DNA from: Telopea speciosissima
Lineage: Eukaryota > Streptophyta > Magnoliopsida > Proteales > Proteaceae
NCBI RefSeq assembly: GCF_018873765.1
Contig: NC_057918.1
Span: forward strand, 12,284,862-12,348,861
Length of the DNA: 64,000 bases
Reading direction: 5' to 3'
The notes below the pieces were generated by a model. It was not told where the DNA came from, made no database searches, and worked only from the letters and a program-made list of their open reading frames with translations. The first letter of the stretch is position 1. The number at the start of each line of letters is the position of its first letter. Positions 1-64,000 of this stretch are shown here, in pieces. Made by a program: the position numbers and the translations under genes.

Positions 1-430
1 TCATCACAATAATAAAACCAACATGGCTGTCACGAAATTGAATTCTGACTGTGCGCAGCATCCATTTCTTATCACAGAAGAAGAGTAGTTTAATTTTGAG
101 GCAGGTTAAGATTAGTCTTCCCAGTAGGAAAAAGGGGGAGGGTATTGGTATTTTACAACCCTAAAAACTCTGATAAACAGCCTTACCCTTTACAAGCCTA
201 TAAACTCAAAAAGTCGTTTGTGCCTTACCTGGGCATTTTGTGCGACCTCTACATCATATTATTCCAGTAGGCCATTGATTATGGGTGCAGTATTACTTTG
301 CAGAAAATTTCCAGACAGTCTCAAATGAGGTAAACCTCTTGTGAACATTGTAGTGCCTATAGGAGTTGAGCATTTTGAACAATTGGTAAGTTTGGCAAAA
401 GGTTTACTTCCTTGAGACAGTCTAAAAATT

Positions 431-679
431 TTATACAATATTATTGAGCCCATTTACGAATATGCTTGGAATGTTGGGAGGTTTGAAGAAGGAGATCAGC
501 TGGAGAAGAAGGTCAGCTTGGATGTTGCCTTGCCGGAACTTGCACGAGTAAGTTGAAGGAGAAAAGACATGAGAACTTGCAGCAGCAGTCACGATGTTAA
601 ATGGGCAACCCCTTCCAGCTCTGTCCTCCGTCACGGACTTCACGGTGTTAAAAAGGGAGAATTGCAAACGAGAATACAT
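431..679 (-). CDS. possible 82-codon exon, unrecognised
   Basis: I do not recognise this. An open frame of 82 codons starts at an ATG and reads leftward. A second open stretch in another frame (259-453) continues in the same direction toward the window edge, so this could be the first exon of a leftward gene that leaves the window. No domain, signal peptide or membrane segment is evident. Part of the neighbouring frame (311-336) recurs at 16,490 and 21,791, which suggests a dispersed repeat instead. The first kilobase otherwise holds nothing I can support. Confidence 0.15.
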   Translation of the reverse strand: MYSRLQFSLFNTVKSVTEDRAGRGCPFNIVTAAASSHVFSPSTYSCKFRQGNIQADLLLQLISFFKPPNIPSIFVNGLNNIV

Positions 680-1065
680 CGACGGCTGAGGATCGCCTAA
701 ATGGCTTACAATCGAGCGTCCATGTTTAACAGTAAGGGTTCACAGAGATCGCTGGCGTGGACGGAGAATGGAAGCTCCCTAGAACAAAAACGAGCAAGAG
801 TACTATTCAATTCAGTCATTTCAGTGCCACAGTTCTTTCTATCAGTATTGTCTTTTTTTTATTCTATTTTTCGAAATGCCTGAGTTGTTGATGGTGAGCT
901 AAATCGTTACCACTAAATCTGTAAAGGCAATGCGTCCATCCCCACATGTACTTAATTTATGCTAAGAAAGTTTTGTAACTTTTACTATGGGTTTCACACT
1001 ATTTACACCAAATTTTTAAAAATTAATATTAATAAAACTTCCTACCAAAAATATTATTACAATTT

Positions 1066-1204
1066 AAGGCTGTTTGGTATGCAATCTCATAATAGATTTT
1101 GGATATAGAATACATTCTAAAACGAACAAATAGAGAAGAATTGGATTTTATAATGGGTTCTAGACTTAAAATCTATTCCGATAATGCATGCCAAATACAG
1201 GCTT
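1066..1204. mobile_element. MITE, family 1 (TTTGGTATGCA ends)
   Basis: A 139-bp element with imperfect terminal inverted repeats: the left end reads AAGGCTGTTTGGTATGCAAT and the right end is its near reverse complement. It has no coding capacity. Relatives with the same ends lie at 13,567, 21,400 and 62,226. These are non-autonomous DNA-transposon derivatives; the superfamily is not settled from the ends alone. Confidence 0.6.
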
Positions 1205-2440
1205 AGATTTTGAAAGCACACATTCCTTATATAGGCAATGTTTGGTTGCAGGGGAAATTGAAGGGATGAGAAGAGCATGTAAGGGGAAATAAAAATTTAA
1301 TAAATAAATTTGTAATTATTATCCCGCATGGTTATATTACAAACTCCAAAGTATTCCCTATTTGGTTATTAAATTTCAATTTACTTTGCATCTAGATACC
1401 TTGGACCCTTTTTGGTTGCAAGAGAACTAGAAAGGGAAAGGGAAATGAAGGGAGTGGGGGTGAAGGAATTTTTTTTCCCGACTTTTAAGTCATTTGGTTG
1501 CAACGGAAGTGAAGTGAAATTGATTTAGCATATTCTATCAAAAAAAACTTATTTAGCATAGTTGTTTGTTTGAAAGTAAAATCGATGAAAAATCAATGTA
1601 ACTTTTTTTTTTAGTAAATTTGTGATCCAATCAATTTTACCAACTTGCTCTTATTATGGCTAGTTTTATAGTTTATTTAAAAAAAAAAAAAAAATACATA
1701 TATATTTTAAAATTTTGAAATTCAAAAGAAGCAACTTATCCTAAACATAAAATTTCACTAGTAGTAAATCATTTGAGATCAAACTTTTGTTATATATCAC
1801 AAAACTTTGATCAATTTGAAATAATGTATGAAAACGCACTACCCTATTAATATCCATACATACTTACACACAGATGTGCATAACCAATTAGAGTGCTTTT
1901 GAATTATAACAAATATATATATATATCAAAACTATTTTTTATTTTTTTAAACAAAGTTGCGGAATCTTACATAACCTAGCTACGATAGTTTCCATTTAGC
2001 CACGGTCAAGGGATTAAGGGATAATTCCTTGACCGAGATGTTCGTATGGTCGAGAGAGAGTATCGCTCATCAGTGGGGGGGGGATGAGGATTATTGAATA
2101 TTCGTAAATAGGAGGGTAGGCTTTTATGATTATTAACGAACATTGATTTCCTTCATCCATGGTGAAGGAAAACTTCTTAGTGACTGAATGTCTTAGGAAT
2201 TCAGTTTCGATTGACTTAATAGACGACTCTGTGATAATCGATATAGGCCATGGGTTGACTTAAAGAAGGTTGGGTCTAGGAAGGAATTCTAAAAACCAAT
2301 AGCCCAAGGAGGTTGGTATAGCAAGCTTTTGCTCTTTCCTATTTTCGTAGAAAAAAAATCACTGATAAGTCTGACTACTCAAGCTCGAAGATTGATTTTT
2401 AGGTTAGGTTAGTTCCAAATTCAGATTGGGGGAAGGATAG
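1205..2440. other. AT-rich intergenic stretch
   Basis: No gene is visible. The word TTTGGTTGCA recurs near 1,238, 1,412 and 1,493, each followed by purine-rich GAA/GGGAAA sequence. This looks like nested ends of a small repeat family, and a reverse copy of the same end is at about 55,385. Poly(A) and TA runs occur at 1,680-1,700 and 1,910-1,925. Confidence 0.4.
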
Positions 2441-2461
2441 GCACATTTGAGAGGAATTTTA

Positions 2462-2612
2462 CTCGTCTCTTGGGAGCTCAGCATGCCCAAGGTGCTGCCA
2501 GCCGTTGGGTTGTGCTGCACACATCCCTAAGCATGCGCCAAGATATGTGTGGCACAACTCAACCGTTGGATGCCCCCTGGTAGCACCCTAAGTGCTGGGC
2601 TCCCTGGAAACG
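2462..2612. repeat. foldback element / long hairpin
   Basis: The left arm (about 2,468-2,515, starting GGGAGCTCAGCATGCCC) is nearly the reverse complement of the right arm (about 2,550-2,608, ending GTGCTGGGCTCCC). The arms are about 50 bp and the loop about 35 bp. The arms carry several mismatches, as expected of an ageing MITE or foldback element. It lies 0.3 kb upstream of the snoRNA promoter. It could fold into a pre-miRNA-like RNA if transcribed, but nothing in the sequence shows that it is. Confidence 0.6.
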
Positions 2613-2884
2613 ATCCTAATCCATTTAAGAGCTAGTTCCCTTTCCCATGGTTACAAGACGTACATCTAATATACATTTAGCACTAATAGGTGGTAGGACC
2701 AAACTATAAATTATGATTCAAAATGCAAGCATTTAACAGGCCTCTTTTGCATTTCTTCAACCCTTTATACTTGCTCAGCTTTTCATTTTGGGGGGGGGGG
2801 GGGGATTCAACCTAAGCCTGGTGGCAAGTGGCAATCCACATGCCTTGACCTCGGGCTGACATTTCTCGACCCTAGTTTGGTCCA

Positions 2885-3130
2885 TGGGCCAAAAATCCCA
2901 GAATAAGCTCAGAAAATAATGTGGTTCGAGCCGCGGCGTGTTTTTTTAATGGGTCTGGGTTGGAGTCCTCGACGTGGGCCTGTGATAAAATCTAGGATTT
3001 GAACTCGAATCAGATCAGAGTGGCAACAAAATTCGATTGATAATTTCCTATTGCTTTGCTTATTTGTTTGCCCTACTTGGGTTCCTGAATCCTTTATTCC
3101 TCCGGACTATTCGCTCTCGCTCTCTATAAA
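2885..3130 (+). promoter_or_regulatory. snoRNA-gene promoter (site II + TATA)
   Basis: Two TGGGCC site II elements (2,885-2,890 and 2,975-2,980) and a third close variant at about 2,950 precede a TATAAA at 3,125-3,130. A CCCTAA telo-box core follows at about 3,146. Site II plus telo-box is the known promoter signature of plant snoRNA and ribosomal-protein genes. Two C/D snoRNAs follow on the same strand. The sequence from about 2,940 to 3,465 is repeated in inverted orientation at 21,840-22,330, where the same elements are kept. Confidence 0.6.
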
Positions 3131-3560
3131 TGTACTCAAACACTAGCCCTAACAGCGAACCTCTCATGAGTTATGCCTTTCGTTACATTTTCTCCGTGAT
3201 CGTCGAAGCATAGGTTTTTGTTTCCTGATGATTACCATTAGGCTTTCTGGTTAATTCTGCGGCACTCTGGACCTATTCCTCCCTCTATACAGTGTTTAGG
3301 ACCGACGTTAATGGTGAAAAACATTTTTGCTCTCACACCCTAACTGCTAATCTCTTATGCCCTTCCTTATATTATTTCTTGGATTACTGCGGGTCAAAGC
3401 TCTGAGTCTATTATTTTTTTGTGATTTCTTTGCTGCGAAGGGGCTGCTCTAATCTGGGATGCGTTAAATCTGCTTTCTTGGTTTCTTTTCCACAATCTTC
3501 TTAGCACTAAAGATACGATCTATCTTATATGTGGTTTTTGATGCGATAGAGAAGTTAAAA

Positions 3561-3643
3561 AGAGCAGGTGATGATAGAACAGACAGGGACATCAGTACTC
3601 CTCTGGAGGATGTTGACTCGTCTTGGGAATCTCTCTGATGCTC
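3561..3643 (+). ncRNA. C/D-box snoRNA 1, 25S rRNA double guide
   Basis: Box C TGATGA is at 3,569-3,574 and box D CTGA at 3,635-3,638. A closing stem pairs GAGCA (3,562-3,566) with TGCTC (3,639-3,643). A degenerate C' (TGTTGA) is internal. Two guide stretches are visible: AGACAGGGACA in the 5' half and TGGGAATCTC next to box D. From memory of plant 25S rRNA these complement neighbouring pieces (UGUCCCUGUCU and GAGAUUCCCA) of one conserved segment. The gene directs 2'-O-methylation with fibrillarin in the nucleolus. A second homologous copy follows 470 bp downstream. The yeast guides snR38 and snR48 act in this neighbourhood, but I do not assign a plant family name. Confidence 0.8.
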
Positions 3644-4034
3644 AATGTTCTGTTTTCCCGTGCCTTTGAATTGCTACTTTGAAATTTTCTTCGATCTCGA
3701 TTTATCATTTTCTTCAATTCAATCCATCTTCTGGTTTTGTTTCTGTGCTTTAGGTAAATTGTCCATCTATTGTTTTTGCATTTGTTGGTTGTATCGTTAC
3801 TGCTGTTTCTGTTATTTGATTTCAAATGTATGTCACTCTTTGATGGTTTTCTTTGTTATTAACTGTATTGTACTATCATCTGTGCCTATGATGGTTTTAA
3901 ATATACTATGAGGAACTCCTATGAAAACAATTTAATCTGAGGCACTTAATTTTGTATGTCTTAATCATTTCACCATCAATTTTGGCTCTAAATGTTATTT
4001 TTTATATATCAAGATTGTTGTTTGTGTATTTAGT

Positions 4035-4119
4035 ATGTGCAAGTGATGACAAGATAGACAGGGATATTTGACTCCATTGGAGTATGATGACTTGTCTTTG
4101 GGAATCTCTCTGATGCATA
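4035..4119 (+). ncRNA. C/D-box snoRNA 2, paralogue of snoRNA 1
   Basis: Box C TGATGA is at 4,044-4,049, an excellent C' TGATGA near 4,085, D' TTGA near 4,068 and box D CTGA at 4,110-4,113. A TGCA/TGCA closing stem brackets the boxes. Both guides of snoRNA 1 are preserved: AGACAGGGA plus a G-U pair upstream of D', and TGGGAATCTC upstream of D. By the D+5 rule the D guide points to the second A of GAGAUUCCC and the D' guide to the first C of the CCC in UGUCCCUG. Flanking sequence differs from copy 1, so selection has kept the RNA itself. It is probably processed from one polycistronic precursor with snoRNA 1. Confidence 0.82.
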
Positions 4120-4700
4120 AAATTATGAAAACATATGGATCCTTTGATATAAAATGATATATATGGTTATACTAATTCTCTCCTCCTTTTTTCTCCTTTC
4201 TCAATCATTTAATTTTAAATACAATGTATATTCTTGCCATTTTATTTTTTTCGCTCATTTGTTTTTTTGAGTAAGCCAATGATGCATTATATGTAATTTA
4301 TTATCAGAATAAAGAAATGATGGATGATACATAATTGTCACTACCGCTGAGGCTATCTCTTCCAATAGAGACCACAAATTTTTTTTTCTTCCGGAGACCT
4401 AGATACATGTTCTTTGAAGTTTGGTTTTTTATTTATTCAATATTTGTGTAGGTCTTAATTTTAATTTTGCAATGTTAAATTCTTTGGTGTTTCCTTTGTT
4501 TTTTATGAGATCAACATTCTCATTCAGATTGCGTATGAAGCATATATATTGGGAGTATTATCTAATTTTCTCGATGAGACAATAGTTCTTGCTTCTGAAG
4601 CAGTTAGTATTTGTATTTACTTTTTGTTGTGATTTTGCTTCCATTGCTTTTTGTTGCAATTCATCAGTTGAGACAGTTAATATCAGTGGATGCTTAATTT

Positions 4701-4771
4701 GCAGCCTGATGATTGTTTTCTAAGAACGGAGATTTGAAGGGTGATCTTTGTTGTAGCCTGGCTGATTTCCT
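4701..4771 (+). ncRNA. candidate third C/D snoRNA (18S guide)
   Basis: TGATGA at 4,707-4,712 and CTGA at 4,762-4,765 are spaced as in a C/D RNA, with a D'-like TTGA near 4,735. Between C and D', CTAAGAACGG is an exact complement to the CCGUUCUUAG segment of plant 18S rRNA. Against it: no convincing closing stem, a poor C', and no rRNA match that I recognise for the second guide. The position downstream of two real snoRNAs on the same strand favours it. Confidence 0.4.
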
Positions 4772-5882
4772 GTTGGGCTCCAAAAACAAACTTGCTTGTA
4801 ATGAGTTTTTCTGTTTTCCTGTTCATGATCTGGCCTCTTTAGGCAATGGTGTACAACTATAATTTGTTTTCCTTTGTTGTTATAAAGCAATTAGTACATT
4901 GGCTGTTTTGTTCACTATTTGTTGAAACAAGATCGGGAATGTTGGTGGTACCAATGAAGGGAAAAGCTGGTTGTCATTTGGTAGATCCAAAGGCCCACAG
5001 TGCTTGAGAATGCAGTCCAACACCCCGCGTGTGTGCCTTAGTATTACGGGCTGTTGGATGGTATGCTCTTGGAATCCTGTCATGCTACAGGGGACCCAAA
5101 TTCGAATGCCCCCTCTCTCTAGCTAACCTCCTATCATGAATCTCATTTGCACCCATGCAGATGCCTATCTGTTAACCTCAGCTTCATTTTCTTCAGAAAT
5201 GAACACTTCGAGATTAATTCTTTTTGTGGAAGATTAGGATCGTTTAGCCCTGTTTCAATAATTCATTCTATACACACTGATTCCTAAAACTGTTCTAAAG
5301 GTCTGTAAACTTGAATGTATTACGTGATGAAATAATGGCATGTGATTTTTTACTTCTTGTTCCCAGTGCTAGGTCAAATCACTCTCATAAGAGAGCTAAA
5401 CTCCAATTTCAGTTTAAGCCACTTGTACTACACTCGTCCAGCTTAAGAATCAAATCACTCGATTTGGGTTCCTGAATATCTTGCTAAAATCGGTTCCTTT
5501 GCTGACACTCTATGCTCAAATGAGTGGATCGTTTTGGTTGTGATTCGGTAGTTCGGATACTTTCACGACCAGTAGGCCGATTTGTTGAAGACATCCCTGA
5601 AGAGGATGAAGGAAAAATTGGGTAGTTTGGATACTTCTCCGTCATACTCATGAGTCATGAGTCTATCTCTCTCTTCCCAGTTGAAAAGACATCTGCTCCC
5701 TTGTTTTGAAGTAGAGATAAATAGATATATGGGAGTGTTGGTATAGATGACACTCCCGGACAGAAAATTACTTCATTAATATGTTTGTTGCAAAATATAA
5801 TAGAGGCTCATTCGGCAAAACTAGAAACTACTTCATTAATATTTTTGTTGCAAAATATAATAGAGGCTCATTCAGCAAAACT
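4772..5882. other. non-coding stretch after snoRNA cluster
   Basis: No gene seen. 4,930-5,110 looks like a small repeat with short inverted parts (CCAACA...TGTTGG). Around 5,775-5,880 a unit of about 60 bp beginning TACTTCATTAATAT is tandemly duplicated, immediately left of the MITE at 5,883. Confidence 0.4.
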
Positions 5883-6055
5883 GGAAAATTATATCCTCCA
5901 GGTGCCTTACTGGCCTAGGTCCCCAATTCCTCTAATAGGAGGGTGGTGGATTCCACTTGGTCAGAGAGTACGGGCAGGGGTAGGTTGGTCATTCCAACCC
6001 CCCTCCTAGAGGATCTGAAGAACTGGGCCGGACAGGAACTAGAGGAGATAAATAT
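5883..6055. mobile_element. MITE, family 2 (CTCCTCCA ends)
   Basis: The left end GAAAATTATATCCTCCAGGT and right end GGAACTAGAGGAGATAAATA are imperfect inverted repeats. The element is about 173 bp with no coding content. A second copy is at 34,871-35,041. Flanks of the two copies do not match, so they are independent insertions and not part of the segmental duplication. Confidence 0.6.
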
Positions 6056-7439
6056 CCAAGGTGAACTAGCTCAAGAATGAGAAAAGAGATAGTTTAATCT
6101 TGAATGGAAAGCGGTTGGGATATTAGTGAAGTATATAAAAGGTCTTGAATGCTCATTCTTTGATGAAATTTACTTCTTAATCTTGACAATCATACCTATC
6201 AAGCGCAAGACAATATTGTAATTTGAAGAAGCACAATTAGCGTTTCTTAGGAAATTCACAATGAGTTTGGTTGTTAAAATCTCATTCCACACCAAGGGAC
6301 AAAATAAGGATTCCACATATATCCTCAGGGGCTAATGGAATTTTAATTATAAGGTCCGCTAATTATATGGGATCATTAACCTTCTAAGGATGTCAAAATG
6401 GAATCGAATACCAACTCATGCATCAATTGGATTATTTAATAATATAATAATTAATTTAAAAAACATAATTATTGCATCATGCTTGAAACATAAAGTAAGT
6501 AAAATGTCATGGGTTAACTTTATATTATATTTGTTTTAGTATGAATTGAAATTTATGGATGATGTTAAAATGGATTAATAAAATATACTTTTTAATAAAA
6601 GAATTAGTTTGTTTATCATGTGAGAGTGGAGAAGAAAAAAAATGGAAAACCAAAGAATAGGAAAAGAAAATGATGGATGAATGTGAGAAGTATTTTTTTA
6701 TCACATGGGCATGGGAATATGATGAGTGAGGGCGATCAGGAGAGAATGGAGAAACATAGGAATATAAAGGCCTTGAAAACCGAAGTTGTCTTTATTACTG
6801 TTTTCCAAAACGACACTACACAAACTGCATGTAAAACAGTTGCGAATTGAATAATGAAAACTGAATAAAAATCGATAAAAATGGACCATATGTAAAACAA
6901 TTCTGATTTTGATTGCTGCAACCAAACCAAATAACCAGAACCGCACCTTTTGACACCCTTACTTCTTAACCAACACACCCTTTCTCAATAATGTCACTCT
7001 AGGCGTACTATGTGAAGTATGATGCTTCACTATTTGTCGTGTGCCAAATAGTGAAATGTTAGATCAAGTGCAGCAGACACATGTGGATTGTGAGGATTCC
7101 TTACAATTCAAAGTGAGTAAAATGTGCTCAACTGTTCGTGGGTTTGTTGTAGTGGTGGGCTTGGTTGTTGCCATAAATTTTATTTTATAGAGAGACGTGA
7201 TTCCATGGATTTGCCTTTTCCCCATGATATGAAAGATAAGCCCAAAGCCCTAGGGACAAGCATCACAAACTATTGAGGAAATTTTTTTTGTTGCTTGTCA
7301 CATGATTTTCATTTTTTTCTTGTGAAATCTAAAGTTAGAGGTTCTTCAAAAAATTTGTTCTCTCTTCTTTTCATATGAAAAGAACTTCTGCCCCTTGTTT
7401 TAAGGAGGAGAGAAATAGAAACATGAGAATGCTAGTACT
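6056..7439. other. no gene seen
   Basis: AT-rich intergenic sequence. The short leftward frames at 6,701-6,978 overlap each other and show no motif. I see nothing else I can support. Confidence 0.4.
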
Positions 7440-8399
7440 CCTTAACATATTATATTATGGGAAAAAAAGCGCTAACCGGTTACATTGTTTCTGTGCCTAA
7501 ACACAAAAATACACAAAATTACCACTCGGCCTCCAATGAACTGAAAAATCCCATTAGGAGTTATTTGTTTGTAAAACACTATTTACAATAGGGGGTCCAT
7601 TGATAGATTGTTATTTACAAAGTATTGAAGAATGAGGAAATAACGGAATGGAATGGAATGGAATAGTGTAAAAACTGTAACAACTATAAAACGTGGAGCT
7701 TTGTCACTGCTAACTAGCTGTAGCAGTGTAGCATATATAGGGTAGCCGAAAGAGGAGCTGACTTTAGTCTTACCTCGAAAAAAAGATACCAGGAAAAACG
7801 GAGGCTAAGTTCAGACACTAGGCCCCAACTGAGCAAGTTTGGTGTAAAGGTAACTGAACAGAAGCTCATGTTCATGTCATGTCACACATAATCATATTCA
7901 TTTGACGAGATCCCACCTTCTCTATCTTCTCTATCATCCTCCCTCCCTCCCTCAAAACCCATTTAATATTTCACAACCATTCTTTTTACCATATCAGTCT
8001 CTGTTCTATGTTCTCCACCCAGAAGTCCATTAAATATGTACAAACCCACCTCTCTCTCTCTCTCTGATGAACCTGAAGACCACAATTTACTTTGAGCAAG
8101 TTTTCATTCTTAATTTCTCAAGTCTCTAATGCATCTGTAAATGTTGGGTTGGTAACCCCAAACAAAAATTTTAACATGCCTCACGGGTTTCACATCAGCT
8201 AAATTTAATGTGAACTTAATAACAAGTAAACTCTTGAACGTATGCCCACGGTTTATAACTCATTACATTTAAATTACAGTACTATTCCTTACCAGAAGTT
8301 GGTCTGCCAATAAAGATCTTGATATATCAAAACAACACTTCTGTTTCAATTCTCTCTTAATTGAGATGCATAAGTTTTTTCTTTTTTGTTGGATTAAGA

Positions 8400-8615
8400 G
8401 CTTGTATAATGAGGGGGGGGGGGTGGGGAATTAGGGGATGGGGATAGAGCTTGTATAATGAGGCGGGGGGGAATTAGGGGATGGGGAATAGAGCTTGTAT
8501 AATGAGGGGGGGGGGGAAATTAGGGGATGGGGATAGGGTCCAAAGTGGTTTGAACTCATGACCTCTTATTTGAGGAGTTGGTCTTTTGCCGACTGAGCTG
8601 ACCCCTTGGGGTTGA
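8400..8615 (-). mobile_element. tRNA-derived SINE-like element with tandem tail
   Basis: Read on the minus strand, 8,615-8,545 starts GGGGTCAGCTCAGTCGGCAA (A-box-like) and reaches a B-box-like GAGTTCAAAC about 45 nt later, the internal promoter layout of a tRNA-derived SINE. The remaining part is three tandem units of about 45-50 bp (8,400-8,535), each with the top-strand word AGCTTGTATAATGAGG followed by a G run. It lies in an insertion present only in copy A. Confidence 0.5.
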
Positions 8616-9079
8616 TGCAAAAGTTACTTCTGAGCTCCAATCAATCTCGAATTCTTACAGCTGAAGGAAACATAAAAAACCCATAGAGGAAAGGTCAAGG
8701 GTTGTAAGGGTAATTATTAGCAGCAGAGTTACAGATAACCTTGCTCTTGTAATGGGAACAGATCCTGGGACTTAATTAGCCATTGGTTTTAGCACCCATG
8801 CAATGTCACATCCAAGCCCATAAAGCATTCAAAACACTTCTATTTCCTGTTTTAATGCCAGTGGTCAAATAGTGAAATGCCATCAGGATCCTAACAGATT
8901 TAACCTTTCCCTCTCTACACAAAAAATTACATCAATCATCCATAGGCTACTGCAATGTAAGACAGCAAGATTCATGGCGTTCTACCCTTCTTTATTTCAT
9001 TATAAAACAGAGCTGAACACCCAGTCCCTTTGAAGCCCATTCGTCCATGGTCTGTCCAACTTGGTTTCCAGTCCAATAG

Positions 9080-11665
9080 ACTTCTTCTTCACTACTTGTT
9101 TCCAGTTCTACTTTCTACATCCCTTCAAATATAGGTCTACTTTCTACATAGAAGAGGTGCTTGTTCCTCTGTTCTGTTAGAGCACATACTCTTTCTTCTT
9201 TTGGGAAAAGCCCAAAAGCTATCCTTCCTCTGGGGTTGAGTTCAGTGCAGTGTGGACTGCTTGGGATTGGATGGGCTGTTTGGAATGTCTACTATGCTTC
9301 AGGCTTCAGAGAGAAACTGAAGTTGTTAATAACTTTTTTTTTTTTTGGGTTTAGTTTATTCATCAATGGTCCCGCATGTGGGGATGAGGTTTAGGGGTAC
9401 AGCCAAGGATGACTTGCCGGCAAGCTTTTATGTCCATATCATGTAAGTAGGAAACCACTCGGCAAATTGTCTTTGGCTATGTTTCTACCTCCTTTTCTCA
9501 TGCTGGATTTTTGATGATGATTATGAAGAGGAGGAAGATGATGAAACAGTACTGGTTGGTGGTAAGAGTTGGTAAATATTTTCTTTACTTCACATCAGCT
9601 TCTTTGTTATTAAAAGTTTAGAACACTACATATTCAATCACTTGGGTTCTAACTTCTAACCTGTGCTTCTAAAAACTCTCAACTTTGGTCCATGGTTTCT
9701 CTCTATTTTTGCTTTCTTGTCTACTGGTACAGGATGGATGGCTGGATAGTTGTTAAAACATTTGCTGATGTCTTCATGGCATGGAACCAAGAACTCTCTC
9801 CATCATGGGCTGGGCCTTAGGTTCTCAAGACTTGATGGCACTACCACAGCTGTATTTGTTTGCTCATTAATTCTTAGGTTATGAACCATCATGCATGGCT
9901 GATCCTGCCCTGCTTTATTCCAGATTGTGCTATAAACAGCATCAAAATTTATTGAAATGCTATGAACAGAAACACATTTGATGTTAGTCAGAGATGATCT
10001 GTGGCTTGCAGTACTGTGTCAAAGAAAATCTGTTGGCAGCCTTGGATTTTACTGGGTCAATGGATTGAGCAAGTTGAATTGATGCAGCATGCAGGACAGG
10101 CATTGGTGGGCTGGATACTAGTTGTCTTTGTCTTGTTCTAAAGCAATTCTTTAGTAACTTTGGTGGTCCATGATTGGGTTTTGTAATAGGTTCTACTTTG
10201 TCATGAATTAGTATCAGTTCTATTAGCCGCCCACCTTTTAAATTCCTAACGCAGTCAAAAAGAAAGCAAATTAAATCTCTCTCAACCTAACAAGCGAGGT
10301 AGAGATGCTCATCTTATCCTCTTTCTCTAGTCACTTTGATTTTACCCAAGCAAGACCAGAAAAGGAAATATTAACCAAAACAACTATTAAAGAGAATCAA
10401 TAAAGTCACCACTATTAAGGCTTTAATAATTTTGACTTCAGATTTATATCTGTCCACAATTTTGTAAGAGATTATTAATCTGATCTGTCTATTATGCTTC
10501 TAGACATTATTTCACAGGCATACCCCATCTAAAATCAGTCACCTGATGTAGAAGGTACCTTTTTCACTGGAAAGGAGGAAGGAAGATTATTACAAATGAC
10601 TTCTCTAATTTCCTTTATTCATCCAGTAAAGGTTCTCAGAATGACAAATATTTGTTGTACTTTTGGCCACTACTTACTGCATTGCTAGCTCATGTCATCA
10701 TCATTAAAGAGGAAACCAGAATAACCCTAGCTTAGCTAGGACAAATTAAGTGGAGGTGCTTCGAGGTGGGACTAAAACTATTTAGAATTTAGATGATGTG
10801 TGAGCATTTGATCAAGCATACTTGTTTCTTATCCTGCATATGCTGTGTCTACTTGCATCTATGGATTTCAGTTGCAAGTGTTCATTCTTTGGCTCATAAG
10901 TTTCAATTTGATACCTTAAGGTTGATCAGTATTGACATCCCTCTTTGGCCATGGGTAGATGGTTGCAAGAAGAAAGAGCTTGATTTGTTCCACACTGACG
11001 TCTTGAAAAGTGCATCACCACTCAGCATTCATTAGATAAGGGGATTGTGGAATCTGCCTAATAGATTATTGGAAATGCTTCAAGAATCCAAAAAAATTCA
11101 GTATATGATGAAATACACAATTAAGACTTTCTGAAAAATGATAAAATGTCAAGGGTACTGAATCAAATGGGTCTTCAACTATCAAGGCTTCAGGGCAGGA
11201 GGTCGGTGAGTCTTTTCAGCTAAAAGATCTCTAGGAGTTGTAGTTTTATCTTGTTCTAAACTCTGCTTAAAAATGCTGTAAAATCAACACATTCAGGTTT
11301 CACTAGAGCATATAACCAAGTTCTCTGCAATTGGAACTGAGATTGTTGTAGTTGATGATGGTAAAAAGATACAAAATCGTTGACTCATGGATGATGGAGT
11401 TGCTGCTTTTAGAAGAATGTTTCATGATCAAGCAAGTTTATATTAGACCACAGGGAGACAAAAATAAAGATTCTCTTAAGAGTATAGAAATTATAGTAAA
11501 TCTACTATGCTTAAGCTAGGGAATTTGGGTCAGCTATTTGTACATTTTTTTTTATCAGTTCTATACATTCATTTGTTGATCAGCAAAGAAGTGCTGGTTT
11601 ACTTATTGCAGTGATACTGATACTATTATTCATACCTTCTCATTGAAGAAATAACAGGAACATGC
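9080..11665 (+). other. copy-A version of PPR upstream flank
   Basis: Homologous to 35,570-37,815. No intact gene. A stretch near 9,750-9,980 corresponds to a possible decayed exon described at 35,985-36,257, but its frame is not kept here. The remaining open frames are short and differ between the copies, so this is best read as non-coding flank. Confidence 0.5.
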
Positions 11666-11680
11666 ATTCAGAAGAGCTGA

Positions 11681-12062
11681 CTACACTGACTCAACTGCTG
11701 ATGTTTGCAACATGTTTCTTGAAGAGCTATCTATGAAGGGTTATACAAGCATTGGACATGTTTTGATGCAAGAAGTTTTAGGGCAGGGCTGGGTCTTGGA
11801 ACAAGCAGCTTATAACCACCTTACAAGGGGGTTCTGTAAGGAGAAAAAATTTAGTGAAGCCTTTAGGATACTTGATGCCATGCTGGAAAAGAACATGGTC
11901 CCCTGTGTGGATGTCTGTAGTCTGTTGATTCCTCAACTGATTAGGATTCACAGAATTGAGAAAGTGATGGCTCTGAAGGAGATGATATTCAGTGAGAAAG
12001 CAACGTGTCTTTCTGTCTACGGTGCTAAACTGAAAGGGTTCAGTGAGAAAGCAACAAGTGAT
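11681..12062 (+). pseudogene. PPR pseudogene fragment A
   Basis: The sequence corresponds to nucleotides 41,300-41,663 of the intact PPR gene (about three PPR units, including MFLEELSMKGY). Both ends of the gene are missing: upstream it joins the gene's 5' flank directly, and downstream it runs into a local scramble (12,042-12,080) where two words from within the fragment, CAGTGAGAAAGCAAC and TGATGGCTCTGAAGGAGAT, are repeated. A frame of 128 codons stays open (11,712-12,098), but with no start context and only a few repeats it is unlikely to be functional. One 3-nt deletion keeps the frame. It was probably made by duplication followed by internal deletion. Confidence 0.85.
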
Positions 12063-12232
12063 GGCTCTGAAGGAGATCTTCTTCGATCTCTTTCATAGAA
12101 TTCTGGTTTCAACTTTCATGGAGTTTTAAGGTTTAAGTTTCCGGCTTCAGGGAATTTTTGTGGCAATTTTTCCAGTGTGGAAGAAGTAGCAGATGGAGAG
12201 AGATATCACCTGATAATCGTGACTGCTGTTGG

Positions 12233-12610
12233 AGATTAAAGAAAAGAAAGAGAAGTCAGGGCCAAGCTCTGGAGAGTTGCAGAGACAGGTAATTTAGAAG
12301 TAGCTCCGATACATAATTAAGTCACGAGAAAATCGTTTGAGGTGGCATAGACATGTGCAACAGTTACCTTTGAATGTTCCAGTATAGAGGAGTGATTTGA
12401 TTTAGATTGAAGCAACTAAAAGAGCCATGGGTAGGCCTAAAATGACTATTGGAGAAGTGAGGAAGACATGCATAGCTTAGCACTAGTAACATGTATGGCT
12501 CTATATAGAGCTGATTGGAGCAAAAGGTTCCATGTAGCCGGCCCCATTTAGTTGGGTTTGAAAAAATAAAAAAGAAGCTTAACTCAACTTAGTTGGGACA
12601 AGGCTGAGTT
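12233..12610 (+). mobile_element. RTE-type LINE 3' end (copy A)
   Basis: One frame reads LRWHxHVQQ..., then RAMGRPKMT, a KDMHSLGLVTCMAL-like part and DWSKR, the C-terminal signature of plant RTE-clade LINE reverse transcriptase. The nucleotide end ACTTAGTTGGGACAAGGCTG is also typical of that family. It contains stops and is heavily 5'-truncated. The same relic sits at 19,976 and 44,969, so it inserted before the segmental duplication. Confidence 0.7.
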
Positions 12611-13566
12611 TTTCTTTGATTCACCGTGATGATGAAAGTGCGGTAACTAGATCAAGAAAGTAGTAATATTCATGCTGAATAAAGAAAAAGAAAAGATTTC
12701 ATTCCAATCTCTTTTTCTCTCTCATGATCACAAGTCTAGCTCCAAATGGTGCTTAGTCAAAGGTCTCTCCAAGTTCTAATGCTCTACTTCATCTCTGTTT
12801 TACTAGCCAAAAAATAGATTTTTAATCTTTTATTTTCTATATTTTTTCCTTTTTTAAATCTCACCTCTTTGCTTATTTTCAATTTGTTAAATAGATCTTG
12901 TACGGAAATGAATTGATGGTTCAATTAATTCATTGGGAAAACTATTTATGTTCTGTATCCTTGCTGTAAATTCTATTACTTTGGAGAAATGATTTACAGG
13001 TTATCTTTCTGATATGGAGTGTGAGATAGAAAATCTGCTCATGCACTCTTATCATGTTTGTTGCAGCCTAAACTTAGATATGACCATATAGATGCCTATG
13101 TAGAATATGGACAAAACAAAATGAGATGAATGTTGATTAACTTTCTAATTCATTGTTTAATATGTTTCTGCTCTCTAATTTGGATTCCGCCCACTACCGA
13201 CAACCTCATTGCCTTGTACCAGATTGCCATCCTTAACCGTGCCGAGGCTGGCTGGGTATGTTTATACCATGGTTTTATATCATTATTTTCATGGGCAAAT
13301 CTGTCAATATCTCCCATTTTTGGACTCAATAAGATGAATCCATAATTATTTTTAAAAATTGATTACTAACACACTCTACTTAATGATAACCAGCTATTCC
13401 CTACTAGCATCAATATTTCCTGTCATTTAGTTTCAATAAATATTGAACAAAACAAGGAAAAACAATAATAGTACACCATTGCCTAAGGAGGCCAGATCAT
13501 GAATGCCTTTCATAACGCAAAAAGCAACAAAGAGAGCACTCTTCAAATTTTGTCAGGCTGCAAATT

Positions 13567-13699
13567 AAGGTTGTGTTTAGTATGCATCTCGGAATAAATT
13601 CCGAGCCTAAAAAACATTCTAAACACTAATTCTTTTTTATTTTCTTCTCTATTCTAGACTAAGATGTATTCTGAGAATGTATACCAAACACAACCAAAG
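13567..13699. mobile_element. MITE, family 1
   Basis: Begins GGTTGTGTTTAGTATGCATC and ends with the inverted form ATACCAAACACAACC. It is about 130 bp and non-coding. The equivalent position in copy B (21,400) holds the same element, so it predates the A/B split. Confidence 0.65.
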
Positions 13700-13880
13700 T
13701 ATCCCCTAGTATCAACTCATGAATAACACCTAAAGTAAAAGATTACTAAAATTGCTCCTATCGTTTGGTAAGAGTTTATTCTTAAGTTACTATAAAAGAA
13801 TATAAAGGTTACACCCACTCCCAACTTAAAAATAAAAATAACACCTACTAACTTTTCTTTTTACATTAAGTACCCTTTTA

Positions 13881-14396
13881 TGAAGCTATTGGATCAGCTG
13901 CTAGGAGTTTTGTTTTCTCCTCTATCTTATCTCCAATGTCGCGCAAATACTTTTTTGCTTTTTTTTTTTGAGGATTTTGACAATATCGTTCGGATACTTT
14001 TTTTTTTTTTTGAGGATTTTGAAGATGTGGACTCATCAAAATCCTGGACTCATTTCTTGAAGATGTTAGATTATGTTGCTTTCGACGCAGGCTCATTGTC
14101 GAATTCTGTCCTCCCTCATTTTCTTCCCTGTCCATTGAACCCAATCATAATATTGGATGATCTACTGATGGTCGAAGTCGTTGACATCACCCGAGCCTTT
14201 TTCCCTGAATGAATGGCGATATTTTTTTAATCGAGGTTAGCGAGCCTGTAATTTTTTTTTATGCGAAAAGAAATTTATTTAGAAAAAAAATTCTCTGTCA
14301 AAGAGTGTGACCTATGCCAGCACTTCCATGAGTCTATCGCTCTCGGAGAGAGAGCAATGGGAGTCCTGGTATAGAAAACTGCTCCCAGTTATTTAA
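13881..14396. other. insert in copy A, no gene
   Basis: Present in A but not at the matching point of B (21,660). It has overlapping open frames on both strands (13,878-14,212) built on T-rich repeats: GAGGATTTTGA follows a T run twice, at about 13,970 and 14,010. I regard these frames as chance. Confidence 0.4.
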
Positions 14397-15903
14397 GGGA
14401 AAATTTCATAGACATCCCTTAAAAGTATCTAATATCTAAAAAATTTATCATACTTGGTCAAAATAGCAAACTTCCCCCTGACGTTAAGCAAAGTGACCTC
14501 CCAAAGATAAACTGTCGATTTTACCCACTTAATTATTTGAAAAAAACAAAATGAAATATCCATTTTAACCCCAAATTTGAAATGTCCATTTTAACCTCCG
14601 AACTGGATGCTTGGGCGACCATCACCTGTTCTGGCTCCGGCGACCATTACCAGCGGCATCTCCCTATCCCTTTCCTTCTCCGTCTCCGACACCCCTCCCC
14701 CTCCTCTACGGCTCTTCTTAGCGAGATGGTATCTGCCTGCATGACCTCCACCTGAGGCATCACAGCCAAACAGACCGCTGCCACGTCATCTTCTCCCCTC
14801 GATGTCTTCTCCTTCTCCGACTTGCTCAGGAAGATGTAGTTTTGAGTAGGCCCATGAACGCCATTCTGCAACGGCTTCTCGCCACCGTCCACTGATCCTT
14901 CGGCGTCCGAGTCGATCCCTTTTCGCGTTCGATTTGACCTTCGGGATAGGCGATCGGTTGGACTGCCTGATCGAGACGGAGAGATTCCTCAGGAGAAGAC
15001 TCGGGAATCTCATCTTTCCGGTTGAGAGACAGATGTAGGGTTTCAGGAAGAGAAAAAATCTTCTCAGTAACAGCGTTCTTTAGGTCTTGCAGAGACATCG
15101 ACACGAGCGAGAGCAGTGATCGATTTCCTAGTGTTCAGAACCTCTGTGGCCAGTCCCTTGATTTCTTTGGGCGCGGCATCTTTATCTTCCAAGCCTCCGA
15201 AGTGAAGTTGCTATATGGATCTCTGTTTATAACTTTATAGACGAGTAATTTTTGTAAAAATATCTGATTGTTTAACCAATATTCCTTTCGTCTCATATTT
15301 CCTCTGTAGCTGCCCACCGAGAAGGGCTTGGCCGTCAGAGAACAGGATAAAATTTTGAGAAAAAAACGAACCTTTGTTTTTCAATTCTTTGCCGGAGATG
15401 GCGTCTCGATTTTCAGAGTCTCCTTCGATTGTAGGTCTCCAACGATGTGAATCTTGATTGGGGGTCGCCCCTCTACGTTGCAGAAATTTTGATTGCAGAT
15501 CGCCTCCCTTTGAGAACGAAACAAAGGAAAAAGGTGGAGGACTGGAGAGGGTGGTGGCGGGGTTGCAGGGGAGCAAGAGAAAGGAGGGCTGGAGGGGGTG
15601 ACGGTGGTGGTGGTGGCGGCGGCGGAAGAAACAGCAGAAGGAGAAGAAGGGGAAATGGGTTTCACAGGTAAGGGTAATTTCGTCATTTAAGTGGAAAATG
15701 GAGAAGTGGGGAAAATGGGTTTCACAGGTAAGGGTAATTTCGCCATTTAAATAGAGTTAACATACACTCAACTGTAGAGACTAACGGAGTGGACTAAATT
15801 GAAATAAATTCATAAAAATAGGGGGTGTCTCTGACATTTTGACCAAGTATGGTAAATTTTTGAGATATTGGATACTTTTAGAAGGTATCCGTGAAAATTT
15901 TCC
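14397..15903. mobile_element. Mutator-like element M1 (Pack-MULE-like)
   Basis: About 70-bp terminal inverted repeats (14,397-14,466 and 15,835-15,903) match at most positions, including CATACTTGGTCAAAAT and its reverse complement. Flanking 9-bp words GTTATTTAA and TTTATTTAA differ at one base, as expected of a Mutator target duplication. There is no transposase frame. The interior is GC-richer than the surroundings and carries fragments shared with M2 (24,403-26,216), for example TGGGCGACCATCACCTG and GGAGAGATTCCTCAGGAGAA. The GC-rich core (14,620-15,670) looks like captured host gene sequence whose source I cannot name. A 60-bp direct repeat containing GAAAATGGGTTTCACAGG is near 15,650-15,750. 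It lies inside duplicate A, before copy B. Confidence 0.75.
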
Positions 15904-15912
15904 TTTATTTAA

Positions 15913-16560
15913 TAGAAAATAAAGATATCCTCAGTTACATCGCCTTGTACACAATGAGTACGTTCTGTGTCGTCGTACCTTGCAATTGAAATGTAATGTA
16001 AGTCTGTTTTTTTATGGATACAGACATCATCAAATTTGAAAAGGGAGTTTTAATATTAAATAAAAGTGTAAAAAACTGTCACGACCATGGATGGTCCGTC
16101 AGATCAGAGAGCATGGCCTGTCGGATCAGAGAGCCGCCACTTTACTAAGTTGATTAAATTTGTCTAGATTTTTATTCTCCTCTAAATTGCACTTTAGATG
16201 CCTTGTTCAATTCCTCTTGCTTCTACTTCCTATTTTGAATCTCGTTTTGAACTTGTGCAATCAAAATCTATTTTTATAGAAATTAATTTATAGTTAGAGA
16301 AAATTGCCGCTGCTAGGCCTCATCATGGCTTAGCGAACCTCCATTGCATCAACACAATGCAACCATTACTTACCAACTGGAGGATAAAGAGATCACCAAT
16401 ATAAAGTTCAACATTGACCTAATATTGACAATCTTTTTGCTCCAGTTCTTGGTCCAAGCAGGAGATCCAAGCAGGAGATTTGAAAATATGATTTACCTCA
16501 TTTGAGACGGCCTGGAAATTCTATCCAACAATATTAAACACATCCATCATTATCATCCGA
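15913..16560. other. tail of copy A and spacer
   Basis: No gene. The word GATCAGAGAGC repeats near 16,102 and 16,127, and GCAGGAGAT repeats near 16,458 and 16,473. At 16,490-16,522 a short piece (ATTTACCTCATTTGAGAC) matches the end of copy B at 21,792 and the left edge of the window at 311-336 (inverted). This marks the far end of copy A across the M1 insertion. Confidence 0.45.
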
Positions 16561-16929
16561 GAATGCAAAATCAACTTAGAATGTGTTTTGGTAATGCCTA
16601 CCAAACACAGCCAAATTTGTCCCTTTGTATCCATATGTTCCTTCACCATGACATCTCAAATCTTCACATTGCAATTGCAACTGCAACTACAGAAACTAGT
16701 GATAGTTTTACTGGTGAATCAGGATATAATCTCGGCAACTCTTGGTGGCAAGAGTTTCCCCCACTTGCCAATGGGGATTTCTCCCTCTATCTCCAACTGC
16801 TGCTCATCTCTATTTCAGAATTTAGGCAACTTCACTGCCTTATTAAATGTTTCCAAACAACATTTTTCCATTATATTACTTAAGGACTTTGCAAAGAACA
16901 AGATAGAAATTTTAAGACGGAATGGTTGT

Positions 16930-17965
16930 TGCAGATTAAGGATGCTAAGAGTAACCAATTGTTGTGTCTATCATGTTTATAACATTCTGATATACCATCT
17001 TCTTCATTCAGGAAATAGTACACTTGTGATAACAATTTTACATGAATTGCATGGGAAGGGCTTGCTACTTGATGAAGTATCTTATAATTTTCTTGTGCAT
17101 GGCTACTTGAAGTGTAGAGTTGTCTCAAGTTCTGACAAGGCTCTGAAGACTATGATTGACAAAGATCTAAGACCAAATAATCGCAGCTTTGGAAGTATAA
17201 TCAGGCACCTTTGTAATAAAGGGGATCTTGATAAAGCATTGGAGATGAGTATTGTGATGGAGTTGAGAAGCTGGGTGCACAGTTCAGTAGTCCAAAATGC
17301 AATTGCAGTGGGTCTTCTTACTCATGGTAGGCTTCAAGAAGCAGAAGATTTTATGGATAGAGGATGAAGCATAAAGGACTGAATCCCAACAGCATCTCCT
17401 ATGACTTGCTTCTTAAAGCATTTTGTTCTTATGGAAGACTGAACAAGGTAGTTGATCTTATGAATATAATGCTGATGAAAGGAAACATTCCAAGCCCTTC
17501 CAGTTATGATTTTGTCATACAGAGTCTTTGTGCGTGCGACCAAGCTCTTGATTTCCATATTGTGATGTTGGATAGGAAACTTGAACCAAGCATAAATACA
17601 TGGGATGCTCTTGTCAGTGCACTTTGTAGAGATGGTCAAATGGCCCAAGCAGAAATGCTATTGGATTCCATGCTTCAGTTTGGACAATGTCCAACCCAGA
17701 AAATGTACCAGTTTCTGATTAAATAATGTTTGGAAAACCATAAAAAGCAAGGCATCAGAATTTTTACATAAGATGCAACAAAAAGGATATGTTCCAGATT
17801 TCGAGATTCACTGGTCCCTCATAAGCAATCTAAGAAATTCCAATTGACAATGACAGTAGCGAAAGATGTGATTTTCTGTCACAACTTCCTTCACAGAGTG
17901 GCTTTACTAGGAAGAAAGATCCAAATGCTAGAAAGGGTTAGTGCAGTGCAAGCACTGAAAAATGT
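16930..17965 (+). pseudogene. PPR pseudogene B (3' part)
   Basis: Homologous to about 41,900-42,950 of the intact PPR gene and covers its last quarter (around ten PPR units), but it has no 5' part. Damage relative to the intact copy: the reading frame shifts near 17,360 in the stretch equivalent to DFLDRMKHKG; a 9-nt deletion near 17,535 removes three residues of CKAFNQ; a TAT codon became TAA at about 17,724; further small indels follow near 17,742. The 5' end joins unrelated sequence at about 16,900, so an open frame running in from 16,588 is a chimera and not a true start. Downstream, the gene's 3' flank is preserved to about 21,815. Confidence 0.88.
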
Positions 17966-18248
17966 AGAGTTGATGCCAGATGAAAAATGCTTAATTTTCA
18001 ATTGGAACTTGGCTTGCAACATGTAGGCATCTTGCTTCTATGTATTGAGCAGTGCTCCTCTGTTTTGTCCTTTCATTCTGAATACATTGGTTGTCTAATG
18101 GGAGAATCATATAGGCTCCCCAAAAAACTCTGTACAGGAACACCATTGTCTTAAAATTATTGATGTAAACCAAATCTTTCCTTCCTTCCTTGGAGTGGTT
18201 TCTGCATTCAACCTCCATACTTATTCTCCAGGACTTCTGTCTTCTTAA

Positions 18249-18384
18249 GGGTGTACCCAGTGCACGATGGTCCTGCCACTGTGGGGTCTGGGGAGGGTCA
18301 TAACGTAAGCAGCCGTACCCCTACTTTCGCAGAGAGGCTGTTTCCAGACTCGAACCCGTGACCACATGGTCACAATGGAGCAAC
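18249..18384 (-). mobile_element. Au-type SINE (copy B)
   Basis: On the minus strand the element carries a B-box-like GTCACGGGTTCGAGTC followed by GGAAACAGCCTCTCTGCGAA, the hallmark body of plant Au SINEs, and ends near GCACTGGGTACACCC. The same insertion occupies the equivalent site in copy R (43,212), so it predates the duplication. Confidence 0.8.
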
Positions 18385-19975
18385 TTTTAGGATTTCTGTC
18401 TTCTTCTCACCCTTTTTTCCTTATCCAGCTGTATAAATGTCACTAATGACCCTTGGCAGTTTTTAGTCCTTTCACACCTTCCATTTCCTCCTCTAGTCCT
18501 CTATCTTGGGCCCTTCCATCTTCCTTCCATTTGTGTTTTGCAATAAAATCCTCTTTCCCTCAAATCGGATCCATACAATAGGTGTCTGGAAATGAAGAGT
18601 TGTTGTAGAGATCATGTCAGGTGTATTTTCATCCCTCCTTGCTTTATTATCCCCCTTTATCTGATCGAAGTATATATGAAAATTTTGTATCTTTTTCTCC
18701 CCCTTATCACTGCAATAATGTGGTTTCTTCTAACAATTTGATCTTCTCATTCTCATTAGTTTACTCTTTTTATCTTTGTTCATAGTTTTGCAACCAAATT
18801 CAATTTTTTGTAGTGGAAAGGTCTCTTTTCGCTCTTATTCGATTTCAAGAGTGGTCGGTTACGTTAGATTTCAGTCACATTTTTTTTCGTAGCTATTTTC
18901 TTTTTTCTCTCTTTTTCTTTTAACGATAGTGATTACTTCATCCCATAAGAAATTGAGGTTTTTGATTTGTGGTTCCTATCAGATCCTTGGGGTTGTATCT
19001 CACCTTGTTTAAAGGACTTGATCACTTGAATGCCTTATACACATTCTGCAAAAAGGCTTACTGCCTCAAAGTCATAGGTTTGTGGACTGTTGGTTCTGTT
19101 ACTCTATTTTATTTAATTATTTATGTTTTTTTATGGCTGTGCCAAGTAATAAGGAAAAAAAAAGAAAGAAGAAAGAACTGTGACTAGGGACTTGGGAGTA
19201 AGACAATAAACCTGAAGAGAGCAATACCTTGTACTCGCCTAAACAATCCTCCTTGGATGAACAGATTGCCAATCGATCGGTTATCTCTAACATTCAAAAC
19301 CTGTACTAAAAAAATTGCGCAATGAATACCTGAAACTAACCAGTTTTAAGAATGAAATCATGCTAATGTTGTTGTCAAATCCTATATTTGCTAAAAATAA
19401 AATATGAAAAGCTCTTTGGTTATGACCACCCTGTAGAGAGATTCAGAACGACAATCCAATGCACAGATTTGAGTCCCTGAAGTTCACTTGTTTTGCAAAC
19501 CTGCTCGTAGAAGTTGTTTCGACTGTTTAAAGTAGAACGAATACACTTGTGAACCAGATTAATAATGAATAACCTCAAATCAATAGATTTATTTCAGCTG
19601 CTGAAAACTGCACCAAGATTCTTTTATAGATTATTTATCTTAAAATGAATTGAAGACGAAAATTTTTCTAGACAGGTAATCCAAAACCATGTTTCTTGAT
19701 AAGCATATTTACAGTTGTCTAGTTATATCAGCTGGCTCTTCTTCTTCAATCTCTTCTCCCTCTCTGTACTCTGAAGATCTCTTTGCAACTCTCTGTTCTC
19801 TGGCAATCTTAGTCTTTGTCTCTCTCTACAGCATGTCTTCATATGATTCAGGTTTCTAATTTCATAGAGTTTAAGGTTTAAGTTTCAGGTATCATGGAGT
19901 TTTTCAGGCAATTTTGCCATAGTGGAAGAAGTAGCAGACAGAGAGATATCACCTGATAATCGTGACTGCGGCTGG

Positions 19976-20355
19976 AGATTAAAGAAAAGAAAGAGAAGTC
20001 AAGGCCAGGCTCTGAAGAGTTGCAGAGATAGGTAATTTAGGAGTAGCTCTGATACATAGTAAGTTACGAGAAAGTCGTTTGACGTGGCATGGACATGTGC
20101 AATAAAGTCCTTTGAATGTTCCAGTATGGAGGCGTGAGTTGATTTAGATTGAAGCAGCTAAAAGAGCCATTGGTAGGCCTAAACTGACTCTAGGAGAAAT
20201 GGTGAGGAAAGACCTGCATAGCTTAGGACTAGTAACATGTATGGCTCTGAATAGAGCTGGTTGGAGAGAAAGGATCCATGTAGCCAACCCCATTTAGTTA
20301 GGTTTGGAAAAAGAAAAAGAAGCTTAACTCAACTTAGTTAGGATAAGGCTGAGTT
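19976..20355 (+). mobile_element. RTE-type LINE 3' end (copy B)
   Basis: Same relic as at 12,233 and 44,969: reverse-transcriptase C-terminal signature with stops, then ACTTAGTTAGGATAAGGCTG at the 3' end. Its position relative to the PPR flank matches copy R. Confidence 0.7.
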
Positions 20356-21399
20356 TTTCTTTTCTAAATCTTTTTTCTTTGGTTCACTGGTGATGATGCA
20401 AGTGGGGATTCTAGATCAAGAAAGCAGTAATATTCATGCTGAAAAAAGAAAAACAAAAGATTACATTCCAATCTCTTTTTCTCTCTCATGATCACAATCT
20501 AGCTCCAAATGGTGCTTAGTCAAGGGTCTCACCAAGTTCTATTGCTCTACTATCATCTCTGTTTTACTAGCCAAAATTAGATTTTTTAATCTTTTATTTC
20601 TATATTTTTTTTTTCCTTTTTTAAATCTCACCTCTTTGCTTATTTTCCATTTGTTAAGTAAATTTTGTATGGAAATGCATTGATGGTTCAATTAATTCAT
20701 TGTTTACATCTGCTCTAATTCATTGTTTACATCTGTTCAGATATAACTATTTATGTTCTGTATCCTTGCTGTAATTTCTATTACTCTGGAGAAATGAATT
20801 TACAGATTATCTGATACCGAGTGTGAGATAGAAAATCTGTTTATGTACTCTTATGATGTTTGTTGCATCCTAAACTTAGATCTGACCACATAGATGCTCA
20901 TGCACAATAGGGACAAAACAAAATGGGATGAATGTTGATTAACTTTCTAATTCATTGTTTCGTATGTTTCTACTCTCTAATTTGGATTCCGCCCGCTACC
21001 GGCAACCTCATTGCCTTGCACCAGGTTGCCATATGTAACCGTATGTTTCCACCATGGTTTTGTCATTATTTTCATGGGTAAATCTGTCAGTATTTTCCAT
21101 TTTTGGACTCAATAAGATGAATCCATAATTATTTTTAATAATTGATTACTAACAGACTCTACTTAATGACAACCAACTATTCCCTACATTGATGTCACCG
21201 GCGTTTCCTATCATTTTGTTTCAATAAATATTGAACAAAACAACCAATACATTCAAAGGTTTATATCAGCTAAGGGAAAACAATTATAAATAGTACACCA
21301 TTGCCTAAGGAGGACAGATCATGAATGCCTTCATCGTAACACAGAAAAGCTCAATAGGGAATTTAGCCAAGCTACAACAAAGAGAGCACCCTTCAAATT

Positions 21400-21517
21400 T
21401 ATGCATTCTCCGAATGAAAGTATTCTAAACACTTGTTCTTCTCTATTTTCTCACCGCAGAATATATATTCTAGACCCAAGATGTATTCTGAGAATGCATA
21501 CCAAACACAGCCAAAGT
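21400..21517. mobile_element. MITE, family 1 (copy B)
   Basis: The right end GCATACCAAACACAGCC is intact, and the left end begins ATGCATTCTCCGAATG and is shortened. It is the partner of 13,567 in copy A. Confidence 0.55.
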
Positions 21518-21839
21518 ATCCACTAGTATTAACTGTATCAACTTAAAAACAAAGGCTTAACTAAAATTGCTCCTATCATTCGGTAATAGTTTATTATTAA
21601 AAATATAAAGTTTACATTCACATCAATAAAACACTTTACATTAAGCACCCTTTAGAGATGAGCAGTGACCACTTTACATTACGACAACTTTTATCTTTTC
21701 CATCAAGAATGCTTTAACCTTTACATTAAGGACTTTTAGAGATGAGCACCAAAATGGACAAATGGAAAAAATTTCTTGGTTCGAAAATGTGATTTACCTC
21801 ATTTGAGACTGCCTCAATACAAGTACTTCAAACTAAGCG

Positions 21840-22330
21840 AAGGGAACGAGATTAGATCAGCCCCAGCCCCTTCGGAGCAAAATAAATTACTAAAATAGTA
21901 GATTCCGATTGGATGAACAAATAACTTCGCCTCTACTAACATAAATCCAAAAGATAATATAAGAAAGGGATCGAGAGGTTCGCTGTTACGGTTTGACGGG
22001 AGAGACGTTTCTCACCATTAAACCTGATGGTAACAGGAAACACAAAAACCTATGCTTCGCTGAACACAAAGAAAATGTACCGAAGGGCGCAACTATTGAG
22101 AGGTTAGGGTCTGGGTGTGTTTGCAATTTAGACCTTTACTTAAATTTATTGAAAGCGAGAGAGAGGGAGAGGTGTCAATGGGATTCTGGAACCCAGGTAG
22201 GGCAAACGTCAAAGGAGCGAAGTAAGATGAAGTAATCACTCGAAGTTTATTACCACTTGTCTGATTAGGCCTCAAATTCTAGGTTTTATTACAGGCCCAC
22301 GTCGAGAACTGCAACCCAGGCCCAGAAAAA
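21840..22330 (-). promoter_or_regulatory. inverted copy of the snoRNA promoter, no snoRNA
   Basis: Read on the minus strand this matches 2,940-3,465: TTCTCGACGTGGGCCTG, GCATAGGTTTTTG, TTATATTAT and GAAGGGGCTG occur in the same order. Two TGGGCC site II elements (plus-strand GGCCCA at 22,294-22,299 and 22,319-22,324), a CCCTAA core near 22,105 and an AATAAAT in place of the TATA box are kept. Homology stops about 100 bp short of where snoRNA 1 would begin, so the copy has a promoter and leader but no recognisable C/D RNA. It directly abuts element M3. Confidence 0.7.
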
Positions 22331-22335
22331 AAAAA

Positions 22336-23619
22336 GGTTAAATACGCATACCCCTAAAATGGACTCAATATTCTTCATGTACCCCTAAGATTTTCACAAT
22401 TTCACATCCATCCGTTTAAAATTCTACCGTACACCCCCTGCAAAACCATTTAAGTTCACACCTCTACGTACACCCCCTGTAAAACCATTCACACCGTTAA
22501 TTTTAACCGTTAAATTCTAACGTGAAGAAGGTAATGAACAATTTACCCTTTGTAAGGCTAGATTATCAAAATACCCATAAGTTAAAAAACAAAAACGACA
22601 AAATCTTTCAAAAATCAAAATTCCCGAATCAACCTTTCAGAATGCACCTGATGCAGAATCAAGGTTTCAGTACAAAGTACGCTGGCAGGAGGAAAACCAG
22701 GCCAGAATAATGGCCTATGGTTCACATTGGTTATATTGGGACCGTCGGAGGTGAAATGGGCATGGAAAAGAATGGTCAGGGAGGAAGGACTGGTCTTGAG
22801 AACCTTGGTCCACTGCACTGCTCTTCTTGCTGGCATCAGGAGCAGGTTCTGGAGTGGGACCAGCTGCGGCGGAAACGTTGTCAGTGTTGCCTACGAGAGC
22901 ATCGACGGAGGAGTTGGTGGAGCTGTCGGTGGGAGACAATGCACCTGCTTCGGTGTCTGAGGTAGAGACAGATGAGGATGACGAGGTGGGGATGGCGGCG
23001 GAACCACCTTTAGAAGGAGACGAAGCAGAAGCAGATGGGGTTGAGGCATGTGAGGGAGCAATGGTGGGAGACTTGGCAGGTGGCCCAAATCATTTGGTTT
23101 ATTGAAACCTATATTGTTTGGTTTGAAAGTAGAACACCTAATCGATGCTTGACGAAACCAAAAGAGGGGCCAAATTGCTACTTCATCATTTCAGCTTGAA
23201 TCTGAATCCATTGAAGCGGATTTTTGTGGGTTTAATGGTAAGCTCTATCTGATTTTTTTTTCCCTACACCCTACACTCTTCTTCTCCTTTCTTAACCGAA
23301 ATCGATTGCAGCTGCCGCTAATAAGTCTCCAATTAAGGGAATTGAGATATATGGATTTTGTGAGAGGGTGGATGTTTTTTGAAGAAATGATTTAGGAAAG
23401 ATGAGTTGCAAGTCTTTTTAAATCCTAAACGATTTGAAGAAGATGAGGGCATTTGGATCAATTGAAACAGAATTTTAACATTTTCTCACCATTTAACTGA
23501 ATACGTTTTTTGTTACTTAGTTTGTAAACTAACCTCAGGGGAAGAACGTGCAATTTTCCAAACTTTACGGGTAAAATTATAATTAAATCAAACTTCGGGA
23601 AGTATGTGAAATTTACCCT
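22336..23619. mobile_element. probable Mutator-like element M3, degraded ends
   Basis: The left end (GGTTAAATACGCATACCCCT) and the reverse complement of the right end (GGGTAAATTTCACATACTTC) are only loosely similar, so this is an old or diverged pair. The left end resembles the left end of M4 (62,740). The interior has a GC-rich block out of character with its flanks. There is no transposase. Boundaries are approximate and no target duplication was found. Confidence 0.4.
22715..23098 (-). pseudogene. captured fragment resembling an arabinogalactan protein
   Basis: One minus-strand frame is continuous from about 23,098 to 22,715 and rich in Pro, Ala, Ser and Thr: it includes GPPAKSPTIAPSHASTPSAS, a Ser run, and GPTPEPAPDASKK. 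Scattered Ala-Pro/Ser-Pro/Thr-Pro pairs are the composition of arabinogalactan-protein backbones or related cell-wall proteins. No signal peptide or GPI tail is visible, so at most an internal part is present. It lies inside M3, consistent with transduplication. An equally simple alternative is a low-complexity frame of no meaning. Confidence 0.35.
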
Positions 23620-23955
23620 CATTTTTTTAATGTAATTAAAACTACAAAAAACCTTTGGAATACATGCCTGCGGAACACAGTGGGGTTTGACAACGTTCCC
23701 AAGTTCACTCCGCAATGTTCCATATAACGTTGCTAAACCAGACCTGTGTCTATGTAGTAGTTTAATAATTGAACAGAGGCACAGAACAGTTCGTAAAATC
23801 ATAGAACCACATCCCCACATCTAATACCAATTTCACCGTATGAATTTTCTTTCATTGCACATTGACTACATAGACAGTCATTCTCCGTGTGTTTCGACAT
23901 AAAATTTTATTTGGAAAATTTTTTATACATAAAATTATTCAACATATAAATTTTT

Positions 23956-24375
23956 AGGAAAATTACATGATTAGCTATTTTTGGATTTTTATTTATAAAA
24001 CTATCCACTTTATGTTTGAGTTAACAAAGATAGACAAAAACAAGTTAAGGTTTACAAAACTGGACAAAATAGTGTCTCTCCCTCCCACACTTACTTTTTA
24101 GACATTTTTATCCCTGTCATTGCCTTTTCGCCCAGGCATCCTCTGTTCCCCGCAACCCTACCCTTGTCCCGCCACCGCCATTCTCTCGCTATCCCAAGTA
24201 ATAGAGGAAAAAAAAAGAGATTTTTCGAGAGGAAACGTCGAGGAAGGACGGAGAGTCACTGTTTTGTCTAGTTTTGTAAAACTAAACTTGTTTTTGTCTA
24301 TTTTTGTTAGCTCAAACATAGGGTGGACAGTTTTGTAAATGAAAACAAAAAAATAGCTAATCATGTAATTTTCTC
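23956..24375. mobile_element. non-autonomous Mutator-like element M5, intact ends
   Basis: About 115-bp terminal inverted repeats (from GGAAAATTACATGATTAGC on the left to its inverse ending at 24,374) flank a 165-bp core. A perfect 9-bp word TAAATTTTT occurs on both sides (23,947-23,955 and 24,376-24,384), the target duplication expected of a Mutator-superfamily insertion. It has no protein-coding capacity. The arms differ at roughly one base in eight, so it is not very recent. It lies 28 bp from the left end of M2. Confidence 0.85.
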
Positions 24376-24402
24376 TAAATTTTTTTCATACATAAGTTTT
24401 AA

Positions 24403-26216
24403 GGCAAATTTCACAGACACCCCTCTAGACACCCCTCTAAGTATTTAATATGTCACGGACTAACCAAACTTGATCAAAATGACAATCTTCCCCCTGATGT
24501 TAAGCACAGTTAGTACCCAAAAAGGTGAAATATGCATTTTACCCCTTAGTTATTTAAATAAAAAACCTGTACATGTGAACTGGATGCTTGGGCGACCATC
24601 ACCTGCTCCGGCTCCGACGACCATTACCAGTGGCATCTCCCTATCCCTTTCCTTCCCCGTCTCTGACACCCCTCCCCCTCCTCTGCTCAGACTCTCCCTC
24701 TCCCTTTTGGCCTTCCCCGACTTCCCAGTCTGTCCTTCACCATTTTCCAAAATTCAAATACTTTCTTCTCATGGTTCGATTTAACATCATATTCATCTTT
24801 GTCGGTTACAACAACCAAAGATTCAGGGACACGGCTGACGGCTCGTTCTCTTTCAAATCGGCTTGGCTTGCCTCTTGAGAATCAGGAATCACAGTAGATT
24901 GGCACAAGCTCATTTGGTTCTCTACTACCCAGCCCAGATTTTCTTTCAGTGCGTGGATTGCATTCCATGGAAGACTCTTAACGCGGAGTAGACTGGCCTC
25001 CTGGGGTGTAATCACAAACACCACCTGCCTTCTATGCCACAATGCCCCAGAAACCATGGATCACTTATTTTTTCAATGCCCTTTCTCAGCAACGGTTTGG
25101 AAGGGTGTTCTTCATCTCAATGGTTACATTAGAGAGCCCCTAGAATCTTGGCATGAAGAAATTTCATGACTGACTCACCACTTCAAACGTGACACACTTC
25201 TTAACAAGGTGAGGCGTTTTAGCTTGGTTTCCACCATCTACCGACTATGGAACGAACGAAACTACAGGGCCTTCAAGCAGCAGAACAACGCCGCCAAATT
25301 GAGGATTCGTAATTGTGCAAGAATTATGCAGTTGCATTCGGGTTTTAAATTGTAGATCCGAAATAATATTACTTGCCCCAAATTGAGGATCGACGAGCTT
25401 ATTACTTGCCTAAAATTGACGATCCTCTTCCGCCTGGGTCTGCTGGGTCATAGTGGAGGTTCCTCTCGAGAACCCGTTAGGATATCACTTACCCCCAAAA
25501 AAAAAAAAAAGAGTGTAGAAGATCAAATCCCTAAAAGTGATGCCAAGAGACTGGAGAGATTCCTCAGGAGAAGACTCGGGAATCTCATCTTTCCGGTTGA
25601 GAGGGTTTCAGGAAGAGAAGAAATCTTCTCAGCAACAGTGTTCTTTAGGTCTTGCAGAGAACATGGAGATGGCATCTCAATCTTCAAAGTCTCCTTCAAA
25701 TCTAAAGCTCTCACTCTCAATTTCATTGTGCTTTTGATCACTAACCCTTTATGCTCTCTACCGAACGAAAATTTGATGGAAGGTAAACTTCGCAGACATG
25801 AAACTCCACGGTGAAGCCTCAAACAGAGAAATCAATAACCGACTGATGGCCCATGAAGTAGAGCACAACCCACTGAACATCGAACATCAGGTATGAGTTT
25901 ACAGCAAGTGGAGGGAGGGAGGGTGCCTAATAGTCACCTCCCCATGAGTTGCAAATCTCCAACGATGAAAAGAATGGTTTATATTTGGGGTTTTACCCTT
26001 AAAAGGTATTATAGTGAGTTCACCATGACATAAGCATAATTTTGCCATTATAAAAGAAGTAACAACTTAACTGCATAGACTTAATGGAGTATAGTCTTAA
26101 TGGAGTTGACTAAGTTGAAATAAAAACATAAAATAAGGGTAATCTGTGCTATTTTTCCAAAGTTTGGTATGTCTTATATTTCATATACTTAAAGGGGGTG
26201 TCCATGAAAATTTCCC
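24403..26216. mobile_element. Mutator-like element M2 (Pack-MULE-like)
   Basis: The left end GGCAAATTTCACAGACACCC and the inverted right end GGGAAATTTTCATGGACACC open imperfect inverted repeats of about 70-80 bp. Flanking AT-rich words (GTTTTAA / ATTTTAA) are only approximately duplicated. The interior shares two blocks with M1 (24,585-24,685 with 14,605-14,705, and 25,553-25,660 with 14,985-15,095), so both derive from one chimeric ancestor. It also contains a LINE fragment absent from M1. Confidence 0.7.
24832..25345 (+). mobile_element. LINE fragment: reverse-transcriptase zinc-binding domain
   Basis: The plus strand encodes the zf-RVT domain found at the C-terminus of plant L1-type LINEs: GSFSFKSAWLAS, WHKLIWF, FSAWIAFHGRLLTRSRLASW, then C-x2-C-x8-H-x4-C with HLFFQC, and later IYRLWNERNYRAF. 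At least two in-frame stops interrupt it. It begins near the shared M1/M2 block and ends before it, so it was captured or inserted within M2. Confidence 0.75.
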
Positions 26217-29060
26217 TATTTTAATAGAAGATTATCTAGATAAACTTGACACCGAAACAAACGGACCACAAAGCTATTGTTTAAGAGCAAATGATGAAAC
26301 CGATTTAATTGACATTTACAATTTATACCTAAACTTCATTGTGGAGATCAAGTTTGTCCAATAAAAAGGGCAAAGAAAAGGTGCATATAAACTTGCAAAT
26401 ACATTTTTTGTTAACTTTCTCGACAAGTTCAAGTTCATAAAAAAAATTCCTTTCTGCAACGCCGAGGTGCAACGAACATCTTGTGGCCCAGCATTTTAGC
26501 TTGCCACGTGGACAAGCTCCCATTTAGAAGACGTTGATTAGGCTGGAAATCAGAATTTCAAAATTAAAAAATCCTGGTCCATCGCATGTGCACCACCACG
26601 CTCAACTGTGCTTCATCAATCCACGCCGCCCACATGGGGGGCTCTGGTGTCGCGCCACAAGATGTCCAGCGCACCCCTGCGCTGCAGAGGAGCCCGATCC
26701 TTCCCTCATCTATCCCTGGCCCAAGAGCCAAAAACTCCAAACCCTGGTTCCTCAAGGCTATCTTCAGCCGTATGAATCCAAGTATCTGAATAACCCTCAG
26801 AATCCATTGTCCCAAAAACCAGTACTCCACAAGATGTCTCGGATCGTCTAAAACCAGATTATCAACTAACACTTTCCCAGCACAATTATGTGAATGCAAT
26901 CCAGCATCAACCAATGCCAGTCTTTCATGTTCTTTTTGCCTCTATTGGACAAGTGGACTCCACTAGCAATCCCACACCATGACACTTTGACAAGTACAAA
27001 TCCTTTCAGAATATGAACCAAATATGCCACCCATTGGAAATCAACATCACCAGCATTCTCTAGCAACATATACCACAAGATAAAAATCACATCAACTTTC
27101 CCTCAGTTCGCATTCATTGTTTAAACGTTCATCATTTGAATAGCGATCTCATCAGAACTGTCTGATATGAATTGCTGTGCCAGTGACCAATAAGAGCACA
27201 TACAAACCAGCACAGTAACATAATTAACTTTCTATCTTATAAGCTCCCGTCCAAACTCTTTCTAGGTCACTAAAAAAGACCAACCTCCAATACTTTAGTC
27301 AGAGGACTACTGTTGGGATGTTTGCTCCCAACCCATGAAAGGTAACTCATGTATACCAACCTGTATAGTCTAGCAAAAGAAAGAAATATTCATATGAAAC
27401 ATAGCTCACTGTTGAAAAATTAATGAAAACAAAATGACCCTTCAAAAAGAGAGAGAGAACAGAGGTCATTTAGTTAAAAGGTGGGGAAAAGAAATTCAAG
27501 GCAGTGGGAGGTTCCTAAACTTGGGCATAACACTAAGATTGTTGCTTCCTCAGTTCAAACAAATAAAAAAATTAAAACAAATTTAAAAGATAAAAACAAA
27601 CAGCAACAATAGGACCACACTGGGAAAAAAAGAGACCCAAAAGTGAACATATCAATGACAAGCATAAACACAACAGTTGCTGTAAACTTAAACTAGCTTG
27701 CAACTTACGCAACACCAATGTAATAGAAATTAAAAGGGAAAAAGATCCCTGCCAGGCTGGGTGCAGCCTGCACCCAGAAACAGGATAGTGCAAAATAAAC
27801 CCTCCAAATGAAAAAAATCCCATCCCCGTTGATTCCACTGTGCATGCTCCCATTGGCCCCTGCACTTGTGCAGGAGCCATGTAACCTGGCAGCGATCTTC
27901 TGCCCAAAATAAAAAATAATAATTACCAGATTAAAATGAGCCTAGTCTTTGAATTACTTACCTGCTCTTATGCAGAAGATGCAACACTCCTAAAACCTGC
28001 CAAATTAATTGCATCAAAGGCTTAAATTGCATCTGATCAAGGTGACAAATTAACATGAACATGCTGGGAATATACCCCTACCACATGAAATGTCTGCACC
28101 TCTAACACACCCTAATGATCTGCCAACAGCTCACATGTCCAAAAGTCAGAACAGATATCACAAAGATATCCAACCTACTCTTTGGGCCGTTCTGGAGTTC
28201 CTCAATCATTGTGGTCTTGACATCAGACCATAGCCTCCAAACAATGACCTGAACATGCACCACGACGCCAACACACACCTTTTTAACCAATTTGTGGCTT
28301 CATAACCTGCTTCTTGTGTAGTAAACTCCCAACCAGTTCATTAACTACCAGATATTGAGAAATGGCATTTCAAAAATAGTTACCACATCTAAACAAACAC
28401 ATGTGAGTGGTTGCTGAGCACTTCTTGGAGGAAGTTATGAAAAATAAGAATGTTCAGGGGACTGGGTAACTGCAGGCAATCACATTTCTGTGGGTCCCCA
28501 GCATGCACATACTGGTGTACAGAACAGAAACCACATCTACTGAATAAAAGGAATTAAATATATATGGGAAAAATTAAAAAGAAATATTTGCTGAGTGGAA
28601 TGCATAAAAATTAATCACTAACATTACTGCCTGCATCAAATAAAATAAAATGATGGTTCCACCATAAACCAGTCTGACCTACTACCTACAGTTTTCTAGG
28701 CTCTAATAGACAAATATACCCATCCCATCCAACCTATATCCCAATACTTGACAGGAAGAAAAAACTAACTCATACAGCTGAGATCTAATTTGAAATTAAA
28801 ACCAATAACCGAACAGAACCACCAAGAAGGAGATACTCATGGACCACACCAAGTAAAGTTTTACAGAGTCGTCAAAATAGTTGCTGCAACCTGTAAGGCT
28901 TGCTGGTTACATAGGCACTTGGGAAGAGCACAGTATTTTAGATCAGTAAAATGTGGTGTCAAGGCAGCAAAAGGATTGAACAGTAGTAATTAACATTCTC
29001 CGGATAAAGTTGGTCCTCCTAAACAAAGCTTCATAGGTGGGCCATTGGTTTCTCAAATCC
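26217..29060. other. intergenic, 3' side of the KH gene
   Basis: No gene I can support. Overlapping frames on both strands at 26,534-26,914 lie in a GC-richer block and look like another captured or decayed sequence with no recognisable motif. One MITE is listed separately (27,736). Part of 29,060-29,150 may be a 3' untranslated exon of the KH gene. Confidence 0.4.
27736..27906. mobile_element. MITE, family 3 (GATC-CTGCCAGG ends)
   Basis: The left end GGGAAAAAGATCCCTGCCAGG and the inverse of the right end GGGCAGAAGATCGCTGCCAGG match at most positions. The element is about 171 bp and non-coding. A diverged relative may occupy 55,560-55,720. Confidence 0.6.
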
Positions 29061-29616
29061 TGTTCATCTGGTCTTCTGGTCTAGGCTGGAGGCTTCATCA
29101 AAGAGGCAGTAGGCTGGCTTCAGGCTTCATAGATCTCAAGCTGTTTTAATGGGAAGAGAAGGCAAAAAAGGTAAAACAGGAGCATTAGAAACCTAAATAT
29201 AGGACGGCTGGCTGGGTTAAGATAGCAAATTCATGTATAGTATCATATCACTAGCATATAACAAAGCAACTTGACATTAATCCGAAGGATAGAAACATTA
29301 AAAGAGTCAATGATCTACCTGCAGGTCCTAATCATCGAGGACACCTAATAACCATGATGTTTCCCATGGGAAACGGGGTTCGTACCAGATAACCTGGTAA
29401 CAAAAGCTTAAAATCAGGGTCCACATGCATATGAAAAATCTTTAAAAAAAATTGAAAATAAATGACATTTTACCCTTATTACAGATAGAAACAACAGGAA
29501 TATTCACCCATTAAATGATGGGGAAAAAAAATGAAGTATAAAAGATGTCTCCAAAAGAGGTACAAATTAAAGCAAAACACCTCAGTAAAGGCTGCTAAGA
29601 AAGGGAGAAGAACTTC

Positions 29617-32393
29617 TTACCCCGCACTACCAGAACGGACTGAAGAGTAACCACCGTATGCTCCATAAGCCCCAGCACCACTCTGCAGAAAACAGAAATA
29701 TAAGAATGCAGAAGAATATATATATATATAAGGCAGAAAGCAAGCACGCAAGCTTGAGCAGGGAAGATATGATATATTAGTTAATTGGTTATCAGTTAAT
29801 TCTAAAGCAAATCACGATGCCCATAGGCAGACATAAATAACTAAAACAGCATAAGATAAATTTTGAGACAACCACATAGCCACCAATATGATCAATGCAG
29901 AAAGGAAAACAAGAGACGAGATACAACATGCAAACAGCATCGATATGGAAACAATACCTGTGATCCACTATAACTTCCATATGCATCACTAACATCACCA
30001 TAACCCGTTGAGTAGGAGTGTCCACGTCCATGTGATTTACTGTCCCTACTGCCATATTTTGAACCATCTGTAATATCTGCAGACATTGGAAGGTAGGAAA
30101 GAGCTGGTGGAAATGCAGATAATGCACCCTCCCTCTCAAAAAAATTGGCCTTCAACCGTGTGGTCACTTGAATTAAAGCATTCCTTGCAACATCATGGTC
30201 TCCAGTGATCTGGACAATGATACAAATACAATATGTTGCCCTTAGATATAAATAAAAAATACGAAGATGGCCCCACAAGGAATACAAAGAATGTAATATA
30301 CATATATCAAATACAATTTCAATTATTGCCCTACCTGCACCATCTCATCATCTTCAGATGCCACTTTTGGAAGGTTTTCCTTCGAAAGTATGCGAATGTT
30401 TGCTTTTGTGAGTCTCCTCATCTCAGATATGATAGATCCACCTTTACCAATAAGGCAACCAATACGTGAGACAGGCACAAGCAGACGGGTCATGATCAAG
30501 GAATCTGAATCCTTATCAGATTTTTCACCACATCTTGGTTGCAAGCGCACTGCAGCATCAATAGTTGGAGAGATGGGATCTTCAAAAAACTGGAAAACAA
30601 GAGAGTAAAATACCATAAAAACCATGCATCTTAAACCCTTAGTTATTTGCCCTTGCAAAATCCACAAACAGCTAAAGATGCTCACCTCTTTTGCTGAGAT
30701 TGTAATAATGCAATCGTCTTCCTCAGCAGCTGAACTATCAACTTTAATAAATGCCCTAGATTCCTGCCTGATTTGCTTAATAATGGAACCACCCTTTCCA
30801 ATAACTCCTCCAATATTTCCAGTTGGGCAGAGCATACGCAGAGAGAATTCCTTGGCTGAGGCTTCATCTCTTGGAGCAGGATAAAAAGCATGGGGCCACT
30901 CACTTCCCGTGTCACCCCTATATCCACCATAAGGACCCATCAATGGAGCTAAACCAACAATAGGTGCACCACTATTTGAACCCATGAACGTGCCACCTGA
31001 TTGATACATGTTGGATGTGGAAGATGCAAGCAGATGCTGAGATGGAGAAGGATTATCATGAAGGCGAGACGACAATAAATGGAGAGCCTTCATCACAACA
31101 GTGGCTTCCCCAGTTATCTGACACCAAAAACATTTTAAGCAAAGTCACAACACTAGCAAGGTGAATTTAGTTGATATGATGCTTAAAGTGAGCCATATAA
31201 ACATCAAAGCACCAAAGTTTGATTCAGTCAGTCATAGATTTGAACACAAGTTGTTCTCTCTTTCTCATCTCCCCCCCCCCCCCCAACCAAACAAATACCC
31301 CTGGACCAATCGAACACATGCACATGACTATAACATAAAACCTGCGCTTCAAGAAGGAATTTCTAAATTCAACTATCTAATCAGTAAGTATTTTGCAGTG
31401 ATCATGAATTCATACTCTCCTAGCTAGCCCACTCCCCCGCCCCCAATAACTCAACAGCAGAAAACATTAATATAGGAAGTTGAATAACAATGGTACTAAT
31501 AATGATAAAAATTAGTAGTATTGCTGGAAGCAGCAAAAGCAAAACTGTCTGTCCACTCGTAATTTTACTATGCTCACAAAATTAACATCAAGCAGTTGCC
31601 TCAATTCATGTAAGATACTCAAGAATCAAAAGACCCGAAGCCATAAAATAGCCATCATGACAACAAAATTTAACTTGTTACAAACTTTTCATCCATTTGT
31701 ATATGACAAGAATAATAGGTGAAATATGTAGACAACATGGGGTTTAAGCAACATCGTGCATAAATAATGCATTCAAAACACTACAGATATGTATATTGTA
31801 TAAAATAAATAAAAACATTTTACCTGGAGAAGTTCATCAGTACTAAGAGCACAGGGAGGCAGATATTCATTCTTTAATATGCGAATCTGACCACCAGTTT
31901 CACTGCGTATACTTTGGATTATCTGCCCACCCTTACCAATAACACACCCAATTTGATCTGATGGCACAAGCATCCGAACAGAAATTTGCTGAGCCCCTTC
32001 ATCATCTTCTTCACCCGGTACCTCATCAGCAACAAGCCTGTCATGCACCTTAAAAAGAGCATCTTGTGCTGGGCAAAGTAACGGTTCAACAGCATTGGTT
32101 TCACCGTTTGAACTAAATATAGTGATGACACGCTCTTCACACCCTGGCATGCTCTCCCCAATCTTAATCTTAGATCGACTTTCTGCCCTTAATTGCTTCA
32201 CAATCTCACCTCCCCTGCCAATGATACTTCCAATCTTTCTTCCAGGACAAAGATAACGGTATACAGTATCTTCTGGTCCAGGAGCATACTGACCTCTATC
32301 ATCACCAGGGTTTCGTCTCTTACTCCCATTATTTTCTCCATAGTCAGCTTGTGAATGGGACCGTTTCCCATAGTTACTCTTCTGGCCAGCCAT
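29617..32393 (-). CDS. KH-domain RNA-binding protein, five coding exons
   Basis: Binds single-stranded RNA through KH domains; relatives (HEN4/RCF3-type, PCBP-like) act in nuclear pre-mRNA processing. Exons by GT/AG sites, all phase 0: 31,824-32,393; 30,686-31,117; 30,335-30,589; 29,958-30,209; 29,617-29,682. The product is 524 residues. Four KH domains each keep the GxxG loop: KH1 about 44-120 (GRGG 59-62), KH2 137-200 (GKGG 153-156), KH3 280-350 (GKGG 297-300), KH4 367-440 (GKGG 382-385). The N-terminus is charged and hydrophilic, the C-terminus Gly/Tyr/Ser-rich. The start is the first ATG after an in-frame-clear leader; an acceptor at 32,436 suggests a 5'-UTR intron whose upstream donor may be near 33,676. 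The final exon's GGGGTAAGA could also be a donor to an exon near 29,130, giving another short tail. The closest relative I recall is Arabidopsis At5g15270. Confidence 0.92.
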
Positions 32394-33874
32394 TTCAAGA
32401 AAAATAGGCCAGATGTCAAATTCCCAGGAAAATCACTGCCATTGAGAAACAACACATAAGGATCCAGAATTGTAGAATTTTAAGCCTTTTAATCAGAAGT
32501 CCAAAATGTAAGAAAAGATGATAGGACATTAGTACTACTTGGGAAATGAAAACCAAGTACCATCTGAAGATAAAATAAGACAATTTTACAAATACAGGTC
32601 AATCTTCAAAAGAATGATTTCAGGCTGTAAAATGGGGGCTAGTTGCTTTTCTTGTTCTAAAAAAATTGTCACAAGAATTTTTTAGTCAAATCTACCCATC
32701 CTACTATTATGAACTTTAGCTTCCTCCTACATTTCAATAATGAGATGCGGGCCTGCTCACAAAATATTTTTTTCTTTAAGGCCCTTCAACACATCATCAT
32801 GTTGCATCAGGACAGTAACTGTGGATGGTTGATAACTAGTTCAAAAGAAGATACTGCAAGGAACATCATTATAATTGAGGTTCATGGAGCATATTAAACT
32901 GTGACTATGTAAGTTCCAATAGATACTAAAGTGTTAACAACAGTCAACTAATGGCTAATACTGTGATGAAAACAGAAACGTTGAGGATACCAGATGTAAG
33001 TATCTAAGTATTGCCTTGATAAATAGCTATTCACAAGAACATCATGGATACCATAAATCAAACCAACAGGGGAAACTGTACACCACCATACAGTTTAATC
33101 TTTCCGTATCAAGAATCAAATACATTGCCAGTATGACACAAATCATCAATCGCATAGGAAACCACTGACTGGTTATTATTTCACAGAACAATGTAAAGCC
33201 TACACTAGATACTCAAACTGCCGATTGGCTTTATAAAGATGAGAATTGGTACGTCACTAAGCTGCGGGATTTTATAAATTCGATTATTGACAACATTGTT
33301 TTGTTTCCTTTTCCTTTTTTTTTTATTTTTTTTATTTTTCTTCTTTTCATGAGGGACGCAGCTTACCTCAACTATTCCTTACGAAATTCGAATAAGTAAG
33401 AGATCCATCAAACAAGTGGATAAATTCCTTTATTGCATTGATTCTCAAACTAGAACACCAGTTTCCAAATAAAAGTTTACATTCTTTAACACAAACAAAT
33501 TAATATAACCGATCTTAATACACAAAAACTCAAGTAGGCTAAGAAAATATTACAGGATACACAATGCTAATGGAGAAACATGAACATCAACAATTTCCAG
33601 GTGTAACGCATACAAGAAGCAGCAACCACGGGAAGAAGCATAACAACACCCCCCCCAAACCCCCAAACCAACCTGAAGCCGAAGCTTTTGAGGTCGTGAA
33701 GACTTGAAGATTTGATATAAAAATTAAAAAAACCGACCGTTCAAACCAAATTCTTGACCTGACTAAGAGAAACTCGAACAGATCCGCAGGGCTTAAATCG
33801 GAAAACACGACGATACAATGATATAAACTGGAGAAGCACGCATGACAAGAGAAACAAAGTTATACCTTGAAAGA

Positions 33875-34183
33875 TCAAATAAGATAAAAACCTCTAAATC
33901 GATAGCTCTGAAGATCTAAGAGACAAAGAGTTCTTCCCTCCTCCAGATGCGGGAGAACAAATAACCGACTCTTTGCAATTGATTGTACAATGTATTGAAT
34001 ACCATGAATAGTCACTTTTCGTTTTGGTTCTAGGGTTTTGCCGGCGCAGCAAATTTCCAAATCGTCGCAGTGTGAAATGACTGAAACCACCCCTTTTCTG
34101 GGCTTAATGTTTTTTGGCCCTTTTACCAACTCGTTTTGGTTCTCGGCGGCAGCGATGGGCTGGTTTTCATCGCTGTCGTCCAT
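33875..34183 (-). CDS. 102-codon ORF upstream of the KH gene, unrecognised
   Basis: I do not recognise the product. The start has a strong plant context (CAAAATGG). The N-terminal half is acidic and Asn/Gln-rich (MDDSDENQPIAAAENQNELV), followed by a basic stretch and two cysteines (EICCAGK). There is no membrane segment or known domain. A GT donor follows the stop by a few bases (33,871). It may be a small independent gene, a first exon, or an upstream ORF in a long 5' leader of the KH gene, which is transcribed in the same direction 1.5 kb downstream. Confidence 0.35.
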   Translation of the reverse strand: MDDSDENQPIAAAENQNELVKGPKNIKPRKGVVSVISHCDDLEICCAGKTLEPKRKVTIHGIQYIVQSIAKSRLFVLPHLEEGRTLCLLDLQSYRFRGFYLI

Positions 34184-34256
34184 TTTGCCCTTGCTAGCTA
34201 TTTTCTTTGAGCTCCGATTGTTTTGGCGTAAAATATTACTTCAACTTATATGTTGA

Positions 34257-34870
34257 ATTTTTTTTTAGTGTTTGTTTTCATAAAAAAAAAATCATTGGAA
34301 CACTTTTTCATAATTTAAATTTTACAATCCCTTTTTTTTTTTAAGTAAAAATCTTCTCAAGTAAAATTTTATGTCAAAACAAACGGAGCCTTGATGAAAT
34401 TGATAAACAGATTTATAATTTATTACATCTACTAGTACTAGAATTTTTCCCCAAAATTAGCTATTGCTCATGAGTTTAAAAAAAAAATACATGATGGAAC
34501 TTCCTCAGATACCCCAACACTTCATCTTCTCTCTCCATTTTATATTCTTTTCCTTTTTTTATTTTTATTTAATTCATTCATTTTTAACCATATATGTGGG
34601 ACCCACCACCATCTCCTCTTCCTCCCCTCCTCCTATTCCTTGTTTCACACTAACAAAAAAAAAAAAATGAAGATCAAACTTAAACTATGGATCTACAGAA
34701 AAAAGAAAGAAAAAAAAAACTTAAACTATGGATAATTCAAAAGAGGGTTGCAGAAATCCTCTGATCATTCTGATTAAAATCTGTTAATTCGTTTCTAATT
34801 CCTCAAACCGTGCTTTTAAGTAGTAGACAATGTTTACCATTGAACTAAGTCTGTTTGAATTAGAAACACT
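34257..34870. other. AT-rich spacer
   Basis: Poly(A)/poly(T) runs and a short repeated phrase, TTAAACTATGGAT, at about 34,680 and 34,720. No gene seen. Confidence 0.45.
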
Positions 34871-35041
34871 AGAAAATTATCTCCTCCAATTTCCTGCCCT
34901 GCCCAGTTACCTAGTTCCTCTAATAAGGGAGGGTGGACCCCACTCAGGCAGAGTGTTTCGGACAAGGATAGGGTGGTCATTGCGCCCCCCCCCCGCGCGC
35001 CCTTTGTTAGTGGGATTGGGAACTAGAGGGGATAAAGATCC
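34871..35041. mobile_element. MITE, family 2
   Basis: AGAAAATTATCTCCTCCAAT on the left and GGAACTAGAGGGGATAAAGA on the right form inverted ends. It includes a C-rich run at 34,985-35,000. Second member of the family at 5,883. Confidence 0.6.
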
Positions 35042-35059
35042 TACAAACACCAAAAAAAA

Positions 35060-37815
35060 AATGTTATTCAATTATGGGGCAAGAGAACACTAACCGGTCG
35101 TGGCCCTGCACTAGCACGGGGCCAATGAAAGTACACATAGAAGCATTGGTTTAGGTAGGATTTTTATTTCATTGGGGGCTGAGCAGTCTTTTCATGTGCT
35201 TTTGTGTGCAGGAACCACACAATTGGTTACTGTTCTTTTTCCCTCTATAGGATATTAGTAACTGTTAGAAGTTATTTGTTAGTATTACACTATTTACGAC
35301 AAGGGCCAAGGGGACCTAAAGAGTAATCAACAATTGCTAGACTGTTATAGAAGTAAAGACCATGAGTTGAAAGAGAAGGGGGTTGAGAGGAGAACTGTTG
35401 AAGGCCGGGTTAATGAGGAAATAATGGAATAGTGTAATAACTGTAACAACTAGTAATAATTGAGGAGAGTTGTTCATTTCTTCGGGAGGGTAGCTTTGTC
35501 ACTGCAAACTAGCTATACTATACCAGTGTAGCGTAGCCGAAAGAGGAGATAAGCTGTCTTAATCTTACACTATTACCTCAAAAGATGCAAGGAAAAACTC
35601 TTCTTCTTCTTCACCACTTGTTTCCAGTTTCTACTTTCCACATAGAGGAGATGCTTGTTCCTCTGTTTTATTAGAGCACTTACTCTTTCTTCTTTGGGAA
35701 TAAGCCCAAAAGCTATCCTCAAACATAGCAAGTTGTCTTTGGCTATGTTTCTACCTTCTTCTCTCATGCTGGATCTATGATAATGACAAGGAGGAAGATG
35801 ATGAAACAGTGTTTGGTGGTAAGGGTTGGTAAATATTTTCTTTACTTCACAGAAGCTTCTTTGTTATTTGAACACTACATATTTAATCACTTGGGTTCTA
35901 ACTTCTATCCTGTGTTTCTTGAAACTCTCAACTTCGTTCCATGCATGGTTTCTCTCTATTTTTTGCTTTCTTGCCTGCTGGTACAGGATGACTGGATGGT
36001 TGCTCCAACATTTGCTGATGTCTTCATGGCATGGAACCAAGAACTCTCTCCATCATGGGCTGGGCATTAGGCTCTTCAGACTTGGTGGCACTACCACAGC
36101 TGTATTTGTTTGCTCATTAATTCTTGTTGCGGTCATGAACCATTATGCATGGCTGATCCTGCTCTGCTCGTGGGGATCCTTGTTATGGTGTTATTCCAGA
36201 TTGTGCTATAAACAGCATCGGAATTTATTGAAATGCTATGAACAGAAACACATTTGATGTTAGTTAGAGACGATCTGTGGCTTGCAGTACTGTGTCAAAG
36301 AAAATCTGTTGGCAGCCTTTGATTTTACTGGGTCAATAAATTGAGCAAGTTGAATTGATGTAGGATGCAGGACAGGCATTAGTGGGCTGGATACTAGTTG
36401 TCTTTGTCTTGTTCTAAAGCAATTCTTTAGAAACTTTGGTGGTCCATGATTGGGTTTTGCAATGGCTTCTACTTTGTCATGAATTGGTATCAGTTCTATT
36501 AGCCAAATATTAATTAACTAAAACAACTATTAAAGAGAATCAAGTCACCACTATTGAGGCTTTACTAATTTTGAATTCTGATTTATCTATGTCCACAATG
36601 TTGTAAGAGATTATTAATCTGATCTGTCTATTATGCTTCTAGACATTATTTCACAGGCATACCCCATCTATAATCAGTCACCTGATGTAGAAGGTACCTT
36701 TTTCACTGGAAAGGAGGAGGGAAGATTATTACAAATGACTTCTTTGATTTCCTTTATTCATCCAGCAAAGGTTCTCAGGATAACAAATATTTGCTGTGCT
36801 TATGGCCACCACTTACTGCATTGCTAGTCCATTTCATCATCATTAAAGAGGGGACCAGAATAACCCTAGCTTAGCTAGTACAAATTAAGTGGAGGTGCTT
36901 CGAGGTGGGACTAAAGCTATTTAGAATTTAGATGATGGGAACATTTGATCAAGCATAGTTGTTTCTTACCCTGCATATGCTGTGTCTACTTACATCTATG
37001 GATGTCAGTTGCAAGTGTTCATTCTATGGCTCATAAGTTTCAATTTGGATACCTTAAGGTTGATCAGTATTGACATCCCTCTTTGACCATGGGTAGATGG
37101 TTGCAAGAAGAAAGAGCTTGATTTGTTTCACAATGATGTCTTGAAAAGTGCATCACCACTCAGCATTCATTAGTTAAGGGGATTGTGGAATCTGCCTAAT
37201 AGATTATTCAAAATGCTTCAAGTGTCCAAAAAATTCAGTATATGATGAAATACACATTTAAGACTTTCTGCGAAATGATAGAATGTCCAGAGACTGAATC
37301 AAATGGGTTTCAGCTATTAAGGCTTCAGGGCAGGAGGTCGGTGAATCTTTTCAGCTAAAAGATCTCTAGGAGTCGTAGTTTTATCTTGTTCTAAACTCGG
37401 CTTAAAAATGCTGTAAAATCAACACATTCAGGTTTCACCAGAGCATATAACCAAGTCGGTCTCTCTGGAATTGGAGTTGGGATTGTTGTAGTTGATGATT
37501 AAAAGATAAGAAATTGTTGACTCATGGATGATGGAGTTGCTGCTTTTAGAAGAATGTTTCATGATCACACAAGTTTATATTAGACCACAGGGAGATAAAA
37601 ATAAAGATTTTCTTATAAGTATAGAAATTATTGGTAATAGAAAATATAGTAAATCTACTATGCCTAAGCTAGGGAATTTGGGTCAGCTATTTGTACATTG
37701 TTTTTTTATCAGTTATATACTTTCATTTGTTGATCAGCAAAGAAGTGCTGGTTACATATTGCAGTGATGCTGATACTATTATTGATACCTTTTCATTGGG
37801 GAAATAAAAGGAACA
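35060..37815 (+). repeat. duplicated PPR upstream flank, copy R
   Basis: Matches 7,440-11,665 of copy A except for A's 1.3-kb insertion. No intact gene. Near 35,985-36,257, after an AG acceptor, frames read DDWMVAPTFADVFMAWNQEL and then, one base out of step, LRLFRLGGTTTAVFVCSLIL; together they look like a decayed exon with a hydrophobic segment, family unknown. Conservation between A and R is spread evenly across coding-like and non-coding parts, so it reflects recent duplication and not selection. Confidence 0.7.
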
Positions 37816-37996
37816 TACATTTAGCTTCATTGCCTCTTACAGGATTTGAAGCACCATTGAAGGTATTGAGCTGTGATTAATACTTACAATTTCCTTGAAA
37901 TTCCAGGGCGGAATGTCTCTGTTACAGACCACGATTATAAATAGAAATTGTTTGAATGAAATCATAAGAATATGTATGCTGTACACCCCAAATCCC

Positions 37997-38066
37997 TAAG
38001 ATTGTTGTTGAATCGGTTAGAGCACAGCCCTATCAAGGGAAGCTGCAGGTACTCGACAGAAATGCA
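37997..38066 (+). pseudogene. organelle-type tRNA-Asp relic
   Basis: The stretch aligns to plastid/mitochondrial trnD-GUC: GGTTAGAGCACAGCCCTATC followed by AAGCTGCAGGTACTCGA follows the D loop, anticodon arm and variable loop of that tRNA. The anticodon GTC reads ATC here, the anticodon stem is damaged and the acceptor ends no longer pair, so it is non-functional. It is probably part of a nuclear insertion of organelle DNA; how much of 37,820-38,100 is organellar I cannot tell. Confidence 0.6.
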
Positions 38067-38118
38067 GAAATGGTACCCTCCTAATCAACAAAGATCTCCA
38101 GAAAACTACAATTCTTTT

Positions 38119-38162
38119 TTTAAGGAGCTGGGTTGCACAGTTCAGTTGTCCAAAATGAGGTC
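38119..38162 (+). pseudogene. 44-bp patch of PPR coding sequence
   Basis: TAAGGAGCTGGG followed by TTGCACAGTTCAGTTGTCC and AAAATG repeats nucleotides about 42,239-42,280 of the intact PPR gene, 4 kb downstream. It is too short to be a gene copy and looks like filler DNA copied during break repair, next to the tRNA relic and the copy A/R breakpoint. Confidence 0.65.
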
Positions 38163-38397
38163 TTGAGAAGAGTAAACAGCATATAATTTACCTCACAATC
38201 CCAATAATAAGATCCTCGCACAAACCAAAATAGCAATACTAGTTCAACCATTAATACAAAAAAATCTTCAAGAAATCATAAAGCAAACTCGAAGAAACAT
38301 CACAAGACAAGATACTGAACCACAGAGAAATATACCATCATTTATTCAAGATTTCCCGAGTGTTACAGAGTCGACAAAAGAAGATTGTTACATTGGT

Positions 38398-38559
38398 TTA
38401 AAGAGAAATAAAACCTTCTTTCACTAGCAGACCAAACATAAGAACAAGGAAACCAATTACGATGCATTGGGTAGTGGAGACGAGGGTCTGTGTATAAGCA
38501 GACAAAGTAATTGCTGCACCAACCAATCCAATCAGAAAGCCACTCCAGTTCTGATCCAT
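38398..38559 (-). CDS. 53-residue two-span membrane protein
   Basis: A complete small ORF: ATG at 38,559 in good context (ATAAATGG), TAA at 38,398, and an AATAAA poly(A) signal 52 nt after the stop (38,341-38,346). The protein starts MDQNWSGFLIGLVGAAITLS, has a short polar loop (AYTQTLVSTTQC) and a second hydrophobic span (IVIGFLVLMFGLLV), and ends KEGFISL. So it is two membrane segments joined by a hairpin, with no signal-peptide cleavage site evident. Both spans are uninterrupted and the composition is strongly protein-like. I do not know a function. The gene is divergent from the PPR gene, about 500 bp from its start, and a shared promoter is likely. It is absent from copies A and B. Confidence 0.7.
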   Translation of the reverse strand: MDQNWSGFLIGLVGAAITLSAYTQTLVSTTQCIVIGFLVLMFGLLVKEGFISL

Positions 38560-39062
38560 TTATTTCTCTTGGCTTTCTTCTACTCCCTCTCCCTTTGTTT
38601 AGTTTCCCTTCTGCAGAAGAGAGAACCCCCGAGTACTCAAGAAACCTTTTTCTCTCAGTTGTTACTGAAATCTAGCTATGAGAATCCAGAACCAGAAGAA
38701 GGCTTGTTTTCAACTTTTAGACCAAATTCCGACGACCCAGACACCAAAAGTCAACCAGGGGATTGTCACTTGCAAGCACAAATCCAAATCCAAACTCCCA
38801 AAGTCCCAAGGGTTTGATCTGGATTCTGGACCTGGATGGTTTCATCACCACTAAAGCTTTTGACATTTTGGGTTCAAAAGACTGTTTTAGTTCTTCCCTT
38901 TCATATTATTACATTTTCGTCCTTTTAAGGACTCCCTTGTTTCCTACTCTGGTCGAAGAGCCAGAGAACACAAATTTCACTGGATTCCCTCAAGGCTCAG
39001 TGATGTTCGAGCTCTGAACCCTTTAGGCAATGAAAAAAAGTCCTCACAGATTTACACAATAG
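38560..39062. promoter_or_regulatory. bidirectional intergenic region / 5' leaders
   Basis: The 503-bp interval separates the divergent starts of the small membrane protein (-) and the PPR gene (+). Plus-strand open frames here (38,467-38,817 and 38,763-39,017) overlap the minus-strand gene or end before the PPR start and are taken as leader sequence. No TATA box is obvious on either strand. Confidence 0.4.
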
Positions 39063-42000
39063 ATGAGAAGAACCCACAAAGTTTTCTTTCATCAACTGCT
39101 CCAAATCCCATCCTATTTCCATCTATGTTTGCCAAGGACCAAACTTCTCCATCTTCAGGTTTGTTCTCTCATCTCTCACCAATTGAGCTTTTCTACTGAA
39201 GCTGGGTTTCTTATTTCCGAACCAAATCACAGACTTGTGTTCGACAATAAACATAAACCTTCTTCCACGGATTGTAAACTAGTCTGCGCCTTCGAGAAAC
39301 CTACATCATCTCTTGGAGACGGAAAACCCAAAACCCAGACAGATTTACATTCGACTGCTTGTTCTCGTATTGTTAGCTCTGTTATTTTGAGGTGTTCGTA
39401 CCTTTGGGAGAAAAAGTTCGTGACCTCTGCTGAGGCTTCTCTGCGAGGCCTTCTTCTCAAGCTAACTGATATATTACCTGAATCAACACGTCGGTTCCTG
39501 AGGCTGTCGCCGCTAAAACCCAAAGATGTACTTGAAATTTTACAGGGTTTCGAATCCGAGTGTTGGGAATCTGCAATTGAAGCAAGAAAGGTGGAACTTT
39601 TATGGGAATTGTTCAAGTTGGCAGCGAAACAGAGTAAGGAATTTAGACATCTCCCCCAATCCCACGAGATCATGGCCTCCATGCTTGTCCGAGTTGGGTT
39701 GCTTAGAGAGATCGAATTGTTGCTTCGAAAAGAGGAACCTCTATTGTGCAACTCTGAAATTCTCAGCGCGACGCTTGAAGGGTATGCTAAGGTCTGGGAT
39801 TTAGAGAACTCTATTTTGATGTACAATGAAATGAGGTCTCGAGGTTTAATACCGTCTTCATCATGTTATCGGGTTCTACTCGCTAATTTGGTTCGAATGA
39901 ACAAGACTGACCTAGCATTTCGAGTTTACAAAGACATGGTAGAGTCTGGGTTTGGACCGTGTGGTGTGGAAGAAACTACTTTTGAGCTCCTTGTTAGATT
40001 ACTTTGTAAGGATGAAAAAATTCAAGAAGCTCGAAATCTTGTTAGGAAGTTTACCGCCTTGGGTGTGCAGCCTGGTCGTCTCGTTATCAATGAGATTGCT
40101 AAAGGGTACTGCGTAAAGAAGGACTTTGAGGACTTGTTGAGCTTCTTGAGTGAAATGAAGTGCTTGCCAGATGCTCCCATCTGCAATAAGATTATGTATT
40201 CTCTTTGTAGGAATTTTGGTGCAGAAGAAGCATACTTATTCATGCAGGACCTCAATTATTTAGGATTCAGTCCTGATGAAATAACTTTTGGGATCTTGAT
40301 TGGCTGGAGTTGCAGAGTAGGAAAGCTAAAAGATGTCTTCTTTTATCTATCAGATCTTTTCTCAAGATCTTTAAGACCTGATATACATTCTTATAACGCT
40401 ATTATTAGTGGGTTATTTAAGAAGGGTATGTGGAAACATGCTAGGGACATTCTTGATGAAATGCTTGAGAGAGGGATAACACCAAATGCAACGACATTCA
40501 GAGTCCTTTTAGCTGGATATTGCAAAGCTAGACTATTTGATGAAGCAAAGGCGATTATTAGGGAGATGGTGAACCACAAGTTGATTGAATTATCTCCAAT
40601 GGAGGATCCTCTTTCTAAGGCATTTGTGATCTTGGGGTTAAACCCATTGTCTGTGAAAGTGAAGCGGGATAATGACGTGGGACTTACAAAAACTGAGTTC
40701 TTTGATGCCCTTGGAAATGGATTTTATTTAGAGACAGACCTTGAAGAGTTTGAGAAGACCGTCATGAAGATTCTAGAGGATTCTTTCATTCCTGACCTTA
40801 ACTCACATGTATTGAAGGAATGTAGCCATGGAAATGTACGAACTGCACTAAGGGTTAAAGATGAGATGGTTCGGTGGGGCCAGGAACTCTCATTATGTGC
40901 CTACACAACGTTAGTTAATCACCTCTCTGCATCACATTCACATGTTAAGGCAGCTATTGGGCTTGTGAAGGAAATGCCAAAACTGGCTAGTCATCTAGAC
41001 CAAACAACTCTAAATTTGCTTATCCAGGCAACTAGCAAGAAGGGATTCACATGTCAAGGGAGAAGGCTTTTGGATGGAATGTTCCGAAGGAACCTACTTA
41101 TCCAGAATGAGACTTTTACAGCTCTAATTGCAGCCTTATGCAAAGAAGGGAACGTCAGAGAACTTCATGAGTGCTGGGAGCTGGCATGGATACACAAATG
41201 GTTACCTGAATTTAAGGATTGTAAGGTTCTTATCGGTCACTTATGCCAACTTGGACAGCTTAGAAAAGCACTTGAGCTTCTTGAAAACATGCTAGCAACC
41301 TACACTGACTCAACTGCTAATGTTTGCAACATGTTTCTTGAAGAGCTTTCTATGAAGGGTTATGCAAGCATTGGACATGTTTTGATGGAAGAAGTTTTAG
41401 GGCAGGGCTGGGTCTTGGATCAAGCAGCTTATAACCATCTTATAAGGGGGTTCTGTACGGAGAAAAAATTTAGTGAAGCCTTTTGGGTACTTGATGCCAT
41501 GCTGGGAAAGAACATGATCCCCTGTGTGGATGTCTGTAGTCTGTTAATTCCTCAACTGATTAGGTTTCACAGAATGGAGAAAGTGATGGCTCTGAAGGAG
41601 ATGATATTCAGTGAGAAAGCAACAGCGTGTCTTTCTGTCTACGGTGCTATACTCAAAGGGTTCTGTAAGATAGGGAAAGTTGGGGAGGCAACCCTCCAAT
41701 TCAAAAAAATGTTGGCAAAGGGTGTACAACCAGACCCGGAAACTTATAATCTGATGGTTCTAGGGCATTGTGGAATTAACAATTTGAGAGGAGCACTGGA
41801 GTTTATAGCTAGCATGACAAGAAATAATTTTAGCCTCTCGATCTCAAGTTACTGTAATCTGGTGTGCTGCATGTGTATGGAGGGTAGGGTGCTCTACGCA
41901 TTGAGGATGAAAGAGTGTATGCTAAGAGTAACCAATTGTCCTATCCTTGTAGTTTATAACATTCTGATATACCATCTTTTTAATTCAGGAAATAGTACAC

Positions 42001-42923
42001 TTGTGATAACAGTTTTACATGAAATGCATGGGAAGGGCTTGCTACTTGATGAAGTATCTTATAACTTTCTTGTGAATGGCTATTTGAAGTGTAAAGATGT
42101 CTCTAGTTCTGAGAAGGCTCTGAAGACTATGATTGACAAGGATCTAAGACCAAATAATCGCAGCCTTGGAAGTATAATCAGGCACCTTTGTAATGAAGGG
42201 GAGCTTGATAAAGCATTGGAGATGAGTACTGTGATGGAGTTAAGGAGCTGGGTGCACAGTTCAGTTGTCCAAAATGCAATTGCAGTGGGTCTTCTTACTC
42301 ATGGTAGGCTTCAAGAAGCAGAAGATTTTTTGGATAGGATGAAGCATAAAGGCCTGATTCCCCATAGCATCTGCTATGACTTGCTTCTTAAAGCATTTTG
42401 TTCTTATGGAAGACTGAACAAGGCAGTTGATCTTATGAATATAATGCTGATGAAAGGAAACATTCCAAGTCCTTCCAGTTACGATTTTGTCATACAGAGT
42501 CTTTGTGCCTGCAAAGCTTTCAACCAAGCTCTTGATTTCCATGCTGAGATGTTGGATAGGAAACTTGAACCAAGCGTAAATACGTGGGATGCTCTTGTCA
42601 GTGGACTTTGTAGAGATGGTCAAATGGCCCAAGCACAAATGCTATTGGATTCCATGCTTCAGCTTGGTCAATGTCCAACCCAGAAAATGTACCAGTCTCT
42701 GATTAAATATTGTTTGGAAAACCATCCAAGCAAGGCATCAGAACTTTTACATAAGATGCAACAAAATGGATATGTTCCAGATTTCGAGATTCACTGGTCC
42801 CTCATAAGCAATCTAGGAAATTCCATTGACAATGACAGTAGTGAAAGGGGTGGTTTTCTGTCACAACTTCTTTCACGGAGTGGCTTTACTGGGAAGAAAG
42901 ATCCAAAGGCTAGAATGGGTTAG
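39063..42923 (+). CDS. large P-class PPR protein, probably mitochondrial
   Basis: A single uninterrupted exon encodes 1,286 residues, typical of the intronless PPR family. The N-terminus (about residues 1-50) is rich in Arg, His, Ser and Leu with few acids and suits a mitochondrial presequence. From about residue 190 to 1,250 it is an almost unbroken array of 35-residue P-type repeats, for example SYNAIISGLFKKGMWKHARD and TPNATTFRVLLAGYCKA; there is no E, DYW or SMR tail. Such proteins bind single-stranded organellar RNA for stabilisation, splicing or translation. The start chosen is the first ATG after stops in the leader. The closest relative I recall is Arabidopsis At5g15280, of similar length. 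It is the intact parent of pseudogenes A and B; a KH gene lies upstream as in Arabidopsis. Confidence 0.95.
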   Translation: MRRTHKVFFHQLLQIPSYFHLCLPRTKLLHLQVCSLISHQLSFSTEAGFLISEPNHRLVFDNKHKPSSTDCKLVCAFEKPTSSLGDGKPKTQTDLHSTACSRIVSSVILRCSYLWEKKFVTSAEASLRGLLLKLTDILPESTRRFLRLSPLKPKDVLEILQGFESECWESAIEARKVELLWELFKLAAKQSKEFRHLPQSHEIMASMLVRVGLLREIELLLRKEEPLLCNSEILSATLEGYAKVWDLENSILMYNEMRSRGLIPSSSCYRVLLANLVRMNKTDLAFRVYKDMVESGFGPCGVEETTFELLVRLLCKDEKIQEARNLVRKFTALGVQPGRLVINEIAKGYCVKKDFEDLLSFLSEMKCLPDAPICNKIMYSLCRNFGAEEAYLFMQDLNYLGFSPDEITFGILIGWSCRVGKLKDVFFYLSDLFSRSLRPDIHSYNAIISGLFKKGMWKHARDILDEMLERGITPNATTFRVLLAGYCKARLFDEAKAIIREMVNHKLIELSPMEDPLSKAFVILGLNPLSVKVKRDNDVGLTKTEFFDALGNGFYLETDLEEFEKTVMKILEDSFIPDLNSHVLKECSHGNVRTALRVKDEMVRWGQELSLCAYTTLVNHLSASHSHVKAAIGLVKEMPKLASHLDQTTLNLLIQATSKKGFTCQGRRLLDGMFRRNLLIQNETFTALIAALCKEGNVRELHECWELAWIHKWLPEFKDCKVLIGHLCQLGQLRKALELLENMLATYTDSTANVCNMFLEELSMKGYASIGHVLMEEVLGQGWVLDQAAYNHLIRGFCTEKKFSEAFWVLDAMLGKNMIPCVDVCSLLIPQLIRFHRMEKVMALKEMIFSEKATACLSVYGAILKGFCKIGKVGEATLQFKKMLAKGVQPDPETYNLMVLGHCGINNLRGALEFIASMTRNNFSLSISSYCNLVCCMCMEGRVLYALRMKECMLRVTNCPILVVYNILIYHLFNSGNSTLVITVLHEMHGKGLLLDEVSYNFLVNGYLKCKDVSSSEKALKTMIDKDLRPNNRSLGSIIRHLCNEGELDKALEMSTVMELRSWVHSSVVQNAIAVGLLTHGRLQEAEDFLDRMKHKGLIPHSICYDLLLKAFCSYGRLNKAVDLMNIMLMKGNIPSPSSYDFVIQSLCACKAFNQALDFHAEMLDRKLEPSVNTWDALVSGLCRDGQMAQAQMLLDSMLQLGQCPTQKMYQSLIKYCLENHPSKASELLHKMQQNGYVPDFEIHWSLISNLGNSIDNDSSERGGFLSQLLSRSGFTGKKDPKARMG

Positions 42924-43211
42924 TACAATGCCAGCACTGAAAAATTCAGAGTTGATGCCAGATGAAAAATGCTTGGCTTGCAACATGTAGGCATCTTGCT
43001 TCTAAGTATTGAGTGGTGCTCCTCTGTTATGTCCTTCCATTCTGAATAAATTGGTTGTCTAATGGGAGAATCATATAGGCTCCCCGAAAAAACTCTGTAC
43101 AGGAACACCATTGTCTTAAACATGTTGATGTAAGCCAAATCTTTCCTTCCTTTCTTGGAGTGGTTACTGCATTCAACCCCCATACTTATTCTCCAGGACT
43201 TCTGTCTTCTT

Positions 43212-43362
43212 AAGGGCGTACCCAGTGCACGAGGCTTCCGCCACTGCGGGGTCTGGGGAGGGTCATAATGTATGCAGCCTTACCCCTGCTTTCGCAGAGA
43301 GGCTGTTTTCAGACTTGAACCCGTGACCATTTGGTCACAATGGAGCAACCTTTACCATTGCA
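43212..43362 (-). mobile_element. Au-type SINE (copy R)
   Basis: Minus strand: GTCACGGGTTCAAGTC, then AAACAGCCTCTCTGCGAAAG, a GGTAAGGCTGCAT segment and an end at GTGCACTGGGTACGCCC. It occupies the same site as 18,249 in copy B. Confidence 0.8.
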
Positions 43363-44968
43363 GAGGACTTCTCTCTTCTTCTCACCCCTTTTTATTTATC
43401 CAGCTCTTTAAATGTCGCTAATGATCCTTGGCAGTTTATATTTTTTTCACTCCTTCCATTTCCTCCTCGGGTCTTCTATCTTGGGCACTTCATTTTCCTT
43501 CCATTTGTTTTGTGATAAGACCCTCTTTCCCTCAAATCGGATCCATACAGTAGGTGTGTCTGGAAATGAAGAGTTGTAGAGGTCATGTCAGGTGTATTTT
43601 CATTCCTCCTTGTTTTATTATCCCCCTTTATCTGATCAAAGTATATATGAAAATTTTGTATCTTTTTCTCCCCTTATTATTGCAATAATGTGTTTTCTTC
43701 TAACAATTTGATCTTCTCATTCTCATTAGCTGACTCTTTTTGATTTTGTTCACAGTTTTGCAACCAAATTCAGTTTTTTGTAGTGGAAAGGTCTCTTTTC
43801 TCTCTTATTCAATTTCAAGCGTGTCCGGTTAGGTTAGATTTCAGTCACATTTTTTTTTCATAGCTACTTTCTTCTTTATCTCTTTTTCTTTTAACGATAG
43901 TGATTACTTCATCCCGTAAAAAGAAATTGAGGTTTTTGATTTGTGGTTTGTTCCTATCAGATCCTTGGGGTTGTATGTCTGCGTGTTCAAAGGACTTGAT
44001 CACTTGAATGCCTTATACACATTTTGCAAAAAGGCTTACTGCCTCACAGTGACAGGTTTGTGGACTGTTGGTTCTGTCAATCTATTTTATTTAATTATTT
44101 ATGTTTTTTGTGGCTGTCCCAAGTAATAAAAATAACAAGAAAGAAGAAAGAACTGTGATTAGGAACTTGGGAGTGAGACAATAAACCTGAAGAGAGCAAT
44201 ACCTTGTACTTGCCTGTACGTACTTGCCTGAACAATCCTCCTTGGATGAACAGATTGCCAATCGATAGGTTATCTCTAACATCCAAATCCCATACTAAAA
44301 AAATTGCGCAATGAATACCTGAAACTAACCAGTTTTAAGAATGTAATCATGCTAATGCTGTAGTCAAATCCTATAGTTGCTAAAAATAAAATATGAAAAG
44401 CTCTTTGGTTTATGACCAGCCTGTAGAGGGATTCAGAACAACAATTCAATGCACGATTTGAGTCCCTGAAATTTACTTACTTTGCTAACCTTCTCGTAGA
44501 AGTTGTTTGGATTGTTTAAAGTAGAAAGAATACACTTGTATGGTTTGAACCACAGACTAATAATGAATAACCTCAAATCCATAGATTGTTTTCAGCTGCT
44601 GAAAACTGCACCAAGATTCTTTTATAGACTATTTATCTTAAAATGAATTGAAGATGAAAATTTTTCTAGACGGGTAAATCCAAAACCATATTTCTTGATA
44701 GGCATATTTACATCTGTCTAGTTATATCAGCTGGCTCTTCTTCTTAGATATCTCTCCCTCTCTGTACTCTGAAGATCTCTTTGTAACTCTTTGTTCTCTG
44801 GCAATCTCTCTCTCTCTACAGCATGTCTTTTATAGGATTCAGGTTTAAAATTTCATGGAGTTTAAGGTTTAAGTTTCAGGTTTCGTGGATTTTTTCCGGC
44901 AATTTTGCCAGAGTGGAAGAAGTAGTAGATAGAGAGAGATATCACCTGATAATCGTGACTGCTTCTGG

Positions 44969-45355
44969 AGATTAAAGAAAAGAAAGAGAAGTCAGGGCCA
45001 AGCTCTGGAGAGTTGGAGAGGTCGATTATTTAGGAGAAGCTCCGATACATAATAAGTCATGAGAAAGTCGTTTGAGGTGGCATGGACATGTGCAACAGAG
45101 GCCTTTGAATGTTCCAGTATGGAGGAGTGATTTGATTTAAATTGAAGCAGCTAAAAGAGCCATGGGCAGGCCTTAAATGACTCTAGGAGAAGTGGTGAGG
45201 AAAGACATGCACAGCTTAGGACTAGTAACATGTATGGCTCTGAATAGAGTTGATTGGAGCAAAAGGATCCATGTAGCTGATGCCATTTAGTTGGGATAAG
45301 TCTGAAAAAAAAAAAAAAGAAGCTTAACTCAACTTAGTTGGGATAAGGCTGAGTT
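44969..45355 (+). mobile_element. RTE-type LINE 3' end (copy R)
   Basis: The best-kept of three copies: one frame gives LRWHGHVQQRPLNVPVWRSD, then two stops among KRAMGRP...MTLGEVVRKDMH, then CMALNRVDWSKRIHVADA. The 3' end is ACTTAGTTGGGATAAGGCTG. It is a 5'-truncated, dead LINE. Confidence 0.75.
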
Positions 45356-45862
45356 TTTCTCTGGTGCACTGGTGATGATGCAAGTGGGGATTCTAGATCA
45401 AGAAAGCAGTAATATTCATGCTGAAAAAAGAAAAGGTTTCATCCAATCTCTTTTTTCTCTTATGATCACAATCTTGCTCCAAACGCTCACATTCACTGTG
45501 GTCCGCGACTGTAAGAGAGCTCTCTTCATTCGCAGCTTTCAGTGATTCTCTGTAACAACGAGGCGCGACTGAGAACAGTGCTTTGAGTCTTCCCTGAGGA
45601 CGTCTTCTTCTCTCACTTGTCTTTCCTGATGAGCATAGCAGGTCCTCCCCTCTACTTGAGATCTGAAGAAGGAACAGGTACGTTGAATCTCCTCTATCTC
45701 TCTATATATCTCTTTCCCTCTCGACTCCTTCGCCTCCGATCCTGTCTTCTCCGTTTTCCTTAATTTCCTTTCCCCCGGCCCCTCTCTGCCCATATATATT
45801 CCAGTATTAATATCATCCTTCGGCCAAATTTTAGTTTTTAAGTGCCATTATTCCCTTTGCAG

Positions 45863-45971
45863 AAGAATTATCTCGTCTGGGGACCTAAATTATCATATCA
45901 ACTTATCATATGAGAAGACACGAGAACTCATATCCAAAAAAGAATGGTCCATGTTGAATGCGCGGGACCAA
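45863..45971 (+). CDS. candidate internal exon, unrecognised gene
   Basis: A TTTGCAG acceptor (45,856-45,862) and a GTAAGT donor (from 45,972) bracket 109 nt that is open in one frame only, including NLSYEKTRELISKKEWSMLN. A possible leader with donor ACAG/GTACG precedes it near 45,680. A second candidate exon of the same character lies at 50,745. I cannot name a family; it may be a real gene, a gene remnant or chance. The LTR element at 46,272 would lie in the following intron. Confidence 0.3.
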
Positions 45972-46271
45972 GTAAGTTAACCTTTGATTCAATTTCATTG
46001 ATAGGGTGGGTTATTTCTGTTGTGAACTTTTGTTGTTCTTTTAATGCTGGAACTTTTTTATACTCTTGCATAGAAGATTTAATGAACACAATATTTGATT
46101 TTATAGAAGTAATCTATAAGATGAAAATGTTTTAGTCTTATTAGAATGCTTAAAACTTGAAATTATACCGAAATATGTCTCTGAGCATATGTAGGGTTTT
46201 GCTGATATAGTAAATATAGGAAGAGGACAAATACAACTTGAGATGTGTTTGGGCATAAATTGTTCTCAAGA

Positions 46272-49210
46272 TGTAGAAAACCTAGGACCCGTAACCAATA
46301 ACTTGAGAGAAGAGAAAAAAGAGAGAATGAGAGAATAATAACTTGTTTTTTTCACTGATAGGAAAGCCCTTCTATGTATAATAGAGGGGAAATTACAAAT
46401 AGAAAGGGGAACTCCTAATCAGATTCCTAATCATGATAAGATTCCAAGTTACAATAGGAAAAGAACTAGAACTAACAACTCAAACTGAAACTAAGACTAA
46501 CAACTCACAGTAGAATTAGGACTTGACGTAATTAGAAACTAGGTCTCCAACTAAGACTAGGAAAATAGAAGATACACATATCAACCAAATCACTGTTCAC
46601 GTGAACAGTGTCACATGAACAGTACTTCAACACTCCCCCTCAAGCTGGATTATACAAATAAATAAAGAAAGAAGATCCAGCTTGAACTAAAGAAAAAAGA
46701 ACTCCTAATAATGCTAACATTCCCCCTCAAGTTGGTGCATACAAGGTACTAATGCCCAACTTGAACAAAATGAAAAAACAAAAAAAAACTAAGTTGTAGT
46801 AGAATCTAGCTTGACATATGAATGCAGCTCCCAAATAAACCTTCAAGAACTTGAAAAAATATATCTTCAAAACTTGGACAGACATGATCAGCAAACCAGG
46901 ACTAGAATGTCTTCCAAAAAAGGCAGCTTTCAACGATCTTCAATAGCTATCCAGTGATGAATCTCAGATTGTCATAGTGACTTAGAATCTTGAAGTGAAA
47001 TAACTAGAGCAACAAGTAGCGAAAACAAACTGAATCAGACAACGGAAAAAAACTGTATCAACCCAATCGAAAGTCCTCAAATAGGCAACAAACAAATATC
47101 TTCAATATTTCAATACTTCAATCTCCCCCTTACGTCAGACTCAACCCAATAACAAAGTAGATACCCATTGGCAATGGTGAAAACTCTGATCGTCTATGCT
47201 TTGCACCAAGTGTTCCTGCAAGTTCTGCTTCTACAATGTCTGCAGGTGTACTGTACATAATCTCCCCCTCACGTGTAGTACACGTGGACATAACAGAGAT
47301 AATGTAAAAGATAGGGCAAGAACATATTATTCCAGAATTTTCTAAAAGTGCAATGGGTAATTAAAAAGGAAGGAATGGCAAAATTATAATTTACCAGAAG
47401 TTTCCAAAGGTGTTATGGGTAAATGCCAAAGGTATGTTTTGGGATATGAAGGGAATTAGAATTATTGAAAGGGAACGGTGTTGGAAAAAAGGATGGCATG
47501 ACTGTAATTTGGTGGAAACCCACTTTTAAATACAATCCAAGCCAAAGGGTAAACTGGTAATAAATCAGAATTTTCAAGGGTCAATTGGGTAGTCAAATAG
47601 GGGAATGTATTAAAAGGTAATGATAGTTCCGTAAATAACCAAAATTTTGCAAAAGCCTTTTTGTTAAACAAAAAGCAATGGGATGCAATAAGTAAAATAA
47701 TGGCTATGGAGAGTGGCAATCTAGTAAATAACCAGAATTGTCAAGGGGCTCTTGGGTAGATAATTTAGATGAAATCTACTTACAAATACCACCCAAGGCA
47801 AAAGGGTAATGTTGGAATGAGCAGTAAAATAAGGACAAAGGTAGATAAGAAAAGATGATAAGGGCATAAAAGGGAACTTAAAGAATAAAATAAACGCTAG
47901 GAATAAAGTAGAGTAACCAAAAAGGAAACCAACTCATAAAAGGAAACCCACTTTGAGATATTGGATGTCTTCCTCACTCAACCAGCCAAAACATTATAAC
48001 ACTGTCTTCAACAGTTCAACCTCACGATGGGAGAAAGAACCAACCACAAGAGGAAAATGAGCCACAGAGGAAAACAAGAACCAGCAGCCAACCGATTCTT
48101 CGATCGAAACAAGCAGCAGCTCATGGAGAAAATTAATGTTATCTCCAAAACTCGGATCGAAGCGAGGAAAGGAGGCGGAACAAAAGCGCAACTTCAACCT
48201 CACAAGAAACCGAAAAGATATGATTCCAAGAAAGGAAGATTTCCACGCAACTCCAAATAGAAGGTCGAAGATTAAACAGAAAACCTGCAACTCCAATCTG
48301 GCGGTGGGGGAACAGCAGCGATAAATATTTGACTCCATGGAAGAATAGCTTCAATCGAACCAGCAGCAACAAAATACCAGCAAAGAATCGATACCACCAG
48401 AAATCAATAGCCAACATCAGAGAACAAGAGCCCATCCAATAACTAAGCCAAGCAACACTCAGCTAGACGAAAACCAGAAAATCAGAGATCTTCCTCACGA
48501 TAAGCAAAGAGAAACTGAGCAAAAATAGGGCAGGTCCTGAACTCCAGCCCCTCGATCACCGTCAAATCGAGAAAAAGGGATTGCACCTTCAACGAAAGCA
48601 GGTTCTTCAGAAGCAACTACAGCCCAGAACCAGGTTCTTCATTAATCGATCAACATATCAGTATTTAATCAGCAACTCATCGAAGAGCGAAATCAGATTC
48701 AAATCGATGTAGAGTTTTCATAATCGAATAAATGAATTGAGTACATGAAACCCTAGTTCTTCTTTTTCTATGAATTAGGGTTTTCTTCTTCAAACCAGAA
48801 ACCCGAACCGACTCTCAAAATGGCAATCTTGGAGAGAGTCAGTCACTGATTGCCTAGCTCTGATACCATGTAGAAAACCTAGGACCTGTAACCAATAACT
48901 TGAGAGAAGAGAAAAAAGAGAGAATGAGAGAATAATAACTTGTTTTTTTCACTGATAGGAAAGCCCCTCTATTTAATAGAGGGGAAATTACAAATAGAAA
49001 GGGGAACTCCTAATCAGATTAGGAATTCCTAATCATGATAGGATTCCAAGTTACAATAGGAAAAGAACTAGAACTAACAACTCACAGTAGAATTAGGACT
49101 TGACGTAATTAGAAACTAGGACTCCAACTAGGACTAGGAAAATAGAAGATACACATATCAACCAAATCACTGTTCATGTAAACAGTGTCACATGAACAGT
49201 ACTTCAACCA
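46272..49210 (-). mobile_element. LTR retrotransposon fossil, non-autonomous (TRIM/LARD-like)
   Basis: Two direct repeats of about 361 and 341 bp (46,272-46,632 and 48,869-49,210), highly similar with one small length difference, flank a 2.2-kb interior. The element reads on the minus strand: a primer-binding site matching initiator tRNA-Met (TGGTATCAGAGC, 48,857-48,868) abuts the right repeat, and a purine tract (GAGGGGGAGTG) abuts the left one. The repeats begin TG and end CA in the element's orientation. I see no gag or pol region inside, so it is non-autonomous. No clear target duplication was found. High repeat identity suggests a moderately recent insertion. Confidence 0.85.
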
Positions 49211-52200
49211 TTTTTAAGTGCGGAATCTTAAGTATAATAAATGAATGATACAGGAGAAGAAAAAAAAACTGCTGTATGCGATTAGGTGTAGAGGGGGTAC
49301 TATTCTGCATCATTATGTTCAGGAATTTAATTTTTTTTTTCCCCAACACATCGTATGTTGAGGTATTATATGCAAATTAGCTGACTTTTTCTCTTATTAA
49401 ATGAAAAGATGTTATTAACTCTGAGAACCCATATTCTTGAATTTCTTTTGAAGATGTGGATGATTCCATGTACAACTGACACTAGTCATTAGTTAATGAG
49501 TCTATAAGGAGATATTCGTGGGTAAGAATCACTGCAGGGAATAGCATTTTGTGGGGCAAAGGCAATAGGACCTATTGTTTCTTTTTCTCCCTTATTTTTC
49601 TTGTCACTGATGCCCTTTTTCCTGCTACAAAAGGGGGGGAAATTCAGAAAGGAACTTCAATCATGTGTCTGGACTCTGGAGTTGATGCCTGCCAAAAGAC
49701 TGTTCAATGTCAATTGTTAGAGCGCCCAATGATCTTGACCTTGCAGTTGACAAAACACCTCTTGAAGCCAATATTTTCACTATATTTACAAACACATCCA
49801 TCCTTCCTTGAATTCTTGCAAATATGTGCAACAGATTACCCAAAAAAAAATGTTCATACTCTAGACAGTTTGCAAGAAGAAGTGTACAGAAATTTAAAGT
49901 TAATGATTTTCCTATTTATCAATATTATGAAGTCATGTGAGGTGAAATAATATAAGTCATTAATGTTTCGACGGAGAAGTTCAGCCTTTCACTGATTTGC
50001 TTTCTTTGGTTGCAACAATTCCATATTTGATGATACTATGCTTGGTAGGAGAGAGTATGTTGGGCTCTAAAAGATGGGATATTTATTGTTACTTCTTTGT
50101 TTTTTTTATCGGTACTAACTCTATCCTACTCTATGTGGGGGGGGGGTTATTGTTAAATCTATTTTCAACACTCGTACAGAGTCAAGTCAACCTAATTCAC
50201 TGCAACTAGACATTCTATACACACCCCAAATGAATCCCTCTTATCTATTGTAGCTTCCACAATCATGTGTTCAACACTATCGACTACTGCCTAAAAACCA
50301 CAATTCTTCACAATCAGCGGCCTTATAGGTCTGCCCTTCTGCTTATTCAACTATCATTTACACTTACATCCAAAATCTTAAATAGAAACCGTTACATGCA
50401 TATTACACAGTAATCTTGCTATGCGTATATTTGCTGAAAGTAAAAAACTATAAAGATGACTCATGCTAGTAATGATCATAAAGAGGTGGTTTTTCTTATG
50501 TCCTCATTCTTTCATGTCCGCCCTCATATGAGGGATAATGAATTGCATATGCTTCCAAGATTATGTTGTATTGTAGACACTCATATATGGGCCATAAATG
50601 TGTTCATATTTCAGGTGTGACCGCATGCTTTCATTCGGAAATGGAATGAAACTGTTGAACTATAAGAGGTTTTTATGCATACACTTTCATATCACCGGAC
50701 TGTGACGCCATCTCCATTGCTGAGGTTGAGATCTTTTGTCACAGGAAGCTCCAAAGGGCTCTTACATTCACAGATGCAGAGTTGGATGATGAAGTCATAG
50801 CAGATATGGAACTTGATGTTTGTATGAGTCGGCTAAGGTTTGGAGAGGTAATTACTGTCAAGGCAGTCATTCTCCGGTTGTTGCTTGCTAGGTAGCTGGA
50901 TGTTATTTTTGTAATCCACAGCCATGGTCATCATTTAGTAATGGATGACTATGGTGTATTAGTATAATATATATAGTTGCATGTTTCTCAGTTTAGGTAA
51001 AATATTAGTACTTTTGAGTCCAAGTCAACTTTAGGAATAAGCAATTTAAACTGGTCTGTTTGAGCATTTCTTTTCCTTTAGCTACTAAAAAGGAGTCTTT
51101 TGTCTTACGTATACATAATTTTTCTGTCCCATATCAAACTTTGTGGGGCTCTTTGTAGGCTTATTCTCAAGCACCACCCTCTCTCAAAATATAGTATGTT
51201 TATCTGATTGGGAGCTATCTATAAGATACATACGTAGAGTGACCTTAACATGCTTGAAGATTCGTTGGGTGAGTTCCTTGATTTATGAGACAGGCAATTG
51301 CTTTTTTTTTAAACCTATTCTTTAGGATTGATCATACCCTGTCAATGATGTATATTACTATTATGTTCATATGTACATTTAAATGCCTAGTGGATAGTTT
51401 AATTAAGTGTGACTCAGAGATTTTCTTACATGTGTGGATATCCTTTTGTAAATAATTTGTATGAGTGTACGACCCTCACCTTAGCTATCTTTCCTTGTAT
51501 TTGTATGCCTTAGTCAATGTTTTACCATTTAGTATACCTTAGTAAATGTATTGAAAATGGCATATAATTATCTGATCCATGTTCATAAAAGTGAAAACCT
51601 CTGATAAGATAATCAGGCATGCAAAGATTAATTTCTTCAATTAATTGATACAGAGTACCTCCCTTGCATAAGAAGTATTATCCTGTAATATCTGATGTTT
51701 CATAATAGGGTGACACATGTAATTCAGATTTTTGGGGTAGCAATTTGCTTGGCAAATGCTATTGCCCTGTCAGAATTTTAAAGTGGAAGATGTGATCGAA
51801 AAAGTGATTACCCTATCCTCCCTTTCTTGCCTTGAGTCTCTTATTTTTTTGTAATGGATGGTTTTTGATAATCAATGTTTGTAACCAGGTCTTTGGAAAA
51901 TTTATTTCTCCAACCAAGGTAGCCAACATCTTTCTTGGAGCTCATAGTTACCAGTACTGTAAGATGACAGTAGGCATTCATGAATTTGAATGGTTTCCTT
52001 GATCCATTTGTATATATGACAGGCATTTTCTCTCTTTCGAGATTACACCAAATCCTCAACCTGATGTTTCATGATTAAGGTTTTCCAACCTTACCGGTTC
52101 ATTCAGTTGGCCACATCTTTCTTTTCTCATGGTCCATTGTCTTTAGCAGAATCATATTTGAATTTTTAGCATGAGTGTGCCTTTTTTGACAAGTTTGAGT

Positions 52201-53300
52201 GGGAATCCGGAGCATCTATTGCTGGGTTGGGCTATGCTGTAAAAAATGGGTGTTCCTTATCATATTCTCCTCCCAACTTCAATTCATGCTTTTATTGGTT
52301 TTGGAATTTGAATAACTATAAGATTTCATGTATAATTATTCTTTCTATGTTGATGGGCAGGATGGATAGGATGTGATCAATATCTAGAAGGAATTGCATG
52401 GCTTGGCTCAACTCTGTATTCTTTTTGTGACAAGAATTTGTTTATCAAACACTTAAATTTTTTCTTCATATTCTCATGGACCAAATTTATTTGGAATGGT
52501 CACTTGGTTGCCCTCAAAGCATCGAATGTGGATGGAATTGGTATTACATTCAATTCTTGTTTTTGTTCTGATAGTGACTTGCTTGTTTTGGCTTCAGGCC
52601 ATAAACTTAACATGAGTCCATGGAGTTTTAATTTATATACCCCCTATTAATCTACCAAAACAAGAGGTCATTTTCATTAGTTTTTGCAAATTTTTATGCG
52701 AGCTAGGTTGGCAGTGTTTTCTTTTTATGCTGAAATTATTTTAATTTGGCAATGTTCTGGTCATAATTATCCATACATGTACACAGTACTTGTTTACAGG
52801 ATGGATTTATAGCTAGCCTCTGTTTGAACACCATTGTAGCTACTTCTAACATGCAGATGAAGCTTTTTAATCTTAGTTGAAGACAGCCCTGTTTAGAGTG
52901 GAATGTCCAAGATATGCAGGAGGCATTGCAGTGCGTGTATAGACGCTTAACCAAGAGCAGGGTCTTGCTCCTCAATATCCTAGGCCATTGGTGCAGTGTC
53001 TTCAGCCCATTCCTAACCTGCCCTCCCCCCCCCCCCCCTCTTCAACCCCCAACTACTATCTCCACTATAGTTTTGGATATTTTGAAGTTTTCTTTTTGTC
53101 AAGTGCGCACATCAGTTCAAAAGGGTTAACCAACCTTTCAAGTCGCAGAATGCAAATAAATACAAACACACACACCCCACCCTACCGACATGGGACTAAA
53201 CCCCACCGCGGGGCAAACCATGTCTTTTATGGATATTTTGAATTTGAAGTCTTGTTTTGATTCTTGTACTTTTGTGCATATTAGTAGGTCTTTGAATGTT
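49211..53300. other. mostly non-coding; possible introns
   Basis: Long T-rich, intron-like sequence. The only exon-like piece I support is 50,745-50,847. A 133-codon frame at 49,549-49,950 has no motif and its alternative frames look equally protein-like. C-runs occur near 53,025. Confidence 0.4.
50745..50847 (+). CDS. candidate internal exon, unrecognised gene
   Basis: TTTTGTCACAG acceptor and GTAATT donor enclose 103 nt, open in one frame: KLQRALTFTDAELDDEVIAD then MELDVCMSRLRFGE. The acidic, helix-like sequence without stops looks coding, but I cannot identify it, and neighbouring exons are not clear. It could belong with 45,863-45,971, in which case the LTR fossil interrupts the intervening intron. 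Confidence 0.3.
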
Positions 53301-53800
53301 TAGGCTCACTTTATTTCTAAGTGGGCTATTTTAAAGCAGTTCTTGCCTGTTTTGGAAGCAAATTTTGCACAAATGTCCTTCAATTCTTTCCTCCACATTT
53401 CCTTTTTTTGCAAACTCGTTTGTGGGGTCTTTGCACAAGGGAAATTTTTTTTTTTGGCACAAATATCCTTCAATTCTGCATTAATAATTTTTGTGAATTT
53501 AATAAAACAAGATGCAAGGATAGTGGCAATAAAAAAATGGATTGGATGCTGCGTTAGGTGTACCATTTGAATGGAGTGAATAAGCCCTACAAGAAAGAGT
53601 CAGCAAAAAAAAAAAAAAACCTCCTCCAATTGTAAGGGCTCTTAATTAAAACATTAATTAATTAGAATAAGTTAAACCTTTGTACTCTGAAAAGCTTAAT
53701 CATTATTGTGTGTCAATGTAAAGCCACGTAGACATCCTTATCCACAACTCTTATGGGACCCACCAATCAATGTCAAAGAACTTGACAAAAAAGAAGTGGA

Positions 53801-53898
53801 ATGAGACAGGGATCTTATTTATATCTTAATCTTCTAGTTAATGAGACAGGGATCTTATTTATATCTTAATCTTCTAGTTAATGAAACAGGGATCTGAC
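53801..53898. repeat. 40-bp tandem repeat, 2.4 copies
   Basis: Units 53,801-53,840 and 53,841-53,880 are identical (each begins ATGAGACAGGGATCTTATTT), and a partial third unit follows to 53,898 with one change. Identity suggests a recent slippage duplication. Confidence 0.9.
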
Positions 53899-54205
53899 AC
53901 GTTGCTTAGTGTGGGATGGAATCTCTCAAGCCAAGTTAATGGGAGCAGAGCAGAGCAGAGTAGAGGGCTATGATTTTATTTCACTCGTACAGAGAACCTA
54001 ATCAAGCTGTCAGTTTCTTTGGTCTTCTTGTAACATTATTATTGATTCTTGAATCCATATCCATGATGGTGAGAATTTCTTGTTTTTGTTCTTTTCTGGA
54101 GAAAGTTTCACTTCACCCACCATGATTCTCTTTTATTTATTGTACGAATTTTGACAAAGATAGGGAATCTCCTCATTGTGGGGGAAGAAAAACCCAACCT
54201 TCTTC

Positions 54206-54256
54206 CCCCCCCCCCCCCCCATCCCCTCCCTCTCTCTCTCTCTCTCTCCCTCTCTT
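54206..54256. repeat. poly-C plus (CT)n microsatellite
   Basis: A run of about 14 C is followed by CATCCCCTCC and then about ten CT units. It is simple sequence with no other content. Confidence 0.9.
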
Positions 54257-54419
54257 TTGTAGGGTCGTGGCCTGCTGATGGGGATATCACATTGCATGAT
54301 TGCAGTTTAGTGCTTATCCATGGATCTGTCTATTATTACTGTTATGGAGTTGCCAATGGAATTGTATATTCTATCATTTTCAATTTTTCTAATTCAATCC
54401 CACTTGGGTCTGCTTAATA

Positions 54420-55073
54420 ACCTTAAAGATTGGAGCTTTGTGACACCAAAGGCAAATCGAATCGCAGCGAAATCAACATTGTTTTCATATTTTTGAATAT
54501 ATTTACATGATAAACTGAAACCAACTTGAGTCAAAATCAAAATCAAATCAAAACTGATGCACCTTTATTGGATAATGTTTTGAACTCACTTATTCTTATA
54601 CCTTATTCTTATACCGAAAACCAGTGAAACCTAAACCAATTCAAACCCACTGATTAACAGCCCCATATCAAACCCAACAGAAAGTCTGCAAGACAATTGA
54701 ATCGCAGTACTCACCAAGCCTCGTAAGACACACAACTTAGAGCAATAAATAAGAGAAGAGGTCATAAGTTGCCCGGTTTGGGTTTTGGAGCCGAAACAGT
54801 TTCGGGTTTGGAAACTGTTTCGGCTGCCTAATTCTTTATCTTGCTTCTTATTTTGAGGGTTCCAATTGATTATAAGGGAAATTAAAGCAAAGAGAAGTGA
54901 AAATTTAAATTTAAAAAGAAACTTTTGTAATCATTACTTCAAATGATTATATCACTAATTCAATATCATTCTATATTTAATTATTAAGTTTTAGTTTACT
55001 TTTACATCCAAATCTCTTGGATTTATAAAGTAAAATAAAAGTGACATTTTAAAAATGTCATCACTAAAAAAAA
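54420..55073. other. no gene seen
   Basis: AT-rich sequence with short repeats (CTTATTCTTATAC, CAAAATCAAAATCAAA, and CGAAACAGTTTCGGGTTTGG as a small palindrome near 54,793). Nothing I can support as a gene. Confidence 0.4.
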
Positions 55074-55235
55074 AGGCCGTACCCAGGGCACAAGGCTCCC
55101 AAGTTTAGTAGGGTCTGGGAAGGGTCAAATGTACGCAGCCTTACTCCTGGTTTGACTGTTTTCAGGACTTGAACCCATGAGGCTATGATCAAGCATTCAG
55201 CAAGTGAGCACTTGACCAATGCGCCAAGCACGACC
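55074..55235 (-). mobile_element. Au-type SINE, third copy
   Basis: Minus strand: the head includes CATTGGTCAAGTGCTCACTT, the B-box-like CATGGGTTCAAGTC, and the body AAAACAGTCAAACCAGGAGT and GTAAGGCTGCGTACATTTGACCC. It is more diverged than the pair at 18,249/43,212 and inserted independently. Confidence 0.7.
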
Positions 55236-56206
55236 TTCAATGTCATTACTAAATATGGTTAGAAATTTAAGTAATTTATACAATTATGTTAAGTTACAAT
55301 TACAAAATTTAAATAGTTTATATGATTACAAAAGTTTTCCTTGTAAAATAGAAAATTTTCACTTGTTTTACCTTCAATTTCCCTTGCAACCAAACAGAGC
55401 CATAATATAGTGAAATTGTGGATCCTCCCACAACCCATAAATCCTCTACCCGAACAACTCTCCCGAATGTTTGAAATGGGGTTTGGTCCCAACAATCCAC
55501 TCACTACTTTTACCAGCTGTGTTAACTGTGTTACCTCTCCAAATTTTTGCCACATGAATGTTACCTTGTCACGTGTAGCTTGCACCCACACACAGCCCCC
55601 TTGAAAGGACTATCCCATCACACAAAATGAAAAATCCCACCCGATCAATGCCCCTACACATCCCCTCATTGACCTCTGTCAGTGCAGGGACCACATGATC
55701 GGGCAACGTTCTTCTTCCCATCAATTATTTTCTCATTGTGAGAATTGGATGATAAGAAATCTGTTAAAACTAGAGGGAATTAAAAACCTAGAAATTCGTT
55801 GAGACTATAGAGACTTAAAAACTTGAGAAACTTTACTCCTGCCATTCATATTTCCAACCCAAACACATCTTACAAGATCATTTAACATAGGAAACAAAAC
55901 CCCATAAAATAAGGGGGGTTTGGTGATTCACATTTATGTGAGTTTAGTCTATCCAAAGCTTCACCCCAGAGGCAGAAGGCAGAAGGCAGAAGGCAGAAGG
56001 TAAAAGCCAAGCTCCCTACACAAAATCACAAACTTATTAATTGGTTAGGTTGAATGTTCAACTCTCCTCATGTGGAGCTTCCAAAAGAACATAAATTCTT
56101 AATTGTTGGAGAAGAAAGAGGTTTCATCGTGCCCTTAAATACAATCCAATGCTTTGAAAACGATATAACAAGTTTTTGTAACTATCTTTTTTCTTCCTTA
56201 AAAGGG

Positions 56207-56345
56207 GAAAATTTTCATACACGGCTGTGTAAGCCGTGTATGTGAGAGTGGGAATTTCAAGGCATTAACTAATGGGTGGGGGTTTATGACTTTTCCATTT
56301 CTTTGTGAGAGAGGACATACACGGCCGTGTATGAAAACTTTTCTC
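56207..56345. mobile_element. MITE, family 4 (TCATACACGGC ends)
   Basis: GAAAATTTTCATACACGGC at the left and its near-inverse GGCCGTGTATGAAAACTTTTC at the right flank a core of about 90 bp. The left arm additionally contains a short ACACGGCTGTGTAAGCCGTGT palindrome-like repeat. Non-coding. Confidence 0.65.
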
Positions 56346-56499
56346 AGCTTATAATACAAGAGATAGGTAGATAAGTATTATCCGGCCAACTACCCACCTC
56401 CAAGGAATAATAAAAGAGAATGTCAATAAGAAGCTATCTCCAATGTCAAAGATTTTGCTCAGTTTTTTCTATCTCGCTCTCAAAGTTCTCCTAGGTGGG

Positions 56500-56976
56500 T
56501 GAGATGGCTGGCTCCTCCTGAACATTTCTACAAATTCAACATGGATGGTGCTAGTTCCGGTAACCCAGGTCTCATAGGTATAGGTCGGGGTTTGCAGATC
56601 GTCTTCCTCTTCTTTCATTAGTCATAGGTTGGAACTGTGCATTGATCGCTGAAGCTCTAGCGATTTGTCATGCTCTTACAGTTGTTGTTCAGATGAGGTT
56701 CAAGAAAGTGATAACCTCTTGGTTATAAACATCTTAAAGGGCTCCATTTCTACTATTCCGTGGAAAATTTCGGCTATTATGAATGATTGTCGGTTCCTCT
56801 CTCAGTTGTTTGAGGAGATCATCTTTATTCACGCCCTCAGAGAAGCCAATGCCGTCGCTAACTGTTTAGCCACCTTAGGCTCTTCTTCAGAGTCCTTTTG
56901 TTTCTGGCAAGATGTTCCTCCTTGTATTCTGAATCCTTTGTACGTTGATGTTTCTGGAACGTTGTTCCTTCGGTAA
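56500..56976 (+). pseudogene. LINE-type RNase H domain, decayed
   Basis: The plus strand encodes, with stops and a frame change, KFNMDGASSGNPGLIGIG (the RNase H first strand with its catalytic Asp), AEALAICHAL-like sequence, and then in an open frame to 56,976 LVINILKGSISTIPW... and FIHALREANAVANCLATLG, the C-terminal RNase H segment with HxxREANxxA. This is the RVT_3 RNase H domain that ends many plant LINEs and also occurs alone. The N-terminal half is broken, so I call it a fossil. No reverse transcriptase lies upstream. Confidence 0.7.
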
Positions 56977-57666
56977 TAAATTTTATTTATCACAAAAAAA
57001 ACAATAAGACAAAATGGTATAAAAATTCAAAAAATTTCCTAAAATCAAAAGAGCAGTCTGGTTGCAAAAATAAATGATTTCCAATCTAAACCTCTTGGTG
57101 TCCTAAATGAAGACAAACCAATTGGATGGAAAAGAGATGATAAAGAGTTCGACGATTACCCTACTTGGATTCTTAACATTTTAATTTGTTTAGGAGAGAG
57201 AGAGAGGATCTAATGTGCCCATGAAAGACAATTCAAATACCTTACATTGATACATCAAGCTTTTATAATATCATCATCTCATTTTCTTACCAAAACTGTA
57301 ATACAAGCTAGTAGCAAGCATTTTCTGTTCAACCCCTCCCCCCTCCCCAAAAGAAAAAATAAATACAAAAATAAAAACTAATGAAGAGAAAGGGATAGAT
57401 CTGACCTGCAATATCCTCTTTAATCAGATCAGAATAAGGCATTCTAATCAACAGATTAACCAAACCAGTGGGCTTAATCCAAAAAACCTAAAGCCCACTT
57501 ATAGATACCCAATAATGCCCTAATTGATATATACATTTCCAATATTAAATATAAAAAAAAAAAATTAAAAATAAATAAAAAAAAAAAACCCAAAAGAGAA
57601 AAAAGAGGCAAAAGTAGAGTAGCTCTATTCCACAATTTGGCTAAATCAAGCTTGGTAATGGCTTAT
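56977..57666. other. A-rich spacer downstream of the ACHT gene
   Basis: Poly(A) runs at 57,548-57,600 and no gene. The 3' UTR of the thioredoxin gene probably occupies the last 100-200 bp. Confidence 0.45.
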
Positions 57667-59145
57667 TCATGCTACCAATGAAGCATTTTCTTCTTTATGG
57701 ACTGCCTTCTTATCAACTGAAATGATTTTCCTTTTTAGATCCAAATCCTCCACTGGTTTCTCGCCTGTGGATTTCAAAGGCAAATCAATCGAAATCTGGC
57801 GATTTGAAGCCAACATCAATAGCTCAGACTCATCCAGACCTTTAACTGGCCCCAGACTACATCGGTCAGTCCCATGTTTTGCCAATGCATCCTTAAATTT
57901 CTTGATCTAAGAAGGCAAAAAATAGGGAAAGCTAAGCTTAGATTGCAGAAATATTTAAAACCCATCAAATAAATATTCGGAAACAAAACGCCTTAATTCA
58001 TAGGAGATGATTGTACGTCTTACAGTTGCGTTGGTGCAGCTGAAGCTACAGAGACGACCCTCTGCTCCTCTGTAAAATCGGAAGAAGGGGAGTACATGGA
58101 CTTTGAGACTTTGACACACCGTTTTGAGCTCTTCGTAATTGACTTTGAGAAACAGGGCATTTGGGTTCGACTCAGCAAGCAGGCAAACCTGAAGAAAATG
58201 AAGCCACAGACACAAATTTCATCAAAAAAAATTCAAAATTTTTAGAGCAAGAAAAGAACTTTATGATGACTTCTCTATTGTTCTCTGTAAAAGTCTTGAT
58301 TCGGCAAAAGCAATTACCTTGGGATGTAAGGCTTTGCAACCTCCACAACCAGGGGAGTAAAAATCGACTATAACAAGCCTATCTCCCGCATTCGACAGTG
58401 CATCGACGAGTTCTTGTCCCGATTTAATCTCTACCATGTTGGGTTTGGGGGTTTTCTCCCACCATCTCATAGCTCGGCTGACACCGACTAATGCCTGTGC
58501 TTGAAATTAGAGAATAAAAAATGGAATTAGTTCTAAGATTGATCCTGCAACAAGATTCTTCAGAAAATAAATAATCTAGATGTAAATTAAACCAAGTCTC
58601 TGTATGATGAATTGATTACTGGCATCAAGAAAGTGCTAAAAACAAGCAAGAATTATGCGAAATTAAGTATAAAATCTCTCTGATCTTTTGACCCCAAAAA
58701 ATAACTATAAATTCTTCTTCGGAAGAACAACTCGATCTACAGAGGAAGTCCTTTACTTAAAATGGACGAGAAGAAACGAAACTCAGAGAGAGCAATGAAA
58801 GTTGTAAAAGAAGGGAAAATTTTGAAATTACTTCATAACCCAGAAAGTAGAACTCCTTAGGAATAAATTGGCAGAGAAAAATAGAGAAGAAGAAGACGCA
58901 GCAGTAGAACTTACATTGACAGAGAACTTTGAAGTGCCTATGGGAGTCCAATCGTCCAAAGCCCTCTTATCTGAAACACACACTTGTGTTCCTTTAAATT
59001 TGCTCTTCAAAGCCGGGAGATTTGAGGGTTTTGAGTATATAAACTGCAAAGAACCCATAGTGGGACAAAAACGAACCCTATTTGTTTTCAATTCAATATG
59101 ATTCGACCCATGAACAGAGAAACCATTCCTCAGAGAAGACGCCAT
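57667..59145 (-). CDS. chloroplast atypical Cys-His-rich thioredoxin (ACHT4/5 type)
   Basis: A thioredoxin-fold disulfide carrier of the chloroplast; family members relay oxidising equivalents between 2-Cys peroxiredoxin and targets such as ADP-glucose pyrophosphorylase. Four phase-0 exons: 58,915-59,145; 58,318-58,494; 58,024-58,188; 57,667-57,906, joined by canonical GT/AG sites, give 270 residues, close to the 275 I recall for Arabidopsis ACHT4. Residues 1-75 are a Ser/Arg-rich transit peptide. The active site is CGGC (127-130) in FYSPGCGGCKALHPK, the ACHT4/5 form and not the WCGPC of classical thioredoxins. Family motifs follow: VNYEELKTVCQSLKVHVLPF with the cis-Pro, FYRGAEGRLCSFSCTNAT, and DALAKHGTDRCSLGP. 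The C-terminal extension after about residue 220 is polar. All key residues are present and the gene looks functional. Confidence 0.95.
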
Positions 59146-62100
59146 AGCTATATACTAAAAACCAAAGAGGTCAACCAAAGTTCGAACGACAATCAAAAAC
59201 CAAGAATCCAAAACCCAAGGGAATCACTGAAACATCAACCCACTTCTCGTTTTCAATCAAAACCAGTGCTTCTAGACTTGAACGGAGTTGTAACGAATTC
59301 AACTTCAGAAAATTGAAACCAGAAAAAAAAACCCACAAAAACCCAACTTATCTCGTTTGACCCAAACGGTTTCTTTTTCACGAACGCAAGCGAAATATAA
59401 AATACTGTGTTTTGACAGTTTCAAGTCGGAAAAGGGAGGGGCTCTGTTCTTCCTTCAAAAAGGGCGGAGAAGACGAGAAGAAGATGGATATGGAGTGTGG
59501 AAGGAGGGGTGGGTCTTTTAATATGTTTTAAAATTTATCCATATTTGATCCTTGTTGACAACGAAGTTGATCTCTCTCTCTCTCTCTGTCTGTTTCTGCT
59601 GCTTCAACCTGTCCTTTTTCCCTGTTTTCTATCAGGGAATTTTGGCAGTTAGCCTTAGCTGTTTCATGAAACGGCTAAACCGCGTCGCTGACTGTTTCGA
59701 TCAGTTTTTTGTATTAACGGAAGTTTTGAACTGGATAACGATTAAGGTTATCGGTAACGGTCTCGGACATGACACCGATACTGTATGTATCAGGCGGTCA
59801 GGCCATATGCTGATACGATACGGATACTTTAGAACCATGGTAATGAGGGGAAATCTGGGCCGCACATGTGGAATAATCACCTTGTTTAAGAAGCACTATA
59901 CGGTAGTTTGTCTTTTAAGGCAGATCAAAATTAAAATTTATTCAAATACTTTTTTTCCTTCATTCTCCTTGAAGAGCAAGTTTCTACCTCTCTTTCTCCT
60001 CGGTAGCCCATGTCCGCTCTGGAAAAAAGATTGCTCCCCACATGGGGATGGGTGGGGAAAGATTTGAACCCTTCATGGGTGTGTGGGACCTATCTCTAGG
60101 ATGTGGGATCCACGCACCATGGAGGGGTCGGATCTGTCCCCACCCGTCCCCATGTGGGGAGCTGATCTAGACCTGTTCGCTCTTTCCATCATCTCCCTCT
60201 CCCTCACCCTAGGCCCTATCTTTTGCAATCTCCCCTCCCTATCTCCTCCTCCTTCACCCTTTGTTATGTGTCAAAATGGTGTTCGATCAAGTGTATGGGT
60301 ATTCGATTGGGTCAGTCTAATATGAGATAGGTTGAACTTGACTTGATTTAACGTGCTCCATCAGTTCTAGAGCTTTTAACGTATCGATCAAGTACCTAAC
60401 ACCATCCTCCCATTAGCATTTCCCTCCCCTTGTATCCCTCTCCCTCCCATCCCTAGATGGGTAAACCCCCATGCCCCACTTCCCCACCACCCTATTAATG
60501 AGAGAGAGAATTGTAGGGGGCTAGGGAGAGACATAAAGGGAGTTGTAGGGGTGAGAGAGAGGGAGTTGCACTTGGCGGGGAGAAGAAGAAAGGGAATTGT
60601 AGAGGTAGAGAAAGCTGCAAGGGCGTGGGAGGGGATTGGGAGGGAGTGCAAGAGAGAATGCAAACATGAAGATTTATGTGGTTCGGTAATATTACTTGCA
60701 TCCTCGGTGAGATGAAATCCACTATTATTGGAGAATAGGGTTACAGTTGCTCATCCTCATACCTCTCATATTGACTACAGAGAAAGAACCGTCGTTACAA
60801 ATATAGTAAAACCTTATACAGATAATTTATCGAAATACTCATATAACCCTAAAAAAAATTTACTTGAGGTTGTTGCTACTGAACACCTAGATGGACCCAC
60901 CAGTTTATCGAAGCCTCATTAATGAAGATAACATGCAATGTGGGCCGATTCCTCTAGGCCTCAAGTCCTTGGGACCGATGGCCATTTGAAATCATCCCGT
61001 TAATGCAAGCGACAAATAATAAGATATTGTACCCCAACAAAAGAGAGAGATAGAGAAGCCAAAATTAATGGAAATATTTATTTGAAAACATTATGAAAAT
61101 AGTTGGCGTCCTTTGAACCATTAAGGCAGGTATACACTAGCATCTCTATGCCTATCTCTCTCTTTCTCACATGAAATGACCTTACTGTCCTTCTCTGGAA
61201 GATCCTATACAACTTGCTCAGAAAACCATTTTCCTTTCTCCTTTTTACATCTCAAAAAAAAAATCAAAAGATTTTCATCATTTTGATTGTTGAACTTAGG
61301 TTCCTCCGACACACTATGTGAATTTTCATTTGAGTGAATTAGTCAATATTTTAAAAAGAGGTTGTTGGATCAAATCTTCCTTAAGATTTGTATTCTCATT
61401 AGTCCAACATCAACTAAAAAGTCCGACAGCAGCCAAGAACATGTGAATAACATCCTTTGTTAGTCTACTGTATGTTGCATGCATTTTGATTTTTTGACAA
61501 ATTAACAATTTGACAATGGTCCCCAAAATATTCTCCCCCTACACTTTCACTCTTACATGAATAGTTTTAGATGATTCGTACCCCCCCCCCCCAAAAAAAA
61601 GAAAAAAGTTTTAGATGACTCAGGCCTGACTGAGTAAACATGAATATAATGTTTTTTATTTAAAAAAAAAAAAAAAAAAACACTCATGACGGCAATGTGT
61701 AGATTTCTATGCACACCCTTTCACATCAGGCACAGCCGCACACTCTTTCACATCCCAAATGGACCTCACACCCCCCTCTCCTTAATAAATGTACCCTATA
61801 TTAGACGATTTGTCACCCTCTCTTCCTATGGGTACAAAATAGCACTCTCATGTCTTATGAAACCCTCTCCCTGATGTTCCTTCATTAGTCATCAATATAA
61901 CATAATTGGACTCGAGAATAATTCAAAATCTAAGTCTATTTTATCAATTCAAATATTTGGTAAAAAACGGGACTATGGAAAAAAAAAATAAAAAATAAGA
62001 GGGTGGGTTAGAATTAGATTCTTTTTTTTCTTTTTTAAAATTCTTTTAATTTTTATTTAAATTTTGAATAAATTATAAAACTGTCAAATTAAATTGTGCA

Positions 62101-62225
62101 GCTCTTGATTTACTCCCAAAATATTCTCAAGGATAGATATTTTCGACCCAAGTTGTCTAATTCTTGAATTATTCACAATCATGACCTCTAAACAAACACA
62201 ATTTTTTTTCCTGAAAATTCATCGA
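59146..62225. other. promoter of ACHT and gene-free repeats
   Basis: The first 400 bp are the ACHT upstream region. 59,570-59,590 is a (CT)n run that could lie in a leader. A 171-codon frame at 59,552-60,067 contains a diverged GATACGATACGGATAC-type repeat and no motif. 60,380-60,640 is purine-rich low-complexity sequence (GGGAGAGA repeats). Poly-C and poly-A runs are at 61,580 and 61,662. I see no gene here. Confidence 0.45.
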
Positions 62226-62338
62226 CTGTGTTTGATATGTATTCTAGGTCAATTTCACATTTTCAAACAATAAACTCAACTATTTTTATCATTCGAGAAT
62301 ATGAAATCGACTCAGAATACATACCAAACGTAGCCATC
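62226..62338. mobile_element. MITE, family 1
   Basis: GACTGTGTTTGATATGTATTC at the left and GAATACATACCAAACGTAGCC at the right are imperfect inverses. The element is 113 bp, non-coding and AT-rich. Confidence 0.65.
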
Positions 62339-62734
62339 AACTCATCATCCATAAGACCACAAATTTGACATCATATTATCATATAAGTCTCTTTTTTTTT
62401 TATTTATTTTTTATGGTAAACTATCATTTTAGCCTTATAGTGTTAGGTTTTTCCACTTCCCTTCCCCAAGACCTAAGTTTAGCTAGTGTTTGGATAATTG
62501 GATCTTTCCTATTTGTTTGGTAGCTGGGGGTTCAATTACCAGTCCATATCCCCATCGGCAGCCGCCTCGTCTCAAGTAATGAGTAAGCCGAGATGATCTA
62601 CCTACTCTCATCAATTTAATTTCTCATTATGATACTAATTATCTTCTCAAGACCTAATTTCTGGCATTAAAACTGCCGGAAACCACTCTGGTAGCCCATC
62701 GTTTCATGTGATTAAAAGTACAGAAGCATTTTAT

Positions 62735-64000
62735 TTATGAGATAAATATGCATACCCCCCCTAAGTGGATCAAAAAGGACAGATGCACCCCTAATTGTCT
62801 GACAATTTCACCTAGAGCCTTCAAAATTCCAGTATACATCTCTAATTCACAAGATAAGGCCATTTTGGTCCATTCATTTAAATTCAAATGAAAACTATTA
62901 ACTGGACGATTGTGAAAGGACAATTATACCCTTTAATAAAAACAAAAAATTGAAACAAGAAAAACGAATTTTTAAAATACCCAAAATACCCTCCCTCATT
63001 GCCCTTTCATCTTTTCATCTTTTCGCTCTCACTTTCCGTTTCACGATCGAGACGCTGTAACCTAACTGGAGCTCAGCCAGTGGCGTCCCCCCCTCTCTTT
63101 CATCTTGTCTCTTCACCCTTCAAGGACATTCCCATATCCCTAAACTGTACTTGGAGGTTTGGAGTTCGATCTCTGTAACGATAAAATTGGTGGAGGTTTG
63201 GACATCGCCGGCTCTGCTACTTGCCGGAGACGAAGAACAGAGACATTCCTATATCTCTTCCTTTTTGGATATTGATTTCGATTGTTGTGGCTCCGACAGA
63301 AAAGTCCTTTCCGCTTCATCTTCCTTTTCGGATATTGATTTCGATTGTCCTCCAAAAGAACAACTGCATCGATGCCCTAAGAATCCAGACAAAAGGTTGA
63401 ACACAAGAAAGATAAAGACGAAGAGTGGAAGTGCTAGAGTTCTTATAGATTGATTTTAATTAGTTTTTATTTGAATCTAGAGTGAGTTAATTTCCCTTTT
63501 CAGAATTCAGATTATTGGCCCCAAAGATGGAATGATGGAATTTGTATCATATTGTTCTTTCTTTCCGAAATTCCATTTCCGGCAGGTCTGCTCAACATAT
63601 GGACCTCCGGTCTCCTTCCTTTTAAACTGTATATTACTTTTCTTTGTTTGTTTATTTATTTAGTTGAATCTGTTTTTATTTGGTGATTGAAAGAAGACAT
63701 CTATCGATTGTTCGTCTATTGATTGATGAAGTGATCACAGATTTCGAAAGGGGTTGGATTTTGGAATTGAATTCCCAAGCCCAAAAAGAATATAAATTTC
63801 TTTTTTCAGAAATTTTGAAAATTCCTGAACAGATGTGATTTGATGATCAGTGACAGGGCTAGGGCTAAGGATACTATGAGGTTAGTACTTTCAAGCACAA
63901 GAATAGAATCACCACTCACCCTAAGGGTGAAGAGAGAAGATGAAAGAGAGGGGGGGGTGGGGGGGAGGCCATGGCTGAGCTCCAGTTAGGTTACAGCGTC
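62735..64000. mobile_element. long-inverted-repeat transposon M4, cut by window edge
   Basis: The last 75 bases of the window (63,925-64,000) are the reverse complement of 63,051-63,120, including GACGCTGTAACCTAACTGGA. If the left arm begins at the M3-like end near 62,735 (ATAAATATGCATACCCCCCC), each arm is about 385 bp and the right arm continues outside. Very long arms fit a Mutator-like element. The 800-bp core has an open frame (63,151-63,453) with an internal duplication, ATATTGATTTCGATTGT occurring twice (63,269 and 63,332); its function is unknown and it may be captured sequence. Confidence 0.6.
63151..63453 (+). CDS. 100-codon ORF inside M4, unrecognised
   Basis: An open frame between the inverted arms. 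The central part repeats itself: FLDIDFDCCGS and FSDIDFDCPPK are two versions of one unit about 20 residues apart. The C-terminus is basic (KRLNTRKIKTKSGSARVL). There is no transposase motif, signal peptide or membrane span. It may be a captured host exon or chance. Confidence 0.2.
   Translation: MEVWSSISVTIKLVEVWTSPALLLAGDEEQRHSYISSFLDIDFDCCGSDRKVLSASSSFSDIDFDCPPKEQLHRCPKNPDKRLNTRKIKTKSGSARVLID

Follow-up and report, generated by a model that had tools for sequence, protein, structure and literature searches.

What are the two similar small RNAs at 3561..4119 of this DNA, and would they methylate 25S rRNA, clamp it while it folds, or both? Almost certainly both are isoforms of snoR44, a box C/D snoRNA of plants, and to judge from their sequence they would direct two neighbouring 25S methylations. 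A scan of the window (the whole 64,000-nt stretch analysed here) matched both to Rfam RF00357 (snoR44) over the entire model, positions 1-97 of 97. Copy 1 (3561..3644, + strand, 84 nt) scores 75.7 bits (E 3.6e-13) and copy 2 (4036..4119, + strand, 84 nt) 75.6 bits (E 3.8e-13), against a cut-off of 48 bits. Both lie exactly where a preliminary description of this DNA had placed two box C/D RNAs, and looking them up by Rfam model gives them their plant snoRNA family. The copies are 81% identical across 79 nt by blastn, which found no longer match between them, and both pair fully with 25S rRNA, in keeping with the earlier observation that the guides were kept while the flanks diverged.

Both copies have the full set of C/D elements that had been described, all on the + strand. 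Box C (GTGATGA; 3568..3574 in copy 1, 4043..4049 in copy 2) and box D (CTGA; 3635..3638 and 4110..4113) adjoin a closing stem of 5 pairs, GAGCA/TGCTC in copy 1 and GTGCA/TGCAT, with one G-U, in copy 2. Internal to these are a C' box (ATGTTGA, 3610..3616; ATGATGA, 4084..4090) and a D' box that is degenerate in both RNAs (CAGT, 3593..3596; TTGA, 4068..4071). Copy 1's D' box was chosen to make the D+5 rule point to the C mapped in Arabidopsis, and its position is not independent evidence.

The guides pair with directly neighbouring stretches of the species' own 25S rRNA. The gene lies on contig C446, where the 22-nt target pattern matches perfectly at one place, and is recognised by Rfam LSU_rRNA_eukarya on L033; 25S positions are numbered locally, counted from L033:386. 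In both copies, the D guide (3624..3633; 4099..4108) forms 10 uninterrupted bp with GAGATTCCCA (2333-2342), at a computed duplex energy of -17.5 kcal/mol. The D' guide pairs without interruption from 2344, with 11 bp in copy 1 (3581..3591 on 2344-2354; -20.7 kcal/mol) and 12 bp, one of them G-U, in copy 2 (4055..4066 on 2344-2355; -19.9 kcal/mol). A single unpaired C separates the two helices, which bears out the claim that the guides complement neighbouring 25S stretches. The D+5 positions are an A for the D guide (opposite bases 3630 and 4105) and a C for the D' guide (opposite 3588 and 4063), 11 nt apart. Both copies have the pairing expected of a methylation guide, at least 9 bp of uninterrupted rRNA pairing upstream of D and D' with the target five nt upstream of the box. 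C446 measures 31 kb; its rRNA genes fall short of their models (3009 bases for 3401 positions and 1209 for 1831), and the 41-nt target region recurs at 6 further genomic places with 2 or 3 mismatches; the rDNA of this genome is therefore probably poorly assembled, and the numbering was kept local.

Acting as a snoRNP with fibrillarin, each snoR44 would bind GAGAUUCCCA of 25S by its D guide and the neighbouring UGUCCCUGUCU by its D' guide. The residues to be 2'-O-methylated would be the A that closes GAGA in GAGAUUCCCA and the first C of UGUCCC. For Arabidopsis, Wu et al. (2021, PMC8053127) used RiboMeth-seq and attribute 25S A2327 and C2338 to SnoR44. The A and C targeted here probably correspond to these two positions, to judge by snoRNA family, base identity and their spacing of 11 nt, and both are predicted to be methylated in Telopea. 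The description of C/D snoRNAs whose two guides address adjacent sites in 25S thus agrees with the sequence and with the SnoR44 mapping in Arabidopsis (PMC8053127). The window RNAs share with Arabidopsis SnoR44 their Rfam family and, presumably, both targets and the possibility of simultaneous binding (PMC8053127); they differ in belonging to another species and in coming as two copies that flank a snoZ267.

The site pair extends beyond Arabidopsis. The table of a 2024 review (PMC11542601) gives Am2329 and Cm2340 for tomato and tobacco, Am3830 and Cm3841 for human, Gm2109 and Cm2120 for the archaeon Pyrococcus abyssi and, of the two sites, Cm2337 alone for yeast. The A/C spacing of 11 nt found here is that of the Arabidopsis, tomato, tobacco and human pairs. 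The yeast guide for Cm2337 is snR64 (PMC5199042), which thereby serves the equivalent of the C targeted by the snoR44 D' guide; neither that source nor the review lists a yeast methylation at the equivalent of target A. Human U74 (28S Cm3820, in an older numbering) also guides the equivalent of yeast Cm2337 (PMC8817022). One remark of the preliminary description fails on this comparison, namely that the D-guide A lies one base from a site methylated in yeast. Arabidopsis numbering is one higher than that of yeast here (Gm2289/Gm2288 and Cm2338/Cm2337; PMC11542601), which puts the A at yeast 2326, 11 nt from the equivalent of Cm2337, the target of the D' guide. The yeast 25S methylations listed around the region are Gm2288, Cm2337 and Um2347, with none listed within 10 nt of the A (PMC5199042).

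The snoR44 pair belongs to a small snoRNA cluster. Between the two copies lies snoZ267 (3879..3948, + strand; Rfam RF00344, 60 bits, cut-off 43), another box C/D snoRNA. A further C/D RNA at 4274..4354 (+ strand), a likely fourth member, falls below all Rfam cut-offs and is probably a relative of SNORD70, whose model gives 30.2 bits over 4266-4362 against a cut-off of 50. Its D guide makes 12 Watson-Crick pairs with the species' own 18S rRNA, and, judging from what SNORD70 targets, its own target may be the equivalent of Arabidopsis 18S A468, the SnoR17 site of Wu et al. (PMC8053127). Together with this SNORD70-like RNA, the three snoRNAs above cut-off fit into 0.8 kb of a single strand. A block at 4684-4791 (+ strand), 86% identical to both of the paralogous clusters described below, carries a TGATGATT and a CTGA and may be another snoRNA belonging to the cluster; comparison with rRNA yielded no guide-like match for it. 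A MIR169 precursor lies some 5 kb downstream of the cluster, at 9387-9492 (+ strand; Rfam MIR169_2, 63.4 bits).

The members of the cluster are probably co-transcribed by RNA polymerase II and cut from a single transcript; polycistronic snoRNA genes read by this polymerase are usual in plants (PMC4660826). Nothing points to a protein-coding host: the open reading frames listed for the first 10 kb of the window are 7, of 74-88 aa, and as that list ignores introns, a host gene may still be present. Two elements of plant polycistronic promoters were scanned for, the Telo-box AAACCCTA and Site II (TGGGCY). The 2 kb upstream (1501-3560 of the window) contain no full AAACCCTA and two partial Telo-boxes, ACCCTAA, at 2585 and 3337. 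Site II occurs at 2301 (- strand), 2596, 2885 and 2975, and carries little information, being found 50 times in the 64 kb. In each of the two paralogous clusters a single AAACCCTA precedes the first snoR44 by about 0.65 kb, and a Site II lies on the opposite strand roughly 0.1 kb upstream of that.

Related copies elsewhere in the genome place the pair in a longer history. The genome has at least seven snoR44 matches to the Rfam model, at least five of them above the cut-off, counted among the best 72 of 33,037 candidates. At C3:50.07 Mb (L034) and C8:15.74 Mb (L035) lie two paralogous clusters; the two pieces that contain the cluster (1017 and 945 nt) show 93.1% and 96.1% identity between these loci. 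In alignment with the window, snoR44 copy 1 with its two guides is retained at both, as are the SNORD70-like RNA and another conserved block. snoZ267 is present at C3:50 Mb and absent at C8, where the alignment has a gap and Rfam gives no match. Each also has a second snoR44, so the tandem pair is probably, on this alignment, older than the split of the paralogous loci from the window. These second copies have decayed, with changed boxes C and D and a mismatched D guide: the D duplex falls to -10.3 kcal/mol, against -17.5 for the window copies, and the D' duplex weakens to -14.0 at C3:50 Mb and -18.0 at C8, where the RNA scores 36.4 bits. Among the three clusters, the second snoR44 is intact only in the window. 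Three other snoR44-like copies, one on C2 and two on C11 (L026, L027 and L028), have in common a 4-base gap in the D' guide and are probably pseudogenes.

Such decay raises the possibility that one window copy is itself silent or on its way out, with only the other working. Precedents are the second snoR44s of the C3:50 Mb and C8 loci, with their altered boxes C and D, and the gapped copies on C2 and C11. Both window copies, on the other hand, retain boxes C and D, the closing stem and fully pairing guides while their flanks have diverged, and we regard a silent copy as improbable. That the resemblance arose by chance, with no gene at all, is scarcely credible given Rfam E-values near 1e-13, the conservation of the cluster at two paralogous loci and a shuffling control. 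In that control, both guide regions of copy 1 (20 nt each) were shuffled by single letters and compared with the 25S (3009 nt) and 18S (1209 nt) pieces: a 10-bp Watson-Crick match anywhere in these pieces was found for 12,303 of 400,000 single shuffled guides, and two such matches at most 30 nt apart for 2 of 200,000 shuffled pairs. Two intact snoR44 isoforms remain the preferred reading.

A single snoR44 snoRNP could hold both 25S segments together, because targets and guides run in antiparallel order and one nucleotide separates the helices. The supposition that a single RNA could grip some 22 nt together is a fair one and has already been put forward in print for this snoRNA: SnoR44 is among six Arabidopsis snoRNAs with two sites 11-18 nt apart that they could bind together (Wu et al., PMC8053127). 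The others, U24, U36, SnoR19, SnoR22 and SnoR29, likewise carry two guides to nearby rRNA sites but have other targets (PMC8053127). Archaeal double-guide sRNAs resemble snoR44 in the same way, with two guides per RNA to nearby rRNA sites, and differ in their targets. The arrangement is common there, 262 of the 489 archaeal sRNAs examined being predicted double guides (PMC4644070). For yeast snoRNAs, extra base-pairing beside the target is described as stimulating methylation (PMC5389607).

We looked for an archaeal counterpart of snoR44 itself and do not claim one. The 18-base target GAGATTCCCACTGTCCCT occurs at 21 loci in a scan of genome contigs, 9 of which carry archaeal names (7 Nanoarchaeota and 2 Diapherotrites), and lies within archaeal 23S rRNA in all three of the nine archaeal loci run through Rfam (L002, L012 and L020). 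The target is unchanged at all nine (L002, L005, L006, L009, L012, L013, L015, L019 and L020). In the nine archaeal genomes, the D guide followed by box D has 12 one-mismatch places, against 2 for the reversed pattern; in the 65 bases upstream of 10 of these 12, read by eye, nothing resembles a C/D RNA.

A rival view is that snoR44 is mainly a folding clamp, a chaperone on about 22 nt of 25S, with methylation secondary. Both guides are kept and their helices lie one nucleotide apart; a role of this kind was proposed in 2015 for archaeal double-guide sRNAs (Dennis et al., PMC4644070), and the title of one paper calls yeast snR190 a snoRNA chaperone. Against this, both target nucleotides are listed as methylated in Arabidopsis, tomato, tobacco and human (PMC11542601), so ordinary guiding explains the conservation of both guides. 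Dictyostelium weighs on the same side. Its 26S Am2592 and Cm2603 are assigned to two different snoRNAs, CD34 and CD26 (PMC8817022). These sites are also 11 nt apart, and Cm2603 corresponds to yeast Cm2337, but they are ascribed to separate RNAs rather than to one double-guide snoR44. The table in that source gives Am2592 no yeast, human or Arabidopsis equivalent; its spacing suggests that it is the same A as the snoR44 D target. If so, one RNA is not required for both methylations. We consider a mainly clamping role very unlikely and retain snoR44 as a methylation guide that could bind both segments at once.

A further possibility, which we hold to be unlikely, is that in plants the presence of both guides on one RNA has been selected for in its own right, with both segments bound together. 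If it were true, snoR44 would keep about 22 nt of 25S open until both methylations were made, and the folding order of this 25S region would depend on snoR44, while other lineages use separate RNAs.

The find is an ordinary one. The snoR44 family, both its targets and the idea of simultaneous binding are all in print; that the helices may form together and matter to folding has likewise been raised there, and is not advanced by this sequence alone. The Telopea pair adds one more plant genome to the snoR44 record and leaves current knowledge unchanged. Within this genome, the tandem second copy has been kept at the window locus and has decayed at two paralogous loci, and the pair may offer a natural test case for the cooperation of two guides on one RNA.
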